Below are positions 1 through 64,000 of a stretch of 64,000 bases of DNA, piece after piece; position 1 is the stretch's first letter; the number at the start of each line of letters is the position of its first letter. Location: the NCBI RefSeq assembly GCF_014610845.1, contig NZ_JABTCG010000001.1:744001-808000 (forward strand), given 5' to 3'. The DNA is from Maribacter arenosus (GTDB lineage Bacteria; Bacteroidota; Bacteroidia; Flavobacteriales; Flavobacteriaceae). Below the pieces are notes generated by a model. It did no database searches, was not told the DNA's origin, and worked only from the letters and a program-made list of their open reading frames with translations. The position numbers were made by a program, and so were the translations under genes.

Positions 1-293
1 TTGTCCAATATCGCCTTAAGGTTCTTAATCTGTTCTTGTAAACTATCTACTAATTCATGTGATCCGATATCGATGGAAACACGCCCAAAATTCTTTCGAT
101 CAGGATAGGAAGGGTGGGCACCGATATGAACTCCGTGTTTTTTGGCCAATTTCGCGGTTCGGGTCATTGATTTGATATCCCCTGCATGTCCCCCACAAGC
201 AATATTACAGGAAGAAACCAAAGGAAGTAATTCGGCTTCATTGCCTATACCTTCCCCTACATCACAATTAATATCGATATATCTTTTCCCCAT
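1..293 (-). CDS. pxpA: 5-oxoprolinase subunit A (LamB/YcsF family), 3' end outside window
   Basis: The first 97 codons are present and the gene runs off the left edge. The reading starts MGKRYIDINCDVGEG, the LamB/YcsF signature, followed by CNIACGGHAGD and GAHPSYPDR, both conserved in this family. PxpA works with PxpB and PxpC in ATP-dependent opening of 5-oxoproline to glutamate; those partners would lie beyond the window and are not seen. The ATG directly follows the TAG stop of the Nramp-like gene, so the two are probably translationally coupled. The family call is firm; the pathway call rests on family knowledge. Confidence 0.9.
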   Translation of the reverse strand, partial: MGKRYIDINCDVGEGIGNEAELLPLVSSCNIACGGHAGDIKSMTRTAKLAKKHGVHIGAHPSYPDRKNFGRVSIDIGSHELVDSLQEQIKNLKAILD

Positions 294-1487
294 CTAAAAA
301 ATACCCAGTACCTTGATTATACTTTTTGCACCCAATAGAATTGCCAATAAAATAATGACGAACCCTAAACAATTCTGTAGTAAAGAATTTTTATATTTCC
401 CCATGACCGATGTTTTATTGACTATCCATAGCAGAAAGATGGCAATCACCGGCAATAATAATCCATTTGCCACCTGGGCAAATTTGATGATTTCAATAGG
501 CTTGATACCTAAGGAAAGAAAAACCACTCCGATCGCAAGGATAATCATCCACACTATCCTGAATTTAAAATCCTTTAACCCTACATTCCATCCAAAACAA
601 CTATTGGTCACATATGCGGCTGCCAAGGGAGCTGTTATGGCCGAAGTAATCCCTGCTGCAAACAATCCGATTCCCATAAAATATCGGGCACTATCGCCAT
701 ATAATGGTTCTAAACCTTTTGCCAAATCCATAACATTGACCACTTCCTTTCCTGGAATGGCCGCGGCGGCAATGACTACTGCCATGGAGACCAAACCGCC
801 CAAGGCTATTGACATGAACGTGTCCTTTCTTGCCGTTTTTAAATCATCTTTCGACTTCCATTTTTCACTGACCAAAGAAGCATGAAGAAATAAATTATAC
901 GGTACGACCGTCGTGCCCACCAAGGCAATGATCATCAATAAACTATCCGTAGGTATCTTGGGAACGAACATGCCTTCCAATATTCTAAGGATGTTGGGTT
1001 TGGTAATCATTGCCGTTAAAAGAAAAGAAAGGCTCATGATGATTACCAAGGTTACAAATACTTTTTCCAAAGTTTTATAATTCCCCATGTACAACAAAAT
1101 AAAAGCCAAGATTCCAATGACATAGGGATAATAAAGTGCGTTTTCCTCACCAAACAACGCATTCAATCCCAGCGTGGCACCGCCAATATTACCTGCTTCA
1201 TAGGCCGCATTTCCAACTACGATAGCTGCCAAAATAATTCCCATGAACAAATTTCGAATCCAAGGTGTATGTAATTCGTTTTTGATGGCGTTGGCCAACC
1301 CATTTTGGGTAATTATACCTAATCGGGCAGACATCTCTTGCAGTACAATGGTTGCAATTATCGAAAGCAACAGGGCCCATAATAGGGCAAACCCAAAACC
1401 GACACCAGCCAGAGTACAGGCGGTTATCGTACCTGGTCCAATAAAGGCCGCTGCCACCAATACCCCAGGGCCAATTTTTTTAAACAT
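294..1487 (-). CDS. Nramp-family transporter with altered metal site (YcsG-like)
   Basis: This 397-aa inner-membrane protein has about eleven hydrophobic segments and an Nramp-like N-terminus. Aligned to MntH, the helix-1 metal motif DPGN reads GPGT, and the helix-6 MPH motif reads VPY (VVPYNLFLHASLV). The Asp, Asn and Met that bind Mn/Fe in classical Nramp proteins are therefore absent. The gene sits between a DUF2891 lipoprotein and pxpA with 1- and 0-nt gaps, as ycsG does beside ycsF in Bacillus. The substrate could be another cation, or 5-oxoproline or a related organic acid; that is inference. The family call is secure and the substrate unknown. Confidence 0.85.
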   Translation of the reverse strand: MFKKIGPGVLVAAAFIGPGTITACTLAGVGFGFALLWALLLSIIATIVLQEMSARLGIITQNGLANAIKNELHTPWIRNLFMGIILAAIVVGNAAYEAGNIGGATLGLNALFGEENALYYPYVIGILAFILLYMGNYKTLEKVFVTLVIIMSLSFLLTAMITKPNILRILEGMFVPKIPTDSLLMIIALVGTTVVPYNLFLHASLVSEKWKSKDDLKTARKDTFMSIALGGLVSMAVVIAAAAIPGKEVVNVMDLAKGLEPLYGDSARYFMGIGLFAAGITSAITAPLAAAYVTNSCFGWNVGLKDFKFRIVWMIILAIGVVFLSLGIKPIEIIKFAQVANGLLLPVIAIFLLWIVNKTSVMGKYKNSLLQNCLGFVIILLAILLGAKSIIKVLGIF

Positions 1488-1488
1488 A

Positions 1489-2598
1489 TTATTCCGAGTG
1501 GTTTAGCGCATATAAGGCAAATGTTCCCAGCCAATGTGTCCCCTCATAATTACCATCAACAATACTCGGTAATGAATAAGTTATATGCTCATCTGCAATA
1601 TTTCTTAAATGGGCATATTCCGGCAGGGTTTCCGCAATACCGTATAAACACCATGCCCTACTAAAATTAAGTCCATCGATATGCACTAGCTTACCATCGG
1701 TTCTATCTGAAACTTTCCCTGGTTCTAAGGTAAAAGAAGTATTCGTCATCATTGGCAGGAAAGATTTGAACCATTTTTTGAACTCTTCTTTAGATAAGAC
1801 CTTTCGTACAATATCAACTTCTTGTAGACAAGGGGATAAAAAATCAAATCCACTAGGTTCCCAGTTCAAGGGACACTCAATGTCACTCATGTAAAAGCGG
1901 ATTACACTATTTTCTATTACCTTCTTAAGTTCAATATGGTTTGTTGTTTGTGCGTAGTCCCATGCCAAGGACATTCCAAAAGCCGTATTACTGTGTTCCC
2001 CAACCCGAATGGGATAATTCAGTTTGGGAAGAAAATCAATATATCCTTTGATAATGATCTCAACCAATGGTTGTAGGTTTGCATCCAATTCTTTAGCCAT
2101 TGGGTCGTCCCAGGTATGCAGTTCCTCGGCTAGCTTCAATAACCAAGCCCAGCCATAGGTGCGTTCATAGGTTGCATTGCCTTCCATATTGAAATATGCT
2201 AGCTCTCCCTCTATATTTTCCTTGGATAAATTGTCGATAAGTTTGGCGCGAATCGCCTCAGCTTCGTTTACCTCAGGAAATTGTCTTAGGAGAGAAACCA
2301 AAGACCAATGACCATGAACCGATGAGTGCCAATCAAAACAGCCATAGAATGCGGGGTGTAAAGTTTTTGGATTTTTTAGATGTGTTGAATCATGTAGTGT
2401 TTGGCCCAACTTGTTGGGATATTCGGTCTGTATACATCCAAAGGGCAAACTGGCCAACCTATTGGCTTGCATTAAGTTCAATTTTGGCGATACCACATCA
2501 TTTGTTTGGGTGTTTTGTTGTTCCGACCCTTTTTTACAACCTACCATCAGTACTAGCATCAATAGTATTGCATTAAATCCTCTATGTTTCAAAGTCAT
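1489..2598 (-). CDS. DUF2891 family lipoprotein
   Basis: The 369-aa protein begins with a lipoprotein signal peptide (LMLVLMVGC, predicted lipid-bearing Cys21), so it should be membrane anchored in the periplasm or outer membrane. The body matches DUF2891 as I remember it: HPAFYGCFDWHSSVHGHW near the N-terminus and a Trp-rich, all-helical look. The mature function is not established. It is the first gene of a tight minus-strand operon with the Nramp-like and pxpA genes. A role in handling pyroglutamyl compounds or peptides is an inference from this context only. Confidence 0.8.
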   Translation of the reverse strand: MTLKHRGFNAILLMLVLMVGCKKGSEQQNTQTNDVVSPKLNLMQANRLASLPFGCIQTEYPNKLGQTLHDSTHLKNPKTLHPAFYGCFDWHSSVHGHWSLVSLLRQFPEVNEAEAIRAKLIDNLSKENIEGELAYFNMEGNATYERTYGWAWLLKLAEELHTWDDPMAKELDANLQPLVEIIIKGYIDFLPKLNYPIRVGEHSNTAFGMSLAWDYAQTTNHIELKKVIENSVIRFYMSDIECPLNWEPSGFDFLSPCLQEVDIVRKVLSKEEFKKWFKSFLPMMTNTSFTLEPGKVSDRTDGKLVHIDGLNFSRAWCLYGIAETLPEYAHLRNIADEHITYSLPSIVDGNYEGTHWLGTFALYALNHSE

Positions 2599-2838
2599 AT
2601 AATCTCATCTAAAAATGAATTCTAAAGTTAAACAAAATAGATCAATCAGGACCGCAATCAAAGTCCAAAAAATACAAGGGTAGAAAATATGCATTTCACC
2701 ACAGTTTTAACATTTTTTGATGCCGTTCATCTAATAATTTGCAGTTCGTCTAAAAGTGGGGTGTCATACATCGAAAATTTATAATAATCGTGAAAGTACA
2801 GGGTTATTATTATCCCAAATCAAAATCAATTTAATTAA

Positions 2839-3282
2839 ATGACGTGCTTAGAATGTAGTAAGAAACTTGATTACTTAGATCATAGAAATTCAATGGACCA
2901 GTTAGGTGTTGAACTTTGTGGTAACCACCATACCCGAATGGTAAAGTTGATCGAGACAAAAAACACACCTATTGAGGCCATTCAATTGTATTATGGCCTA
3001 AAAGGAGCTGGTGTTCAGGCCATGTTGGAATGGTGGGACGGTAAAAAATCTGTCGATATCGCTATTTCCAGGGTAAAACTAAATATTGAAATAGATGCGG
3101 AATATCATATGATGACCCATGAACAGGCCATCAATGATCTGGAAAGAACCATGCACTCATTTAAAAATGGATTTACCACCATTCGAATTCCGCATGTTTT
3201 GATAAAGCATTATTTAAAGGAAACCGTAAATAACATCCTTGGAATAATGGAAGGATTAAAGGCTAACATTAAAGTGATTTAG
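2839..3282 (+). CDS. Cys/His N-terminus plus DUF559-like nuclease-fold protein
   Basis: This 147-aa protein has two parts. Residues 1-40 hold CLEC, then DHR, then C..HH spaced like a small zinc-binding site. Residues 70-125 read VDIAI, LNIEIDAEYH, then a helix with NDLERT and a strand ending TTIRIP, the layout of DUF559/Vsr-type PD-(D/E)XK folds: Asp, then E-x-D at a strand end. The acidic residues remain, but the usual Lys position is not clear, so activity is uncertain. It has its own 240-bp upstream region and precedes a membrane protein. I know of no characterised member. Confidence 0.6.
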   Translation: MTCLECSKKLDYLDHRNSMDQLGVELCGNHHTRMVKLIETKNTPIEAIQLYYGLKGAGVQAMLEWWDGKKSVDIAISRVKLNIEIDAEYHMMTHEQAINDLERTMHSFKNGFTTIRIPHVLIKHYLKETVNNILGIMEGLKANIKVI

Positions 3283-3312
3283 TCTATGCCGTAAATTAAA
3301 AAAAACACTGCT

Positions 3313-3876
3313 ATGCGTCCATCTAAAAAAGTATTGACTTTGCCATTACGTATTTTATCCATTGCCCTTTTAATTGGTGTGGCAATGAAAATACTGGCGT
3401 GGCCTATGGCCACTGAGATTATGTTTTTTTGCTTTGCTACAGTAGGCTTACTCTATGGATATCGTTTCTGGAAAAAACCGACAAAACAGTTTATGGACTA
3501 TAATAAACTTATCATGGTCTCTTTCTGGGCGGTGAATGGTATTTTCAACCTTTTGGATTTGCCTTATACCCTCTTTTTTCAGGCTATCATTGCAATTTCA
3601 TTTATACTTTGGTTCGTTTTGGAAGGTGCAACTTATTTTATTAATGGCGATCTAAAGTCAACAAACAAGTCCCTGCAATTACTTTGGAATTTAGCCATGG
3701 TTTTCGGAACCTTGGCTATAATCTCCGGGAGTCTACTTAAAATCCTGAATTGGGAATATGCGATTTCGTTACTAGCTATGGGAGTAGCTATTGTATGTGC
3801 TTATATTTTCAGGGATACATTTGTGGGTAGTGGATTGCAAAACGATGATTCCAATAATGGGGAATATCAATTGTAA
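3313..3876 (+). CDS. Hypothetical polytopic membrane protein
   Basis: The 187-aa protein has about six hydrophobic stretches (roughly residues 12-28, 34-48, 66-80, 86-106, 122-142 and 147-165) and a short polar tail. The segment MKILAWP recalls the start of GldL-like gliding proteins, but the rest does not convince me. It lies 30 bp after the nuclease-fold gene on the same strand, so they may be co-transcribed. No catalytic or binding motif is visible and no function is proposed. Confidence 0.6.
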   Translation: MRPSKKVLTLPLRILSIALLIGVAMKILAWPMATEIMFFCFATVGLLYGYRFWKKPTKQFMDYNKLIMVSFWAVNGIFNLLDLPYTLFFQAIIAISFILWFVLEGATYFINGDLKSTNKSLQLLWNLAMVFGTLAIISGSLLKILNWEYAISLLAMGVAIVCAYIFRDTFVGSGLQNDDSNNGEYQL

Positions 3877-4505
3877 CCCTCAATCATGATCATACTCCGT
3901 TTATTGGGTGTTGTCAAGTATTAAGTCACTGTTAATATTTCTGAGACACTAGTCCTTATTCTTGAAGTATTCTAAAGATAAAATCGTATCCAGCGTTAAA
4001 CTGCACTGATTATAGGATTTCTAAAATTATGGTCGTGGGTCTTTACAGATAATTTTTACCCTTAAACCAAGATATGGTCCCACATCGAATTTTCATCCCT
4101 TTACACGAACTTAAAGAAGTTTATTATGAATTCTTCTGTTATCTATATATAACAAATACAGTCGAATGAATAAAAAAACTACCCCATCTTACATTTTATA
4201 CGCTTTTTGCGCCTTTTGCTTTATATGGGCCATATATGTGCTTCTGTTCAGTGTTTGAAAACAAAGAACAGCTATCAACCGAAACTTTGGTGACTTACAT
4301 TTGCTGACAACGGATGTCGACATCACATATTTATCCTACCCAATTTAATAAGCCTTGAGCCATACTTACCATTAAATTCTAGTACTATCGATAATATATG
4401 TAAGTTAAAAAAAGTGATTTGGCACAAAAGGTCCATTGACCAATAAATGTTGCTTTATATCCGAGATAGTTTTTAATTTTGGTATATGGATTTACCTTGT
4501 TGATT
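3877..4505. other. Long intergenic stretch, no firm gene
   Basis: About 630 bp separate the membrane protein from the BKACE gene. The only item with coding character is a 30-codon hydrophobic ORF at 4166-4258, listed separately. I see no tRNA, clear terminator or repeat array. A TTGGCAC string near 4432 lacks the downstream TTGC half of a sigma-54 promoter. Confidence 0.5.
4166..4258 (+). CDS. Possible 30-aa single-span membrane peptide
   Basis: ATG to TGA gives 30 residues: a basic start (MNKKTTPSY) followed by a hydrophobic span of about 20 residues rich in Phe, Leu, Ile and Cys. This is the shape of small membrane proteins or of a decayed signal segment. The sequence that follows has no open frame, so it may also be the relic of a longer gene. 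Evidence is composition only. Confidence 0.25.
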   Translation: MNKKTTPSYILYAFCAFCFIWAIYVLLFSV

Positions 4506-5378
4506 ATGAACAAGAAACTAATAGTCAATTTCACTCCAACGGGTATGATACCTACTAAGGAGATGACCCCACATGTACCAATCAGTGTTTCAGAAATCGT
4601 TGAGGACGTTCATAAGGCTCATGAAATAGGAATCACTATGGTCCATTTACATGCTAGGGATAAAATAACCGGTAATCCTACGTATCATAAGGAAATATAT
4701 GCCCAAATTATTGAAGGCATTCGTAAATTCGCTCCAGAACTTGTTATCTGTGTATCATTGAGCGGTAGGGATTTTGGGGAATTGGAACAACGAGCAGATC
4801 CTTTATTTCTAGAAGGAGCATTAAAACCGGACATGGGAAGTTTAACTTTAAGTTCCCTGAACTTTAATGCCACGGCCAGTATCAATTCCCCAAAAATGGT
4901 ACAAGACTTAGCTTCCATAATGAAGGAGAAAGGTATTGTTCCTGAACTGGAAGTGTTTGATATTGGTATGTTGAATTATGCTAAATACCTAGTTCGAAAG
5001 GAGTTATTACAGCCCCCTTTTTATTTTAATCTGCTTTTGGGAAATATCGCTTGTGCCCAGGCCAATTTGTTACATACTGGCGTTATGGTAAATGACCTGC
5101 CAGACGAGGCATTATGGAGTCTAGCGGGAATAGGCAATGATCAGCTGAAAATGAATTCACTGTCAATAGCCATTGGGGGGGGGGTTCGTGTAGGAATAGA
5201 GGATAATATTTGGTTTGATTCTGAACGAACTACTTTGGCCACTAATGCGAACCTGATACTAAGAATACATACCATTGCAGAAGCAAATGATAGAAAAATA
5301 ATGAAGCCTGCAGAATTTCGAACCAAGATGAAAATCGCGCAAGGACCTGGGAAATTTGGCAGGGAATCGGTTACATAA
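4506..5378 (+). CDS. BKACE-family beta-keto acid cleavage enzyme (DUF849)
   Basis: BKACE enzymes condense a beta-keto acid with acetyl-CoA and release acetoacetate plus a new CoA ester, using a divalent metal. Here HLHARD (about residues 48-53) supplies the two metal-binding His. SGRDFGE follows near residue 88, and the C-terminal GGGVRVGIEDN loop is typical. I chose the ATG at 4506 (MNKKLIVNFTPTG) because the family begins at this strand; a longer reading from 4479 adds nine unsupported residues. A run of ten G at 5175-5184 encodes the conserved Gly loop. Length (290 aa) is normal and the substrate cannot be deduced. Confidence 0.85.
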   Translation: MNKKLIVNFTPTGMIPTKEMTPHVPISVSEIVEDVHKAHEIGITMVHLHARDKITGNPTYHKEIYAQIIEGIRKFAPELVICVSLSGRDFGELEQRADPLFLEGALKPDMGSLTLSSLNFNATASINSPKMVQDLASIMKEKGIVPELEVFDIGMLNYAKYLVRKELLQPPFYFNLLLGNIACAQANLLHTGVMVNDLPDEALWSLAGIGNDQLKMNSLSIAIGGGVRVGIEDNIWFDSERTTLATNANLILRIHTIAEANDRKIMKPAEFRTKMKIAQGPGKFGRESVT

Positions 5379-5389
5379 TATGCTTGTTT

Positions 5390-6031
5390 ATGGAAGTAAA
5401 TAAGGGTAAATTTTATAGAATACACTGGTTTTTTAACATATTACGGAATGGACTCCTTCTGTATGGGATAAGGAATCGGATGGCAAAAATTGGCTTGGAC
5501 TTTGATTTGTTTTATTGGGTGAAGGAAGCGGATTCAGAATGTGAACAACCTTTAATCAAGGGGAATCCTGAGGAATATTCCTTTGAATATATTGATATCG
5601 TAGAAATAAAATCCATCGGTAAGTCAAGGAGAGGTTTACCTGAGGAAGAATTGCTCCGTGGATATCAAGAAGGGCAAATTTGTATTGGTTTACGTCATAA
5701 TAAAGATATTGCGGCCTATATGTTTATTGAACTTAATGACTTCAATTATAATCGCAAAAGATTTAAGTTAAAGGAGAATGAAGCCTATCTACTAAACATG
5801 TATACTTTTGAATTGCACCGTGGTAAAAACTTGGCACCTTATCTACGTTATCTAAGTTATCAACTTTTACATGAAATGGGCAGAGATACCATTTACAGTA
5901 TATCTGCGTATTTTAATAAATCTACTATAAGGTTTAAAAGTAAACTCAATGCAAAACATCAAAAGATGTATTTGTATGTTATTTTATTTAAGAAGTATCA
6001 TTCACATTTTTTGTTGCGAACCTACAACTAG
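5390..6031 (+). CDS. GNAT-like acetyltransferase family protein
   Basis: The 213-aa protein looks like a GNAT-fold enzyme. The C-terminal half has YLLNMYTFELHRGKNLAPYL, which fits the acetyl-CoA loop (R-G-K-x-x-A-P-Y), followed by a helix and SISAYFNKSTIRFKSKLNA, a common GNAT ending. The N-terminal 100 residues are less recognisable. The ATG at 5390 is preferred over an in-frame TTG six bases upstream. The gene starts 11 bp after the BKACE stop, so the two form a likely operon. The acceptor substrate is unknown. Confidence 0.6.
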   Translation: MEVNKGKFYRIHWFFNILRNGLLLYGIRNRMAKIGLDFDLFYWVKEADSECEQPLIKGNPEEYSFEYIDIVEIKSIGKSRRGLPEEELLRGYQEGQICIGLRHNKDIAAYMFIELNDFNYNRKRFKLKENEAYLLNMYTFELHRGKNLAPYLRYLSYQLLHEMGRDTIYSISAYFNKSTIRFKSKLNAKHQKMYLYVILFKKYHSHFLLRTYN

Positions 6032-6180
6032 AGCGCAATTCATACCGCTTTTAAGGCAAATGTAATCCTCTATAATTGTTTCAGTGCTTAAAACGTGGAA
6101 AAACACTATATCCGATTAATCTCGCCATGAAGTAACAAGCAAACATTCTTCTCTCTCATTATAGGCCATTTTAGAATATA

Positions 6181-7185
6181 TTACCTCACAAACCGTCCTG
6201 TGGTGTTTCCTCCCAAAATATTGGTGACTTCTTTGACCGTAGTTAAGTTGACATCACCTTCATATGTGTGCTTTAAGGCACAGGCGGCACTTGCAAATTC
6301 AAGTGCTTTGTAATCATCAAATTGTTGTAATCCGTAAATCAAACCGGCTGCGAAGGCATCCCCAGTGCCAATACGATCCACAATGTGGGTAATATCCAAA
6401 TCTTGGGTTTCCCTAAACTCCTTGCCATTCCACATTCTAGCCCTAATCTTATGCCATGATGAATTTAAGGAGGTTCTAATCTTATCGAATACTTTTTCAA
6501 TAGATGGAAAAGTTTGCATCAACTGTTTACTCGCTTTAAGAAAATCATCATTGGAATAACCAAATTCAGTACCAAGCACTTCATTTATTTCATTAATACC
6601 TCCTATAAAAATAGTAGAATAGTCAAGCAATTCGATCAACGCTTCTTTTGGGTCTTGTCCATATTTCCATAAACCACTGCGATAGGTTGGGTCTGCGGAA
6701 ACTGTCATTCCTTTCTGCCTCGCTAACTTCAATCCAGCTTTAAGCGTGTCAAAAGCTCCCTGTGATAAAGCCGGTGTAATTCCCGTCCAATGCATCCAAG
6801 AACCATTTACCAAGGCCTCCTCCCAGTTTATTTTGTCGGGTACGATTTGGGAAAATGCAGAGTGCGATCTATTATAAGAAATAGCACTAGGTCGCATAAC
6901 GGCACCTACCTCCAAGAAATAAACCCCTAGAGGCCTTTCTGATAAAGTGATTGAAGTGGTGTCCACCCCAAATTTTCGGATATATGAAATGGCTGTTTCC
7001 CCTATAAAGTCTTCCGAAACTGCACTAATATGTTTTACATCCCCCCCAAAATTCGCAATGGAAATCGCCACATTCAACTCAGTGCCCCCAAAATAAAATT
7101 CAACACTATTCGATTGAATGAATTTTTTATTGCTTTTTGGCGAAATACGCATCAATACTTCTCCGAACGTTATAATTTGACCCAT
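6181..7185 (-). CDS. kdgK: PfkB-family sugar kinase, probably 2-keto-3-deoxygluconate kinase
   Basis: The 334-aa cytoplasmic kinase has the ribokinase features in order: GGTELNVAIS near residue 35 for sugar binding and RIGTGDAFAAG near residue 280, with the catalytic Asp and anion hole. The text around both motifs resembles KDG kinases, which phosphorylate 2-keto-3-deoxygluconate from alginate or pectin breakdown, a common marine flavobacterial pathway. No aldolase or lyase gene is adjacent, so the sugar is inferred. ATG at 7185 is preferred to a TTG at 7203. Confidence 0.8.
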   Translation of the reverse strand: MGQIITFGEVLMRISPKSNKKFIQSNSVEFYFGGTELNVAISIANFGGDVKHISAVSEDFIGETAISYIRKFGVDTTSITLSERPLGVYFLEVGAVMRPSAISYNRSHSAFSQIVPDKINWEEALVNGSWMHWTGITPALSQGAFDTLKAGLKLARQKGMTVSADPTYRSGLWKYGQDPKEALIELLDYSTIFIGGINEINEVLGTEFGYSNDDFLKASKQLMQTFPSIEKVFDKIRTSLNSSWHKIRARMWNGKEFRETQDLDITHIVDRIGTGDAFAAGLIYGLQQFDDYKALEFASAACALKHTYEGDVNLTTVKEVTNILGGNTTGRFVR

Positions 7186-7417
7186 CTTATCGTTTTGGGC
7201 CAAAATTAATAAAGGTTGAAGAAATAATGGGACTCCTCTTTAAAAAAAGTCCTATGATAAAAAACCATGTTATGGACTGATTTAATTGGGAACAATGCTG
7301 GCGTTGGTGTTGGCAGGCATAGTTTTCAACTAAACTGGCGCGTGCTGTTATAAAATTTAAAGGAAGTAGTATATGGTTATAATGTCATTCCAGATTATAG
7401 GATTTATGATGAATGTA

Positions 7418-7447
7418 ATCCGCCCCTGCTAAATAACAAGGGCGGAT
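7418..7447. terminator. GC-rich hairpin between peptidase and kinase genes
   Basis: ATCCGCCC (7418-7425) pairs with GGGCGGAT (7440-7447) across a 14-nt loop. It lies 37 bp beyond the stop of the S9 peptidase gene. There is no long T-run on the minus strand, so termination is plausible rather than clear. Confidence 0.5.
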
Positions 7448-7483
7448 CGGTTATTTTATTAAATTGATGGATGCAAACTATTC

Positions 7484-9550
7484 TTATTCAGGGGTTTTAA
7501 GGCTGTTTATATTTCCCGGATCAATAATTTGAATACTACTATTCTTAAAATCATCCCCAATTTCCTGATATCTACCGCCGATGTGCTGAGCAAGGAATGC
7601 CTCTGTGACCGCAAAAAAGGAAAGATTATTTTCGGGCCGTGCAAAACCATGCCCCTCATCTGGATAAAGAACATAGGTTACGGGAATCTGCTTCGCTTTC
7701 ATGGCTTTGACTATCTGGTCTGCCTCCGCTTGTTTTACCCTCGGATCATTGGCTCCTTGTCCAATAAGCAATGGTTTCACAATGCTATCCACCCGATTTA
7801 AAGGGGAACGTTCTTCCAAAAGGGCGGCACCCTCTTCTGTATCCGGATCCCCAATATGATGCACAAAAACATCACGGAAAGATTTCCAATACGGTGGTAT
7901 GGTATTCAGTAATGTATTTAAATTGGAAGGTCCCACAATATCAACGCCACAAGCAAAAACATCTGGTGTATAAGTAAGGCCAACTAGGGTGGCGTAACCC
8001 CCATAACTGCCTCCCATGATAGCTATCTTCTCCTTATCGGCTATATTTTCTTCCACCATCCAGTTTACAGCATCAATAAGGTCATCATGCATTTTACCTG
8101 CCCATTCTTCCGCAGCAATATTTACAAAGTTCTTTCCAAATCCTGTAGAACCCCTGAAATTCGTACTCAATACCACGTAACCCCTATTGGCCAGCCATTG
8201 GTGTAAGCCGTTAAACCCGAAATTATCACGGCCCCAAGGTCCACCGTGGACCAATAAGACAGTGGGTGCCGGTCTGGAAGTGCGTCCATCAACATCCAAC
8301 TCCCGTGGGATGGTAAGATAAGACACCAATTTAAGGCCATCCCTACTTTCAATCTCAATAGGATACATATTGGCAAGCTCAACATCATCGAATGCTGGTT
8401 TAGAAGAAACCAGCATTTCTGCATTTTTGGCTTTCCTGTCGTATTTATAGTATTTTAAATACTCTTGTGGCGAATCGTAGGCAAGAATCCAAGTGTTATT
8501 ATCGGTAGAACGAAAATAAATACTCAGATCACCCTCTTTGAACCCTTCAAGATAATCAAGGTCTGCCTTGGCCTCATCAGTAAGAGGTATCCATTGCTTA
8601 CGCAAATAATCCGTGGCATAGGCCTCTACTTCATAAGTGGTAGGATGGACCAAAAGATCTGCAATATCCGATTTATCATTTTCGGCTATGACCTTTTTTT
8701 CAGCCGTTTCCAAATTTAAAGCGTAAAGGGCCGCTTTGTCCCTTCCCCTGCTGTCTATCATATAGGCATTCTCATTGTTCTTATCAAAACCAAAAAAGCC
8801 AAAGGATAACATATCTTCTTGTGGAACCCTGAAATATTCATCCCAGGAACCATTTTTATACTTATAAACAATCTGTCCTCCTTCAGGATTGGTGCGGGCG
8901 GCAAGCCGGATATTGTTCTTGTTATCGGCCACAATTTGCAGAAAAGCCTCATCTTTTACCACCATATTCATTTTATGCGTATTCAAGTCAACTTTATAGA
9001 CATCCATATTGGAAGGTTCCGAATTATTGATCTGGATGAGTATCTCATCGGGAGTTTCACGGGAAACGCTCATAATATCGGCCCTTGGGCGAATGATTTT
9101 CCCTGTATTCGGATCGGTAAGCGGTTTTCCGTCTGGCCCTTTGATCTCCTCCTGAGGAGTAAGGTCGGTATCTGTTTTACTTTCCACATCCACGAGGTGA
9201 ACGTGCCAATTTTCGTCACCGCCTTTGTCCTGTGCATAGAGTATATTTCCTGATTTGTAGCTCCATTGGTAGGATTGGATACCCCGTAACGTATCCTGGG
9301 TAATCGGCTGGGCACTATCCGGATTTTCTATGGGGGCCACCCAAATATTCATAACACCATTAACCGGGGCACGGTAACTAAAATACTTACCGTCGGGGCT
9401 AATTCTAACTTGTATTTTATCAGGGTTGCCAAAATATAATTCACGGTCGACCAAATCAGGTATAGGGGCTTCGACCATTTCTTTTTCATTCTGCGCACAA
9501 CTAAGGACCAGAAAGAAAATAGCAATAATAAAATAATTGGATGTTTTCAT
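7484..9550 (-). CDS. S9 family serine peptidase (prolyl oligopeptidase/acylaminoacyl type), lipoprotein
   Basis: The 688-aa protein starts with a lipoprotein signal (FLVLSCAQN). Residues 30-400 form the beta-propeller that gates access to the site. The C-terminal alpha/beta-hydrolase domain carries the triad: Ser in GGSYGG (near residue 515), Asp in NDPRVKQ (near 600) and His in EGHGF (near 630). It should cleave short peptides in the periplasm or at the cell surface. It is a single-gene unit with 280 bp downstream and 255 bp upstream free of genes. Length is typical of S9C-like exported peptidases of Bacteroidetes. Confidence 0.92.
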   Translation of the reverse strand: MKTSNYFIIAIFFLVLSCAQNEKEMVEAPIPDLVDRELYFGNPDKIQVRISPDGKYFSYRAPVNGVMNIWVAPIENPDSAQPITQDTLRGIQSYQWSYKSGNILYAQDKGGDENWHVHLVDVESKTDTDLTPQEEIKGPDGKPLTDPNTGKIIRPRADIMSVSRETPDEILIQINNSEPSNMDVYKVDLNTHKMNMVVKDEAFLQIVADNKNNIRLAARTNPEGGQIVYKYKNGSWDEYFRVPQEDMLSFGFFGFDKNNENAYMIDSRGRDKAALYALNLETAEKKVIAENDKSDIADLLVHPTTYEVEAYATDYLRKQWIPLTDEAKADLDYLEGFKEGDLSIYFRSTDNNTWILAYDSPQEYLKYYKYDRKAKNAEMLVSSKPAFDDVELANMYPIEIESRDGLKLVSYLTIPRELDVDGRTSRPAPTVLLVHGGPWGRDNFGFNGLHQWLANRGYVVLSTNFRGSTGFGKNFVNIAAEEWAGKMHDDLIDAVNWMVEENIADKEKIAIMGGSYGGYATLVGLTYTPDVFACGVDIVGPSNLNTLLNTIPPYWKSFRDVFVHHIGDPDTEEGAALLEERSPLNRVDSIVKPLLIGQGANDPRVKQAEADQIVKAMKAKQIPVTYVLYPDEGHGFARPENNLSFFAVTEAFLAQHIGGRYQEIGDDFKNSSIQIIDPGNINSLKTPE

Positions 9551-9805
9551 ATGATTGATGTTTTTTGGATTAAGGATTGAAGATAAGGAATTTTATATTG
9601 ATACAGGTGCATTAAAGGAAGTCCATGGAATGACAATTTCCATGTTTTACCATTGAATTTGAGGGTGTTTTCATAGATCTATTTTACCAAAGGGTGACTC
9701 ACGCTGGTTGAAAATGAGCTCAAACCCCCATTGCCGGATGTTCGATTCTTGAAGACTAAACCTGCTTAGAATTAATAAACCGTACCCCTATTCCCATAAT
9801 TCAAT

Positions 9806-11341
9806 CTACCCTAACCATCCTTCCCTATCGAGTGATCTGTATTGTATGGCTTCACTGATATGGGTCCCGGTAACTTGCTCAGCAATTTCCAAGTCGGCTA
9901 TGGTACGGGCAACTTTCAAAATACGATCATAGGCCCGAGCGGAGAGATTCAAGCGTTCCATGGCATTTTTTAACAACGATTTTGACGCATCATCCAATTT
10001 GCAATAAGCCCGTATCTGCTTCGTATTCATTTGGGCATTGTAGTGCACATTCTCCAATTCCTTGAATCGTTCGGTCTGTATTTCCCGAGCCGCGGTGACC
10101 CTTTTTCGAATTTCAACACTGCTCTCCCCTTTTCGGTCTTCGGAAAGTTTTTCAAAAGGTACAGGGGTTACTTCGATATGAATATCGATTCGGTCTAACA
10201 AAGGTCCGGAAATCTTGCCTAGATACCGCTGCATCTCCGCCGGCGACGAGGTAACCGGTGCGTCAGGGTCATTGAAATATCCTCCGGGACTAGGGTTCAT
10301 ACTGGCCACCAACATAAAACTACTGGGGTAGGTCACCGTAAAACGGGCCCTTGAAATAGTTACTTCCCTGTCTTCCAAAGGTTGTCGCATAACTTCGAGT
10401 ACTCCTCTTTTAAACTCGGGTAATTCATCCAAAAATAGAACTCCATTATGGGAAAGTGATATCTCTCCAGGCTGGGGATACGCCCCACCCCCGACCAATG
10501 CAACATCTGAAATCGTATGGTGTGGACTTCGAAATGGACGTTGGCTCATTAAACCCATATTCTTGATCTTGCCCACCACACTATGTATCTTTGTCGTTTC
10601 CAAGGCCTCTTGCAAGGTCATTGGGGGCAAAATAGAAGGCAATCGCTTGGCAAGCATTGTTTTACCCGATCCTGGCGGACCTATTAAAATAATATTATGT
10701 CCCCCGGCGGCGGCAATTTCCATACAACGCTTAATACTTTCCTGTCCTCGTACATCGGAGAAATCAAATTCGGGAAAATCAAGGTTTTTATAAAACTCAG
10801 CCCGGGTATCCACAATCGTCTGCTCCAAAGGCTCATCTTTATCAAAAAAGTCGATGACCTCTTTGATATTTTCAATACCATATACTTTAAGATCGGAAAC
10901 AATAGCCGCTTCCTTCGCATTGTCCTTAGGTAAAATAAATCCGGTAAAACCTTCTTCCCGAGCTTTTATGGCGATAGGCAAAGCCCCTTTGATGGGTTGC
11001 AGACTCCCATCTAAAGAGAGCTCGCCCATAATAATATATTTTTCCAAATCGGTGGACTGTATCTGACCCGATGCCGTCAGTATCCCTAAAGCCAAGGTCA
11101 AATCATAGGCCGAACCTTCCTTACGAAGGTCCGCAGGAGCCATATTAATAGTGATTTTCTTTCCAGGGATTTTGTAACCGTTATTCAATAAGGCAGCAGC
11201 GATTCGGTAGTTGCTTTCTTTTATCGCATTGTCGGGCAAACCTACCAAATGATACCCCACCCCTTTATCAACATTGACCTCAACAGTTATGGTGGTGGCT
11301 TCTACCCCAAATACAGCACTGCCAAAAACTTTTGTAAGCAT
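9806..11341 (-). CDS. comM: ComM/YifB family AAA+ Mg-chelatase-like ATPase
   Basis: The 511-aa protein has the full ComM layout: an N-terminal Lon-like domain (residues 1-170, VGLPDNAIKES and APADLRKEGSAYDL), a Walker A motif GPPGSGKT at about 221-228, a Walker B motif LFLDELPEF near 300, and a C-terminal helical domain (NLSARAYDRILKVARTIADL). ComM is a hexameric helicase that helps branch migration during natural transformation. The gene follows the penicillin acylase gene after 5 bp, so it is the second gene of an operon, though the functions look unrelated. Confidence 0.95.
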   Translation of the reverse strand: MLTKVFGSAVFGVEATTITVEVNVDKGVGYHLVGLPDNAIKESNYRIAAALLNNGYKIPGKKITINMAPADLRKEGSAYDLTLALGILTASGQIQSTDLEKYIIMGELSLDGSLQPIKGALPIAIKAREEGFTGFILPKDNAKEAAIVSDLKVYGIENIKEVIDFFDKDEPLEQTIVDTRAEFYKNLDFPEFDFSDVRGQESIKRCMEIAAAGGHNIILIGPPGSGKTMLAKRLPSILPPMTLQEALETTKIHSVVGKIKNMGLMSQRPFRSPHHTISDVALVGGGAYPQPGEISLSHNGVLFLDELPEFKRGVLEVMRQPLEDREVTISRARFTVTYPSSFMLVASMNPSPGGYFNDPDAPVTSSPAEMQRYLGKISGPLLDRIDIHIEVTPVPFEKLSEDRKGESSVEIRKRVTAAREIQTERFKELENVHYNAQMNTKQIRAYCKLDDASKSLLKNAMERLNLSARAYDRILKVARTIADLEIAEQVTGTHISEAIQYRSLDREGWLG

Positions 11342-11346
11342 ATTAT

Positions 11347-13746
11347 TTAATCTTGTGTAGGCTTAAATGTAAGTAAAGATTTTGAGGTGTCCTTAATTTC
11401 CTTTTCATTCATCATCATTTTTCTGAATTCGCCTTTGACATACATTTCCGCCTGGTCATCATAGTGTTCACTGAACGGATTTCCTGATTGTCCCGTTGGA
11501 AGTATACTCATACTGTTCTCTATATCCGAAAAATCAATGATGCGTCTTGTAGAAGGGCCCGCGGTCACCGCATACATACCCGTGTCATCATAATTAAACG
11601 CCAGATTATTGATGACCTCCCTTGTGCCTTGAATAGGATAGGGTCCCACATTGAAAAATGGACGAAGTGCCGCTACTTGCCCAATGGGATGCGGGTGTTC
11701 CAAAGTATGTAGTTTATCCCAAGTCCATTGGTTAGGATCTGCCCCCAAATCATTTTCCAATGACTGTAACGCTTCAATCAATGAGGTAATGACTATTTGA
11801 GCTTTCGTCTCGATATTATCCTTGGTATTTATATCGTCCCACCATACCGATTCGGATTTTGCCGCCATTGGGGCTATTGTGCGTTTGAGCAGATGTGTGG
11901 CCAAAAATTGTTGGAACATATCCTCCCCCAACTCATCGGCAAAAGTATTTTTAAGGAAAAAATATATCCAACGATGATAAACGGCCGGTTCAATATTATC
12001 CAAATTGTTTTCCCCTTTCCAAGTACTTAGTTTGTCTAAAACCACCCGCTGGGAATCGGATAATTCCTTTGCGCTTACAAATTTGTTCAATTCCTTGACA
12101 ATCTTTGGATTTATAGGTGAAACAACATCGGTAATCATTTCTTTTACATCCTCCATTCGCCAATCATCTTTTGGTTCCAATAAATCTACAATGCGCTTGG
12201 CCCTGTTTTCAGGGAGGTAATAACCGGGATATATCATTCCTGCAATGGAGTCTGGTTGATTATTTGCGGAATACACATAGTTCCAAGGTGGATTGATTGC
12301 TTGTGGATTTTCCGAAAAGTCCAAATAGCGCTCTGGGGCATTTAAATCCGAACTGTCTTTCAATACAAATTTAGTTTGGTTACTGTTTCCATCTTTATAT
12401 AGTTTGGCCGACGCCCACCAGGCCACATTGCCCTCCGAATCACCGTACATAATATTCAGCCCCGGCGCATGTATTTTGGGTAACGCAGCTTGAAATCCAT
12501 TGAGGTTTTTCGCATGGCACATGCCATATAAGGCATCCATGACTTCATTTTTATGTTGGGTGTACATCCACCACATGGCTATGGGCTGCTCCCCATCGAT
12601 TTGCTTGGCAATACCATTAAGAATAGGGCCATGTTCGCTTTTTTCATAGGTGAATTCATAATCCGTAGAATCTTTTATCTTAATTATTTTGCGCACCTTC
12701 TCATAAGTAGCCCACCCAAGTCTTGATTTATATTTTTCTTTCCTGGTTGGATGTGTTTCCTCATAATAAAAATCAATATCATCATTCTGGAACATCGTCA
12801 TGCCATAGGCCAAATTACGATCATGGGCCAGTATGGGAAATGGTATGCCCCCCATAAAATATCCATATTTCTCATAAGATGGGGTGCTTATGTGGGCCTC
12901 ATACCATACCGATGGTTGTGAAAACCCAATATGGGGATCATTGGCAAAAATCACTTTTCCATTCTTTGTCTTACTAGGCGCAATTACCCAACTATTGCTT
13001 CCTTCGAACATAGGCAGGGAAAGTGCTCCCAAAGCCTTGTTAGTCATTTCAGCAATGGAATTCTGAATGTCTCCCTTTTTCGTGTTTTTGTAGTTTTTTA
13101 TCCATTCCGTATTCGGATTTATGTTTATGTCCAAGTCCAATAAATACGCCTCTCCCAGTTTATCCTTTATATTTGTTAGTAATGGATCCGTTTTGTGGGC
13201 TTGAGCAAAACTAAAAGCCATATAACCCACCGTGTTATAGATGTCTCCTAAATCAAAAGGTGCCTTTTCGAGGCCCGTAAGGTAATATTCAATGGGCGTT
13301 GGCCCATCTGCCACAAATTGATTTAAACCATCCAAATACGCTTGGGACAACTGTACCATTGGGCTGTTTTTATCTAAGTTTGCAACCGTTTGTTTCGTAG
13401 CCTCATCGATGCCAAGAGATAGGAAAAATTTGTCGGTATCCAACATTTTACTTCCAAAAACCTCCGATAACCGACCTGTGCCAATTCTACGTAAGACCTC
13501 CATTTGCCACAAACGGTCCTGTGCGTGTACATATCCTAAAGTACGAATGGCATCTGTTTCATTGTCAGCATAAATATGTGGTATTCCATAGGTATCATAA
13601 TGTACAAGGGTCGCCGTGGATAATTTAGGAAGTAGCTTTTGTCCTTTGTAGGTGGGCGATAGCGCATTCACGGATATACCTGCGAAAACAGCCCCAATAG
13701 CCAGTAAAATCAATAAAATGAGCCCTATTTTCTTAATGTTATTCAT
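11347..13746 (-). CDS. Penicillin acylase family Ntn-hydrolase
   Basis: The 799-aa preprotein has an N-terminal hydrophobic anchor or signal (residues 6-25), an alpha chain starting near YDTYGIPHIYA, and the EGSNSW site around residue 250 where the nucleophile Ser would become the new N-terminus after self-cleavage. Conserved ANDPHIG and the long beta chain follow. Such enzymes cleave amide bonds of penicillins or acyl-homoserine lactones in the periplasm; the substrate cannot be read here. Length and motif order are complete. comM is immediately downstream. Confidence 0.9.
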   Translation of the reverse strand: MNNIKKIGLILLILLAIGAVFAGISVNALSPTYKGQKLLPKLSTATLVHYDTYGIPHIYADNETDAIRTLGYVHAQDRLWQMEVLRRIGTGRLSEVFGSKMLDTDKFFLSLGIDEATKQTVANLDKNSPMVQLSQAYLDGLNQFVADGPTPIEYYLTGLEKAPFDLGDIYNTVGYMAFSFAQAHKTDPLLTNIKDKLGEAYLLDLDININPNTEWIKNYKNTKKGDIQNSIAEMTNKALGALSLPMFEGSNSWVIAPSKTKNGKVIFANDPHIGFSQPSVWYEAHISTPSYEKYGYFMGGIPFPILAHDRNLAYGMTMFQNDDIDFYYEETHPTRKEKYKSRLGWATYEKVRKIIKIKDSTDYEFTYEKSEHGPILNGIAKQIDGEQPIAMWWMYTQHKNEVMDALYGMCHAKNLNGFQAALPKIHAPGLNIMYGDSEGNVAWWASAKLYKDGNSNQTKFVLKDSSDLNAPERYLDFSENPQAINPPWNYVYSANNQPDSIAGMIYPGYYLPENRAKRIVDLLEPKDDWRMEDVKEMITDVVSPINPKIVKELNKFVSAKELSDSQRVVLDKLSTWKGENNLDNIEPAVYHRWIYFFLKNTFADELGEDMFQQFLATHLLKRTIAPMAAKSESVWWDDINTKDNIETKAQIVITSLIEALQSLENDLGADPNQWTWDKLHTLEHPHPIGQVAALRPFFNVGPYPIQGTREVINNLAFNYDDTGMYAVTAGPSTRRIIDFSDIENSMSILPTGQSGNPFSEHYDDQAEMYVKGEFRKMMMNEKEIKDTSKSLLTFKPTQD

Positions 13747-13793
13747 GGTTTCGATTTGGATTTAAAACGAAAAGATAAGACTATTTGAAAGAT

Positions 13794-13816
13794 AAAAAAA
13801 GCACCTTTAAAGGTGC
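13794..13816 (-). terminator. Rho-independent terminator after dsbD
   Basis: GCACCTTTAAAGGTGC at 13801-13816 is a perfect 16-bp palindrome. Read on the minus strand it is followed by seven T (13800-13794). It lies 33 bp past the dsbD stop, ending the flavin reductase to dsbD transcript before the acylase gene starts. Confidence 0.85.
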
Positions 13817-13848
13817 CTAATTCATTTTTTTTTGATAATTCGCCAATG

Positions 13849-15825
13849 TTATTTTTCAGACAGACTTTTATAGTTTTCCAACCCAATCAATAGCCAATCG
13901 CGATAAACATCACTTTCGGCACTTTGAATGGCACTATTCAGCACCTCCAAATTAGGGGATAGAAGCACATAATAGGGTTGTGAGGCAGAGTTGAAATTGA
14001 TTGTTTGAAAAGTACCCCACTTCTCCCCAATAGTTTTTATGGTCTTAACACGACCCGATTCAAACTTATAATCGAATTGCTCTTCTGAAGGAAGTTCTTT
14101 TCGATCGTCGATATACAAGGAAATCAATACATAATCTTCCTTTAGCAAGGGATAAACATCAAGATCGCTCCAAACGTTTTCCTCCATTTTACGGCAGTTG
14201 ACACAGGCCCATCCCGTAAAATCCAATAAAATGGGTTTATTGACTGATTTGGCATGGGCCAATCCTTTTTCAAAATCCTTATAGCAATCGATACCCAAAG
14301 GGCATTCGCTATCTTGCTGAAATACACTATAGAAATCTGGTGGCGGAAATCCACTCAATAATTTTAAATGGGTGACTTTGGCCAATCCTAAACCCAGATA
14401 AATTGTGAAAGCCAAACTTACCACTCCCGTTATTTTTCTACCTACTGACAATTTCTGTTTAGGGCCATCGTGGGTGAATCTATAAACTCCAAATAGATAA
14501 AGAGTCAATAATATAAAAAGTAAGATCCATATCCCTAGAAAGATCTCCCGTTTAAAAATACCCCAATTACCGACCAAATCTGCATTGGAAAGGAATTTGA
14601 ATGCCAATGCCAATTCCAAAAATCCGAGTACCACCTTTACGGTAGTCATCCATCCGCCGGACTTGGGAAGCGAATTCAACCACGCTGGGAACATGGCAAA
14701 TAAAGCAAATGGTAAGGCTAAAGCCACACCGAAACCTAACATTCCTGCGGTAAGGTTATTTGCAACCTCGCCTTCCGCCAAAGTCATACTACCCAGCAAT
14801 CCACCAAGAATAGGCCCTGTACAAGAGAAAGACACAATGGCCAAAGTAACAGCCATGAAAAAGATACCAATAGACCCGCCCACTTTATTGGAGGCAGCAT
14901 CCATCTTATTGGCCCACGAACTTGGCAAGGTCAATTCGTAATACCCAAAAAACGAAAAGGCGAAAAAGACGAAAATGATGAAAAAGAACAGGTTTAACCA
15001 AATGTTCGTAGCAATCGTATTCAGGATTTGCGAATCAACCGAATCGAAAATGTGAAAGGGCAAACTCAATAAAAAGTATATCAGAATAATGAAGAAACCG
15101 TATAACACGGCATTTACTATTCCCTTGGATTTCTGATGGGATTTTTTCGTGAAGAACGACACTGTCAAAGGAATCATCGGAAATACACAAGGGGTTAAAA
15201 GGGCAATAAGTCCACCTACAAAACCCAAACCGAAAATCACCCATAAGCTTGATCCTTCTTTGGTTTGCCCATTGGCTTCCTGCAATAGTTCCTTATTTTT
15301 GAGGTCTAACTTAAGCGCAGCACTCATGGCCAAGCTTTGGTCGTCAACTGTTTTTTCAATGGTCACAGCCTCACCTCCATCTAACACAAAATAAAAATCC
15401 TTATCCACTGCCAAACAAACCTCCTTACAAACTTGGTAGAAGAGATTTACATCGATTTGTCGTACATCGGGATTTAATAGTCTGACTCTCTGTGTAAAAA
15501 CGGCTAATTTCTTAAAAAAAGTTTCCTCTACCTCGAATATATCGCTATAGGCCGTTTCGGTAGCACTTTCTTGGGTTTGTCCCACTAACTCATAGTCTAC
15601 ACCTGCCTTTTTAAACGTAAACTCGCTTGGCAATGAACCGCCATCCGCAGTGAATTGGGAATATACATGCCAACCTTCGAATATATCCCCCTTAATAATC
15701 AATTCGTATTCCGTATCTGAAATCTTGTTCAATTCCTGAGACCAGGAAACAGGGTTGTCATCATCTTGGGATGATAATGGTAAACTGCTGAATACTAATA
15801 TTATAAATACAATTAATTGCCTCAT
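13849..15825 (-). CDS. dsbD: Thiol:disulfide interchange protein DsbD
   Basis: The 658-aa protein passes electrons from cytoplasmic thioredoxin to periplasmic thiols. It has a signal peptide (residues 1-20), an N-terminal periplasmic domain with the pair C..EVC near residue 132, about eight membrane segments with LTPCVFPMIPL and SFSCTGPILGG holding the membrane Cys pair, and a C-terminal thioredoxin domain with WACVNC near 535. All three Cys pairs are present. The start overlaps the tilS stop by one base (TAATG), which indicates coupling. A strong terminator follows. Confidence 0.95.
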   Translation of the reverse strand: MRQLIVFIILVFSSLPLSSQDDDNPVSWSQELNKISDTEYELIIKGDIFEGWHVYSQFTADGGSLPSEFTFKKAGVDYELVGQTQESATETAYSDIFEVEETFFKKLAVFTQRVRLLNPDVRQIDVNLFYQVCKEVCLAVDKDFYFVLDGGEAVTIEKTVDDQSLAMSAALKLDLKNKELLQEANGQTKEGSSLWVIFGLGFVGGLIALLTPCVFPMIPLTVSFFTKKSHQKSKGIVNAVLYGFFIILIYFLLSLPFHIFDSVDSQILNTIATNIWLNLFFFIIFVFFAFSFFGYYELTLPSSWANKMDAASNKVGGSIGIFFMAVTLAIVSFSCTGPILGGLLGSMTLAEGEVANNLTAGMLGFGVALALPFALFAMFPAWLNSLPKSGGWMTTVKVVLGFLELALAFKFLSNADLVGNWGIFKREIFLGIWILLFILLTLYLFGVYRFTHDGPKQKLSVGRKITGVVSLAFTIYLGLGLAKVTHLKLLSGFPPPDFYSVFQQDSECPLGIDCYKDFEKGLAHAKSVNKPILLDFTGWACVNCRKMEENVWSDLDVYPLLKEDYVLISLYIDDRKELPSEEQFDYKFESGRVKTIKTIGEKWGTFQTINFNSASQPYYVLLSPNLEVLNSAIQSAESDVYRDWLLIGLENYKSLSEK

Positions 15826-17129
15826 TAATTTACCTTTATTTTTAGAATATTCTTGGTCCTGTGAGTTATTTTAAAACGGTCATCGGCACGTTTGCCCACA
15901 ACCCAAACGATTTTGTTATCCGAGCACAACAACCATTGTTTTTCCTTTGAAATGACATCTATTTTTTCGTCCTTAAAGAATTTGGATAGCTTTTTACGAC
16001 CCTGCATACCCAAAGGATAAAAATAGTCGCCTTTTCGCCACTTTCTTAACACTAAGGGATACTTTAACGTTTCTTTATCGACATATAGTATGTTGGGGCC
16101 TACTGCTTCAATTAGATTGACCGTACTTATTTTTAAACTGATTGGAATCTGAATTTCAGTATCTTCTTCCTTAATTTGAAACTCTTTATTAAGGTCATCG
16201 GTAATGCTCGTCAACAATAAAGAATCCCTATCCTTCACTAAACGATGGGTCCGGGAACGCACTTCCTTACCGCTCATGGCCGTCAATAGTTGCTGTACGT
16301 CTTCCCACTCTGTAAAGCCGTATGCACCGAATAAGGCATGCATATATGCTTTCAAAGGATGTAAGGATTGAAGCGATTCGATTTTAATGCGAATGACATC
16401 GCCGTTTTCTTGAAAAATGTCCTTCTTTAATTGATCAATATGGTTATCGGCAATATCTGATATTTGCTTTAGGAATTCTTGTGTCTCAGTAAAGTTGGTC
16501 AAAAATGTAGGATGCAATTCCTTTAGCACCGGTACAATTTCATGACGTATTTTATTGCGCAGGTATTTGGTTTCCAAATTACTCCGATCTTCACGCCATT
16601 CAATAGCTTCCTTTTTGGCAAATTCCAAAATCTGTATTCTTGTAAATGGCAATAAGGGTCTGGCGATATACCTTGTTCGAGATGGAATCCCGGTTAATCC
16701 TTTTATTCCAGTGCCACGTGAAAGGTTAATAATAAATGTTTCAAGATTGTCATCGGCATGATGTGCAGTCACCAAAGTTTTGATATTATTTTGCAGCATT
16801 AATCCTTCAAACCATTCATAACGCAGTTCCCTTGCGGCCATTTGTATCGAAATGCTTTTTTTGTTGACATATTCTTGTGTTTTAAATTGTTTGACACACA
16901 CAGTCTTACCCAACCTTTTTGCCAATTGCCGTACAAATCGTTCGTCTTCATCACTTTCATTGCCTCGAAGCTTAAAATTACAGTGGGCCAATAAAAAATC
17001 AAATCCACATTGGGCGCACAAATGGGCCAGCACAACACTATCCAATCCGCCACTGCATGCCAAAAGGAACTTGTTTTTCGATAGTTCTGGAAACTGATTT
17101 TGAATATGTTTTTTGAATTCATTAAGCAC
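15825..17129 (-). CDS. tilS: tRNA(Ile)-lysidine synthase
   Basis: TilS attaches lysine to C34 of tRNA-Ile(CAU) with ATP, changing decoding from AUG to AUA. The 434-aa protein has the PP-loop SGGLDS near residue 26, HCNFKLRG, TAHHADDNLET near 135 and RPLLPF, all diagnostic. The C-terminal half (TilS-C, ending near GKRADDRFKITH) is present, so this is a full-length form. It lies 13 bp after the hydrolase gene and overlaps dsbD by one base, inside a five-gene minus-strand run. Confidence 0.95.
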   Translation of the reverse strand: MLNEFKKHIQNQFPELSKNKFLLACSGGLDSVVLAHLCAQCGFDFLLAHCNFKLRGNESDEDERFVRQLAKRLGKTVCVKQFKTQEYVNKKSISIQMAARELRYEWFEGLMLQNNIKTLVTAHHADDNLETFIINLSRGTGIKGLTGIPSRTRYIARPLLPFTRIQILEFAKKEAIEWREDRSNLETKYLRNKIRHEIVPVLKELHPTFLTNFTETQEFLKQISDIADNHIDQLKKDIFQENGDVIRIKIESLQSLHPLKAYMHALFGAYGFTEWEDVQQLLTAMSGKEVRSRTHRLVKDRDSLLLTSITDDLNKEFQIKEEDTEIQIPISLKISTVNLIEAVGPNILYVDKETLKYPLVLRKWRKGDYFYPLGMQGRKKLSKFFKDEKIDVISKEKQWLLCSDNKIVWVVGKRADDRFKITHRTKNILKIKVN

Positions 17130-17142
17130 GCCCCAAAAATAC

Positions 17143-17970
17143 TTAAAGTTGTTGCCTCAGCCAACTCTGAATGCAATTCAATACTTCCTTTCGGCAAAGA
17201 TCATGATGCAATTCATGATAGCCACCGTCAAACAATTGTAAAGTAGTTCGATCCGGACTATTTCTATGAAATTCCTCAGTTCCTCTATAGTCTATAATAG
17301 CGTCTCCCGTACCATGGATCAATAGGGTGTCAACATTCAAATCGGCTGCGTTGTTTATAGCCCACTCCCCTGCATCCATTACAGGAAATGAGTACATAGG
17401 ACTTACCTTATCATGGACCAAAGGGTCGGTTTTATAACGCGTTACCTCTTCGGGTATTCTCGATATCCCATTTGGATCTAACCCTGCAGGCATCGTGATT
17501 GATGGCCAGAAATACAACATCGCCTTACCCAATACCATTTTCCATTTTGGGGGTTGAAATCCCAAGCGGAGATACGGACTTGAAGCAATTATTCCCTTAA
17601 CGTCGGATTTTTTTCGTAAAGCATAGTTCAAGACCAAATTTCCGCCCATACTGTGCCCGTATAAAAACAAAGGTAAGTTCTCAAATTTAGATTTTGCTTT
17701 ATTAATGATCACTTCCAACAATTCCAATAAAGCCATATAATTTGGACAATGCCCTCGCTTACCACCCGATCTACCATGACCGAAATTATCATAGGTCACC
17801 ACCGCAAACCCAATTTTTACCAGGGCTGGTATAACATTATCCATATATCTCCCGGAGTGCTCCCCAAAACCATGGACCAGCACCACTACCCCTTTAACTG
17901 TCCTAGGGGCAACGAAACCCGCATGAATGGGGATGCCATTGCTTTCCATAGTGCTATTACGAAGTTCCAT
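17143..17970 (-). CDS. Alpha/beta hydrolase, monoacylglycerol lipase-like
   Basis: The 275-aa cytoplasmic protein carries LVHGFGEHSGRY near residue 32, the nucleophile elbow GHSMGG near 108, the acid in HGTGDAIIDY near 218 and the His in GGYHELHHD near 248. This set matches serine aminopeptidase S33/monoglyceride lipase proteins, which hydrolyse acylglycerols or related esters. Length is normal. The gene lies between pabB (28 bp gap) and tilS (13 bp gap), so it is probably co-transcribed, without an evident pathway link. Confidence 0.88.
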   Translation of the reverse strand: MELRNSTMESNGIPIHAGFVAPRTVKGVVVLVHGFGEHSGRYMDNVIPALVKIGFAVVTYDNFGHGRSGGKRGHCPNYMALLELLEVIINKAKSKFENLPLFLYGHSMGGNLVLNYALRKKSDVKGIIASSPYLRLGFQPPKWKMVLGKAMLYFWPSITMPAGLDPNGISRIPEEVTRYKTDPLVHDKVSPMYSFPVMDAGEWAINNAADLNVDTLLIHGTGDAIIDYRGTEEFHRNSPDRTTLQLFDGGYHELHHDLCRKEVLNCIQSWLRQQL

Positions 17971-17998
17971 TATGCAAATTTAAAAGCCATCAAGAATA

Positions 17999-19303
17999 TT
18001 ATGTATTCGAGTTCTCCAATACCTCGCGCATGGCCTTTGCCTTTAGCAAACACTCCTCATATTCATTTTCTGGCGAGGCCTTTGCAGTTAAAGCACTACC
18101 AACGGAATAAGAAACATATTTCTTGCTAGCGTTATATAAAATACTGCGTATGACCACATTAAAATCAAAATCATTCTCGGGTGTGAAATAACCAACGGCC
18201 CCGCTATAGAGCCCTCTTTTAAAAGCTTCCAATTCTTCGATTAATTTCATGGCCGAAATCTTAGGGGCCCCTGTCATACTTCCCATAGGAAAGCTCTCCT
18301 TTATTACCTCGACAGGATGCCTGTTCATTGGCACTTTACTTGTTACGGTCGATACCATTTGATGTACTTGTTCATAGGAATAGATCCCACATAGTTCCTC
18401 AACGGTAACTGAACCCTTTAAAGCGCTCTTCGAAAGATCATTTCGTACGAGATCGACAATCATGATATTCTCGGCCCGTTCTTTCGGGTCATCTTTCAAT
18501 CGATTTCTCAATTCTTCGTCCTCAACCGTATTGGGCGACCTTTTCGCCGTTCCCTTTATAGGTTGTGAGATAATTTTATTTCCTTGCTTTCTTAAATAGC
18601 GTTCTGGAGAGGCAGACAATACGAACTTGTCGTTATTTCTTAAAAAGGTAGCGAATGGGGCTTTTGAAATCGAATTGAGATGTTCATAGGTGTGTAAGGG
18701 ATCAATACATATATCCTCTGCATAGAACTCTTGGCAAAAATTGGCTTCATAAATATCCCCTCGGTGAATATGCCGTAGCATTTCTTTGGCCCCACGGAAA
18801 TACTCATCTTTGAAAATGCGCATTTTTATACGAATATCTGTCGTTGCGGTAATCTCTTGATACGCCGTAGCCCCTTTATTTATTTCATCAAAATCAACCC
18901 CAATATCATCTGCAACCATGTTCAGATAATTGAACTCAACCACTTTTCCCTTGATTTTGATTATTTTCTTTGGCTGAAAGAAGAAAAGTTCAGGAAAATC
19001 CAATCCATCGTAATTATTGGATTTTAGATTTTCAATATCATTCTTAAGATCATAGCTTAGGTATCCAAAGATCCAATCCTTAGTCTCACTTTGATAAGAT
19101 TTCAAGTCGTCAAACGCACCTTCAGCATCAGTTTGTAATAAGGTTAAGGCGTCGACCCCTAAAATAGCATTGAAAGAACTAAAGCGATCTTTATGCCCAT
19201 TGCTCTCCAACCAAACTGTTTCAAGGAACTGTTGGGACCAATGAAGCAGATGATCCATAAAGGCTAATTCATCAGTAACTTCGAAGGATTGTCGTGTTCG
19301 CAA
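17999..19303 (-). CDS. pabB: Aminodeoxychorismate synthase component I
   Basis: This 434-aa chorismate-utilising enzyme converts chorismate and ammonia to 4-amino-4-deoxychorismate for folate. The active-site text PIKGT has the Lys typical of PabB, where TrpE has Ala; VDLVRNDLS and GSMTGAPK follow in the usual order. It starts with TTG at 19303: the homologous N-terminus begins M-R-T-x-x-S-F-x-V, and the next Met is 15 residues inside. The gap to the upstream flavin reductase gene is 4 bp. A glutaminase (PabA) is not in the window. Confidence 0.9.
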   Translation of the reverse strand: MRTRQSFEVTDELAFMDHLLHWSQQFLETVWLESNGHKDRFSSFNAILGVDALTLLQTDAEGAFDDLKSYQSETKDWIFGYLSYDLKNDIENLKSNNYDGLDFPELFFFQPKKIIKIKGKVVEFNYLNMVADDIGVDFDEINKGATAYQEITATTDIRIKMRIFKDEYFRGAKEMLRHIHRGDIYEANFCQEFYAEDICIDPLHTYEHLNSISKAPFATFLRNNDKFVLSASPERYLRKQGNKIISQPIKGTAKRSPNTVEDEELRNRLKDDPKERAENIMIVDLVRNDLSKSALKGSVTVEELCGIYSYEQVHQMVSTVTSKVPMNRHPVEVIKESFPMGSMTGAPKISAMKLIEELEAFKRGLYSGAVGYFTPENDFDFNVVIRSILYNASKKYVSYSVGSALTAKASPENEYEECLLKAKAMREVLENSNT

Positions 19304-19307
19304 AATT

Positions 19308-19841
19308 CTATAATTCGGAAATAAATCTATTAAGGGCGTTTCTATGATCTTCCTTTAATTTCGGGTCAACAATACCTTCGCTCTCATTAAAATTAGTTTT
19401 AAAAGAAGGCAAGGTAAAGGTAGCGACCACTTCGCCCCCTACTCTTGGCAATGAATTCTTAACATACTCCTGTGCTCCAATAGCACCTCTTTGCCCTGGT
19501 GATGTGGACATTAAAAATACCTTGGTGTCTTGCAGATATTTTTTATTCGAACGAGATAACCAATCGAGAAGATTCTTAAAATAGGCAGAAGGTCCACCAT
19601 TATGTTCATTCACTGAAAGCACCAAGGCATCGGCCTTTTCTATTTTTCGTTGCATTTTAACCAGTGCTTCGGGAAATCCTAATTGTTTTTCACGGTCTTC
19701 ACCATACATCGGAAAAGTTGTACTTGCCATATTGATCAATTCAATATCTTGCCCCTGGATAAGTGAGACCGTATGTTTTACTAAACTGAAATTAATCGAT
19801 GAGGATGAATTGCTTCCCGCGAAAGCCAGTACTGCTGCCAT
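19308..19841 (-). CDS. NAD(P)H-dependent FMN reductase family protein
   Basis: This is a 177-aa flavodoxin-fold protein. LAFAGSNSSSSINF near the start is the FMN phosphate-binding loop, and NEHNGGPSAYFKNLLDW (here NEHNGG replaces the more usual PEYNGS) binds the flavin ring. Family members reduce free flavins, quinones or azo compounds with NAD(P)H. I chose ATG at 19841 because the fold begins there; a longer reading to 19877 adds twelve residues that do not fit. It heads the run to dsbD and is divergent from the acyltransferase at 20001. Confidence 0.85.
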   Translation of the reverse strand: MAAVLAFAGSNSSSSINFSLVKHTVSLIQGQDIELINMASTTFPMYGEDREKQLGFPEALVKMQRKIEKADALVLSVNEHNGGPSAYFKNLLDWLSRSNKKYLQDTKVFLMSTSPGQRGAIGAQEYVKNSLPRVGGEVVATFTLPSFKTNFNESEGIVDPKLKEDHRNALNRFISEL

Positions 19842-20000
19842 ACAAATAATATTTTGCGTTCGACGAAAATACCGCAAATTACATCGTTATGCGAGTTTTT
19901 TGTCTAATTTTGCAGCCGAAAACATCTAAACACCTTGTTTTTCAAGTATATAGATGGGAATGATAAAGAAATAACGGACGAAATATTATAATTTTTATCC

Positions 20001-21197
20001 TTGGACAAAAAAACTACAAGATTATATTTTATAGACGCTATGAGGGCTTGGGCCATTCTCATGATGCTACAAGGACATTTTATTGATGGCCTTTTGGACA
20101 ATGCATTTAGGGACAATACCGACCTAACCTATAACATCTGGAAATACTTTAGGGGTATTACCGCGCCCGTGTTTTTCACCGTTTCAGGTTTTATTTTTAC
20201 ATATTTACTCATACGTGTACCGCAAAAGGGATTTCAGAACCCAAGAGTATCTAAAGGAATAAAACGCGGTTTACAACTTATATTCATAGGTTATTTGCTT
20301 CGCACCAATCTTTTAGGAATTTTCGAGGGGCAAATCTACGATAGCTTTTATTTAGTGGATGTGCTCCACTGTATCGGCCTTTCGTTATTGGGAATAATAG
20401 GAATTTACCTTTGGTCCAACAACAAAAGTAAAATGCTATTACCTGTCCTATTACTGGGCGTTACCGGTTTATTGTTCCTATTTGAACCTGTTTATAAGGA
20501 TTGGTCTTTCGGGTTTATGCCACAGGCCTTGGCCAATTTTCTTACCAAGACACATGGATCGGTATTTACCATTATACCCTGGTTTGGCTATACAACATTT
20601 GGGGCATTTATGTCGGTAATGTTCACACGGTACAAGAATCACAACTATTTTTATGAATATGCAATTTCATTGAGCGCTTTGGTAGGGTTGATCTTGATTT
20701 TCCTTTCTTCTGATGTTTTAGTGGGACTTTCTAGCCTAACTGGGATTACCCTTTTTGAAGCCATAGCATTGAACAACTACCTTTTTATCCGATTGGGCGA
20801 TGTTTTCATGGTGTTCGCCGTTTTTATGATCTTTAGAAGGTTGATGACCAATACTACCCTTTTAAAAATTGGCCAAAGTACCCTATCCATATATGTGGTT
20901 CATTTCGTAGTACTTTATGGTAGTTTCACCGGGTTGGGACTTTACCGGTTCTTTCACCATGAATTAAGTCCCTTGGTTGCAATTTCCGGAGCCGTAGTTT
21001 TTATGATTGTATGCACTTATATAGCCTTACAATACGAAAGGAAAAAAGCTTTGATTAAATCGAGTATTACTAAGAATATAACCCAAGGCTTCAACACTGT
21101 TCATAGTAATCTGCTTCCTTGGTATATTTTTACACAAAAATTGATCAAGGGTTTTGTGTCAAAACTGCTAAGATCGTTTGGGCTTATAAAGAATTAA
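20001..21197 (+). CDS. HGSNAT/DUF1624-like membrane acyltransferase family protein
   Basis: The 398-aa protein has around ten membrane segments and the N-terminal signature RLYFIDAMRAWAIL followed by a GHFIDG motif, as in heparan-alpha-glucosaminide acetyltransferase-like and acyltransferase-3 proteins. The His of GHF is the expected acyl-transfer residue. Such proteins move acyl groups across the inner membrane onto sugars; the acceptor here is unknown. The start is TTG at 20001, since the conserved RLYFID text precedes the first in-frame ATG (20040). It shares a 159-bp divergent region with the flavin reductase gene. Confidence 0.75.
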   Translation: MDKKTTRLYFIDAMRAWAILMMLQGHFIDGLLDNAFRDNTDLTYNIWKYFRGITAPVFFTVSGFIFTYLLIRVPQKGFQNPRVSKGIKRGLQLIFIGYLLRTNLLGIFEGQIYDSFYLVDVLHCIGLSLLGIIGIYLWSNNKSKMLLPVLLLGVTGLLFLFEPVYKDWSFGFMPQALANFLTKTHGSVFTIIPWFGYTTFGAFMSVMFTRYKNHNYFYEYAISLSALVGLILIFLSSDVLVGLSSLTGITLFEAIALNNYLFIRLGDVFMVFAVFMIFRRLMTNTTLLKIGQSTLSIYVVHFVVLYGSFTGLGLYRFFHHELSPLVAISGAVVFMIVCTYIALQYERKKALIKSSITKNITQGFNTVHSNLLPWYIFTQKLIKGFVSKLLRSFGLIKN

Positions 21198-21229
21198 ACA
21201 CCTTTTTCAGGATTGGTTTCAATCCCCGC

Positions 21230-22240
21230 TCAAGAATTGGCATCTATACGTTTTAATTCTTCTTCGGTAAACTGTAAGTGATCCAATGCCCCCACATTTT
21301 CCTTAAGTTGCTTGGTAGAGCTTGCCCCAATGAGTACAGAGGCCACATTGGGTCTGTTCAATAACCACGCAATCGCCATTTGAGATAATTTCTGTCCCCT
21401 TTGATTCGCGATATCTGTCAGGTTTTTAATTTTCGACAAGTTGCGTTCAACTTCTTTTTTGTCCAAATAGGTAAAATCCTTGGCAGCCCTAGAATCTGCG
21501 GGAATGCCATTCACATATTTGTTGGTAAGCATCCCCTGGGCCAATGGTGAAAACGCAATACATCCCACTCCCTCATTTCCTAAAGTTTCCAAGAGACCAT
21601 CCTCGACCCATCGGTCAAAAATAGAATATCGGGCTTGATGCAGAATAAAAGGAACCTTCATGTCCTTTAACAATCTACTTGCTTCTACAGTTTCTTTGGC
21701 TTGATAGTTGGAAATGCCTACATATAATGCCTTTCCCTGACGTACAATATCCGATAAGGCGATCATGGTTTCTTCTAGGGGCGTATCTGGGTCAGGCCTA
21801 TGGTGGTAAAAAATATCCACATAGTCCAATCCCATTCGTTTTAAACTTTGGTCCAAACTGGAAATCAGATACTTCCTTGAGCCATAATTTCCGTAAGGAC
21901 CGGGCCACATATCAAAACCTGCCTTTGAAGCTATGAATAGCTCATCCCGATAGGGTTTAAAGTCTTTTTTGAAAAGTTGTCCAAAATTTTCCTCCGCTGA
22001 ACCGTAAGGAGGACCATAATTATTCGCCAGGTCAAAATGCGTAATCCCTAAATCAAAGGCACATCTCAATATTTCCCTAGCATTTTGCAAACTATCCACA
22101 TAACCGAAATTATGCCATAAACCGAGGGATAACGCAGGTAATAACACACCGCTTTTTCCACATCGATTGTATTTCATGGTTTCATATCTATCTGCCGTGG
22201 CATGATAGTCCTTTACACCTGTTTTATCGTTTATTTCCAT
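21230..22240 (-). CDS. Aldo/keto reductase, L-glyceraldehyde-3-phosphate reductase (YghZ) type
   Basis: The 336-aa NADPH-dependent reductase closely follows E. coli YghZ: YNRCGKSGVLLPALSLGLW, then FDLANNYGPPYGSAEENFG with the catalytic Asp/Tyr, KAGFDMWPGPYG, and a C-terminal NADPH site SVLIGASSTKQL. YghZ acts on L-glyceraldehyde 3-phosphate and methylglyoxal. ATG at 22240 is chosen because the upstream 18 residues (to 22294) are not part of the fold. It is convergent with the acyltransferase gene, 32 bp apart; a small hairpin GGATTG/CAATCC at 21210-21225 lies between them. Confidence 0.9.
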   Translation of the reverse strand: MEINDKTGVKDYHATADRYETMKYNRCGKSGVLLPALSLGLWHNFGYVDSLQNAREILRCAFDLGITHFDLANNYGPPYGSAEENFGQLFKKDFKPYRDELFIASKAGFDMWPGPYGNYGSRKYLISSLDQSLKRMGLDYVDIFYHHRPDPDTPLEETMIALSDIVRQGKALYVGISNYQAKETVEASRLLKDMKVPFILHQARYSIFDRWVEDGLLETLGNEGVGCIAFSPLAQGMLTNKYVNGIPADSRAAKDFTYLDKKEVERNLSKIKNLTDIANQRGQKLSQMAIAWLLNRPNVASVLIGASSTKQLKENVGALDHLQFTEEELKRIDANS

Positions 22241-22326
22241 TTCCAAATTATATATACTTTTAACATGAAATCTATAGGAATCAACATAAGGCAAAAAATA
22301 AACCCAATGATTGGTCCCGCAACTTC

Positions 22327-23733
22327 TTAAATATGCAATGCCCTATCGGCTGTTGCTGCAAGGGCAGCCTCTTTAACGGCTTCTGAATAGGTTGGATGTG
22401 CATGGCTCATTCTGGCAATATCCTCAGCAGATGCCCGAAACTCCATGGCTGTCACAGCCTCACTGATCAAATCGGCACAACGCGCACCGATCATATGAAC
22501 ACCCAGAACCTCATCTGTTGCCGTATCGGCAAGTATTTTTACAAATCCGTCAACATCCATGCTAGCCCGGGAACGTCCTAAGGCCCGCATAGGGAATTGG
22601 CCTACCTTGTATGATATACCGGCTTCCTTTAATTCTTCTTCTGTCTTTCCTACGGCAGCAACTTCTGGCCAAGTATACACCACTCCCGGGATAAGGTTAT
22701 AGTCGATATGTGGTTTTTGACCCGCAATCAATTCAGCGACCATGGTACCTTCTTCCTCGGCTTTGTGGGCCAACATGGCACCACGGACAACATCCCCAAT
22801 GGCATAAATGTTAGGTATGTTGGTCTGTAAGTGGTCATTAACTATAACTCTGCCCCTATCGTCTAACTTCACTCCGGCAGCATCAGCCTTCAAACCATCG
22901 GTATAAGGTCGACGCCCGACAGAAACCAAACAATAATCACCTGTAAAAGTAACTTCATCCCCTTTTTTATCATCTGCCTTTACAATTACCTCATCCCCTT
23001 TTCGCTGTACGGATTTCACCTTATGGGAAAGATAAAATTTCACCTTTTGTTTTTTCATCGACTTCATCAGTTCTTTCGACAAACCAGCATCCATGGTAGG
23101 AATGATCCTATCCATATATTCAACTACGGAGACCTCAGCCCCGAGGCGTTTATACACCTGTCCCAACTCCAAACCGATAACCCCGCCACCAATTACGATC
23201 ATGTGTTTTGGAATCTCATTGAGTTTCAAGGCTTCGGTAGAGGTGATAACACGTTCCTTATCCAACGTAATAAAGGGCAAGGATGAAGGTTTTGATCCTG
23301 TGGCGATTATCGTATTTTTCGCCTTTATTGTTTCGGTACTCCCATCGGTTTTGGCAATGTCAAGGTGCGTGGCATCCTTAAAACTACCGACCCCCTCATA
23401 TACATCGATCTTGTTTTTATCCATCAAAAACTGAATACCTTTAGTGGTCATATCGACTACGCCTTGCTTTCTGGCAATCATTTTACCCAGGTTGACCTTG
23501 ATTTCACCTGGAATTTCAATGCCATGCTCTTCGAAATGCTTTACGGCATCCTCATAATGGTGAGAGGAATCCAACAATGCTTTTGAAGGAATACACCCGA
23601 CATTCAAGCAAGTACCTCCCAAAGTGCTATATTTTTCAATAATCGCCGTTTTCATTCCAAGTTGGGCGCAACGAATGGCGGCAACATATCCGCCAGGACC
23701 GGAACCTATAACGGCCACATCATATTCAGTCAT
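22327..23733 (-). CDS. lpdA: Dihydrolipoyl dehydrogenase (E3)
   Basis: The 468-aa flavoprotein reoxidises dihydrolipoamide of 2-oxo acid dehydrogenases and the glycine cleavage system using NAD. It shows the FAD loop GSGPGG at 11-16, the redox disulfide Cys42/Cys47 in GGTCLNVGC, the NAD loop GGGVIGLELG near 180, and the His-Pro/Glu pair in HAHPTYSEAV near the C-terminus. All catalytic parts are intact. E1 and E2 genes are not nearby. The lrp-type gene ends 47 bp upstream on the same strand. Confidence 0.96.
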   Translation of the reverse strand: MTEYDVAVIGSGPGGYVAAIRCAQLGMKTAIIEKYSTLGGTCLNVGCIPSKALLDSSHHYEDAVKHFEEHGIEIPGEIKVNLGKMIARKQGVVDMTTKGIQFLMDKNKIDVYEGVGSFKDATHLDIAKTDGSTETIKAKNTIIATGSKPSSLPFITLDKERVITSTEALKLNEIPKHMIVIGGGVIGLELGQVYKRLGAEVSVVEYMDRIIPTMDAGLSKELMKSMKKQKVKFYLSHKVKSVQRKGDEVIVKADDKKGDEVTFTGDYCLVSVGRRPYTDGLKADAAGVKLDDRGRVIVNDHLQTNIPNIYAIGDVVRGAMLAHKAEEEGTMVAELIAGQKPHIDYNLIPGVVYTWPEVAAVGKTEEELKEAGISYKVGQFPMRALGRSRASMDVDGFVKILADTATDEVLGVHMIGARCADLISEAVTAMEFRASAEDIARMSHAHPTYSEAVKEAALAATADRALHI

Positions 23734-23780
23734 ACTATTTCAAGATTTTAGTGTCGAACAAAATTAGTACTATTTTCGCA

Positions 23781-24239
23781 TTAAAGTGTAATTCGGGTCG
23801 TATGCTTTACTTCATTGATCACGAAGGAACTTTGCGTACTGCCAATATGGTTCAATGCCGTAAGTTTTGTAACCATAAAATCTCGATAGGCCTCCATATC
23901 CCGAACGTATATTTTTAGAATATAGTCATAATCCCCGCTAGTATGGTAACATTCCACCACTTCTTGCAACCCTTGTACCTCTTTTTCAAATTGCAGCACA
24001 TAGGCTTTGGTATGCTGCACTAATTTTACATGGCAGAGCACCACAAAGGCCCTATCGATCTTTTTTTTATCGACCAAAGCGACATATTTTCTTATGATGC
24101 CGGTTTTCTCCAATCGCTTGATCCGTTCATAAACCGCCGTTACGGACAGATTTAAATGGTGGGCATATTCCTTTGTTGTCTTTTTACTGTCCTCTTGCAA
24201 TAAACCAAGAAGTTTACTGTCGATTTCGTCAAATTTCAT
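23781..24239 (-). CDS. Lrp/AsnC family transcriptional regulator
   Basis: The 152-aa protein has an N-terminal helix-turn-helix (residues 5-55, KTTKEYAHHLNLSVTAVYERIKRLEKTGII) and a C-terminal RAM ligand-binding domain (VVECYHTSGDYDYILKIYV). Such proteins form dimers or octamers that sense amino acids. It is divergent from the methionine gamma-lyase-like gene, with a perfect palindrome in the shared 155-bp region, so it probably controls that gene and itself. The effector, possibly methionine or another amino acid, is inferred. Confidence 0.92.
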   Translation of the reverse strand: MKFDEIDSKLLGLLQEDSKKTTKEYAHHLNLSVTAVYERIKRLEKTGIIRKYVALVDKKKIDRAFVVLCHVKLVQHTKAYVLQFEKEVQGLQEVVECYHTSGDYDYILKIYVRDMEAYRDFMVTKLTALNHIGSTQSSFVINEVKHTTRITL

Positions 24240-24310
24240 TTGGAATAATTTTCATTTAAACGGGAACTTGGGTACAATATATAATTAATTAATCTAATAT
24301 TATGGCATAC

Positions 24311-24329
24311 CTTAGATATATTATCTAAG
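24311..24329. promoter_or_regulatory. Palindromic operator candidate for the Lrp-type regulator
   Basis: CTTAGATA (24311-24318), a 3-nt centre TAT and TATCTAAG (24322-24329) form a perfect inverted repeat. It lies 72 bp upstream of the Lrp gene start and 66 bp before the lyase start, in an AT-rich region. Lrp sites are often 13-15-bp dyads with AT centres, so the fit is good. Confidence 0.55.
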
Positions 24330-24394
24330 TATTTGAATTTATGTTGAATATAAAACAATTTAACCTTATTTTTAAGGTATAAAATCTAATTATT

Positions 24395-25615
24395 ATGGAA
24401 AATAAAGCATCCGATAATTTACAAGACTTACAATACTTTGGGGAATATGGTGGTGTCAATCCATCGATTTCAGATTCATCGACCTACACATTTTTGTCCG
24501 CAAAAACAATGTTCGACACCTTTGAGGGTAATACGGAAGGCTGTTATTTATATACCCGACATTCCTCTCCTTCCAATCTATATCTAGGAGAGGCCCTAGC
24601 AGCTTTGGAGGGTACCGAAACGGCCAATGTTACGGCTAGTGGAATGGGTGCCATCACGGCGGTTATTATGCAGTTGTGCAATGCAGGCGACCATATAGTA
24701 AGCAGCAGGACCATTTATGGTGGAACATATGCTTTCATGAAGAATTTCTTGAAAAAATTCAATGTCAAAACCTCTTTCGTTGATATCACCAATATCAAAG
24801 CTATTGAAGAAGCCATTACGCCAAATACTAAAATGATCTACTGTGAATCGGTGAGCAATCCCCTTCTCGAAATTGCCGATATTAAAACTTTATCGGTTTT
24901 GGCAAAAAAACATGGTATACCTTTGGTGGTTGACAACACGTTCTCCCCGCTTACTGTTTCCCCTGCAAAACTTGGGGCGGAAATCGTAATACATAGTCTA
25001 ACAAAATTCATCAATGGCACAAGTGATTGTGTTGCCGGTGTGGTTTGTGGAACCAAGGAATTTTGCCTTGCCCTTAAAGATGTACACGATGGGGCTGGAA
25101 TGCTATTAGGCAGCACTTTGGACAGTCTTAGGGCCGCATCAATCCTTAAAAATATGCGAACACTTCATATTCGAATGAAAAAACATAGCGAAAATGCCCA
25201 CTATTTGGCTGAGAACTTTGAAAAAGAGGGACTTAAAGTGGTCTACCCTGGACTAAAATCACATAAAGGCCATGAAAAACTAAAAAGTTTTATGAACCCT
25301 GAGTTTGGATTTGGGGGACTAATGACCATAAATGTCGGATCTTTAGATAAAGCAAATGCCCTTATGGAACTCATGCAAAAGAAAAAATTAGGGTATTTGG
25401 CAGTTAGTCTTGGTTTTTATAAGACCCTTTTCAGTGCTCCGGGAACATCCACTTCTTCAGAAATTCCGCTGGAAGAACAAAAAGAAATGGGATTATCCGA
25501 TGGATTGGTGCGATTTTCAGTTGGCTTAGACAATGATATTCACAGAACCTTCAGGATGATGAGGGCATGTATGGAAGAACTACATATTCTTAACCCTAAA
25601 ACTTCAATGGTTTAA
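24395..25615 (+). CDS. Cys/Met metabolism PLP enzyme, methionine gamma-lyase-like
   Basis: The 406-aa fold-type I enzyme shows YTRHSSPSNLYL and LEGTE near the start, the cofactor-stacking Tyr in TIYGGTYAF, VVDNTF (the Asp that holds the PLP nitrogen) and the Schiff-base Lys in HSLTKFINGTSD near 204. Members split methionine or cystathionine (gamma-elimination) or build cystathionine. The divergent Lrp regulator and the following NhaC gene favour a catabolic methionine/homocysteine role over synthesis; that is inference. Confidence 0.85.
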   Translation: MENKASDNLQDLQYFGEYGGVNPSISDSSTYTFLSAKTMFDTFEGNTEGCYLYTRHSSPSNLYLGEALAALEGTETANVTASGMGAITAVIMQLCNAGDHIVSSRTIYGGTYAFMKNFLKKFNVKTSFVDITNIKAIEEAITPNTKMIYCESVSNPLLEIADIKTLSVLAKKHGIPLVVDNTFSPLTVSPAKLGAEIVIHSLTKFINGTSDCVAGVVCGTKEFCLALKDVHDGAGMLLGSTLDSLRAASILKNMRTLHIRMKKHSENAHYLAENFEKEGLKVVYPGLKSHKGHEKLKSFMNPEFGFGGLMTINVGSLDKANALMELMQKKKLGYLAVSLGFYKTLFSAPGTSTSSEIPLEEQKEMGLSDGLVRFSVGLDNDIHRTFRMMRACMEELHILNPKTSMV

Positions 25616-25686
25616 AGCACTTTTATTCCTGGGTTTGCAGAACAGATGGCAAAATCGTAATATTACGACCTACCAAAATAAAGCCA

Positions 25687-27186
25687 ATGCCAAAAAACGA
25701 ACCCCATGAATATAGACAGGACGAGCATATAGTTGATAATAAAGAACTGAACATCTGGGAGGCGCTAATCCCCGTTATTGCTTTAGTTGGGATGCTTGCT
25801 TATAATGTATATGTCTTCGGGGATGAAGCGGTAGGTGGATCCAATCAATTTATTCTTCTACTCGGTGGCGCGGTTGCCGCCATAGTAGGTTTTTTCAATA
25901 AAGTCACCTACAAACGTATGTTGGCCGAAGTGGCCGAAAATATAAAATCAACAACTGGAGCTTTACTTATTCTTCTTATGGTAGGCGCCTTGGCAGGAAC
26001 CTGGTTGGTAAGTGGCATTATCCCAGCAATGATCTATTATGGTCTCCAAATCCTGAATCCAACTATATTTTTAGCAGCCTGTGTGATAATTTGTGCCATC
26101 ATTTCGTTGGCAACAGGCAGTAGCTGGACCACAGCCGCAACTGTTGGTATTGCCTTGATCGGTATTGGTGAGGCGTTGGGCATTTCTATGGGCATGACGG
26201 CTGGAGCTGTACTTTCAGGGGCTTATTTCGGTGATAAAATGTCCCCCTTAAGTGATACCACGAACTTGGCACCAGCAATGGCCGGAGGTGAACTTTTTGA
26301 CCATATTAAATACATGTCGATTACTACAGTGCCGACCATTCTACTAACCTTAGTTGTTTTTATCATTTTAGGGTTTGTAATTGACCCAACGGGTTCGGCG
26401 GATACGGCTTCAATATTAGAATCAATAGATTCTACCTTCAATATCAATGGTTGGTTATTCATTGTACCCGCAGCCGTTATTTACTTGATTATAAAGAAAA
26501 CACCCCCCTTGGCCGCACTACTGATCGGAACCTTATTAGGCGCGGTATTCGCATTGATATTTCAACCTGAAATCGTTGCCAGCCTCACAAACACCAAAGA
26601 ACTGACTTTTGAATCGGGTTATAAAGGCATTTTAAGGGCCATTACCATTAAAACAAGTATCGCCACGGACAACGAGGCTTTAAACGATTTATTTACGGGT
26701 AAGGGCATGGAAGGAATGCTCAGCACTATTTGGCTTATACTTTGTGCTATGGTTTTCGGGGGTGTCATGGATGGTATCGGTGCACTCTCACGAATCACGA
26801 AATCACTTTTAAGTATGGCTAAAACCACATTTGGGTTATTCGCGAGTACGGTAGGCAGTTGTCTTGCCTTGAATGTAACTGCTTCTGACCAATATCTTGC
26901 TATTGTGGTCCCCGGAAAAATGTTTTCTAAAGCCTATGCAGATCGGGGCTTAGCACCTGAAAATTTGAGCCGAACGCTTGAAGATTCCGGTACGGTTACT
27001 TCCGTACTGATTCCATGGAACACCTGCGGGGCCTATCATAGTAGTGTTTTAGGTGTAGGAGTCGGGGAGTATTTTATTTACGCCATATTCAATTGGCTAA
27101 GTCCGATAATGACTTTAATTTTTGCGGCTTTCCAAATCAAGATTAAGCACTTGAAGAAAAGGCATGGCAACCGAACAAAACAATAA
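25687..27186 (+). CDS. nhaC: Na+/H+ antiporter, NhaC family
   Basis: The 499-aa inner-membrane protein has about eleven to twelve hydrophobic spans. Family landmarks are LATGSSWTTAATVGIALIG near residue 140, GAYFGDKMSPLSDTTNLAP near 180, and in the second half NVTASDQYLAIVVPG followed by LSRTLEDSGTVTSVLIPWNTCGA. NhaC exchanges Na+ for H+; some relatives carry malate/lactate or other organic ions. It lies 71 bp behind the lyase gene, possibly co-transcribed, so an amino-acid-product exchange role cannot be excluded. Confidence 0.88.
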   Translation: MPKNEPHEYRQDEHIVDNKELNIWEALIPVIALVGMLAYNVYVFGDEAVGGSNQFILLLGGAVAAIVGFFNKVTYKRMLAEVAENIKSTTGALLILLMVGALAGTWLVSGIIPAMIYYGLQILNPTIFLAACVIICAIISLATGSSWTTAATVGIALIGIGEALGISMGMTAGAVLSGAYFGDKMSPLSDTTNLAPAMAGGELFDHIKYMSITTVPTILLTLVVFIILGFVIDPTGSADTASILESIDSTFNINGWLFIVPAAVIYLIIKKTPPLAALLIGTLLGAVFALIFQPEIVASLTNTKELTFESGYKGILRAITIKTSIATDNEALNDLFTGKGMEGMLSTIWLILCAMVFGGVMDGIGALSRITKSLLSMAKTTFGLFASTVGSCLALNVTASDQYLAIVVPGKMFSKAYADRGLAPENLSRTLEDSGTVTSVLIPWNTCGAYHSSVLGVGVGEYFIYAIFNWLSPIMTLIFAAFQIKIKHLKKRHGNRTKQ

Positions 27187-27211
27187 TCAAATTATCAATT
27201 AGGAAATCCGC

Positions 27212-27230
27212 AAATTACACAATGTAATTT
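27212..27230. promoter_or_regulatory. Inverted repeat upstream of the peroxiredoxin gene
   Basis: AAATTAC (27212-27218) and GTAATTT (27224-27230) form a 7-bp dyad with a 5-nt centre. The 12-mer AATGTAATTTTG recurs at 27363-27374 directly before the peroxiredoxin gene. It could be a regulator site or the rest of a duplicated promoter. Confidence 0.3.
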
Positions 27231-27366
27231 TGTCAGTTAGACAATTCTAACCGTGTTTACATTTCGTGTTTTTAACAAATCGTCCTTTTTTGCCTAGGCA
27301 TTTACATTCGTTATACACCCATCGATTTTATTAATTGACAACTGTAGTTTTGGGCTTGCTGTAATG

Positions 27367-27374
27367 TAATTTTG
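27367..27374 (+). promoter_or_regulatory. Probable -7 element of the peroxiredoxin promoter
   Basis: TAATTTTG fits the Bacteroidetes TAnnTTTG box and lies 43 bp before the peroxiredoxin ATG. A TTTTG at 27348-27352 could be the -33 part, although the spacer is a few bases short. Confidence 0.45.
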
Positions 27375-27417
27375 CCATTCAATTAATAATCTTTAAAAAT
27401 TTAAAATTAGATACTAT

Positions 27418-28062
27418 ATGGCAATTGTAGGGAAAAAATTTCCAAACCTAGAAGTAAATGCAATGAATGAAATGGGTGATACTTTCAAACTGAACGTGTT
27501 GGAAGAAGCGCAAAAAAACAGTAAGAAAATAGTGCTTTTTTGGTACCCAAAAGATTTCACCTTTGTCTGTCCGACCGAACTTCTTGCCTTTCAGGCTTCC
27601 TTAAAAGAATTCGAAAACAGGAATACTATGGTCATTGGTGCTTCTTGTGATACCGCTGAAGTACATTTCGCATGGTTGAATACCCCAAAGAATCATGGAG
27701 GAATTGAAGGGGTAACTTATCCCCTATTGGCCGATAGCAACCGAAACCTTGCGTCGACTTTGGGCATCTTGGATATTACCAACGAAAAGTATAATGAGGA
27801 AACGGGAGTGGTAACTGTCGATGGTGACAATGTAACCTATCGTGCTACCTATTTAATAGATGAAGAAGGCACAGTCTTCCATGAAGGCATCAACCATATG
27901 CCATTGGGTAGGAATGTAAATGAATATTTACGATTGATAGATGCTTATACCCATGTTCAACAAAAAGGTGAAGTATGCCCTGCGAACTGGGAAGAAGGCA
28001 AGGAAGCAATGACAGCTGACAGAAATGGTGTTTCCGAATATTTGGCCACACATTCAAACTAA
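27418..28062 (+). CDS. 2-Cys peroxiredoxin (AhpC/Prx1 type)
   Basis: This 214-aa thiol peroxidase reduces H2O2 and organic peroxides. The peroxidatic Cys is C51 in DFTFVCPTE and the resolving Cys is near residue 187 in EVCPANWEEG, the normal position for typical 2-Cys enzymes that work as dimers or decamers. Length is slightly above AhpC. A thioredoxin-like gene follows after 83 bp and is a natural electron donor. Start ATG and an upstream TAnnTTTG box agree. Confidence 0.93.
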   Translation: MAIVGKKFPNLEVNAMNEMGDTFKLNVLEEAQKNSKKIVLFWYPKDFTFVCPTELLAFQASLKEFENRNTMVIGASCDTAEVHFAWLNTPKNHGGIEGVTYPLLADSNRNLASTLGILDITNEKYNEETGVVTVDGDNVTYRATYLIDEEGTVFHEGINHMPLGRNVNEYLRLIDAYTHVQQKGEVCPANWEEGKEAMTADRNGVSEYLATHSN

Positions 28063-28145
28063 CCTCAAAATCAAATATTGGGGTAATAGACTATTTTAAG
28101 TCTATTACCTTGATTTATCTTTTATTTCATTTTAAATATACGTAT

Positions 28146-28460
28146 ATGCTATTGGAATTGGAAAATGATAATTTGAACGAAATTATCGCTGCAAATAAAA
28201 ACGTCGTTGTACAGTACTCCGCTACTTGGTGTGGCAATTGCCGTATCATGAAACCGAAATTCAAAAAGGAATCCACTGAAAATGAAAAGGTAACCTTTGT
28301 TTTGGCAGACGCCGAAAAATTTCCGGAATCAAGAAAATTGGCCAAGGTCGATAACCTTCCGACTTTTGCCACTTTCGTGAATGGGGAGTTTAAAAATCAA
28401 GTTCAGACCAATAAATATGATGTTTTAAAGGAGTTGATATATGAAGTTACCAGTAATTAA
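28146..28460 (+). CDS. Thioredoxin family protein
   Basis: The 104-aa cytoplasmic protein has the thioredoxin fold with the active site WCGNCR (C29/C32), instead of the usual WCGPC; Asn at the third position should change the redox potential. NLPTF near residue 76 supplies the cis-Pro loop. The ATG at 28146 begins the first strand; an in-frame TTG at 28110 would add twelve unlikely residues. It lies between a 2-Cys peroxiredoxin and a small conserved gene that it overlaps by 20 nt. A role as reductant of the peroxiredoxin is inferred. Confidence 0.88.
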   Translation: MLLELENDNLNEIIAANKNVVVQYSATWCGNCRIMKPKFKKESTENEKVTFVLADAEKFPESRKLAKVDNLPTFATFVNGEFKNQVQTNKYDVLKELIYEVTSN

Positions 28461-28698
28461 ACATTTGACAAGTTTTATAGAGGACAATGATGAGGATTAT
28501 ATCATCGAGACCTTGGAAACCCTTGAGTCACTTACCGAGGTTCCATCATTAAAAGATGAGGAACTCGATGTTATTGGGGAGCTCATATCCAATATGTACG
28601 GGGCTCTAGAGGTAAATAAGGCGATAAAGGCAGGTGAAGACAAAAAGGATGCCTTGAACGGGTTTATGCAACGTGTTGTAGGGTCTATTGATTCTTAA
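28441..28698 (+). CDS. Small conserved acidic protein (DUF6952-like)
   Basis: The 85-aa protein is acidic and helical, with LETLESLTEVPSLKDEELDVIGELISNMYGALEV. From memory it matches a short Bacteroidetes-only family (DUF6952) found behind thioredoxin genes; its function is unknown. The start overlaps the thioredoxin gene by 20 nt, so the two are probably translated together. A terminator directly follows, so it is the last gene of the peroxiredoxin-thioredoxin unit. Confidence 0.75.
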   Translation: MKLPVIKHLTSFIEDNDEDYIIETLETLESLTEVPSLKDEELDVIGELISNMYGALEVNKAIKAGEDKKDALNGFMQRVVGSIDS

Positions 28699-28718
28699 GA
28701 AGATTATATAGGTAGAAT

Positions 28719-28751
28719 AAAAGTCCATGCTTCAAACGTATGGACTTTTTT
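28719..28751 (+). terminator. Rho-independent terminator
   Basis: AAAAGTCCAT (28719-28728) pairs with ATGGACTTTT (28740-28749) and is followed by further T. It ends the peroxiredoxin-thioredoxin transcript 20 bp after the small conserved gene. Confidence 0.8.
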
Positions 28752-28817
28752 ATTTAATATTCATTCCAAATCAGGTTTATATTTTTTATTTTCACACTTC
28801 ATTTAAAATAATATATT

Positions 28818-29324
28818 ATGGCTACTGTAACACTAAAAGGAAACAAAATACATACCCTAGGCAACTTGCCTACCATTGGGAGCGCTGCGCCGGATTTTAA
28901 ATTGACCATGACCGACCTATCCACTCGTTCATTATCAGAATATCAGGGGAGAAAATTAGTGCTCAATATTTTTCCTAGCATCGATACGGGAACATGTGCC
29001 GCTTCGGTCCGTCAATTCAATCAAGAGGCTGCAGAGTTAGAAAATACTATCGTGCTATGCATCTCGAAAGATCTTCCTTTTGCACAAACCCGCTTTTGTG
29101 GTGCCGAAGGTATTGAAAATGTGGTGATGTTGTCCGATTATAAGGATGGTGGATTTGGCAAGGCTTACAAGGTAGCGTTTACCGATGGTCCCCTGGAAGG
29201 TTTGCTGTCCAGATCCGTGGTGGTAGTCAATGAAAAAGGAAAGGTCGTTTATACTGAGCAGGTTCCCGAAACTGTTGACGAACCTAACTATAAAGCCGCC
29301 TTAGAAGCATTGATGGATGCCTAA
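28818..29324 (+). CDS. tpx: Thiol peroxidase
   Basis: This 168-aa atypical 2-Cys peroxiredoxin prefers lipid and alkyl peroxides and uses thioredoxin. Peroxidatic Cys60 lies in SIDTGTCAASVRQF and resolving Cys94 in TRFCGAEGIENV, exactly as in E. coli Tpx. The last 8 nt overlap the dgkA start, so this is the first gene of a unit with dgkA. It is the second peroxidase gene within 2 kb. Confidence 0.95.
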   Translation: MATVTLKGNKIHTLGNLPTIGSAAPDFKLTMTDLSTRSLSEYQGRKLVLNIFPSIDTGTCAASVRQFNQEAAELENTIVLCISKDLPFAQTRFCGAEGIENVVMLSDYKDGGFGKAYKVAFTDGPLEGLLSRSVVVVNEKGKVVYTEQVPETVDEPNYKAALEALMDA

Positions 29325-29682
29325 GGAATCTTTTCTTCAAAATAGAATCCGTGGTGTAGGTTTTGCCTTAAAAGGGGCACTGCTCTTGATAAAAACCGAG
29401 GCAAGTATAAAAGCCCAGGTGTTTATTGCCATGGTGGCCACCGCAGCCGGGTTCTATTTTGATATTACCACAACAGAATGGATGTTTCAAATATTTGCGA
29501 TTGGCCTAGTTCTAGGTGTTGAAGGGTTGAATACGGCCATTGAAAAACTTGCTGATTTCGTTCACCCGGACTTTGATGCCAAAATTGGGTTTATCAAGGA
29601 TATTTCTGCCGGAGCCGTAATGTTGGTCTCCATTACCGCCTGTATTGTCGGATTGATCATCTATATACCAAAAATCTTTTAA
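29317..29682 (+). CDS. dgkA: Diacylglycerol kinase (DgkA family)
   Basis: The 121-aa membrane protein has three hydrophobic spans and the DgkA signature EGLNTAIEKLAD with the downstream DxxAGAV-type text KDISAGAVML. It phosphorylates diacylglycerol or undecaprenol at the inner membrane to recycle lipid head groups. Length is typical. The start overlaps tpx by 8 nt; ftsK follows after 63 bp with its own promoter. Confidence 0.92.
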   Translation: MPKESFLQNRIRGVGFALKGALLLIKTEASIKAQVFIAMVATAAGFYFDITTTEWMFQIFAIGLVLGVEGLNTAIEKLADFVHPDFDAKIGFIKDISAGAVMLVSITACIVGLIIYIPKIF

Positions 29683-29695
29683 AGAACATCCTGGC

Positions 29696-29725
29696 TTTGG
29701 CTTAGGTTGTAAATTTGTATTTTTG
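29696..29725 (+). promoter_or_regulatory. Bacteroidetes-type promoter before ftsK
   Basis: TTTG at 29696-29699, an 18-nt spacer and TATTTTTG at 29718-29725 match the -33/-7 consensus of the primary Bacteroidetes sigma factor. The ftsK ATG is 20 bp downstream, so the leader would be very short. Confidence 0.65.
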
Positions 29726-29745
29726 CCCCAAGAATTAATCTATTA

Positions 29746-32115
29746 ATGGCAAGAAAAGGTAAAAAGGCAAAGCCCAAGACCCCAAAAAAGGGCTTATCCT
29801 TAAAATTATCAAAGCAAAATAAAATTATACTGGGAAGCCTTTTAATGCTTTTCAGCATTGCTTTGTTCTTCTCATTCGTCTCTTTCTATTTTACATGGCA
29901 AGATGACCAAAGTCTTCTGACCGAATTTGCCAACCGCAACGAACAGGCCAAGAATTTACTGAATAAATTTGGCGCCAGTGTAAGTCATTTCTTTATGTAC
30001 AAGGGATTTGGACTGGCCTCATTGATCTTTCCTTTTCTACTGGCTTATACGGGACTTTATATGTTCCTTAATCTAAAAAAGGAAGGGTTGCTTAACAAAT
30101 GGATCTGGGGGTTGATCTTTGTCATTTGGATATCGATCACCTTAGGTTTCTTTGCCATTGACAAGCCTTTGTTAGGGGGACTTGTGGGTTATGAAATGAA
30201 TGATTTTTTACAGGATTATGCGGGTAGTATCGGGGTTCTGTTGCTTTTGGTCTTCGGTTTAATCTTTATTTTAGTTCGCCTTTTTCATTTTACGCCTGAA
30301 GATTTCATCAATTATTTCAAGGCCAAAAAAGAATCCTTGGCCTCAGAGTTCAAAGGCAGGGTGAACGATGTGGACAAGTCCTTTGAATTCGAAAAAGAGG
30401 ATGTGGCTCCGGTCATCATCGATACCTATACCCATAAAAAGGATATCCCTCCCCTTGAAAAAGAAAAAGCTTCGGATGATTTTGAGGTCAATGTACCCAA
30501 GGAAGAACCTATCGAAGAGGACGTAGTAGCCATGGAGGTCGAGAAAATTGTTGAAGAACAGGAGGAAGCGGATAATATCGCCGATAAATTGGTTGATGAT
30601 TTTGGGGAATTCGACCCTACGTTGGAACTTGGAAATTATAAATTCCCGACTATCGATCTGTTAGATCAACATGGTACTTCTGGCGGAATTACCATTAATC
30701 AGGAAGAGCTTGAGGAAAATAAGAATAAGATTGTAGAAACCCTCAAGAACTATAAAATCGGTATCGCGCAAATAAAGGCGACCATAGGACCCACGGTTAC
30801 CCTATACGAAATTGTCCCTGATGCTGGTATCCGAATTTCCAAAATAAAGAATCTTGAAGATGATATCGCTTTATCCCTGGCGGCCTTGGGAATCCGTATC
30901 ATTGCCCCTATCCCCGGGAAAGGTACCATTGGTATTGAAGTGCCCAACAAGAAACCCACCGTAGTTTCCATGCGCTCCGTAATTGCATCAAGTAAGTTTC
31001 AAAAGGCGGAGATGCAATTGCCCATAGCATTCGGTAAGACCATTAGCAATGAAACTTTTGTGGTAGATCTGGCAAAAATGCCCCACTTGCTTATGGCAGG
31101 GGCCACAGGTCAAGGTAAATCGGTCGGCTTGAATGCAGTCATCACATCCCTACTTTACAAAAAACATCCTGCGGAGGTCAAATTCATTCTGGTAGATCCG
31201 AAAAAAGTGGAACTTACCCTTTATAATAAAATCGAAAGGCACTTCTTGGCCAAACTTCCGGATTCGGAGGAAGCCATAATAACGGACAATACGAAGGTTA
31301 TCAACACCCTAAATTCTTTGTGTATCGAAATGGACAATCGGTATGAATTATTGAAATTGGCCATGGTACGAAACATCAAGGAGTACAATGTTAAGTTCAA
31401 GGCCCGTAAATTGAATCCGCATGACGGGCATAAATTTTTACCCTATATTGTATTGATAATCGATGAATTTGCCGATTTGATCATGACCGCCGGTAAAGAG
31501 GTTGAAACCCCGATTGCGCGATTGGCACAATTGGCACGAGCTATTGGAATCCATTTGATTATTGCGACCCAAAGGCCATCGGTTAATGTAATCACGGGTA
31601 TTATTAAAGCGAATTTCCCGGCACGTATTGCCTTTAGGGTTACCTCTAAAATCGATTCTAGGACCATTTTGGATGCCCAAGGAGCAGATCAGTTAATAGG
31701 CCGTGGGGATATGTTGTTTACACAAGGCAATGAAGTTACGCGTTTGCAATGTGCTTTCGTCGACACCCCAGAGGTAGAAAAAATCACTGCATATATAGGC
31801 GCACAGAGAGCTTATCCCCAAGCCCATGAACTCCCAGAATATGTGGGCGAGGATTCTGGCACAAGTATTGATTATGAAATAAGTGAAAGGGACACTATGT
31901 TTCGGGAAGCAGCCGAGGTCATTGTTATTGCTCAACAAGGGTCGGCCTCCTTATTACAACGAAAATTAAAACTGGGCTATAACCGTGCGGGGCGTATCAT
32001 TGACCAATTGGAAGCTGCAGGTATAGTAGGCCCTTTCGAGGGAAGCAAGGCCAGACAAGTATTGGTTTCCGATATGATGGCACTAGATCAATTATTGAAT
32101 AACGAGTCAAATTAA
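29746..32115 (+). CDS. ftsK: DNA translocase FtsK/SpoIIIE
   Basis: The 789-aa protein pumps DNA through the division septum and supports dimer resolution. It has a basic start, four membrane spans (residues 27-180), a short acidic linker (to about 290), then the motor with Walker A GATGQGKSVG near 450 and Walker B IVLIIDEFADL near 570. The C-terminal winged-helix gamma domain (LLQRKLKLGYNRAGRIIDQLE) reads KOPS sites. The linker is short compared with E. coli, normal for Bacteroidetes. lolA, lptF/G and ribB follow closely. Confidence 0.96.
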   Translation: MARKGKKAKPKTPKKGLSLKLSKQNKIILGSLLMLFSIALFFSFVSFYFTWQDDQSLLTEFANRNEQAKNLLNKFGASVSHFFMYKGFGLASLIFPFLLAYTGLYMFLNLKKEGLLNKWIWGLIFVIWISITLGFFAIDKPLLGGLVGYEMNDFLQDYAGSIGVLLLLVFGLIFILVRLFHFTPEDFINYFKAKKESLASEFKGRVNDVDKSFEFEKEDVAPVIIDTYTHKKDIPPLEKEKASDDFEVNVPKEEPIEEDVVAMEVEKIVEEQEEADNIADKLVDDFGEFDPTLELGNYKFPTIDLLDQHGTSGGITINQEELEENKNKIVETLKNYKIGIAQIKATIGPTVTLYEIVPDAGIRISKIKNLEDDIALSLAALGIRIIAPIPGKGTIGIEVPNKKPTVVSMRSVIASSKFQKAEMQLPIAFGKTISNETFVVDLAKMPHLLMAGATGQGKSVGLNAVITSLLYKKHPAEVKFILVDPKKVELTLYNKIERHFLAKLPDSEEAIITDNTKVINTLNSLCIEMDNRYELLKLAMVRNIKEYNVKFKARKLNPHDGHKFLPYIVLIIDEFADLIMTAGKEVETPIARLAQLARAIGIHLIIATQRPSVNVITGIIKANFPARIAFRVTSKIDSRTILDAQGADQLIGRGDMLFTQGNEVTRLQCAFVDTPEVEKITAYIGAQRAYPQAHELPEYVGEDSGTSIDYEISERDTMFREAAEVIVIAQQGSASLLQRKLKLGYNRAGRIIDQLEAAGIVGPFEGSKARQVLVSDMMALDQLLNNESN

Positions 32116-32121
32116 ACTTTA

Positions 32122-32766
32122 ATGAAAAAGATAGTATTAATCGCGGTTACGTTTATGATTGTAAGTGTTGCAAATGCCCAAAATTCAGAAAAAGCAAAAG
32201 CGCTTTTGGATGAGGTGTACAATAAGGTGCAAGGGTATGACAACATTTTTGTGGACTTTAAATACGTGCTGATAAATAATGAAGCAGGTATCAACGACGA
32301 AACAAGGGGTGATGTTACCATGCAAGGGGACAAATACCTTGCTAATTTCTTTGGGGCCCATCAGTTATATGATGGCAAAAAAGTATACACTATCGTTCCT
32401 GAAAATGAAGAAGTGACCATTGAGGATAAGTCCGAGGATGAAAACACCGTGACCCCATCAAAAATGCTGACATTTTATAAAGAGGGACATACCTATTCAT
32501 GGGATATTCTACAAAACGTTCAAGGTAGAAAAATACAGTTCATAAAATTGACCCCAATCGATACGAATACCGAAATCAAATCAATTTTATTGGGAATCGA
32601 TGCTGAAACCAAACATATTTATAAGGTGATCGAAACAGGAAAAAATGGAACCATAACGACAATTACTGTTAATTCTTTTAAAACAAACCAACCATTATCT
32701 AAAACCTTATTTACATTTGATGAGAGCAAATACAAGGATGAGGGGTACTATATCATAAGAAATTAA
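32122..32766 (+). CDS. lolA: LolA-like outer-membrane lipoprotein carrier protein
   Basis: The 214-aa periplasmic protein has a signal peptide ending at about ANA-Q and the LolA fold pattern: an early helix (KALLDEVYNKVQGYDNIFVDF), then beta strands with GDKYLANFFGAHQLYDGKKVYTIVPENEEV. LolA ferries lipoproteins from LolCDE to the outer membrane. It begins 6 bp after ftsK, so it is cotranscribed, an arrangement common in Flavobacteriia. Sequence similarity to proteobacterial LolA is low, as usual in this phylum. Confidence 0.82.
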   Translation: MKKIVLIAVTFMIVSVANAQNSEKAKALLDEVYNKVQGYDNIFVDFKYVLINNEAGINDETRGDVTMQGDKYLANFFGAHQLYDGKKVYTIVPENEEVTIEDKSEDENTVTPSKMLTFYKEGHTYSWDILQNVQGRKIQFIKLTPIDTNTEIKSILLGIDAETKHIYKVIETGKNGTITTITVNSFKTNQPLSKTLFTFDESKYKDEGYYIIRN

Positions 32767-32916
32767 TGTGGTTGAGCACATAGTAACATCATGACTTAGA
32801 CCAGTGTCCTGGTAGAAAATCATAGATGTCCCAGTTCCAGAACCATTTAATAACCATAGGGCAGAATAAATCATATGAAAACTACTTTAGGTTTTTATTA
32901 AATTAATGCTACTACA

Positions 32917-34437
32917 TTGAGAATACTAGACCAGTATATTTTATCGAGATTCCTATTTAACTTTTTTAGCTCGTTTGTCATATTGATGTTCATCTTTATA
33001 TTCCAAACGATTTGGCTTTTTATAGATGATTTGGCAGGCAAGGGACTTGATATTATTATTATTGGCAAATTTCTTTTTTACCTTATGCCCAATCTAACGG
33101 AAAAGGTATTACCCTTAACTGTTTTACTCTCTTCAATCCTCACTTTTGGTACCCTAGCGGAAAATTATGAATTTGCCGCAATGAAGGCCTCGGGCATTTC
33201 ATTACAAAGGGCCATGTTGAGCTTAATCGTTTTTATTGTCTTTTTGGGAGGTGTTACTTTCTATTTTGCCAATAGTGTTATTCCTGCCTCGGAACAGAAA
33301 ATCTATAACCTGCGACGAAACATTGCCAAAGTAAAGCCTGCAGTTGCAATTGTTGAAGGGGTTTTCAGCGATTTTGAAGGTGCCGACATGAATATTAAAG
33401 TCGATAAAAAATATGGTGAAAATGATCGTTTTCTTGAAAATGTAACGATTCACTTAAAATCAAAGACTAAGGTGAACTCTACGGTTATCAAGGCGAAAAC
33501 AGGGGAACTAAAAAGCAGTGAATCTTCCGATATATTACAGTTGGTACTGTACGATGGCCATTATTATAGAGATTTGGAAAAGAGCAGCACCCAGGCCAAA
33601 AACAACTATCCCTTTGCAAAGTCGAATTTTGAAACCTACACCATGAATATCGACCTTTCGGAATTCAATAATGTGGACATGGATGAAGAAAGGGATACTG
33701 AAACAGAAAAAATGAAAAATGTGGCCCGCCTTACCAAGGACATAGATTCCTTAAAAAAGGACAACCTAAGAATTGTTGGGGCCTTTTCAAAGAACATTCA
33801 GAGCAGAGTGGGAGCGTTTATTGAATTACCTGTCAAAGATTCCACTAAGGTCACTTTAAACGAGGATATGCAGGAAAAATATGCAACTACGGTTACAACA
33901 CCCAGAGATACCGTAAGACCTGACAGTATTAAAACCGTACAAAATATAGTAGATCTTTATCAAGATTGGCAAAAAATACAGATAGCGGCCTCTGCCAAGA
34001 CCAATGCTTCTAATTTATTGACCTCTGTTCAAGGTAAAAAGAACGAACTAAACAAAAGGTACGAAATCTTCAACAGGCACATTTTAGCATTGCATAAAAA
34101 ATTTGCCTTGGCACTCTCCTGTGTTATCCTGTTTTTTGTTGGTGCACCTTTGGGTGCCATAATTCGTAAAGGAGGTATTGGGCTGCCTATGGTCATTGCC
34201 ATAATTTTATTCCTAACCTATTATTTTATTGGCGTGTTTGCCGATAACTATGCAAAAAAGAACGTAATCCATCCTATAATCGGGGCATGGTTATCTACCA
34301 TGATAATGTTACCTTTGAGCATTGTACTAACAAAAAGGGCAACAGCGGATCGCGGCTTGATGAACCTAGATGGTTTCGTTGAATTTTTTCAAAAAATATT
34401 CAAAAAGAAAGAAAACGATTCAATTACGACGTTATGA
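32917..34437 (+). CDS. LptF/LptG family LPS export permease
   Basis: The 506-aa inner-membrane protein follows the YjgP/YjgQ plan: [14 protein letters not shown] at the start, three membrane spans to about residue 120, a large periplasmic beta-jellyroll domain with a charged insertion (residues 230-370), and three C-terminal spans with [16 protein letters not shown]. It works with LptB in LPS extraction; only one permease gene is here. The start is TTG at 32917, because the conserved N-terminus begins there. It overlaps ribB by 4 nt (ATGA). Confidence 0.9.
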
Positions 34438-35573
34438 TCAAAATGGAAAAAAAGATACAACTACATACGATAGAGGAAGCGATTGAAGCCATTCGCAAGG
34501 GTGAGGTGATAATTGTCGTTGATGATGAAAATCGTGAAAATGAAGGGGATTTCATTGCTGCTGCCGAAATGGTAACCCCTGGAATGATCAATTTTATGGC
34601 CAAACATGGCCGCGGCTTAATCTGTGCGCCATTGACCGAAGACCGATGTAAGGAATTGAAACTCGATATGATGGTACAGAACAATACCGTTCTACATCAA
34701 ACCCAATTCACGGTATCGGTAGATTTAATAGGTCAAGGTTGTACTACTGGAATTTCGGTCCACGACCGTTCCAAAACCATTCTGTCCCTTGTTGATGAAA
34801 ATACTAAACCCCATGATTTGGGACGACCAGGACATATATTTCCTCTAAAAGCTAAAAATGGCGGCGTATTGCGAAGAACTGGCCATACTGAAGCGGCCAT
34901 AGATCTCGCAAGGCTGGCTGGCCTTAATCCAGCAGGTATTCTTGTTGAAATATTGAATGAGGATGGTAGTATGGCCCGACTTCCACAATTAATCGAAGTG
35001 GCCCATAAGTTTGATTTGAAGATCATTTCCATCGAGGATTTAGTGGCCTACCGAATGGATCATGATAGCCTTATTGAGAAAAAAGAGGATTTTGAAATTA
35101 CAACCCGTTTTGGCAAATTCAGATTACATGCCTATCAACAAACCACAAATAAACAAGTACATATTGCTTTGACCAAGGGGAATTGGAATGTGGATGAACC
35201 GATCTTGACGCGAATCAGTGCGTCTATGGTAAACAATGACATTCTGTGTACACTGACGGACAACCCGGATCAAAGGCTCCAGGAAATATTCAATGCCATT
35301 AATAAGGAAGAAAAAGGTGCTTATGTTTTTATAAACCAGGAATCCCAATCGCTTAATCTTTTAAAACGGTTGACCGAACTTAAAACATTGCAATCAGAGG
35401 GTAAGTTCAATGCACCAAAAATTGAAATGGACAAACGTGATTTCGGCATCGGAGCACAAATTCTTCACAATCTGAATATATCCAAAATCAGACTTTTGAC
35501 CAATTCCATGCAGACTAAGCGGGTAGGTATCGTAGGATACGGTTTGGAAATTGTGGATTATGTTAATTATTAG
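34434..35573 (+). CDS. ribB: 3,4-dihydroxy-2-butanone-4-phosphate synthase with degenerate RibA domain
   Basis: Residues 1-210 are an intact DHBP synthase: [11 protein letters not shown] near 28, [11 protein letters not shown] near 105 and [17 protein letters not shown] near 145 supply the metal and ribulose-5-phosphate site. Residues 215-379 follow the GTP cyclohydrolase II fold, but the zinc motif SEC...RCDC is replaced by SAS..., so no zinc Cys remain. The ending [10 protein letters not shown] and KIRLLTNS is kept. It is thus probably a one-activity RibB, with a separate RibA elsewhere. The start overlaps the lpt gene. The stop overlaps the convergent DegT gene by 4 nt. Confidence 0.9.
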
Positions 35574-36769
35574 GACGTTATACCCTCGCTGATTACAGTC
35601 GCCATTTTTGCTGCGCGCTCCTGTACTTCAGCTTTTGTCCAACTTAGCTTAATCAAACAGGAAATATTACGACTGATCCAATAATCCGATTTTGAGAAAT
35701 CGGTCTTAGAGTAATCAGGCAATTGATTTTTTACTTCTTGTGGCAAATTGCCCAAGGATTTCATTTGGTTCAAATGCTGCCATTTTCGATAATAGTGCCA
35801 ATTGTTATCATACCAATAAAAGCAACCATCTACACCCGCCTCTGTCAATGCTTTTTGAACGGCTTTGGCCCTTTTCCCATCGGGTAGAAAAAAACTTAAA
35901 AAGGAATAATTTTCTATGCCCCCCTCAGGTACTTTTCGAAAACGAAGACCTTCAATGGACTCCAAGGCAGTCCTAAGAATTGAATAATTTCGTTTTTGAA
36001 TCTTTAGGAATTCATCAAGTCTTCTAATTTGGGCCAGTCCTATGGCGGCATTCAGTTCTGAAATACGAAAATTATATCCTAAAAATGGATGTCCTTCCGC
36101 TCCCCTATCCTTCCCAATATGGTCATGACCGTGATCGGAATAATGGTTCGCATTTTTATAATACCTTTCATTATTTGTTATCAGCGCCCCGCCCTCACCA
36201 CAAGTAATGGTCTTTACATAATCGAAGGAAAAACAGCCCAAATCCCCATAGCTACCAAGAGGTTTGCCCTTATAACTGCCCCCTATAGCCTGACAGGCAT
36301 CTTCCAATAACAGTAACCCATGCTTATCGCAGATTTTTTGTAATTGGTCCAAGTTGGCCATTGAACCGCACATATGAACCGGCATTATCACTTTGGTTTT
36401 TGTAGAAATCGCTCTCTCCACAGCTTTTGGATCCAGGGTCAGGGAATCATCGATATCAACCAAAATTGGAATGGCCCCTAACGCCAAAACCGCTTCAAAA
36501 CTGGCAACAAACGTGAATGTAGGTAGAATAACTTCGTCCCCTGCCCCGACCCCGGCACTCGCCATAGCAACAGTCAAAGCTGCCGTTCCACTACTTACCA
36601 CGTGGGCGTATTTGCTTTGCATACTATGCATTAGGGCAGCCTCTAATTCCTTTGCTTTCCAATGGCCGTTGCGCATACCTTCAAAACCATAGCGCATTAA
36701 AACTCCGGAATCCAGTACATCTTGAATTTCTTTTTTTTCTTGTTCCCCAAAAAGTTCAAATCCTGGCAT
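35570..36769 (-). CDS. DegT/DnrJ/EryC1/StrS aminotransferase family protein
   Basis: This is a 399-aa PLP enzyme of the sugar-aminotransferase family. Visible parts are SSGTAAL near residue 60 (PLP phosphate), LEDACQAIGGSYKGKPLGSYGDLGCFSFDYVK with the Asp and the Schiff-base Lys near 185, and GYNFRISELNAAIGLAQ near 230. Such enzymes add an amino group to keto-sugars of surface glycans or act as sensors. No sugar-nucleotide genes are adjacent, so the substrate is unknown. It lies 22 bp after the nitroreductase gene on the same strand. Confidence 0.88.
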   Translation of the reverse strand: MPGFELFGEQEKKEIQDVLDSGVLMRYGFEGMRNGHWKAKELEAALMHSMQSKYAHVVSSGTAALTVAMASAGVGAGDEVILPTFTFVASFEAVLALGAIPILVDIDDSLTLDPKAVERAISTKTKVIMPVHMCGSMANLDQLQKICDKHGLLLLEDACQAIGGSYKGKPLGSYGDLGCFSFDYVKTITCGEGGALITNNERYYKNANHYSDHGHDHIGKDRGAEGHPFLGYNFRISELNAAIGLAQIRRLDEFLKIQKRNYSILRTALESIEGLRFRKVPEGGIENYSFLSFFLPDGKRAKAVQKALTEAGVDGCFYWYDNNWHYYRKWQHLNQMKSLGNLPQEVKNQLPDYSKTDFSKSDYWISRNISCLIKLSWTKAEVQERAAKMATVISEGITS

Positions 36770-36791
36770 GTAGTCTCATTTTAAGAATTCA

Positions 36792-37430
36792 CTAAAAGAT
36801 CTCTATTATACTTTCTTCAACATTCTTTCTCACTTTTTCCATTTTCGAGAACGGGTCGTTTTTGGCCCTATACCCTACTGGCAAAACTAAAACGGAGGTC
36901 AGGCCCTTTTCTTGAAGGCCTAGGAGTTTATCATATTCCTCGGGCAAGAACCCTTCCATAGGACAGGAATCTATTTCTTCCAAAGCACAATATGACAATA
37001 GATTTCCCATGGCCAAATAGGCTTGGTTGGTACACCATGTTCTTATTTCATCCATTTCCTTTTTTGAAAAACTCTCGACCAAAGCTTCCTTAAACGGTTT
37101 TAAAAGGCTATCACTGGTACCCCGAACACTTTTAACCAGACTAAAATATTGGTCGATAAAGGCTTTGTCGATATTATTCTCTATACAAATAACCAATACA
37201 TGGGACGCATTCTCTACCTGCCGCTGACCAAATGAACAGGAAACCATTTTCTTTTGTAAATCCTTATTTTGAACCACGACCATTTTTATAGGTTGTAGAC
37301 CATAAGAGGTGGCCGTAAGATTAAAGGCATGTTTCAATCCTTCAATCTTATCTTTGGATAACATCTTTTCTGAATCGAATTTCTTAACGGCATATCGCCA
37401 TTTTAAATGTTCAATACTCTTTTTTACCAT
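36792..37430 (-). CDS. Nitroreductase family NAD(P)H-dependent oxidoreductase
   Basis: The 212-aa FMN protein resembles NfsB/dihydropteridine reductase: KWRYAVKKFD at the start (FMN phosphate Arg/Lys), SYGLQPIKMVVV near 38, and the C-terminal LPVGYRAKNDPFSKMEKVRK. It reduces nitro compounds, quinones or related electrophiles with NAD(P)H. The ATG at 37430 is chosen over a TTG one codon upstream. It lies in a minus-strand group between TauE (20 bp) and DegT (22 bp) genes. Confidence 0.9.
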   Translation of the reverse strand: MVKKSIEHLKWRYAVKKFDSEKMLSKDKIEGLKHAFNLTATSYGLQPIKMVVVQNKDLQKKMVSCSFGQRQVENASHVLVICIENNIDKAFIDQYFSLVKSVRGTSDSLLKPFKEALVESFSKKEMDEIRTWCTNQAYLAMGNLLSYCALEEIDSCPMEGFLPEEYDKLLGLQEKGLTSVLVLPVGYRAKNDPFSKMEKVRKNVEESIIEIF

Positions 37431-37450
37431 CAATTGTACTTTTATAATTC

Positions 37451-38209
37451 CTAAATATCAAAAAACCATAGTTTTACTGCCATAATAACGACCATGACCA
37501 CTAAGAAAGTCTTAATAAAACCATCCCCTTTTTTTACCGAAACCCTGCTTGCCAACCAAGCACCTATTCCATTGCCAATAGCCAATATCAATCCCACTTT
37601 CCAATCTACCTTGTCATTCAAAATGAATACTACCAATGCGGAAAGGGTATAGATAAAAACGACAGCCACTTTGGTGGCATTGGCACGGACCAAAGTCATT
37701 TGGGTCACATAATGCAAGAAAAGGATCATTATAAACCCTAGTCCGGCATTTATAAAGCCTCCATATATACCAAAAAAGAAAAATGCGATAACACTTATCC
37801 AAAGATACTTCCCAGTAGTACGTTCTTGAAGGGCCTCTAAACGTATTTTGGGTTTAAAAACAATAATAAGCACTACCAGGATCATAACTATAGCCAAAAT
37901 CTTGTTAAAGGTTTCCCCTTTGATATCAACCGCTATATAGGCCCCTATAATCGCCCCAAATAAGGCCGTAATCCCCAGATATAGGTTAAATGGAAATGTA
38001 GATACTTGCTTGCTTTTGAAACCGGCCGTGGCCAATGCTGTTTGGAAGACTATGGCTACCCTATTGGTTCCGTTTGCCACACTAGGTGGAAGTCCCAAAA
38101 AAATCAATACTGGCAAGGATAATAACGATCCGCCCCCGGCAACTGTGTTGATAAAACCAACGGCAAAACCCACAGCGATCAAGAGTACATAATGGTACCA
38201 TTCTTCCAT
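37451..38209 (-). CDS. TauE/SafE family sulfite/anion exporter
   Basis: The 252-aa membrane protein has about eight hydrophobic spans in two halves, with the repeated signatures GFINTVAGGGSLLSLPVLIFLGLPP (residues 18-42) and GFINAGLGFIMILFLHY. Family members export sulfite, sulfoacetate or similar anions. No sulfur genes are next to it, so the cargo is open. It is the first gene of the minus-strand group with the nitroreductase and DegT genes. Confidence 0.88.
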   Translation of the reverse strand: MEEWYHYVLLIAVGFAVGFINTVAGGGSLLSLPVLIFLGLPPSVANGTNRVAIVFQTALATAGFKSKQVSTFPFNLYLGITALFGAIIGAYIAVDIKGETFNKILAIVMILVVLIIVFKPKIRLEALQERTTGKYLWISVIAFFFFGIYGGFINAGLGFIMILFLHYVTQMTLVRANATKVAVVFIYTLSALVVFILNDKVDWKVGLILAIGNGIGAWLASRVSVKKGDGFIKTFLVVMVVIMAVKLWFFDI

Positions 38210-38277
38210 TCGACAAAAATAGCTTCTTGAAAAGAATAATATAGACTTTGACCTAAAATAATAATGAACTTTCCCTT

Positions 38278-38306
38278 TTTGGAATAGAAAAAGGTTTCTA
38301 TATTTG
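38278..38306 (+). promoter_or_regulatory. Promoter of tRNA-Ser
   Basis: TTTG (38278-38281), a 17-nt spacer and TATATTTG (38299-38306) fit the Bacteroidetes -33/-7 consensus. The tRNA starts 72 bp downstream of the -7 box. Confidence 0.65.
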
Positions 38307-38307
38307 C

Positions 38308-38343
38308 ACCCGCCTACGCAACCTTAACGTTGCTTCGACGGGT
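38308..38343 (+). other. Hairpin at the start of the tRNA leader
   Basis: ACCCG (38308-38312) pairs with CGGGT (38339-38343), and GCAAC (38318-38322) with GTTGC (38329-38333), separated by symmetrical 5-nt internal loops and a 6-nt loop. It lies at the expected transcription start, and a small ATCC/GGAT hairpin follows before the tRNA. It may guide processing of the 5' leader. Confidence 0.35.
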
Positions 38344-38377
38344 AAGCCCGGCGAAATCCTAAAAGGATGTATCGATT

Positions 38378-38462
38378 GGAGAAATGGCAGAGTGGTCGAA
38401 TGCGGCAGTCTTGAAAACTGTTGAGGGTCACACCTCCGGGGGTTCGAATCCCTCTTTCTCCG
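38378..38462 (+). tRNA. tRNA-Ser(UGA)
   Basis: The acceptor GGAGAAA (38378-38384) pairs with TTTCTCC (38455-38461), with discriminator G at 38462. The anticodon loop CTTGAAA gives anticodon TGA, reading UCA-type serine codons. The T-loop GGTTCGAATCC is standard, and the extra arm (GAGGGTCACACCTC) is long, as in class II tRNAs. CCA is not encoded. Confidence 0.96.
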
Positions 38463-38480
38463 CAAAAGGAAAACCATAAC
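38447..38480 (+). repeat. Direct repeat copy 1: tRNA 3' end plus terminator arm
   Basis: These 34 bases run from the tRNA T-arm through its 3' end and the first terminator arm. They recur at 38621-38654 with a single mismatch. Such duplications of a tRNA 3' end are typical of integrase attachment sites or of a deleted neighbouring tRNA. Confidence 0.8.
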
Positions 38481-38497
38481 GGGAGTTATGGTTTTTT
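38472..38497 (+). terminator. Terminator of tRNA-Ser
   Basis: AACCATAAC (38472-38480), loop GGGA and GTTATGGTT (38485-38493) are followed by a T-run. It lies 9 bp after the tRNA. Confidence 0.85.
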
Positions 38498-38548
38498 TGT
38501 TTTTATGGAAAAACGGAATTTATTCCTGTTTTGGAATGAAAATAAAAA

Positions 38549-38574
38549 AAACCCTGCTATTTTAGGCAGGGTTT
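38549..38574. terminator. Second terminator-like hairpin
   Basis: AAACCCTGC (38549-38557) pairs with GCAGGGTTT (38566-38574), with an A-run before and a T-rich stretch after, so it can act in both directions. It lies between the two copies of the tRNA-end repeat. Confidence 0.7.
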
Positions 38575-38620
38575 GGTTTTCTATGCTTGGCTAGGATTGT
38601 CTTCAGGGTTAAACGTAGTT

Positions 38621-38654
38621 AATCCCTCTTTCTCCGCAAAAGGAAACCCATAAC
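38621..38654 (+). repeat. Direct repeat copy 2: isolated tRNA-Ser 3' end
   Basis: This is 33 of 34 bases identical to 38447-38480, without the rest of a tRNA. It continues into its own small hairpin CCATAAC/GTTATGG (38648-38665), equivalent to the tRNA terminator stem but with a different loop (TCTC). There is no integrase gene and only 140 bp between the copies. Confidence 0.8.
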
Positions 38655-38800
38655 TCTCGTTATGGATTATTTGTTCTCTGAAACAACGAATGCATTGGCA
38701 ATAAAATGCTACTTAGATTTTCTTATTTCCCAGTTTTCGAACTATACTGTGATACCAACCAAGCTAGAAATCTAAATTTAGGGGGTTAAATGTTATATTT

Positions 38801-38834
38801 TGTTTAATATTAAGTATTATTAGTTAAACAATAT
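38801..38834 (+). promoter_or_regulatory. Shared regulatory element, plus-arm copy
   Basis: TGTTTAA (38801-38807), 15 nt, then GTTAAACAATAT (38823-38834). TTGTTTAA and TTAAACAA form an 8-bp inverted repeat. The same motif with the same spacing is at 44275-44308 on the other strand. It ends 50 bp before the Lacal_2735-type gene. Extra half-sites GTTAAA (38785) and TTTAAC (38840, 38857) surround it. Confidence 0.65.
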
Positions 38835-38884
38835 CTATCTTTAACTATTATTTACATTTAACCTCTAATTCAATTAAAAAAGAT

Positions 38885-39049
38885 ATGTTCGGACTATTCA
38901 AAAAAAAATCAGAAAAGGAAAAACTACAGGAAAAGTATGGGAAGCTATTGAAAGAAGCACATAGCTTGTCAACCACCAACAGGAAATTAAGCGATGCTAA
39001 AGTATTTGAGGCTGAGGAAGTCATGAAAAAAATAGAAGCCTTGGCTTAA
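38885..39049 (+). CDS. Lacal_2735-type small protein
   Basis: The 54-aa protein MFGLFKKK... is highly charged and helical, with LLKEAHSLSTTNRKLSD and a second helix ending MKKIEALA. From memory it belongs to the flavobacterial Lacal_2735 family; function unknown. It is the first gene downstream of the shared regulatory element and is followed after 27 bp by the DUF2805 gene, so it is probably part of the photolyase operon. Confidence 0.8.
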   Translation: MFGLFKKKSEKEKLQEKYGKLLKEAHSLSTTNRKLSDAKVFEAEEVMKKIEALA

Positions 39050-39076
39050 TTGAGAACCATTGGCTAACACCTACTT

Positions 39077-39367
39077 ATGGCCTTGCATAAAAAATCGTTT
39101 ACCGAAAGGGAACTAGACCGCATCATCGAAATGGCCTGGGAAGACAGGACACCTTTTGAGGCCATACGCTTTCAATTTGGCCTACCTGAAAAGGAAGTAA
39201 TCGGACTAATGAGGCGCTACCTTCAGCCAAAAAGTTTTAAACGTTGGCGAAAACGTGTAAATAGTGGTGTGAGCCAAAAACATTTAAAGAAAAGACATCC
39301 AGTTATTACCCGCTTCAAATGCTCAAGACAGAGGGCCATATCCGGAAATAAAATAAGTAAACGATAA
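39077..39367 (+). CDS. DUF2805/TIGR03643 family protein
   Basis: The 96-aa basic protein has the family text FTERELDRIIEMAWEDRTPFEAIRFQFGLPEKEVI, which looks like a helix-turn-helix (residues 8-45), then LMRRYLQPKSFKRWRKRV and a basic tail. The fold suggests nucleic-acid binding, but no function is proven. The family is often next to photolyase genes, as here: the next gene starts 6 bp downstream. Confidence 0.88.
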   Translation: MALHKKSFTERELDRIIEMAWEDRTPFEAIRFQFGLPEKEVIGLMRRYLQPKSFKRWRKRVNSGVSQKHLKKRHPVITRFKCSRQRAISGNKISKR

Positions 39368-39373
39368 ATACCT

Positions 39374-40501
39374 GTGCTATTTAAAGATGAAATAACAATA
39401 TTTCCCACTTCCTATAAGGAGATTTTGCAACGGCTTAACACAATTGACCCCTTGAAGTACGGGGCAACCAGAAACTTTATAGATGGTGCGGTCACTTACT
39501 TGTCTCCCTATATTTCCAGGGGTGTTATCTCTACCAAATTTGTCCTCACTGAGGTTTTAAGGCGGGGATATCGGCCCGAACAAATAGAAAAGTTCATCCA
39601 GGAATTGGCATGGCGGGACTATTGGCAACAAATTTGGATTGCCAAAGGTGATGCCATCAATCATGATTTAAAACAACCGCAAAAGCCTGTTACGAATAAT
39701 GCCCTATCCAAAGCCATCATTGATGGTCAGACTGGTATTAAAGCCATAGATAAAGCCATTGCCCATTTTTACCATACGGGATATCTACATAACCATGTGC
39801 GCATGTACATTGCCTCCCTTGCCTGTAATGCGGCACAAAGTCATTGGAAACTTCCTGCCCAATGGATGTATTACCATCTTTTGGATGGCGATTGGGCCAG
39901 TAATGCTTTGAGCTGGCAATGGGTTGCAGGCACCAACAGCAATAAAAAATACATCGCCAATCAAGATAATATCAACAAATATTGCCATACGAAACAGCAA
40001 GGCACTTTTTTAGATGTAAGTTATTCAACGCTACAGGAAATGCCAGTGCCTAAGGTGTTAGATGATTTGGTAAAGCCCGAATTAAAAACACCTTTGCCGG
40101 AAGCAGTGCCCATTCAAGTTGATATCTCCCAACCTACGTGTATTTATAATTTCTATAATCTCGACCCACTTTGGAAGAAGGATACAAAAGCCAATCGGAT
40201 TTTATTGCTGGAACCATCCCATTTTAAGCAGTATCCCATTTCTAAAATGAGTGTTGATTTTATGCTTTCGCTCACTAAAAACATAGCGCATATGCAAGTT
40301 TATGTAGGGGAATTCCAGGAGTTGGTAGATAGGTATAAGTTAAAGGATATTCATTACAAAGAACATCCGCTCAACACCCATTATCAGGGTACGCAAGAAC
40401 CACGGGATTGGATGTTTACGGTAAAAGGTTATTATCCTTCATTCTTCTCCTATTGGAAAAAATGCAAGAAAGAAATGCTGACCATAAGAACAGAACCATA
40501 A
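39374..40501 (+). CDS. Photolyase/cryptochrome relative with FAD domain first
   Basis: In this 375-aa protein residues 10-215 match the FAD-binding helical domain of class I photolyases: GATRNFIDGAVTYLSPYISRGVIS, FIQELAWRDYW and WASNALSWQWVAGTNSNKKYIANQDNINKY. The usual N-terminal alpha/beta antenna domain is missing. Instead residues 262-370 look alpha/beta (RILLLEPSHFKQYPIS, MQVYVGEFQELV), as if that domain had moved to the C-terminus. It starts with GTG at 39374; no ATG precedes the conserved text. Light-driven repair or signalling is likely but not shown. Confidence 0.8.
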   Translation: MLFKDEITIFPTSYKEILQRLNTIDPLKYGATRNFIDGAVTYLSPYISRGVISTKFVLTEVLRRGYRPEQIEKFIQELAWRDYWQQIWIAKGDAINHDLKQPQKPVTNNALSKAIIDGQTGIKAIDKAIAHFYHTGYLHNHVRMYIASLACNAAQSHWKLPAQWMYYHLLDGDWASNALSWQWVAGTNSNKKYIANQDNINKYCHTKQQGTFLDVSYSTLQEMPVPKVLDDLVKPELKTPLPEAVPIQVDISQPTCIYNFYNLDPLWKKDTKANRILLLEPSHFKQYPISKMSVDFMLSLTKNIAHMQVYVGEFQELVDRYKLKDIHYKEHPLNTHYQGTQEPRDWMFTVKGYYPSFFSYWKKCKKEMLTIRTEP

Positions 40502-40572
40502 TACGTATCAAGTTGTTCAGGGCTCTGGAAAATCAACCTTTATATCTTTATAATAACGTACCCTTTTAAAAA

Positions 40573-40701
40573 ATGAAAAAAAGACACCTTCCACAAAAAA
40601 TATGTCCGGTTTGCCTTCGCCCTTTTTCGTGGCGGAAAAAATGGGAATTAAATTGGGAGGACGTCAAATATTGCAGTAAACGTTGTAGAATAAACAAATG
40701 A
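40573..40701 (+). CDS. DUF2256 small zinc-finger-like protein
   Basis: The 42-aa protein has CPVC near residue 11 and YCSKRCR near 34, a four-Cys site, with PFSWRKKW between, matching DUF2256. Members are commonly encoded beside photolyases. Its stop overlaps the start of the next photolyase-family gene in ATGA, so the two are translated together. It is too short for ordinary gene finders but the family match is clear. Confidence 0.85.
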
Positions 40702-42182
40702 AAAGTATACACCTCATTTTTCCGAACCAATTGTTCGAAGAATCTCCGCTTTTTAAAAAGAAAGTACCTGTTTATTTAGTGGAAGAGTATTTATTCTTTA
40801 GTCAATATCCGTTTCATAAACAAAAAATAGCCTTTCATCGGGCAAGTATGAAAAAGTACGAAGCGTTTTTAAAAGCTTTGGATTACGAGGTATATTATAT
40901 AGAAGCCACTCAGGAAATTTCAGATATTAGAAAACTCATTCCAGAACTAAAAAGCATCGGAATTACAGAAATCACTTATATTGACCCCAATGATAATTGG
41001 CTTGAAAAAAGAATTGAAAGTGGTTGCAAAGAACAAGGAATTACAACTAACATACTAGAATCCCCAATGTTCCTAAATACCAAGCAAGAGCTTGCAGTTT
41101 ACTTTAAAGGGAACAAGAAAAAATATCATCAGTCTACCTTCTATACCGAAGAACGCAAAAAACGTAACATCCTTTTGGAATCCGATGAAACCCCTAAAGG
41201 TGGAAAATGGACCTTCGATACCGATAACCGCAAGAAATACCCAAGAAAAAAAACACCGCCACCAATTACTTTTCCCGATTTGGATGATTTTTATGCGGAA
41301 GCAAAGACATATGTGGATAAAAGTTTTGCAGACCATTTAGGAAACCTAACGGAACAAGCCTTATATGCCACTGATTTTGAAACTTCAAAAGCCTGGTTAC
41401 ATCAATTTTTTGAATATCGGTTTATGGAGTTTGGTGCCTATGAAGATGCCATAGTGGCCGAAAACTCCATTCTCAACCATAGTGTTTTGACCCCCATGAT
41501 GAATGTGGGATTGATTACACCTCATGAAATCGTTGATGCTTGTCTTAAATACGGCGAAGAGAACGATATTCCCATTAATTCCTTGGAAGGATTCATACGA
41601 CAAATTATTGGGTGGAGGGAGTTCATTGGCGGTATATATCGCTTTCATGGATCCTTTGAACGGAGTCGCAATTATTGGGGATTCACAAAAAAGATTCCAG
41701 CCTCATTTTATAAGGGCACCACGGGCATCCCACCAATTGATCAGACCATTAAAAAAGTACTACAGACCGGATATTGCCATCACATTGAAAGACTAATGGT
41801 TTTGGGGAATTTTATGATGCTCTGTGAGTTTGATCCCAAAGAGGTGTATCGATGGTTTATGGAGCTATTCATAGATGCTTATGATTGGGTCATGGTACCC
41901 AATGTATATGGCATGAGCCAGTTTTCGGATGGAGGATTGTTCGCTTCCAAACCTTACATAAGTGGCAGTAATTACCTGATGAAGATGAGCAATTACCCAA
42001 AGGGGGAATGGCAGGCCACATGGGATGGACTTTTTTGGCGTTTTATGGATGTACATCGGGACTTCTTTACACAAAACCCAAGGTTGGGGATGTTGGTCTC
42101 GATGTTTGACAAAATGTCAAAAGAAAAAAAGGAAAATCACCTAAAAAATGCGAAGGACTACTTAAACAGTTTAGATTTTTAA
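40698..42182 (+). CDS. PhrB/FeS-BCP-type photolyase relative lacking Fe-S cysteines
   Basis: The 494-aa protein follows the prokaryotic (6-4) photolyase/cryptochrome plan: an alpha/beta antenna domain (1-150) and an FAD domain with [14 protein letters not shown] near 300, [23 protein letters not shown] near 357 and [12 protein letters not shown] near 400. In PhrB the region after this carries Cys that hold a 4Fe-4S cluster; here [18 protein letters not shown] has none. The catalytic His-His pair is kept. The stop overlaps the convergent membrane-protein gene by 4 nt. Confidence 0.88.
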
Positions 42183-42616
42183 GCTTCAAAGTGGATGGTA
42201 TACGTAGAAAGATAATGTATTAAACTTAATAAAAACAATACCGTCCACAGCACTGTTCTAATCCAGTTTTTCGTCACCAATGACGACAACATGGCTTCAC
42301 TCACTATACCTTTTGAAATGTTTCTATGGATTGGTACAAACTGTAAAAAGGTGGAAAGCCAAACCATAGATATTACTACAAGACTTCCAATCGGATATAA
42401 GGAGCGTGCGCTAATCACTTGAACTATTGAAAGACCTAGTTGGCCCACCATTAAAGGCATTACAACAAACCCAATTCGAAGGGTATATTTTCTATGCCAA
42501 ACCATCAAATTATCGGTACTATAGTGTAGAAAGCTCGGGTATATTATTCTTTGCACGATCCAAATCAATACCAATAATCCAAAATCGAATAAAATCCTAA
42601 GGAAATCTATAGTCAT
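42179..42616 (-). CDS. Hypothetical four-span membrane protein
   Basis: The 145-aa protein has about four hydrophobic segments (residues 7-25, 46-66, 76-94 and 118-138) and a WH..Y motif in the first loop. I recall similar proteins in flavobacterial photolyase neighbourhoods without assigned function. It overlaps the upstream glutathione peroxidase gene by one base and its 3' end overlaps the convergent photolyase relative, so it is the last gene of the minus arm. Confidence 0.7.
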   Translation of the reverse strand: MTIDFLRILFDFGLLVLIWIVQRIIYPSFLHYSTDNLMVWHRKYTLRIGFVVMPLMVGQLGLSIVQVISARSLYPIGSLVVISMVWLSTFLQFVPIHRNISKGIVSEAMLSSLVTKNWIRTVLWTVLFLLSLIHYLSTYTIHFEA

Positions 42617-43140
42617 TACAAATGCTTGGTAATCTTGGAACTTAAAGGTTTTGTGATGGAATAGTAGAAATCTATAAGATTCCCATTTTCATCAACGAGG
42701 TATTTTTGAAAGTTCCATTTGACGCTTGAACTTTTCTTTCCGTTGAGTTTTTTTTCGGTAAGCCAATTGTATAAAGGGTGTTTATTACTTCCTTTCACCT
42801 GGATTTTTTCGGTCAGTAAAAAGGTAACGCCAAAATTCCGTTTGCAAAAAGATTGTATCTGACTTGAATCCCCAGGTTCTTGATGTCCGAATTGATTGCA
42901 AGGCACTCCTATAACCACAAGCGAATCGCGATATGCATCACTCAGTTTCTGTAATCCCTTGTATTGTTTCGTAAATCCACATTCAGAGGCTACATTCACA
43001 AATAACATTTTCTTTCCTTCAAATTGGGAAAGCTCAATAGGTTCGCCACCTAAACTATTTATAGCGATATCATAAATAGCAGGCTTACTCTTTATACTTT
43101 TGTTTATTGGTCCCAATTTTACCTTATTCGTCGTTCTCAT
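42616..43140 (-). CDS. Glutathione peroxidase family thiol peroxidase
   Basis: The 174-aa protein has the catalytic Cys54 in NVASECGFT, PCNQFGHQEP near 88 with the Gln of the tetrad, and KWNFQKYLVDENG near 140 with Trp and Asn. The Cys form (no selenocysteine) usually takes electrons from thioredoxin. It reduces lipid hydroperoxides. An N-terminal stretch of about 20 residues precedes the fold and lacks a clear signal peptide. It is 6 bp downstream of folE, within the minus arm of the photolyase/pterin cluster. Confidence 0.9.
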   Translation of the reverse strand: MRTTNKVKLGPINKSIKSKPAIYDIAINSLGGEPIELSQFEGKKMLFVNVASECGFTKQYKGLQKLSDAYRDSLVVIGVPCNQFGHQEPGDSSQIQSFCKRNFGVTFLLTEKIQVKGSNKHPLYNWLTEKKLNGKKSSSVKWNFQKYLVDENGNLIDFYYSITKPLSSKITKHL

Positions 43141-43146
43141 ATTGGC

Positions 43147-43848
43147 CTATTCGTTCAAATAATTTTGTAACTCCGCAATCTTACTGGATTTCAGGAACAC
43201 ACCGCCATAATAGGAGGTCACGGTCGCAGAGGTGTCATCTTTAATACCTCGCGAAGATACACATAAGTGCTTTGCATCTATGATCACTGCAATATCCTCG
43301 GTTTGCAGGGTTGCCTTTAGGTCCATGGCAATTTGGTTGGTCAATCGTTCCTGCACCTGTGGCCTTTTGGCATAGTACTGTACAATTCTATTGAGTTTGG
43401 AGAGGCCGATAACTTTGCCCGAAGAAATATATGCGATGTGTGCTTTTCCGATAATGGGAACAAAATGATGCTCACAGTTGGAATAGAATGTAATATTCTT
43501 TTCAACCAACATTTGATTGTATTGATACTTGTTGTCAAATAAAGCCACTTTAGGTTTATTGGCCGGATTGAGACCTGAAAATATCTCATCTATATACATT
43601 TTAGCAACCCTTTTTGGTGTTCCCCGAAGCGAATCATCGGTAAGATCCAGTCCCATAACATCCATAATTTGGGCAAAAAGTCCTTCTATCTTTTCTTTCT
43701 TCCTGTCATCTGAAATATCAAATGCATTTTCTTTCATAGGGGTTTCCAATCCCGTATAAATATGGTCATCTCCAATTTCCTCATGGGAAAACCCATTAAG
43801 TCCATTTTCTTTAATAAGGGTATTCAACATAGTTTCTTGGTGTTTCAT
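43147..43848 (-). CDS. folE: GTP cyclohydrolase I
   Basis: The 233-aa enzyme turns GTP into 7,8-dihydroneopterin triphosphate, the entry to folate and tetrahydropterins. The zinc and active-site residues are visible: Cys and His in YSNCEHHFVPIIGKAH near 125, and His-Cys in DAKHLCVSSRGIKDDTS near 193. It overlaps the PTPS-family gene by 38 nt (20 nt if Met7 is used), which implies coupling. Its place with photolyase relatives rather than folate genes suggests a pterin for light or redox chemistry. Confidence 0.95.
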   Translation of the reverse strand: MKHQETMLNTLIKENGLNGFSHEEIGDDHIYTGLETPMKENAFDISDDRKKEKIEGLFAQIMDVMGLDLTDDSLRGTPKRVAKMYIDEIFSGLNPANKPKVALFDNKYQYNQMLVEKNITFYSNCEHHFVPIIGKAHIAYISSGKVIGLSKLNRIVQYYAKRPQVQERLTNQIAMDLKATLQTEDIAVIIDAKHLCVSSRGIKDDTSATVTSYYGGVFLKSSKIAELQNYLNE

Positions 43849-44230
43849 ATAGTTTTATTTTCAATTCTAAATTAATATCCAATTCTGTTTTAAGAAGGTT
43901 ATAAATAACTGCCGCAATATGCTCTGCCGTAGGATTCAAATCCCTGAATTCCTCAGTATCCAAGTTCAGGTTCTTGTGATCGAAACGGTCAAGTACTTTA
44001 TCCTTAATGATATCTGATAATATTTTCATATCTATAACATAGCCGGTCTCTGGATCAATATTACCGATAACCTTTACCTCCAAATCATAGTTGTGTCCAT
44101 GGTAATTGGGGTTATTGCATTTTCCGAAAACGGCTTTATTCTTTTCAATACTCCAATTCTTATTATGAAGCCTATGGGCAGCATTAAAATGTTCACGACG
44201 CACTACCGCAATCTTATCTATTTTATTCAT
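43811..44230 (-). CDS. 6-pyruvoyltetrahydropterin/6-carboxytetrahydropterin synthase family
   Basis: The 139-aa enzyme has the zinc His in HFNAAHRL (near residue 15) and NYHGHNYDLEV (near 43), the catalytic Cys38 in KCNNPNYHGH, and the Asp-His pair in DRFDHKNLN near 83. It acts on the folE product to make a tetrahydropterin, or 6-carboxytetrahydropterin on the queuosine route; the missing queuosine genes favour the former. It is the first gene of the minus arm and lies 44 bp behind the shared regulatory element. Confidence 0.88.
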   Translation of the reverse strand: MNKIDKIAVVRREHFNAAHRLHNKNWSIEKNKAVFGKCNNPNYHGHNYDLEVKVIGNIDPETGYVIDMKILSDIIKDKVLDRFDHKNLNLDTEEFRDLNPTAEHIAAVIYNLLKTELDINLELKIKLYETPRNYVEYPY

Positions 44231-44274
44231 GACTATTTTAATGACTTAAATTTATAGAAGTAAAGATATTCTTA

Positions 44275-44308
44275 ATATTGTTTAACTTTTAATATATTTT
44301 GTTAAACA
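44275..44308 (-). promoter_or_regulatory. Shared regulatory element, minus-arm copy
   Basis: Read on the minus strand: TGTTTAA (44308-44302), 15 nt, then GTTAAACAATAT (44286-44275). All 19 fixed bases and the spacing equal the copy at 38801-38834. It ends 44 bp before the PTPS-family gene. TGTTTAAC and GTTAAACA form an 8-bp dyad. Confidence 0.65.
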
Positions 44309-44464
44309 TTAATTAAAAATGAATAAATCTAGCCTACAGGGTAGCTAATAGAGTAAAAACGTATTTACATTGTGGGATTATAAATGCAGTTCATTGGTAT
44401 TTGGAAATCTTCATCGACAAAAATAACATATGGGGTTCGGACGTAATTTCCCTAAATTGCAATT

Positions 44465-45472
44465 ATGAAGCAACCTTTGGTCAGTATCTTGATTCCCTTT
44501 AAAAATACCGAGTTATTTTTAAAGGAATGTTTGGACTCCATAGTACAACAAGAGTATCAAAACTGGGAAGTCCAAGCGGTTGATGACGCTTCAACCGACG
44601 ATAGCTACAAAATCGTTTCAAAGTATGCTGAAAAAGACCCAAGATTCAACGTTTTAAAAAACTCCGGTAACGGGATCATCGAGGCCTTACGTACCGGTTT
44701 TAAAGAATGTAAAGGTGAATTGATTACCAGAATGGACTCTGATGATATCATGGCCCCTGATAAACTGGGCACCTTGTTAGAACTATTGCTAAATAGTGGT
44801 AAAGGCCATGTGGCCGTCGGTCAGGTAAAATATTTTTCACATCGGGGAATCAGTGATGGTTACGCACGTTATGAACAATGGCTGAACAAACTCACCGCGG
44901 AAGGGAACAATTACTCCGAAATTTATAAAGAATGTGCTATCCCCTCCCCGTGCTGGATGGTTTTTAAAGAGGATCTTCTTCAATGTGGGGCCTTCGAACC
45001 CAATCGTTATCCTGAAGATTATGATCTGACCTTTCGCTATTATGAGAACGGATTAACATGTATTCCATGTCAAAAGGTATTGCATTATTGGCGCGATTAT
45101 GACACCAGGACTTCCCGAACCAGCGAACACTATGCAGCAAATTACTTTTTGGATATTAAGTTGCACTACTTTCTAAAACTTGAATACGACCCAACTAGGC
45201 CCTTGGTCATCTGGGGAGCCGGAAACAAGGGAAAAACCATTGCCAAAACCCTTTTGGAAAAGAAGATTGATTTTAAGTGGATTTGTGATAACCCAAAAAA
45301 AATCAACAAGGATATTTACGGGATAAAATTGGATCATTACCGTATTTTGAACCATCTACAAGATGCCCAGAACATAATTACCGTTGCAAACGAAAAAGAG
45401 CAGGAAACCATCAAAAGTTTCTTCACCGTATTGAACAAAACTCCGATGAAGGATTATTTTTTCTTTTGTTGA
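44465..45472 (+). CDS. Family 2 glycosyltransferase with C-terminal nucleotide-binding-like domain
   Basis: Residues 1-235 are a GT-A fold GT2 enzyme: VSILIPFKN, VDDASTDDS near 40, the metal site RMDSDD near 90 and PEDYDL near 180. Residues 240-335 add a second domain, PLVIWGAGNKGKTIAKTLLEKKIDFKWICDNP, with a Gly-rich Rossmann loop, as seen in some sugar-modifying proteins. Probable role: adding a sugar to a surface glycan at the cytoplasmic side. No other glycan genes are adjacent. Confidence 0.85.
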   Translation: MKQPLVSILIPFKNTELFLKECLDSIVQQEYQNWEVQAVDDASTDDSYKIVSKYAEKDPRFNVLKNSGNGIIEALRTGFKECKGELITRMDSDDIMAPDKLGTLLELLLNSGKGHVAVGQVKYFSHRGISDGYARYEQWLNKLTAEGNNYSEIYKECAIPSPCWMVFKEDLLQCGAFEPNRYPEDYDLTFRYYENGLTCIPCQKVLHYWRDYDTRTSRTSEHYAANYFLDIKLHYFLKLEYDPTRPLVIWGAGNKGKTIAKTLLEKKIDFKWICDNPKKINKDIYGIKLDHYRILNHLQDAQNIITVANEKEQETIKSFFTVLNKTPMKDYFFFC

Positions 45473-45538
45473 ATTTTAATATCATTAAGTATACCCAAGT
45501 TCTGAATACTTCATATATTTGTTAAATCAAAATTGGGA

Positions 45539-47458
45539 ATGCAGTTTAAATATCCAGAACTTCTTTGGGGCTTATTTCTACTCTTAATTCCTATATTCAT
45601 TCATCTTTTCCGGCTTAGAAGATTCAAAAAAACACCTTTTACAAATGTAAAATTGTTGAAAAGGGTAGTTTCCGAATCAAGAAAGAGCGATTCTTTGAAA
45701 AAATGGTTGCTTTTATTGACCCGATTACTCCTGTATACGGCTTTGATTTTGGCCTTTGCACAACCTTTTCTTGCAAATAAAAAAGCGTTGGTCACCAAAG
45801 AAACGGTAATCTATTTAGACAATTCGTTCAGCATGTTGGCAAGGCAACTCGAGGTTCCGCTATTGAACAGCGCCATTCAGGATTTACTGAAGTCAATCCC
45901 CGAAAACCAGACTTTTAGTCTTTTCACCAATACTGATGAATATAGAAATGTACGGGTTTCGGATATTCAGAATGACTTATTGATGTTATCCCCGACACCT
46001 AAACAATTAGATTTAGAAGAGATTCATTTAAAAGGGAGTACCCTGTTTTCAAGGAATACCAATTCAATCAAAAACCTGATTGTGGTTTCCGACTTTCAAA
46101 ATCGCATGTTGATGGATCGCCTAATGAAAGATAGCACCATTCAAAAACATTATGTAAAATTATCGGGAATCGATGTTGAAAATGTATCTATTGATAGTTG
46201 TTACATTAGTAAATTCGGGTCCGAGAATATGGATATCAATGTAGTGCTATCCGCCTCACCTGCCGTTCAAAGAATCCCGATTTCATTTTATAACGATGAA
46301 AAGTTAGTTGCCAAGACAGCCGCACTTTTTGATAATGGAAAAAGTATAGTCCCCTTTACACTATCCGCTAACGAATTGATCAATGGAAAAGTTGAGATAA
46401 CCGATAAAGGTCTACCTTACGATAATCGCCTTTATTTTAATATTGATAAAAAGGATAAGCCAAAGGTTTTGGTTATTGGGGATACTTCATCGGATTATTT
46501 AAAAAGGATATATACTGAAGATGAATTTATTCTCTCCTCCTTCTCCCTAAAAAACCTGAATTACAGAGATATAGAAAGTCAAAATCTAATACTACTGAAC
46601 GAGTTGAATACCCTGCCAAACTCGCTTGTATCCAGTATTTTATCCTTTGTTTCGAATGGCGGGAGCATAGTCATTATCCCATCGGTGGATGCCGACCTCG
46701 ATTCTTACAATGGGTTGCTTACGCGTTTATCCTTAGGCTCCTTTGTTGAAAAAATAAGTTTGGAGAACATGATAACCGATATAGCTTTCTCCCATCCACT
46801 CTATGATCAGGTTTTTGAAAAGAACGTCAGTAATTTCCAGTTTCCAAAAGTGAACCATTTCCTTAAACTAAAATCAAATTCCCCCTCAATTATTTCTTAT
46901 CAAAATGGGGATGCCTTTTTGATCGGGGACGAAGGTAAATACCTATTCACGGCAGCTTTAGGCACGGAGCATTCCAATTTCCAACAATCCCCGTTGATAG
47001 TCCCTACTTTCCTTAAGATGGGATTCAAGAGCTTAAAGAGTTCCGAACTATACTTTCTACTAAATGGCCCGATTTCCTTGGATATTTCGAAAACAATGGC
47101 CAAAGACGATATTTTAAAGGTGTCCAAAGGGAACCAGGAATTTATTCCATTACAGCAAGCACATGCCAATAAAGTGTCACTCACTTTTGACGAGAGCCCA
47201 ACGGAAGACGGTATTTACACCATTTCTGAAAACGGAACCGCCTTGAAGAACATCAGTTTTAATTATCCCAGAAAAGAAAGTGAGCTGGTTTTTATGGATT
47301 TGAACACTATAGAAGCGGCTAGCATACAAAATTCCATAGCTTCACTTTTTTCAGAGTTGCAAAACGATAATCGCATAACTGAGCTTTGGAAATGGTTTGT
47401 TATTTTAGCACTACTTTTTCTTTTGATTGAAGTGCTGCTAATCAAATTTTTAAAATGA
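45539..47458 (+). CDS. BatA-domain membrane protein with vWA-like region
   Basis: The 639-aa protein starts with the BatA/aerotolerance N-terminal domain FKYPELLWGLFLLLIPIFIHLFRLRRF, has a second span near residue 60, then a vWA-like part with the metal-site text YLDNSFSM near 90 and a GATase-like central region, and a C-terminal anchor (614-636). In Bacteroidetes such proteins lie in envelope complexes of unknown role. ATG at 45539 is preferred; a TTG two codons upstream is possible. The dihydroorotase-like gene follows after 31 bp. Confidence 0.85.
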   Translation: MQFKYPELLWGLFLLLIPIFIHLFRLRRFKKTPFTNVKLLKRVVSESRKSDSLKKWLLLLTRLLLYTALILAFAQPFLANKKALVTKETVIYLDNSFSMLARQLEVPLLNSAIQDLLKSIPENQTFSLFTNTDEYRNVRVSDIQNDLLMLSPTPKQLDLEEIHLKGSTLFSRNTNSIKNLIVVSDFQNRMLMDRLMKDSTIQKHYVKLSGIDVENVSIDSCYISKFGSENMDINVVLSASPAVQRIPISFYNDEKLVAKTAALFDNGKSIVPFTLSANELINGKVEITDKGLPYDNRLYFNIDKKDKPKVLVIGDTSSDYLKRIYTEDEFILSSFSLKNLNYRDIESQNLILLNELNTLPNSLVSSILSFVSNGGSIVIIPSVDADLDSYNGLLTRLSLGSFVEKISLENMITDIAFSHPLYDQVFEKNVSNFQFPKVNHFLKLKSNSPSIISYQNGDAFLIGDEGKYLFTAALGTEHSNFQQSPLIVPTFLKMGFKSLKSSELYFLLNGPISLDISKTMAKDDILKVSKGNQEFIPLQQAHANKVSLTFDESPTEDGIYTISENGTALKNISFNYPRKESELVFMDLNTIEAASIQNSIASLFSELQNDNRITELWKWFVILALLFLLIEVLLIKFLK

Positions 47459-47489
47459 TCCATAAAATCAATAGATAAATCCAGTGGAA

Positions 47490-48749
47490 ATGAACATACT
47501 CCTAAAATCCGCCAAAATCATTAATGCACAGAATAGCGAATTGCACTTAAAAAAAAGGGATATTTTAATCAAGAATGGCATCATTGATACTATTGCAACC
47601 AAAATCGAAGCCCCTAAAGGCGTCAAAACCGTAGCGCTTAAAAATCTTCATGTCTCCTTAGGATGGTTTGATAGTAGTGTGAGTTTCGGGGAACCTGGTT
47701 TCGAGGAACGGGAAACCATCTCCAATGGCCTCCATACCGCTGCCTTGAGCGGATTTACCGATGTTGTATTAAATCCGAATACACATCCCTTGGCAGATAG
47801 TAGTTCTGATATTGTTTTCCTGAAAAACGCTTCTTTGGATTTTGCCTCCAACCTATATCCATTAGGCTGCATGACTATGGGTGCTGAAGGGAAAGATCTT
47901 GCAGAACTATATGACATGCGCAATGCGGGAGCTGTTGGGTTTTACGATTTTAAATCACCCATAACCAATTCCAACCTATTGAAAATTGCGCTGCAATACG
48001 TTCAAAATTTTGATGGACTCCTATATTCCCAACCCTTGGATGTTAACATAGCCGGTAAGGCAGAGGTTCACGAAGGCATAACCTCGACCAAATTAGGCTT
48101 GAAAGGCATTCCTGCAATGGCCGAGGAACTTCAAATTGTCCGTGATCTTTTTATCTTGGAATATACTGGCGGCAAATTGCACATTCCCACCATTTCCACC
48201 GCCAATGCGGTTAAACTCATTGCCGACGCCAAGAAAAAAGGATTGGATGTAAGTTGTAGCGTAGCCATCCACAATCTATATTTTACTGACGAGCTTCTGG
48301 AAGAGTTCGATTCGTCTTACAAAGTATATCCCCCATTGCGCACAAAGAAAGACACCAAGGCTTTGATCAAGGCACTGAACGATGGCTTAATAGACTTTGT
48401 AACCACAGACCATATCCCTTTAAATGTGGAACTAAAGGCTGTAGAATTCGACAACGCAACCCACGGTGCTATAGGACTGGAAAGTGCCTTTGGTTTGTTA
48501 CACCAAATTTATGACCTAGAAAAGTGCATTGAACTGCTGACCCAAGGAAGAGAGCGATATCATATAAAGGAAAACAAATTTGTCGAAGGCAATAAAGCTA
48601 GTCTCACACTATTTGATCCAGATTTGGAATATGTATTTGATAAGGAAAAGATTCGTTCTACTTCAAAAAACAGCATGGTATTGGGGCAAACTTTAAAAGG
48701 AAAAGTCTACGGTATTTATAATAACAATCAACTGGTTTTAGAAACTTAA
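47490..48749 (+). CDS. Dihydroorotase-like amidohydrolase without metal ligands
   Basis: The 419-aa protein aligns along its length with type I dihydroorotases (FGEPGFEERETI, VLNPNTHP, LHIPTIST, TTDHIPLN). The zinc motif DxHVHxREPG reads DSSVSFGEPG, so both His are Ser, and the Asp/Lys and second His sites (GFYDFKSP, YSQPLDV) are changed as well. Only the later His and Asp remain. It is probably a non-catalytic partner, like the inactive PyrC' that supports aspartate transcarbamoylase, or has another job. ATG 47490 is preferred to GTG 47484. Confidence 0.85.
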   Translation: MNILLKSAKIINAQNSELHLKKRDILIKNGIIDTIATKIEAPKGVKTVALKNLHVSLGWFDSSVSFGEPGFEERETISNGLHTAALSGFTDVVLNPNTHPLADSSSDIVFLKNASLDFASNLYPLGCMTMGAEGKDLAELYDMRNAGAVGFYDFKSPITNSNLLKIALQYVQNFDGLLYSQPLDVNIAGKAEVHEGITSTKLGLKGIPAMAEELQIVRDLFILEYTGGKLHIPTISTANAVKLIADAKKKGLDVSCSVAIHNLYFTDELLEEFDSSYKVYPPLRTKKDTKALIKALNDGLIDFVTTDHIPLNVELKAVEFDNATHGAIGLESAFGLLHQIYDLEKCIELLTQGRERYHIKENKFVEGNKASLTLFDPDLEYVFDKEKIRSTSKNSMVLGQTLKGKVYGIYNNNQLVLET

Positions 48750-48787
48750 GTGTAGAATCGTTTTCCATAAAATTAACGGACAAATCC

Positions 48788-49111
48788 ATGAATACCATCA
48801 AAGAAGGAAAAACAACGGCCATAGTTGCTTATTTAACCATTATAGGAGCCTTGATAGCCATTACCATGAACATGGAACCCAAGAATGAATTTGCCCGTTT
48901 TCATACAAGGCAGGCCTTTGGTTTACATCTCATGTTTCACGGTTTTGCATTATTTTCCAGCGTATGGTTTAATGAATATGCCCTGTATGGACTTTATCTT
49001 TGTTGTTTTATGCTTTGGATATATGGCTTTTTAGGGGCTTTGAGTGATAAAAAGCAATTGGTACCGGTAATTGGCCCCTATTTTCAAAAATGGTTTACAT
49101 TTATTTCTTAA
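48788..49111 (+). CDS. Small membrane protein, DUF4870/Tic20-like
   Basis: The 107-aa protein has about three hydrophobic spans and the conserved middle NEFARFHTRQAFGLHLMFH (residues 33-51), in which F-H-x-R-Q is typical of DUF4870-like proteins. Function unknown. It lies 38 bp behind the dihydroorotase-like gene and ends one base before the ATG of the hydrolase gene, so these are likely one operon. Confidence 0.72.
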   Translation: MNTIKEGKTTAIVAYLTIIGALIAITMNMEPKNEFARFHTRQAFGLHLMFHGFALFSSVWFNEYALYGLYLCCFMLWIYGFLGALSDKKQLVPVIGPYFQKWFTFIS

Positions 49112-49112
49112 A

Positions 49113-49772
49113 ATGACTACAGCACAACTTTCTTTGACCCATTTGATTAAACCTTCTTCTTTAAAAGTAGGGAAGCCTCCTGTTTTATTCATGTTTCATG
49201 GTTATGGCAGCAATGAAGAGGATTTATTTTCCTTTGCCCCGGAACTACCTGAAGAACTCTGTATTATTTCAGTGCGTGCCCCATACTCCTTAGAACCATA
49301 CGGCTATGCTTGGTACGCCATTAATTTTGATGCCGACAAAGGGAAATGGAGTGATGATGACCAGGCCAAGGAGTCAAGGGAAAAGATAATGACATTTATC
49401 GATGAGGCCTGTAGAGTCTACGGATTGGATACGAACCGTATATCCCTTTTGGGTTTTAGTCAAGGTACGATCCTAAGTTATGCCGTCGCACTTTCGTATC
49501 CGGAGAGAATCAAGAATGTTATTGCTTTAAGTGGGTATATCAATGAAAAAATCATTGCAGGTGACCCTTCCAGAAAGAATTTTAAAAGACTTAAAATTTA
49601 TGCCTCCCATGGGCAAGTAGATCAGGTCATTCCGCCCCAATGGGCGCAAAAAATCCCAGAAACCCTGACCTCTTTGGGGGTAGACCATATATATGAGGAA
49701 TTCCCGGTTGGTCATGGCGTGGCACCCCAAAACTTTTATTCGTTTAAAAAATGGTTACAGGATAAATTCTAA
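49113..49772 (+). CDS. Alpha/beta hydrolase, carboxylesterase/phospholipase type
   Basis: The 219-aa cytoplasmic esterase has MFHGYGSNEEDL near residue 27 (oxyanion loop), the nucleophile GFSQGT near 112, Asp in HGQVDQVIP near 170 and His in VGHGVAP near 202. This matches the AB hydrolase 2 family, which acts on short carboxylic esters or lysophospholipids. The ATG at 49113 follows the upstream stop by one base; a TTG at 49071 inside the previous gene is unlikely. The 3' end overlaps the convergent gene by 4 nt. Confidence 0.9.
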   Translation: MTTAQLSLTHLIKPSSLKVGKPPVLFMFHGYGSNEEDLFSFAPELPEELCIISVRAPYSLEPYGYAWYAINFDADKGKWSDDDQAKESREKIMTFIDEACRVYGLDTNRISLLGFSQGTILSYAVALSYPERIKNVIALSGYINEKIIAGDPSRKNFKRLKIYASHGQVDQVIPPQWAQKIPETLTSLGVDHIYEEFPVGHGVAPQNFYSFKKWLQDKF

Positions 49773-50263
49773 TTGCTGCGGGTATACAAGAGGTGGTCGA
49801 TCAAGGTGAAATCGACCCCTAAATCATCTTTCAATTCGTATTTGATCAATATTTCACCCCAATATTTACCATCTGAAAAGTCCGCTAGAATCCATTTGTG
49901 GTTCAGGATCTTGATTTTGTTCAATTTAAAATCATTCTCCATTCCTTCATAAGGTATTAAAGGATTGTCCCCTTTCGATTCATTGGTCTCCAATAATTTA
50001 TCGGATATATATCGACTAGGGTCTTTCAATTCTAAATGATCATAATAGGCCAAGGCATCATCATTATTCTCCAATGAGAAGTATTGCATATCCAGGACTT
50101 TTAACTGGGCATTTTGAAGGGAATCCTTAAACCCTGTAATCGTGTCTTCAAGACGATCTATTTTACTGTCCTTTGCCTTTTGCATATTGCTATTACTCAC
50201 GACCATATATAGGCAGATCAAGGCTGTGAATAGGAAAAGGTATAAAAATATTTTATTTCTCAT
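49769..50263 (-). CDS. Hypothetical membrane-anchored protein
   Basis: The 164-aa protein has one N-terminal membrane anchor (residues 5-23), a coiled-coil stretch of about 35 residues (SKIDRLEDTITGFKDSLQNAQ) and a C-terminal domain of about 100 residues with Trp and acidic residues, probably periplasmic. I do not recognise the family. The start is 11 bp downstream of the MBL-fold gene on the same strand, so they may be co-transcribed. Confidence 0.6.
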   Translation of the reverse strand: MRNKIFLYLFLFTALICLYMVVSNSNMQKAKDSKIDRLEDTITGFKDSLQNAQLKVLDMQYFSLENNDDALAYYDHLELKDPSRYISDKLLETNESKGDNPLIPYEGMENDFKLNKIKILNHKWILADFSDGKYWGEILIKYELKDDLGVDFTLIDHLLYTRSN

Positions 50264-50273
50264 TGCTCTGGTA

Positions 50274-51038
50274 CTATAGGGTTATTTGAAGGTTATCATA
50301 GGCCAAATGTACATCTTTTGGTAATTTCTTTTCCACTTCTTTATGGAAACCCAATAAATGGCTTATATGCGTCAAATAACTTGTTGCAGGCTTTACCTTA
50401 TCAATAAAGGCCAAGGCTTCCTCTAAATTGAAATGGGAATGGTGGGGCTCTTCCCTTAAGGCATTGACCACTAGAACCTTGGTTCCTATGATTTTTTTAA
50501 TTTCCGCTTCATCTACGGTCTTCACGTCTGTCAAATAGGTAAAATCCTTGATTCTAAATCCGAAAACCTGTATCCTATTATGGTGTGCATTGATAGGTGT
50601 CACCAATTGCCCCCCTAATTTAAAAGGTAAACCATTCTTAATGGTATGTATTTCAACGGCCGGAGCACCAGGGTAACGGTCCCCATCGGCAAAAATATAA
50701 TCGAAACGGGTTTTTAACGATTCGACCACCCTTCTATGGGCATAAATGGGGATATCTCCCTGTCGAAAGAAAAAAGGGCGGATATCATCGATACCTGCGG
50801 TATGGTCGGCATGTTCATGCGTAAATAGAATGCCATTGAGTTTAGAAACATCATGGGCCAGCATTTGTTGCCTAAAATCGGGTCCACAATCAATCACATA
50901 ATTGTAATCATCCCAAGAGATAAGCACGGATACACGAAGTCGTTTGTCTTTTGGGTCCTTACTTAGGCAAACCGGATGGGAACTCCCAATTACAGGGATT
51001 CCCTGTGAAGTTCCGGTGCCTAAAAATGTTATTTTCAA
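50274..51038 (-). CDS. MBL-fold metallohydrolase (PhnP-like)
   Basis: The 254-aa protein shows GTGTSQGIPV near residue 7, two-metal ligands THEHADHTAGID near 75, further His around 155 and 222 (NAHHN, LTHISH), and a PhnP/RNase Z-like layout. PhnP acts on cyclic ribose phosphates; other members act on lipid or tRNA phosphodiesters, and the substrate here is not clear. The start is TTG at 51038, because the first beta strand KITFLGTG begins there. It is divergent from the 483-aa conserved gene. Confidence 0.88.
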   Translation of the reverse strand: MKITFLGTGTSQGIPVIGSSHPVCLSKDPKDKRLRVSVLISWDDYNYVIDCGPDFRQQMLAHDVSKLNGILFTHEHADHTAGIDDIRPFFFRQGDIPIYAHRRVVESLKTRFDYIFADGDRYPGAPAVEIHTIKNGLPFKLGGQLVTPINAHHNRIQVFGFRIKDFTYLTDVKTVDEAEIKKIIGTKVLVVNALREEPHHSHFNLEEALAFIDKVKPATSYLTHISHLLGFHKEVEKKLPKDVHLAYDNLQITL

Positions 51039-51098
51039 CGTTTCCTTGGTTTATTTCAAATTTATAACATATTTATTTAATTGCTTACCCATTCTTAT

Positions 51099-51106
51099 TA
51101 ACTTTG
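51099..51106 (+). promoter_or_regulatory. Probable -7 promoter box
   Basis: TAACTTTG fits TAnnTTTG, 20 bp before the ATG at 51127. The -33 part is weak: a TTG at 51081 gives a 15-nt spacer. Confidence 0.45.
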
Positions 51107-51126
51107 CCGCAAACAAAATAGGTCAT

Positions 51127-52578
51127 ATGTCTTCATTTCTTAAAAGGGACACAGCATTTGAGAACATTCCTTCCATCAAGGCCAAAACCTTGAGAATAAA
51201 CTTAAATCCAGATATTTACGGAACTTTTGCCGAAATTGGAGCAGGTCAGGAAACAGCGCGACATTTCTTTAGGGCCGGTGGGGCATCGGGGACCATTGCC
51301 AAGGCGATGAGTGCATATGACAAAGAATTCAGTGATGCCATTTATGGCGTTGAGGGCGATGGAAGATATGTTTCCCAACCTAGGTTAAAAACGATGCTGG
51401 CCCATGAAATGCGCCTTATGGAAGAACGTATTTCAAGGGATAAACACCCCGATCGTTTGTTTTTTTCGTATGCCAATACGGTAGCCACAATCGATTTTTC
51501 AAAAAGATATAAAGGTCATGGTTGGTTAGGTATCCGATATCAATTGGAACCTGACCAAAAAGAATTGGACGAAATTGTTTTACACGTACGCTTTAAACAA
51601 AATGAAGCCCGCTTACAACAAGAAACCTTGGGCATCGTAGGTGTCAACCTCATCTATGGGGCTTTTTACAAATACCATAAACCACGAAAGCTTTTAAAGT
51701 ATCTCTACGACCATATTGATAAGGATACCATTGAAATTGACATGGTCAATTTCAATGGTCCCAATTTCAAAGGTGTTGACAATAGATTAATAAGTCTTCA
51801 ATTAATTAGAAACGGAATGACCGATGCCGTTATGTTCGGTCCAGACGGAAACAACCTATTGCCAGCGGCGAAATTATACAAGAAGAACATTTTGGCCTTA
51901 AGGGGAAGTTTTAGACCAGCGACCAAGGTGAACATGGACATGCTTCAAAAATCATACGATATCTTTATTCGGGATAGGGCGGTCGATGAGAGTAAGACTA
52001 TTGTTATTTTTGAAATCACTTTGTCAAATCTGAAGGCCTCGGGCGAAATTGATGAACGTGATTTCATGGATCGGGCCGAATTACTCTGCGCAATGGGGCA
52101 TACGGTAATGATTTCCAATTTTCAGGAGTATTATAAGCTGGTAGAGTACTTGAATAATTATACCAAAGCGAAAATTGGCCTTACCATGGGTGTAAATAAC
52201 TTGGTGGATATTTTTGACGAAAAGTATTATCGCCATTTGAGTGGAGGTATATTGGAAGCGTTCGGAAAGTTATTCTTTAAAGAACTTCAAGTATATCTTT
52301 ATCCGATGAAGAATGCAGAAACGGGTCAGATCATGACCAGTAACAATATCAAGGTACATCCTAGAATGAAGGAACTCTATAAGTTCTTCAAGTATAATGG
52401 CAAAGTGATGGACATCATCGACTACGACCCAGAAATCATGGATATTTTCTCTAGGGATGTTTTCAAGAAAATCGTCAACAACGAGGAAGGTTGGGAAGAT
52501 TCACTACCCGCGGGTATTGCCGATATAATCAAGGAGAAAAAACTTTTTGCCCGTGAAGTGGAGGTCAAGAAAGAGTAA
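51127..52578 (+). CDS. Conserved 483-aa Bacteroidetes protein, nicotinate-nucleotide enzyme-like label doubtful
   Basis: The protein is soluble, with no signal peptide, no TonB box and no beta-barrel repeat. It opens with TLRINLNPDIYGTFAEIGAGQETARHFF and has the conserved texts NTVATIDFSKRYKGHGWLG, DAVMFGPDGNNLLPA and GVNNLVDIFDEKYYRHLSGG. I remember homologues labelled TonB-dependent receptor or nicotinate-nucleotide adenylyltransferase; neither label is supported by a motif here. ATG 51127 is the conserved start; an in-frame extension to 50944 crosses the divergent promoter. Strong conservation suggests a housekeeping role. Confidence 0.7.
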   Translation: MSSFLKRDTAFENIPSIKAKTLRINLNPDIYGTFAEIGAGQETARHFFRAGGASGTIAKAMSAYDKEFSDAIYGVEGDGRYVSQPRLKTMLAHEMRLMEERISRDKHPDRLFFSYANTVATIDFSKRYKGHGWLGIRYQLEPDQKELDEIVLHVRFKQNEARLQQETLGIVGVNLIYGAFYKYHKPRKLLKYLYDHIDKDTIEIDMVNFNGPNFKGVDNRLISLQLIRNGMTDAVMFGPDGNNLLPAAKLYKKNILALRGSFRPATKVNMDMLQKSYDIFIRDRAVDESKTIVIFEITLSNLKASGEIDERDFMDRAELLCAMGHTVMISNFQEYYKLVEYLNNYTKAKIGLTMGVNNLVDIFDEKYYRHLSGGILEAFGKLFFKELQVYLYPMKNAETGQIMTSNNIKVHPRMKELYKFFKYNGKVMDIIDYDPEIMDIFSRDVFKKIVNNEEGWEDSLPAGIADIIKEKKLFAREVEVKKE

Positions 52579-52607
52579 ACATATCGAAGGTCAAAAGTAA
52601 AGTATAG

Positions 52608-52638
52608 CGTCCCAACCATTAATCGTTGGGACGTTTTT
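52608..52638. terminator. Bidirectional terminator
   Basis: CGTCCCAAC (52608-52616), an 8-nt loop and GTTGGGACG (52625-52633) followed by TTTTT. It lies between the 483-aa gene and the convergent bcp gene. Confidence 0.85.
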
Positions 52639-52661
52639 ATTGAGCAAAATATACTAAATCC

Positions 52662-53114
52662 TTAGTTGAGCAGTTGGGCTGCATGGTCTTTTGTCTTGAC
52701 TTTATCGATCACCTTGATCACTACACCTTCCCCATCTATTACGAATGACTTTCTATGAATGCCATCATACTCCCTGCCCATGAACTTTTTAGGGCCCCAA
52801 ACGCCAAACGTATTGATGACGGTATGGTCCTCATCGGCCAAAAGTGGGAATGGGAATTCGTATTTATTCTTGAAATTTGCTTGCCTTTTTTGTGAATCGG
52901 CACTAACACCCAATAATTCGTATCCTTGGGATTGCAATTCACCGTAATTATCCCTCAAATTGCACGCCTCCACGGTACAACCGGGGGTGCTGGCTTTAGG
53001 ATAGAAAAAAACGATCAATTTTTTTCCTCGGTAATCGGATAATTTGACCGTGTTTCCTTCTTCGTCCTTAGCCGTGAAATCTGGGACTTTATCCCCTACT
53101 TGCAATGTTTTCAT
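52662..53114 (-). CDS. bcp: Peroxiredoxin, Bcp type
   Basis: The 150-aa thioredoxin-dependent peroxidase has Cys46 in YPKASTPGCTVEAC and Cys51, the normal peroxidatic and resolving pair of alpha-2-type Bcp, and LADEDHTV near 90. It reduces hydroperoxides in the cytoplasm. Length is typical. It is a single gene, divergent from the endonuclease III gene at 53168 with a 53-bp gap, which places two oxidative-damage genes side by side. Confidence 0.95.
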   Translation of the reverse strand: MKTLQVGDKVPDFTAKDEEGNTVKLSDYRGKKLIVFFYPKASTPGCTVEACNLRDNYGELQSQGYELLGVSADSQKRQANFKNKYEFPFPLLADEDHTVINTFGVWGPKKFMGREYDGIHRKSFVIDGEGVVIKVIDKVKTKDHAAQLLN

Positions 53115-53167
53115 AATTGATTTTAATAAATTAGCAATTCAGTATCGATAGCTAAAATAAGCTTTAA

Positions 53168-53830
53168 ATGACTAAAAAGGAAAAGGTTGGTTTTACCATT
53201 AAAACATTACAGGAATTATACCCTTCGGTGCCTGTTCCTTTGGAACACAAGGACCCTTACACCCTGCTGATCGCCGTATTGTTATCTGCCCAGAGCACCG
53301 ATGTTAAGGTGAACCAGATTACGCCAATCCTTTTTGCAAAGGCCGATAATCCTTATGATATGGTTAAATTGACCGTGGATGAAATTCGTGATATCATAAA
53401 ACCAGTGGGCCTGTCACCAATGAAATCGAAAGGTATTCATGGTTTATCCCATATTTTAATCGACAGATATGAAGGAGAGGTCCCTAATGACATGTCCTTA
53501 TTGGAAGAGTTGCCCGCGGTAGGACATAAAACCGCAAGTGTGGTTGTTTCCCAGGCATTTGGAACACCTGCTTTCCCGGTAGATACCCATATTCATAGAC
53601 TTATGTATCGATGGGGCTTTTCCAATGGTAAAAATGTGGTACAGACCGAAAAGGATGCGAAACGATTATTCCCAAGGGATTTATGGAACGACCTTCATCT
53701 ACAGATCATTTGGTATGGCCGGGAGTATTCACCCGCTCGAGGGTGGGATCTTGAAAAGGATATCATTACCAAAACAATCGGTAGAAAATCGGTGGTGAAC
53801 GAGTACTATAAAAAGATAAAGCCCACTTAA
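53168..53830 (+). CDS. nth: Endonuclease III lacking the Fe-S cluster
   Basis: The 220-aa DNA glycosylase/AP-lyase removes oxidised pyrimidines. The helix-hairpin-helix ELPAVGHKTASVVV (Lys near 123 is catalytic) and PVDTHIHRL (Asp near 141) are intact. E. coli Nth ends with four Cys holding 4Fe-4S; this protein has no Cys anywhere, and the region reads YGREYSPARGWDLEKDI. It therefore works without the cluster, if active. It is divergent from bcp; a hairpin overlaps its stop codon. Confidence 0.93.
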   Translation: MTKKEKVGFTIKTLQELYPSVPVPLEHKDPYTLLIAVLLSAQSTDVKVNQITPILFAKADNPYDMVKLTVDEIRDIIKPVGLSPMKSKGIHGLSHILIDRYEGEVPNDMSLLEELPAVGHKTASVVVSQAFGTPAFPVDTHIHRLMYRWGFSNGKNVVQTEKDAKRLFPRDLWNDLHLQIIWYGREYSPARGWDLEKDIITKTIGRKSVVNEYYKKIKPT

Positions 53831-53841
53831 TAGCGGGCTTT
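53818..53841. terminator. Hairpin overlapping the nth stop codon
   Basis: AAAGCCC (53818-53824) pairs with GGGCTTT (53835-53841) around the TAA of nth. The convergent 47-aa gene ends 4 bp further, so it may serve both transcripts; the T-runs are short. Confidence 0.6.
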
Positions 53842-53845
53842 GTTC

Positions 53846-53989
53846 TCAATTTAAGTTAATCTCAAACTGCATATCGTTTTGGCGAACTATACAAAGTGAC
53901 TTTGAAAAATTGGTCAAAAACTGTATTGTTTCCCGGCAGGCCATAATCGGACTGCTCTTTTTTTGGCTCTCAAAGTAAATTTTTTCCAT
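53846..53989 (-). CDS. 47-aa small protein paired with sigma factor 1
   Basis: The 47-aa protein starts MEKIYFES and has ETIQFLTNFSKSLCI in the middle. It aligns without gaps to the 47-aa protein at 55017-55160 (21 identical positions by my count), both being downstream of paralogous sigma genes. A longer in-frame reading to 54034 is less likely, since the paralogue has no such extension. There is no membrane span. A role as partner or modulator of the sigma factor is inferred from the conserved pairing. Confidence 0.65.
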   Translation of the reverse strand: MEKIYFESQKKSSPIMACRETIQFLTNFSKSLCIVRQNDMQFEINLN

Positions 53990-54058
53990 ATTGATTATAG
54001 CATTGTTATGTTTAAATAACGCAACTACAATCAAATTATTGTTTTAATGAAATAATCC

Positions 54059-54643
54059 TTATGAATTTGTAAGTACGATCTTGTTTTTATCTATGATCTT
54101 TCTAAGGTTTATCAGGGCATAACGCATTCTTCCCAAGGCTGTATTAATACTTACCCCTGTATTTTCCGAAATTTCCTTAAAACTCATATCCTTATAAATA
54201 CGCATTAATAGCACTTCCCTTTGATCATCGGGCAACTCGTCTATAATACATCTTAAATCAGAATTGATCTGATCTTTTATCAGTTGTTTCTCGGCATTTA
54301 ACTTATCATCCCCTATTACTGAGAAAATATTGAAGTCATCATTACCTTCGAACATCGGCATTCTTTTGTTCTTTCTAAAATGATCGATGATTAGATTGTG
54401 GGCAATTCGCATTACCCAAGGCAAAAACTTACCTTCCTCACTATAGGAGCCTTTTTTCAGGGTTTTGATTACTTTGATAAAGGTATCCTGAAAAATGTCT
54501 TCGGTAATATCCCTATCCAAAACTTTCGAATAGATAAAACTTGATATACGTTGATTGTGTCTATTGATTAAGATTTCCAGGGCCTTTTCATCACCACTGA
54601 TATAATCTCTTACCAGTATTGAATCTTCGATTTGTAGTTCCAT
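54059..54643 (-). CDS. ECF-type RNA polymerase sigma factor (copy 1)
   Basis: The 194-aa protein has sigma region 2 (EDIFQDTFIKVI and FLPWVMRIAHNLIIDHFRK, residues 48-90) and region 4 (LPDDQREVLLMRIYKDMSFKEISENTG, residues 136-165), with the linker typical of ECF factors and no N-terminal regions. It is an ungapped paralogue of the protein at 55276-55857, about three quarters identical by eye. Its 47-aa partner gene follows after 69 bp. No classical anti-sigma gene with a membrane span is adjacent. Confidence 0.92.
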   Translation of the reverse strand: MELQIEDSILVRDYISGDEKALEILINRHNQRISSFIYSKVLDRDITEDIFQDTFIKVIKTLKKGSYSEEGKFLPWVMRIAHNLIIDHFRKNKRMPMFEGNDDFNIFSVIGDDKLNAEKQLIKDQINSDLRCIIDELPDDQREVLLMRIYKDMSFKEISENTGVSINTALGRMRYALINLRKIIDKNKIVLTNS

Positions 54644-54962
54644 GCAGAGTGCTTTTTAAGTTTAGGGCTTCTTTTGTAAAAGCTAGATTAAAGTTATTTG
54701 GTCCTTACTTTGAGTCTCACACCGTTCATATGAAAAATGTGTTATTCTTTAATTATGACCTAAAACTAGATAAAACAGGGAGTGTGGAAAAAACTATGTT
54801 GTCAAACCCATGGATTATGATGTGAAACAATCATTTTTGATTTTCAATACAATAATTTATGCAATTGGTAGTTATGTCGATCAACTCATAGAAAGTAGCT
54901 CAAAGACCGCTTTTGGCGTAGAATACAATAAGATAGTTCCAATTAGGCGCATGCATAAAACG

Positions 54963-54997
54963 AAAAAGCCCCGATTACTAGAGTAATTAGGGCTTTT
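54963..54997 (-). terminator. Terminator after the second sigma/47-aa module
   Basis: On the minus strand AAAAGCCC pairs with GGGCTTTT, ending in five T, with extra pairs in the stem (TAATTAC/TAAT region). It lies 20 bp beyond the stop of the 47-aa gene at 55017. Confidence 0.75.
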
Positions 54998-55016
54998 CTA
55001 TAAGGTATTGGAACGT

Positions 55017-55160
55017 TTAGTTCATATTGCTTTCAAACTTAATGCCTCTAACGTCATTAATTTTCAATGATTTCGAATAGCTTAATAAAAAATCGATAGT
55101 CTCAGCTTTTGCCTTGACTATTTGACACTTGTTCTTATTCTCTACGTAAAATTTTTCCAT
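55017..55160 (-). CDS. 47-aa small protein paired with sigma factor 2
   Basis: ATG at 55160 to TAA at 55017 encodes 47 residues starting MEKFYVEN and containing ETIDFLLSYSKSLKI. It is the paralogue of the protein at 53846-53989, with equal length, shared MEK.Y.E start, shared ETI.FL...SKSL core and shared FE.N.N ending. It is short enough to be missed by standard gene finding. It lies 115 bp downstream of sigma copy 2 and just before a terminator. Function unknown; conservation after duplication supports it being real. Confidence 0.65.
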   Translation of the reverse strand: MEKFYVENKNKCQIVKAKAETIDFLLSYSKSLKINDVRGIKFESNMN

Positions 55161-55275
55161 ATCTATTTCAATATTGTTTCACTAAGAAAACGCGACATGG
55201 ATAAATATAGTAAATACGTTCGACCTAAGGTCGTTAAACTCGTCCAAATTATGGGATGTTCGACCTATGCTATGA

Positions 55276-55857
55276 TTAATTCGTTAAAACAATGTTATTC
55301 TCCTCTATGATCTTCCTTAGATTGATCAGGGCATATCGCATACGACCCAATGCGGTGTTTATACTAACTCCGGTATTCTCGGAGATTTCCTTAAAACTCA
55401 TATCCTTGAACATGCGCATAACCAATACATCGCGTTGATCTGGTGGCAATTTTTCGATAAGTAACAGCAGGTCCTCATCGATTTGGTTTTTTATGAGTTG
55501 TTTTTCGATATTCAACTTCTCATCTTGGATAACAGAGAATATATCAAATGCACTGGAGGATTCAAAAAAGGGCATTCTTCGATTTTTCCGGAAATGATCT
55601 ATTATCAGGTTATGGGCGATACGCATGACCCAGGGTAAAAACTTACCCTCTTCATTATACCTTCCTTTTTTAAGGGTTCGTATGACTTTAATAAAGGTGT
55701 CCTGAAAAATATCCTCCGTAATTTCACGATCGTTGACCTTTGAATATATAAAACTACTGAGTCGTTGGTTATGCCTGTTTATCAATGTTGCCAGAGCTCT
55801 TTCGTCTCCGTTGATATAACTTTGTATAAGTAGGGAATCTGCTATTTGAAGTTCCAT
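55276..55857 (-). CDS. ECF-type RNA polymerase sigma factor (copy 2)
   Basis: The 193-aa protein has the same layout as copy 1: region 2 with EDIFQDTFIKVI and WVMRIAHNLIIDHFRK, region 4 with LPPDQRDVLVMRMFKDMSFKEISENTG. The two differ mainly in the linker (residues 95-130) and the first 30 residues, which suggests a changed target or partner. The 115-bp gap to its 47-aa gene contains a CGACC/GGTCG mini-hairpin. Divergent from uvrA, 245 bp apart. Confidence 0.92.
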   Translation of the reverse strand: MELQIADSLLIQSYINGDERALATLINRHNQRLSSFIYSKVNDREITEDIFQDTFIKVIRTLKKGRYNEEGKFLPWVMRIAHNLIIDHFRKNRRMPFFESSSAFDIFSVIQDEKLNIEKQLIKNQIDEDLLLLIEKLPPDQRDVLVMRMFKDMSFKEISENTGVSINTALGRMRYALINLRKIIEENNIVLTN

Positions 55858-56077
55858 GTCAATTACTTTTTTGGGTTAAAACTAATGGCCCAATCCATTG
55901 GGAAAGGCCTTGTAGGTACACACTAATTTTAATAAAGTAATTGTCTTGCTATAGGCGTATTAACTTTTTGTTAGGTTCAAATATAGAAAAAATTATAGGT
56001 TATAAAAAAATAGTAGTGTAATAATCAAGAATTTAGAACCAAGACGGGCATTACTGGTAAAAGCATTCCACTTATTG

Positions 56078-56085
56078 TATCTTTG
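56078..56085 (+). promoter_or_regulatory. Probable -7 promoter box of uvrA
   Basis: TATCTTTG fits TAnnTTTG and lies 17 bp before the uvrA ATG. No clear TTTG at the -33 distance. Confidence 0.45.
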
Positions 56086-56102
56086 CCGATCTAAACAAAT
56101 AT

Positions 56103-58892
56103 ATGCCCTCTTTACAAGACATAAATCCCAAGGAAAATATTATCATCAAAGGTGCTAAACTGCACAATTTGAAGAATATTGACGTTGTGATACCCAGGAA
56201 TAAACTCGTTGTGATCACAGGCCTTTCAGGTTCCGGTAAATCCAGTTTGGCCTTTGATACGCTATATGCAGAGGGTCAAAGAAGATACGTGGAGAGTCTG
56301 TCTTCATATGCCCGACAATTTTTAGGAAAATTGAACAAACCCAAAGTAGATTATATAAAAGGAATAGCCCCTGCCATCGCCATAGAACAAAAGGTAAACT
56401 CTACAAACCCACGTTCAACCGTGGGTACCACCACTGAAATATATGACTACTTAAAATTATTGTATGCCCGCATCGGGAAGACCATTTCCCCTATATCTGG
56501 AGAGGAAGTGAAAAAGCATACGGTTACCGATGTGGTTAAGCACGTCCAGGAATTCAATGAAGATGAAAAGCTTTTGCTGTTGGCCCCTATTAACATCAAA
56601 AATGATAGAGATCCCATTAAATCACTACAATTATTATCGAAACAGGGATACGCACGAATCAAGTATAAAGGTGAGGTTATTCGCATCGATACCGCACCAG
56701 AGGATATTGGGCATACTTTTGATCTTGTCATAGACCGGATCATTACCAAAAATGACGAAGATTTTTACAATCGCTTGGCCAATGCCATTGATTCTGCCTT
56801 TTTCGAGGGTAAGGGTGAATGTATTATCGAAGAACTAGCGACAGGAAATCAAACCGTATTCAATAATAAGTTTGAAAAGGATGGAATGTCTTTTTTAGAA
56901 CCCAACGTACACCTATTCAGCTTTAACAATCCGTATGGAGCCTGTCCTAAATGTGAAGGGTATGGTGATGTTATAGGCATAGATGAGGATTTGGTCATTC
57001 CTAATACAGCGCTTTCAGTCTATGAAAATGCAATATTTCCATGGCGGGGTGAGAGTATGGGCTGGTATCGTGATGAGCTGGTAAATAATGCCTATAGATT
57101 CGATTTTCCAATACACAAGCCCTGGTTTCAACTTTCAGAGGAACAGAAACAGTTGGTTTGGGATGGTAATTCCCATTTTACTGGACTTCATCGGTTTTTT
57201 GGAATGTTGGAGGAGAAAAGCTATAAAATTCAGAATAGGGTAATGCTTTCCAGGTATCGAGGCAAGACAAAATGTATTGAATGTCGTGGTAAACGTCTGC
57301 GTAAAGAAACCAACTATGTAAAAATCGATAATAAGTCTATTTCTGATTTGGTTGAATTACCGATTAAAAACTTAGCTGTTTTTTTTACGGAACTTTCCCT
57401 AAATGAATATGATGCGCAAATTGCCAATCGATTATTGAAGGAAATCAATACCCGACTGGGTTTCTTGAAAAAAGTAGGCCTCGATTATCTTACCCTGAAT
57501 CGAAAATCGAATACGCTTTCTGGAGGTGAAAGCCAGCGGATCAACTTAGCGACCTCTCTGGGCAGTAGTCTTGTTGGCTCAATGTATATTCTGGATGAAC
57601 CAAGTATCGGATTGCATCCCAAAGACACGGAAAACCTAATTGATGTCTTAAAATCGCTTCGTGATTTGGGCAACACGGTCATCGTGGTCGAGCACGATGA
57701 GGACATCATGAAAGCTGCTGATGAAGTCATTGATATAGGTCCGGAAGCTGGGACACATGGTGGTGAAGTGGTGGCACATGGTACACTGGCCGAAATTTTG
57801 AAATCATCTTCCCTGACCGCAAGTTATTTAAATGGAACCGAAGCGATTGGGATTCCCAAAGTAAGGAGAACCTCAAAGAATTATATTGAAATCAAAGGTG
57901 CCAGGGAAAATAACCTGAAAAATATAGATGTTACCTTTCCCTTGAATATGTTGACGGTCATAACCGGGGTCTCGGGTAGTGGCAAGAGTACTTTGGTAAA
58001 AAAACTGCTCTATCCCGTGATATTAAAAGAAGTCGGCGGCTATGGTGAAAAAGCAGGCCAATTTACTTCGGTTGAAGGCAAATACCAATCGATAAAACAT
58101 GTGGAATTCGTTGACCAGAACCCCATTGGTAGGTCATCACGTTCAAATCCGGTGACCTATATAAAGGCCTATGATGATATTAGAGCCCTGTTTGCTGCCC
58201 AAAAATTGAGCAGGATAAGGGCATACCAGGCAAAACACTTTTCATTCAATGTAGATGGGGGTCGATGCGAAAAATGCAAGGGAGAAGGTGAGATTACGGT
58301 AGAGATGCAGTTTATGGCCGATGTACATTTGGAGTGTGACACTTGTGGTGGAAAACGATTTAAGAAGGAAGTGCTTGAGGTGACCTTCGAAGGTGCCAAC
58401 ATTGCCGATGTGCTCAATATGACTATTGATGATGCCATCGATTTTTTTGAAAAGCACGGGCAAACCAAAATCATTGGAAAATTGAATCCTTTACGCGCTG
58501 TAGGTCTTGGCTATGTAACATTAGGGCAATCTTCATCTACCCTTTCGGGTGGTGAAGCCCAACGGATCAAGTTGGCCTCCTTTTTAGTAAAAGGGACTAC
58601 AAAAGACAAAGCCTTGTTCATTTTTGATGAACCCACTACGGGCTTGCACTTCCACGACATCAAAAAATTATTGAAATCTTTTGATGCTTTAATTGCAAAA
58701 GGTCACTCGGTCATTGTCATAGAACATAATATTGAGTTGATTAAATGTGCCGACCATATTATTGACCTAGGGCCAGAAGGTGGCGAAAATGGAGGAAAAC
58801 TTTTGGCCAAAGGTACTCCGGAGGAGATTATACAAAGTAAATCCTCCTTTACGGCTAAATACTTGAAGGAAAAACTTTTGGCTAAAGTATAG
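56103..58892 (+). CDS. uvrA: Excinuclease ABC subunit A
   Basis: The 929-aa DNA-damage sensor of nucleotide excision repair has two ABC ATPase halves. First half: Walker A GLSGSGKSSL near residue 41, zinc text CPKCEGYG near 280 and CIECRGKRL near 395, signature LSGGESQRI near 477. Second half: GVSGSGKSTL near 625, zinc module CEKCKGEG...CDTCGGKRF near 725-750, signature LSGGEAQRIK near 815. All parts are intact. Within a few kb of nth and the photolyase-type genes, the window is rich in DNA-repair functions. Confidence 0.97.
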   Translation: MPSLQDINPKENIIIKGAKLHNLKNIDVVIPRNKLVVITGLSGSGKSSLAFDTLYAEGQRRYVESLSSYARQFLGKLNKPKVDYIKGIAPAIAIEQKVNSTNPRSTVGTTTEIYDYLKLLYARIGKTISPISGEEVKKHTVTDVVKHVQEFNEDEKLLLLAPINIKNDRDPIKSLQLLSKQGYARIKYKGEVIRIDTAPEDIGHTFDLVIDRIITKNDEDFYNRLANAIDSAFFEGKGECIIEELATGNQTVFNNKFEKDGMSFLEPNVHLFSFNNPYGACPKCEGYGDVIGIDEDLVIPNTALSVYENAIFPWRGESMGWYRDELVNNAYRFDFPIHKPWFQLSEEQKQLVWDGNSHFTGLHRFFGMLEEKSYKIQNRVMLSRYRGKTKCIECRGKRLRKETNYVKIDNKSISDLVELPIKNLAVFFTELSLNEYDAQIANRLLKEINTRLGFLKKVGLDYLTLNRKSNTLSGGESQRINLATSLGSSLVGSMYILDEPSIGLHPKDTENLIDVLKSLRDLGNTVIVVEHDEDIMKAADEVIDIGPEAGTHGGEVVAHGTLAEILKSSSLTASYLNGTEAIGIPKVRRTSKNYIEIKGARENNLKNIDVTFPLNMLTVITGVSGSGKSTLVKKLLYPVILKEVGGYGEKAGQFTSVEGKYQSIKHVEFVDQNPIGRSSRSNPVTYIKAYDDIRALFAAQKLSRIRAYQAKHFSFNVDGGRCEKCKGEGEITVEMQFMADVHLECDTCGGKRFKKEVLEVTFEGANIADVLNMTIDDAIDFFEKHGQTKIIGKLNPLRAVGLGYVTLGQSSSTLSGGEAQRIKLASFLVKGTTKDKALFIFDEPTTGLHFHDIKKLLKSFDALIAKGHSVIVIEHNIELIKCADHIIDLGPEGGENGGKLLAKGTPEEIIQSKSSFTAKYLKEKLLAKV

Positions 58893-59044
58893 ATCAATTC
58901 ATTCAAACCTATAGGGTCAACGTTCCCAATAATTCCCTAATAGCACTTACATCTATAGATATAAAAAATGAGGTCTGGGAAGATCTTTATTTTTTTGATT
59001 TTTTATATTCTTGATTATCAGCTATTTATATCGTAATATTTTTT

Positions 59045-59061
59045 TTGGCACGCTGTTTGGT
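59045..59061 (+). promoter_or_regulatory. Sigma-54-like promoter
   Basis: TTGGCAC, 5 nt, TTGGT matches the -24/-12 consensus TTGGCAC-N5-TTGCW with one changed base (G for C). It lies 73 bp before the ATG of the basic secreted protein gene. Confidence 0.55.
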
Positions 59062-59102
59062 ATGTACTAATCGAATGTAAATAGTTGCATTCGGGAATCT
59101 TG

Positions 59103-59118
59103 CCTGTCGGCAGACAGG
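59103..59118. repeat. Short palindrome in the leader
   Basis: CCTGTC (59103-59108), GGCA, GACAGG (59113-59118). GC-rich palindromes of this type are common scattered repeats in flavobacterial genomes. Here it lies in the 5' leader, 16 bp before the start codon, and could affect translation. Confidence 0.5.
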
Positions 59119-59134
59119 TTTAAAACCTTATATC

Positions 59135-60370
59135 ATGAGAAATTTAGTACTCCTTTTTACAGCCCTCGTTTTAGGTACCACTGGTATCATGGCTAGTACA
59201 GTTGAAGATAAGGTTGCAACACGCAATGCTTATAACTACAATAACTCGTTCATTTTTGTTGAGAATGGCATTACGTTTTCAGTATATCCCGATGGAGAGT
59301 TTGATTTTTATATCGATAATTATGTGTCTGGCCGTAAAAACGGTGTCACATTCAATTCTGGATATGATTATAGTCCTTATGCACAGTACGATGATTATGG
59401 TGCTGTCATACAAGTTGAGAATGTACCTATTTATTATGATCACTATGGTCGGGTAACCCAAATTGGGGATGTTGATATTCGTTATAGGAACAATAGGGTA
59501 TATCGATTGGGAGGTATGAATGTATATTACAACCATAATGGGTTCTACGATTATCATACAGGCTATATCAATATCTATAACAGACATTATGTATACAGAC
59601 CTTACCATAGGTTCTTCTTAAGACCTGCTATTGGATTCTCATTGGTGTTCAATAGACCTTACAGAAGGTATTATACCCCTTATAGATACACGTATTACAG
59701 ACCCTATAAATACAACCATAGAAGGGCTTATGCCAAAATTGGAAGGGAACATAGGTATAACAATGTTCGTCGTGAAAGAGCCTCTATCTATAGAAACGAC
59801 AAAAGAGTCGCTCAACGTGCGCACAATACCAGAGGAAATGACGGTTTACGGAACAATAGAACTGTATCGAGAAATAATCGATCCTATGCGTCCAATACCC
59901 AAAGAAGTAATGTCGTACGAAATTCAGGTACACGATCTAATCGTACCAACGGTAAAGTTGCCGGTAGAACAGCAGTTGATAGATCAAAGACCGTACAAAC
60001 AAGGTCGGTACGTAAAAACGATACTAGAGCAACTAATAACCGAACTGTTACCCAGAGAACAACTACGGTTAAATCTCCAAAGCGGAATACGGTTACTAAA
60101 AGATCAGTAACCCAAACCCCTCGAAAGACCACCGTAACGCGAAGTACAACATCATACAAAAAACCTGCCAATAAAGTACAAAGCAGGAATGTACGTAGCA
60201 GCACTACTAGAACGCAAAAATCGGTTGCTAAAAGACCTTCAACACGAAGTTCATATAAAAGGGCTACAGTGAGTAAGTCATCTTCAAAAAGCAGAAGTGT
60301 AGCCTCTAGAAGTAACAATACAAGTCGAAGCTCTAGAGCCACACAAACAAGAAGCTCTAGAAAACAGTAA
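59135..60370 (+). CDS. Secreted, very basic Arg/Ser/Thr-rich protein
   Basis: The 411-aa protein has a signal peptide (residues 1-20, ending near GIMAS). Residues 30-150 are Tyr/Asn/Gly-rich with short repeats such as NVPIYYDHYGRVTQIGDVDI. Residues 165-205 are Tyr/Arg-rich (YRPY-type repeats), and residues 205-411 are low-complexity Arg, Ser, Thr, Lys and Asn with almost no acidic residues. It is probably extracellular or cell-surface and binds an acidic polymer; that is inference. A sigma-54-like promoter and a strong terminator frame it as a single gene. Confidence 0.85.
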   Translation: MRNLVLLFTALVLGTTGIMASTVEDKVATRNAYNYNNSFIFVENGITFSVYPDGEFDFYIDNYVSGRKNGVTFNSGYDYSPYAQYDDYGAVIQVENVPIYYDHYGRVTQIGDVDIRYRNNRVYRLGGMNVYYNHNGFYDYHTGYINIYNRHYVYRPYHRFFLRPAIGFSLVFNRPYRRYYTPYRYTYYRPYKYNHRRAYAKIGREHRYNNVRRERASIYRNDKRVAQRAHNTRGNDGLRNNRTVSRNNRSYASNTQRSNVVRNSGTRSNRTNGKVAGRTAVDRSKTVQTRSVRKNDTRATNNRTVTQRTTTVKSPKRNTVTKRSVTQTPRKTTVTRSTTSYKKPANKVQSRNVRSSTTRTQKSVAKRPSTRSSYKRATVSKSSSKSRSVASRSNNTSRSSRATQTRSSRKQ

Positions 60371-60400
60371 GATAGTTTTTAGGTTGGTTAGTTGTTTAAG

Positions 60401-60435
60401 CCCTGACGCGATAGTTATCCGTCAGGGTTTTTTTT
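60401..60435 (+). terminator. Rho-independent terminator
   Basis: CCCTGACG (60401-60408) pairs with CGTCAGGG (60420-60427) and is followed by eight T. It ends the basic secreted protein transcript 30 bp after the stop. Confidence 0.9.
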
Positions 60436-60453
60436 ATAAGATTAATATTTGGT

Positions 60454-60601
60454 TTATTGATAGTTGGAGCTTCTTATATATTTTATTAAGTACTCAATTT
60501 CAACAATTTCGCCAGATTTAAATGCATCAACGGCGTCCTTGATTGAACCATCTTTCTGCACAATAATAATATCTGTATCTGAAAAAGATTAGTATTTTCA
60601 T
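60454..60601 (-). pseudogene. Small gene remnant with a possible frameshift
   Basis: The minus strand reads DTDIIIVQKDGSIKDAVDAF then KSGEIVEIEYLIKYIRSSNYQ and a stop, with convincing coding character but no start in that frame. An ATG at 60601 (MKILIF) joins it only if one T is removed from a T5 run near 60585. It would be a 48-aa protein or the tail of a larger lost gene. Family unknown. The rest of the stretch to 60850 shows no gene. Confidence 0.35.
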
Positions 60602-60850
60602 AAATTGAATGTTTTTGGATACTTTAATTTCAGAGATTATCGCAGGTTCTATTTAATAAAAGATTACCCGTAGTTGTTACCTATAGTGTGCCATCTCAAT
60701 ATGATCTTGATATGGTCGAATTTCAATCTGAATAATCATGACCAGTCCCATGTACGACAATCCAAACCCAAAAAATATCCCAAGTTGTTATTGTTTCGCA
60801 AGTTCTAATAATTATTCACTAGTATTTTTCTATTATTCCAAAATAAACAA

Positions 60851-63049
60851 TTACAAATATCTTTTTTCGGTCTTAAAATTGAAAGGTACACTTATAACCT
60901 TACCCCTGATAAAACCATATTCTTCCTCATAGTATTTATAGTTATCGACATCTAGACCAGGTCCATAATGATATATTATTCCCGATTCCCAATCAATTGT
61001 TGTTCGCAAGACGTGATCTTTTAGATTTAAAACCGGTACATATCCGAGATACGACCATAATTGAACCGGATTTCTATACCAGGTATAGTAATAATCCCTA
61101 AACTGGAAAGGTGAGAGAATCTGTGTTTTCAAAGTTCCTGTATTCATTTCAAGCATTTCCAATGCAACAAATCTTTGTTCTTCAATGGTTTTATTTACCA
61201 GTCGTACCGTAACCTTATCGTTATCTAACATCGTAATGTTACTTGTTTCATGAAGTAAATAAGGATGGCACATTAACTGCGCTTTATAAGTGTCGGCCAA
61301 CTGTCTGAGCATGCCCGCCTCAGCCATTTGGCGTGCACCAGCCAAGAAGGCCATGTCTCCTGCCAACTTATCTATGGCTATTTTTTGGTGTTGTGAAGCT
61401 GTTAACAAATTATTATTACTTGCTGAAATGGCCTTATTAGTAGCCTGCAAAGACCTTGAAAAATTCTCCGAGGATTGATTTAATAGCTGAGTTTGACGGT
61501 CAACACCCTCAGGCATAATTACATAATTCATAACCCAGTCTCCACCAATTTTATCCTTTGTTATCTCTGTTGTTGTAAGGGTTGGCCATATTAATTCAAA
61601 TTCATGTTGATATAATAATCTAAAATTTTCTGCATTAAAGCAGTAAACCAACTTTTCGTTACGCACAATTATTTTATTATCTAAAACGTAGATATTGTTT
61701 GCTGATAATTCACTACCGTCAGATAATTCTGCTTTTTGAATCAGTTTCCCCGTTGTATTATCAATAGCATATAAGTTCTTTTTTGTGGTGAAAAGCAATT
61801 GATCAGCTTTAGTTTCAATATTACTCATCACTTCACCATCATCGGTAAATACCCATTTTTTAATACCTTGAATATCAACCGAAGTAATTCTGAAAAAATT
61901 TTTTACAGTTGGGGTGTCAATCGATGATAGTACGGATTTATTATATCTGCGTTGAAACTTCATGGCCGATATTTTTTTACGGGTTAATTTTTTTGTTTCT
62001 TTATCCAATTCGATAGGTTCAACAATTAATTCAAATAGTAGCAACTGATCTTTATTGCCGGCTAACCCAACAATATTTTGGTTATTATTCTGAATACTCC
62101 ACATTTTTTTTTCACTGTTTAAATTTAATGCTGTGATTTTATTTTGATAAGGTAGATATATAGATGAGGTATCCCGGTAAATAATATAATTGAGAAGTGT
62201 ACTGTCTGTTTTTTGTTGCCAGTTCGTTTTTTGATTCTTTATATTTTTTGAAATCAAAAAATGGTCTTTCATGTATAATATATCACCATCAGTAATTATA
62301 GGCTCAAAGGATGTATTGATTCCAGGAATGGTCTCCAATAATGAAACAGAATTATTTTTCAGAGTATAAACAAAGGTTGTTCCCACAGAAAGAGTATCCT
62401 TTTCCGTGATAAAAATCATCTCTTTATTATTTGAGAATTGAACATAAATAGTGTTTTTATCTCCTTTTTGCCACACAAGTTCTCCTGTATGTTTGTTTAG
62501 AACTGATATTTTTTGATCTGATATATTGGCAAATTCATTATAGTCAACTGATAAAATGAATATATATTTATCATTTTCAAAGGTCTCAAAAACACCACTA
62601 ATATGCAGGTTGGTCTTCCAGATTAAGTCACCGTTTTCATGTTTAAGCAAAAAAACATCAATATTTGAAGGGATGAAATGATTACATTTCTTAAAAATAT
62701 TCAGGCTAAAAGGCATATTGTTCCGTCTGTATGACTTCGGACAAATGATTAGCAGGTTTTTATTGCTAAGCACCTGCATATTTGCAATGGCTGGTGGTTC
62801 AACTTTTTCAGTGGCCCTAGTAAGGCCATCACCCCTTGTAGCACCAAAAATGTTATATTCTATTCGTGCTGTATCGATAATTTTAGTATCCGGAAACTGC
62901 CACAATTCCTGATAACCGTCTGCAGTGATATTCAGGATTACTTCTTTATCAGCTTTTACAGGGGAATAGTAGCCAAACATTTTTTTAAAAGCCTGTGAAT
63001 AACCGCTGATGACTAAAAGGTTTATTAGCAAAATCAGTAATTTTTTCAT
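60851..63049 (-). CDS. Exported PQQ-like beta-propeller protein
   Basis: The 732-aa protein has a signal peptide (MKKLLILLINLLVISGYSQA) and a series of propeller blades with the PQQ-like pattern, e.g. DGYQELWQF, NGDLIWKTN, TGELVWQKG, SEKKMWSI and TGKLIQKAE, to about residue 490. A helical stretch (560-620) and a C-terminal part with Tyr/Trp follow. ATG 63049 is chosen, as it starts the signal peptide; 26 extra residues to 63127 are unlikely. No catalytic motif is seen. A scaffold or binding role is possible. Confidence 0.75.
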   Translation of the reverse strand: MKKLLILLINLLVISGYSQAFKKMFGYYSPVKADKEVILNITADGYQELWQFPDTKIIDTARIEYNIFGATRGDGLTRATEKVEPPAIANMQVLSNKNLLIICPKSYRRNNMPFSLNIFKKCNHFIPSNIDVFLLKHENGDLIWKTNLHISGVFETFENDKYIFILSVDYNEFANISDQKISVLNKHTGELVWQKGDKNTIYVQFSNNKEMIFITEKDTLSVGTTFVYTLKNNSVSLLETIPGINTSFEPIITDGDILYMKDHFLISKNIKNQKTNWQQKTDSTLLNYIIYRDTSSIYLPYQNKITALNLNSEKKMWSIQNNNQNIVGLAGNKDQLLLFELIVEPIELDKETKKLTRKKISAMKFQRRYNKSVLSSIDTPTVKNFFRITSVDIQGIKKWVFTDDGEVMSNIETKADQLLFTTKKNLYAIDNTTGKLIQKAELSDGSELSANNIYVLDNKIIVRNEKLVYCFNAENFRLLYQHEFELIWPTLTTTEITKDKIGGDWVMNYVIMPEGVDRQTQLLNQSSENFSRSLQATNKAISASNNNLLTASQHQKIAIDKLAGDMAFLAGARQMAEAGMLRQLADTYKAQLMCHPYLLHETSNITMLDNDKVTVRLVNKTIEEQRFVALEMLEMNTGTLKTQILSPFQFRDYYYTWYRNPVQLWSYLGYVPVLNLKDHVLRTTIDWESGIIYHYGPGLDVDNYKYYEEEYGFIRGKVISVPFNFKTEKRYL

Positions 63050-63194
63050 TTGTTTACTTATTTTCGATTTAGTTGAATACATTCCAATTAAATCAGTTAA
63101 CTGAAGATTGAAAAAGTTCGATATCAATCTTTTATTAATAAACTTTCATTCAACTATTTATCTATTGTAGTATTAAGACTTAGTGATGTTAATA

Positions 63195-63680
63195 TTACGC
63201 CGGACAAAGTGGAAAGGCATCAACATTAACCGATGTTTTATCGTAATAAATAATCGTTTCTTTAGCGTCTTTCCCTACTTCTTCTAAAACTTCCATAATC
63301 TTAAGGTTTTCTTCTTGTATTGTAAATGTTAAAGTTTGAGACGCAATTTCATTGTATGTTACTTTAATAATTAATATATCCTCTGAATTTTCAATTATCT
63401 GGATAGTTCCAGATTCAAATCTTTCTGTATGGTGATAATAACAATCAGGTTCGTCAAAATGATTAGTCCAGCTTTCTAAAATTTTACTTGTATTGTTAAT
63501 AAATCTAATGTGTGTGACATCACCATGATCTCTTACCCATATGGTTCCTGTATACAATTCTAAAAAAAGTTTAGAAATAGGAGAAGTGTTATCATCTTTA
63601 CTACAAGAACAAATTGTTGCAATACTAATCATTGCTAAAAGGGATAGCTTTATAATTTGCTTGATGTCTAATTTTTTCAT
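63195..63680 (-). CDS. Hypothetical lipoprotein
   Basis: The 161-aa protein has a lipoprotein signal (LLAMISIATICSC) and a C-terminal domain of about 120 residues, probably beta-rich, with YTGTIWVRDHGDVTHIRF and Cys pairs. I do not recognise a family; the shape recalls small flavobacterial lipocalin-like lipoproteins. It lies 145 bp upstream of the PQQ-like gene on the same strand. Confidence 0.6.
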   Translation of the reverse strand: MKKLDIKQIIKLSLLAMISIATICSCSKDDNTSPISKLFLELYTGTIWVRDHGDVTHIRFINNTSKILESWTNHFDEPDCYYHHTERFESGTIQIIENSEDILIIKVTYNEIASQTLTFTIQEENLKIMEVLEEVGKDAKETIIYYDKTSVNVDAFPLCPA

Positions 63681-63723
63681 CTTTTAACTTTGATGGTTAG
63701 AATTATATTCTATTTGCCACTTT

Positions 63724-63876
63724 TTAATTTATAAAAACTGAATATACTGTTGCAGTATAACTTCCAGCAGTAAGAGGAATAGCTACCCCGTTTTCCAAAG
63801 TATAGCAACATCCTTTATTCCGTTTTTTTATAAGGTATCCATAATGGCTTGCCTGTTTTGAGTTCGTTTTAATAAT
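63724..63876 (-). pseudogene. Open frame directly continuing past the stop of the next gene
   Basis: After the TAA at 63877-63879 the same frame stays open for 50 codons to a TAA at 63724-63726, containing KRNKGCCYTLENGVAIPLTA. There is no ATG. It may be the former C-terminus of the gene at the right edge, cut off by a nonsense change, or the rest of a separate gene. Evidence is the open frame and plausible composition. Confidence 0.35.
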
Positions 63877-64000
63877 TTAATTGCAGGTTAAAGCATAACT
63901 GGCAATGTCATCTTTATTCCAACCAGTTGGAATATTGCTTAATTGAGTTGCATTAACCTGAATACAATAAAGACTATAATTAATTCGGCAATCCAAAACT
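63877..64000 (-). CDS. C-terminal end of a gene cut by the window edge
   Basis: About 40 codons are visible: ...LDCRINYSLYCIQVNATQLS, NIPTGWNKDDIASYALTCN and TAA. The Cys and Asn content fits an exported protein. The start is outside the window, so neither length nor family can be given. Confidence 0.5.
   Translation of the reverse strand, partial: VLDCRINYSLYCIQVNATQLSNIPTGWNKDDIASYALTCN

Follow-up and report, generated by a model that had tools for sequence, protein, structure and literature searches.

The window analysed here, a 64,000-nucleotide stretch of the Maribacter arenosus genome, holds two gene arms with photolyase relatives and pterin genes, each preceded by a copy of the same short element, which raises the question of what protein reads this element. 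The plus-strand arm encodes a 54-residue Lacal_2735 family / DUF6435 protein (38885–39049; PF20027, and NF033487 above cut-off), a 96-residue DUF2805 protein (39077–39367; PF10985, and TIGR03643 above cut-off), a 375-residue photolyase/cryptochrome FAD-binding-domain protein with a GTG start in the open reading frame list (39374–40501; PF03441 above cut-off), a 42-residue DUF2256 protein (40573–40701; PF10013) and a 494-residue deoxyribodipyrimidine photo-lyase-related protein (40698–42182; PF04244 and PF03441). On the minus strand, a PTPS-family enzyme of 139 residues (43811–44230; PF01242) is followed by GTP cyclohydrolase I, FolE (233 residues, 43147–43848; PF01227, and NF006824 above cut-off), a glutathione peroxidase family protein (174 residues, 42616–43140; PF00255) and a membrane-type protein of 145 residues (42179–42616) that appears hydrophobic by eye and matches no family in Pfam or NCBIfam. 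The two arms converge, as claimed in the preliminary description of this DNA, and their ends overlap by 4 bp (42179–42182). The same description placed the element at 38801–38834 (plus strand) and 44308–44275 (minus strand), 50 bp before the open reading frame at 38885 and 44 bp before that at 44230; the coordinates are right, with 0 mismatches, and the distances are borne out.

The element had been presented as a shared 34-nt sequence and its symmetry was missed. It is a 30-bp inverted repeat, TGTTTAAY-N14-RTTAAACA, located at 38801–38830 and 44279–44308. The first copy, candidate operator A, reads TGTTTAAT-N14-GTTAAACA on the plus strand before the plus-strand arm and belongs to a pattern enriched in relatives; the second, candidate operator B, reads TGTTTAAC-N14-GTTAAACA on the minus strand before the minus-strand arm. 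The ATAT tail common to both copies falls outside the conserved core of 73 unidirectional sites. This core comprises TGTTTAAY, a 14-bp spacer and RTTAAACA, with spacer positions 10–13 and 18–21 nearly all A/T. Because an inverted repeat is matched on both strands, the two places give four matches in the window at up to 3 mismatches, compared with 0.13 expected, and four or more were obtained in 0 of 100 shuffles. The exact symmetric form occurs at 5 sites in the window genome versus 0 in the control; the loose form, with 2 mismatches or fewer, shows no clear enrichment in this genome (19 forward and 22 reverse sites versus 16 and 15 for the reversed control). Around operator A runs a longer inverted repeat (38784–38810 and 38837–38863) with 27-nt arms that are 70% complementary and outer ends GGTTAAATG and CATTTAACC. 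Elsewhere in the window, the 3' end of a tRNA-Ser(TGA) gene (38378–38463) together with a hairpin, 55 nt in all (38447–38501), is repeated 174 bp downstream (38621–38675) with 87% identity, which resembles the trace of an integration site.

The preliminary description had recognized that its proposal would fail if the motif were frequent at random AT-rich sites or were not conserved upstream of orthologous clusters. Neither is the case in the photolyase loci of relatives, defined by the best 80 of 172 relatives of the 494-residue photolyase-related protein and amounting to 1,482,594 bases. With at most 1 mismatch, these loci contain 83 sites with a 14-bp gap, no more than 6 at any other gap between 4 and 25, and 2 in the reversed control; with up to 2 mismatches there are 109 sites versus 8 in the reversed control. 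Chance palindromes are ruled out by the gap scan together with the reversed controls. Neighbours were counted for intergenic sites as the nearest outward-pointing gene on either side within 350 bp. They encode Lacal_2735 (37), DUF2805 (11), PTPS (10), CrtI-like (6), glutathione peroxidase (5), FAD-domain cryptochrome (5), FolE (4), DoxXb (4) and TetR-like (3) proteins, others occurring 1–2 times each, and 47 neighbours are non-marker genes. By a reading of the site listing, 16 of the 80 loci lack a site at up to 2 mismatches, some of them being short contigs or other families. At the same threshold, loci L155 and L156 lack the site and have a Lacal_2735-led cluster.

A regulator or an alternative sigma factor had both been suggested as the agent behind the element. 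That the element is itself the promoter of an alternative sigma factor could be argued from its fixed spacing and orientation, and from two neighbouring, similar ECF-type sigma genes elsewhere in the window (54059–54643 and 55276–55857, minus strand; TIGR02937 above cut-off for both). Such a promoter should show directional boxes that replace the housekeeping ones. What is seen instead is a palindrome, separate from the promoter, followed by a housekeeping-type −7 box, TAnnTTTR, at a preferred position: the box begins at operator position 36 in 43 of 131 oriented sites and in 38 of the 73 unidirectional ones. In the window, the putative −7 box TATCTTTA lies at 38836–38843 on the plus strand, at position 36 of operator A, and again at 44261–44268 on the minus strand, at position 41 of operator B, off the commonest position. 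The sigma-factor proposal is consequently regarded as having a negligible chance of being correct. In the available text on Flavobacterium psychrophilum, the TAnnTTTR box is located at −12 to −5 (PMC9723704). A box at this location places the operator at about −47 to −18, such that the −33 region would lie beneath a bound protein. A TTTG box spaced canonically (19–21 bp) from the −7 box is mostly absent, occurring at position 12 in 4 of the 73 unidirectional sites. TAnnTTTG also peaks at operator positions −5 and 16; these peaks were discounted, by judgement, as arising mostly from the sequence of the operator itself.

The genes behind the element extend beyond photolyase and pterin functions. 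Exact sites were collected from 74 stretches of 25 relatives, among the matches listed, and the window-genome sites were added. Of the 82 exact sites examined, 74 were assigned to gene kinds: fasciclin (18), tetR-aarF (15), the pterin cluster (13), crtI (9), the photolyase cluster (6), htpG (4), SRPBCC-phr (3), GLPGLI (3) and single cases, with the reservation that two sites are counted twice owing to the overlap of stretches L236 and L237 and that a site between divergent genes is scored for both. In the window genome, the remaining sites with neighbours of these kinds, exact or at 1 mismatch, lie before a photolyase operon, a fasciclin gene and two fasciclin-repeat genes, and in the gap between htpG and tetR-aarF. 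Families confirmed by profiles near the window-genome sites are fasciclin, TetR_C_23, ABC1, HSP90, photolyase and short-chain dehydrogenase; the protein that we labelled SRPBCC has no Pfam or NCBIfam match. Both fasciclin-repeat genes of the window genome carry a second, weaker copy of the element. At the fasciclin-repeat genes of five loci, two copies are spaced 42–51 bp apart, start to start, or about four to five helical turns. In six other loci a family of ~ 142 residues, with no Pfam match for the one member searched (L181), begins 30–31 bp behind the element and heads a DUF2805-folE operon.

A candidate for the protein that reads the element is encoded on another contig of the window genome. 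Two proteins of this genome match PF02607, one of which is a 301-residue MerR plus B12-binding_2 protein whose gene (G000:C18:533419–534321) immediately precedes crtI (NF058655 above cut-off) and a phytoene synthase family gene (PF00494). The start codon of the regulator gene lies inside a copy of the element whose right arm reads GATGAACA and which has 3 mismatches to the symmetric pattern. Among 30 orthologue loci searched at up to 2 mismatches, a site covers the regulator start codon in 14 and occupies the gap before crtI in 5, with both arrangements in one locus; the remaining 12, including that of the window genome, have no site over or beside the regulator gene at this threshold.

The occurrence of the element follows that of the regulator gene. 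In the wider search of related Flavobacteriaceae envisaged by the preliminary description, which covered 199 genomes from 198 genera, the exact motif was found 395 times compared with 13 for the reversed pattern. A regulator orthologue, defined by an E value of 1e-67 or better, is present in 149 of these genomes, and the exact motif occurs in 140 of the 149 versus 6 of the 50 genomes without it (Fisher p 1.6e-28, phylogeny ignored). The motif is found in 2 of the 30 regulator-negative family genomes that are at least 90% complete, and in 2 of the 12 with only a weak regulator relative (E 1e-44 to 1e-56). A genome of the same genus, G032, has a weak relative only and no site, either exact or at 1 mismatch. 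When 1 mismatch is allowed, 8 of the nine orthologue-bearing genomes without an exact motif have sites (32 versus 6 in the control, summed by eye), and eight genomes with a weak relative only have 14 sites versus 11 in the control (also summed by eye). Across 247 genomes of the class Bacteroidia, the exact motif is present in 97 of 152 with a regulator homologue, leaving 55 where it is absent, versus 1 of 95 without a homologue, again with phylogeny ignored. Outside the family, among the matches listed, 27 of 59 exact sites (37 genomes) are within 1 kb of a regulator gene, and the CarH homologue is the gene adjoining the motif in 22 of these 37 genomes. The overlap with the regulator start codon and the tracking of a MerR-type gene are further evidence against a sigma-factor promoter.

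Co-occurrence would also be expected if the element were bound by some other DNA-binding protein inherited together with the CarH homologue, for example the DUF2805 or TetR_C_23 protein, whose genes stand directly behind the element in many loci; a helix-turn-helix appears possible in DUF2805, by eye. Against this, the adjacency of motif and CarH homologue recurs in the other families of the class, as counted above, and for DUF2805 the motif is present in 39 of 42 genomes that have the CarH homologue but lack DUF2805, and in 5 of 18 that have DUF2805 but lack the orthologue. These counts weaken DUF2805 as the binder, and a co-inherited binder is considered highly improbable. The suggestion of one regulator for light/photo-oxidative-damage and pterin genes is strongly supported by comparative genomics and can be attached to the CarH/LitR-like gene by crtI, while its sigma-factor variant is abandoned. 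Judged from genome sequences, the 30-bp repeat is very likely the operator of this one CarH/LitR-like regulator, positioned over a housekeeping promoter.

The regulator protein begins with a MerR-type N-terminal DNA-binding domain (PF13411, 50.8 bits with a cut-off of 21.6), followed by a four-helix bundle that is matched by PF02607 and also present in the predicted structure, and by a predicted alpha/beta (Rossmann B12) domain that starts at residue 178; PF02310 is not among its profile matches. In all of 24 proteins compared, the key B12-contact residues are invariant: W143, E153 and H154 of Wx9EH, and E191, H193 and G196 of the lower-ligand motif D/ExHx2G. The rest of the classic B12 motif (x41 SxV/T x22-27 GG) is unmatched in the 24 proteins, by eye: S237 is invariant, but its spacing is 40 and YF comes next, and a single invariant glycine (G271) is located where GG is expected. 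All 24 have Gln directly after the tryptophan, at the position of His132 in Thermus thermophilus CarH. His132 carries the ligand switch in that protein, according to the available part of PMC10442372, and the excerpted account in PMC11796333 describes the position as variable among other cobalamin photoreceptors, with Gln in one. The best PDB matches to the AlphaFold model are the CarH structures 5c8d, 5c8f and 5c8e, with TM scores of about 0.55 for the whole protein and, normalised by target length, up to 0.79 for the B12 domain. The score for the NCBIfam CarH equivalog NF052513 is 77.2 bits versus a cut-off of 400. Because it falls short of this cut-off and does not match the later part of the B12 motif, the regulator is termed CarH-like rather than CarH proper; it is a homologue of CarH and probably functions in the same way.

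Comparison with characterised systems bears on how the operator would be used. To the extent that the sources describe them, the CarH proteins of T. thermophilus, Bacillus megaterium and myxobacteria share with the present regulator a MerR-type domain joined to a B12 domain, the Wx9EH and ExHxxG motifs, an operator over a promoter, carotenoid genes as targets, and the half-site TnnACA (given for CarH in the accessible text of PMC9304148). Of the 131 oriented sites, 120 have this half-site in the right arm and 122 have it in the left. However, CarH operators are described as tandem 11-bp direct repeats, which were found in 0 of the 131 oriented sites at the +11, −11 and −22 registers, and the operator here is an inverted 30-bp one. 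The regulator likewise differs from CarH in having Gln for His132, in its unmatched SxV/T...GG segment, in missing the NCBIfam CarH cut-off, and in a far wider gene set. The Pseudomonas regulators LitR, PplR and PmlR, as far as PMC9758184 was available, are of the MerR/B12 family and govern light-induced phrB, cryB, folE and related genes. Their operator, T(G/A)TACA-N12-TGTA(C/T)A, also pairs TnnACA-type half-sites; it is 24 bp long, compared with the 30 bp of the present element, and different in sequence. The class II LitR of Pseudomonas is described there as being without a working B12 site and having a LOV protein as its partner.

By analogy with CarH, dark repression is the likely mode of regulation. 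In the dark, the AdoB12-loaded regulator would bind the two TnnACA half-sites, whose centres are two helical turns apart, and would cover about −47 to −18 of the housekeeping promoter, keeping both window arms low. In the light, the cobalt-carbon bond would be broken and the regulator released, whereupon the photolyase relatives, the pterin pathway, glutathione peroxidase, the carotenoid genes and the regulator's own gene would rise together. Physical binding, AdoB12 dependence, light dependence and repression over activation are what we infer in this scheme. The same protein might bind the site and activate, or its signal might be the supply of B12 or the redox state instead of light. Activators are common in the MerR family, whose members, in the portion of PMC8156234 available, either repress or activate; most sites are without a canonically spaced TTTG box, as activator-dependent promoters may be, and His132 is replaced by Gln. 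Conversely, the operator lies over the −33 region, so that a tetramer bound to it should keep polymerase out, the targets are photoprotection genes, and the characterised CarH/LitR proteins are dark repressors in the passages seen of PMC9758184 and PMC8156234. Activation or a different signal is thus deemed unlikely relative to light-relieved repression by the CarH-like regulator.

Sites beside a retinal-forming dioxygenase gene, on two photolyase-bearing contigs and others, led us to test rhodopsin genes. Both neighbours were checked at two loci, L157 and L254; there, a rhodopsin gene (PF01036) lies on one side of the site and, on the other, a divergently oriented gene for the retinal-forming dioxygenase (PF15461). 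PF01036 is found in 51 of the 199 family genomes, the window genome not being one of them. Fifty rhodopsin loci were taken and 3 dropped, leaving 47 that could be evaluated for a site in the 220 bp upstream, with up to 2 mismatches allowed. Such a site is present in 22 of 38 loci from regulator-bearing genomes, versus 0 of 38 in the reversed control, and in 3 of 9 loci from genomes without the orthologue, of which two are 73% and 81% complete and the third has a weaker relative. The element is directly upstream of rhodopsin in ten loci, L254 among them; the copies at rhodopsin genes are often 15–24 bp before the start, and some loci have two. A somewhat better than even chance is given to the broader proposal that a divergent Bacteroidia branch of CarH/LitR, lacking the His132 switch and reading the 30-bp inverted-repeat operator, is the group's general light switch, directly controlling proteorhodopsin and retinal synthesis in addition to photolyase, pterin and carotenoid genes. 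Proteorhodopsin, retinal biosynthesis, cryptochrome and photolyase are light-responsive in Dokdonia MED134, as recounted in a Vibrio proteomics paper (PMC9040609), whose account, in the part available, names no regulator for this response.

Some elements of this picture are already known, as far as the sources could be seen: CarH, LitR and light regulons that include phrB, cryB and folE (PMC9758184), and a MerR/B12 gene by zeaxanthin genes (PMC6974559). In the latter case, Muricauda GF1, the gene is likewise upstream of the zeaxanthin genes and the authors suggest that carotenogenesis is regulated in response to photo-oxidative stress; the available account gives no operator, and the words photolyase and cryptochrome are absent from the main text. 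A literature search, with most subscription journals outside its reach, returned no description of the operator in titles or abstracts among the matches listed. Within that reach, what is new is the Bacteroidia operator with its inverted layout, its overlap with the start codon of the regulator gene, the wide range of genes behind it and the connection to proteorhodopsin.

The inverted layout suggests that the CarH half-site may be usable in inverted orientation. The operator also joins genes of unknown role, namely DUF2805, DUF2256, Lacal_2735, the TetR_C_23 / ABC1-kinase pair and the fasciclin proteins, to one gene set. If true, the general light switch would account for the reported induction of proteorhodopsin expression by light in Dokdonia. 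Together these observations provide one directly testable, sequence-level hypothesis for the way in which a large bacterial group switches on photoprotection, DNA photorepair and often proteorhodopsin in the light.
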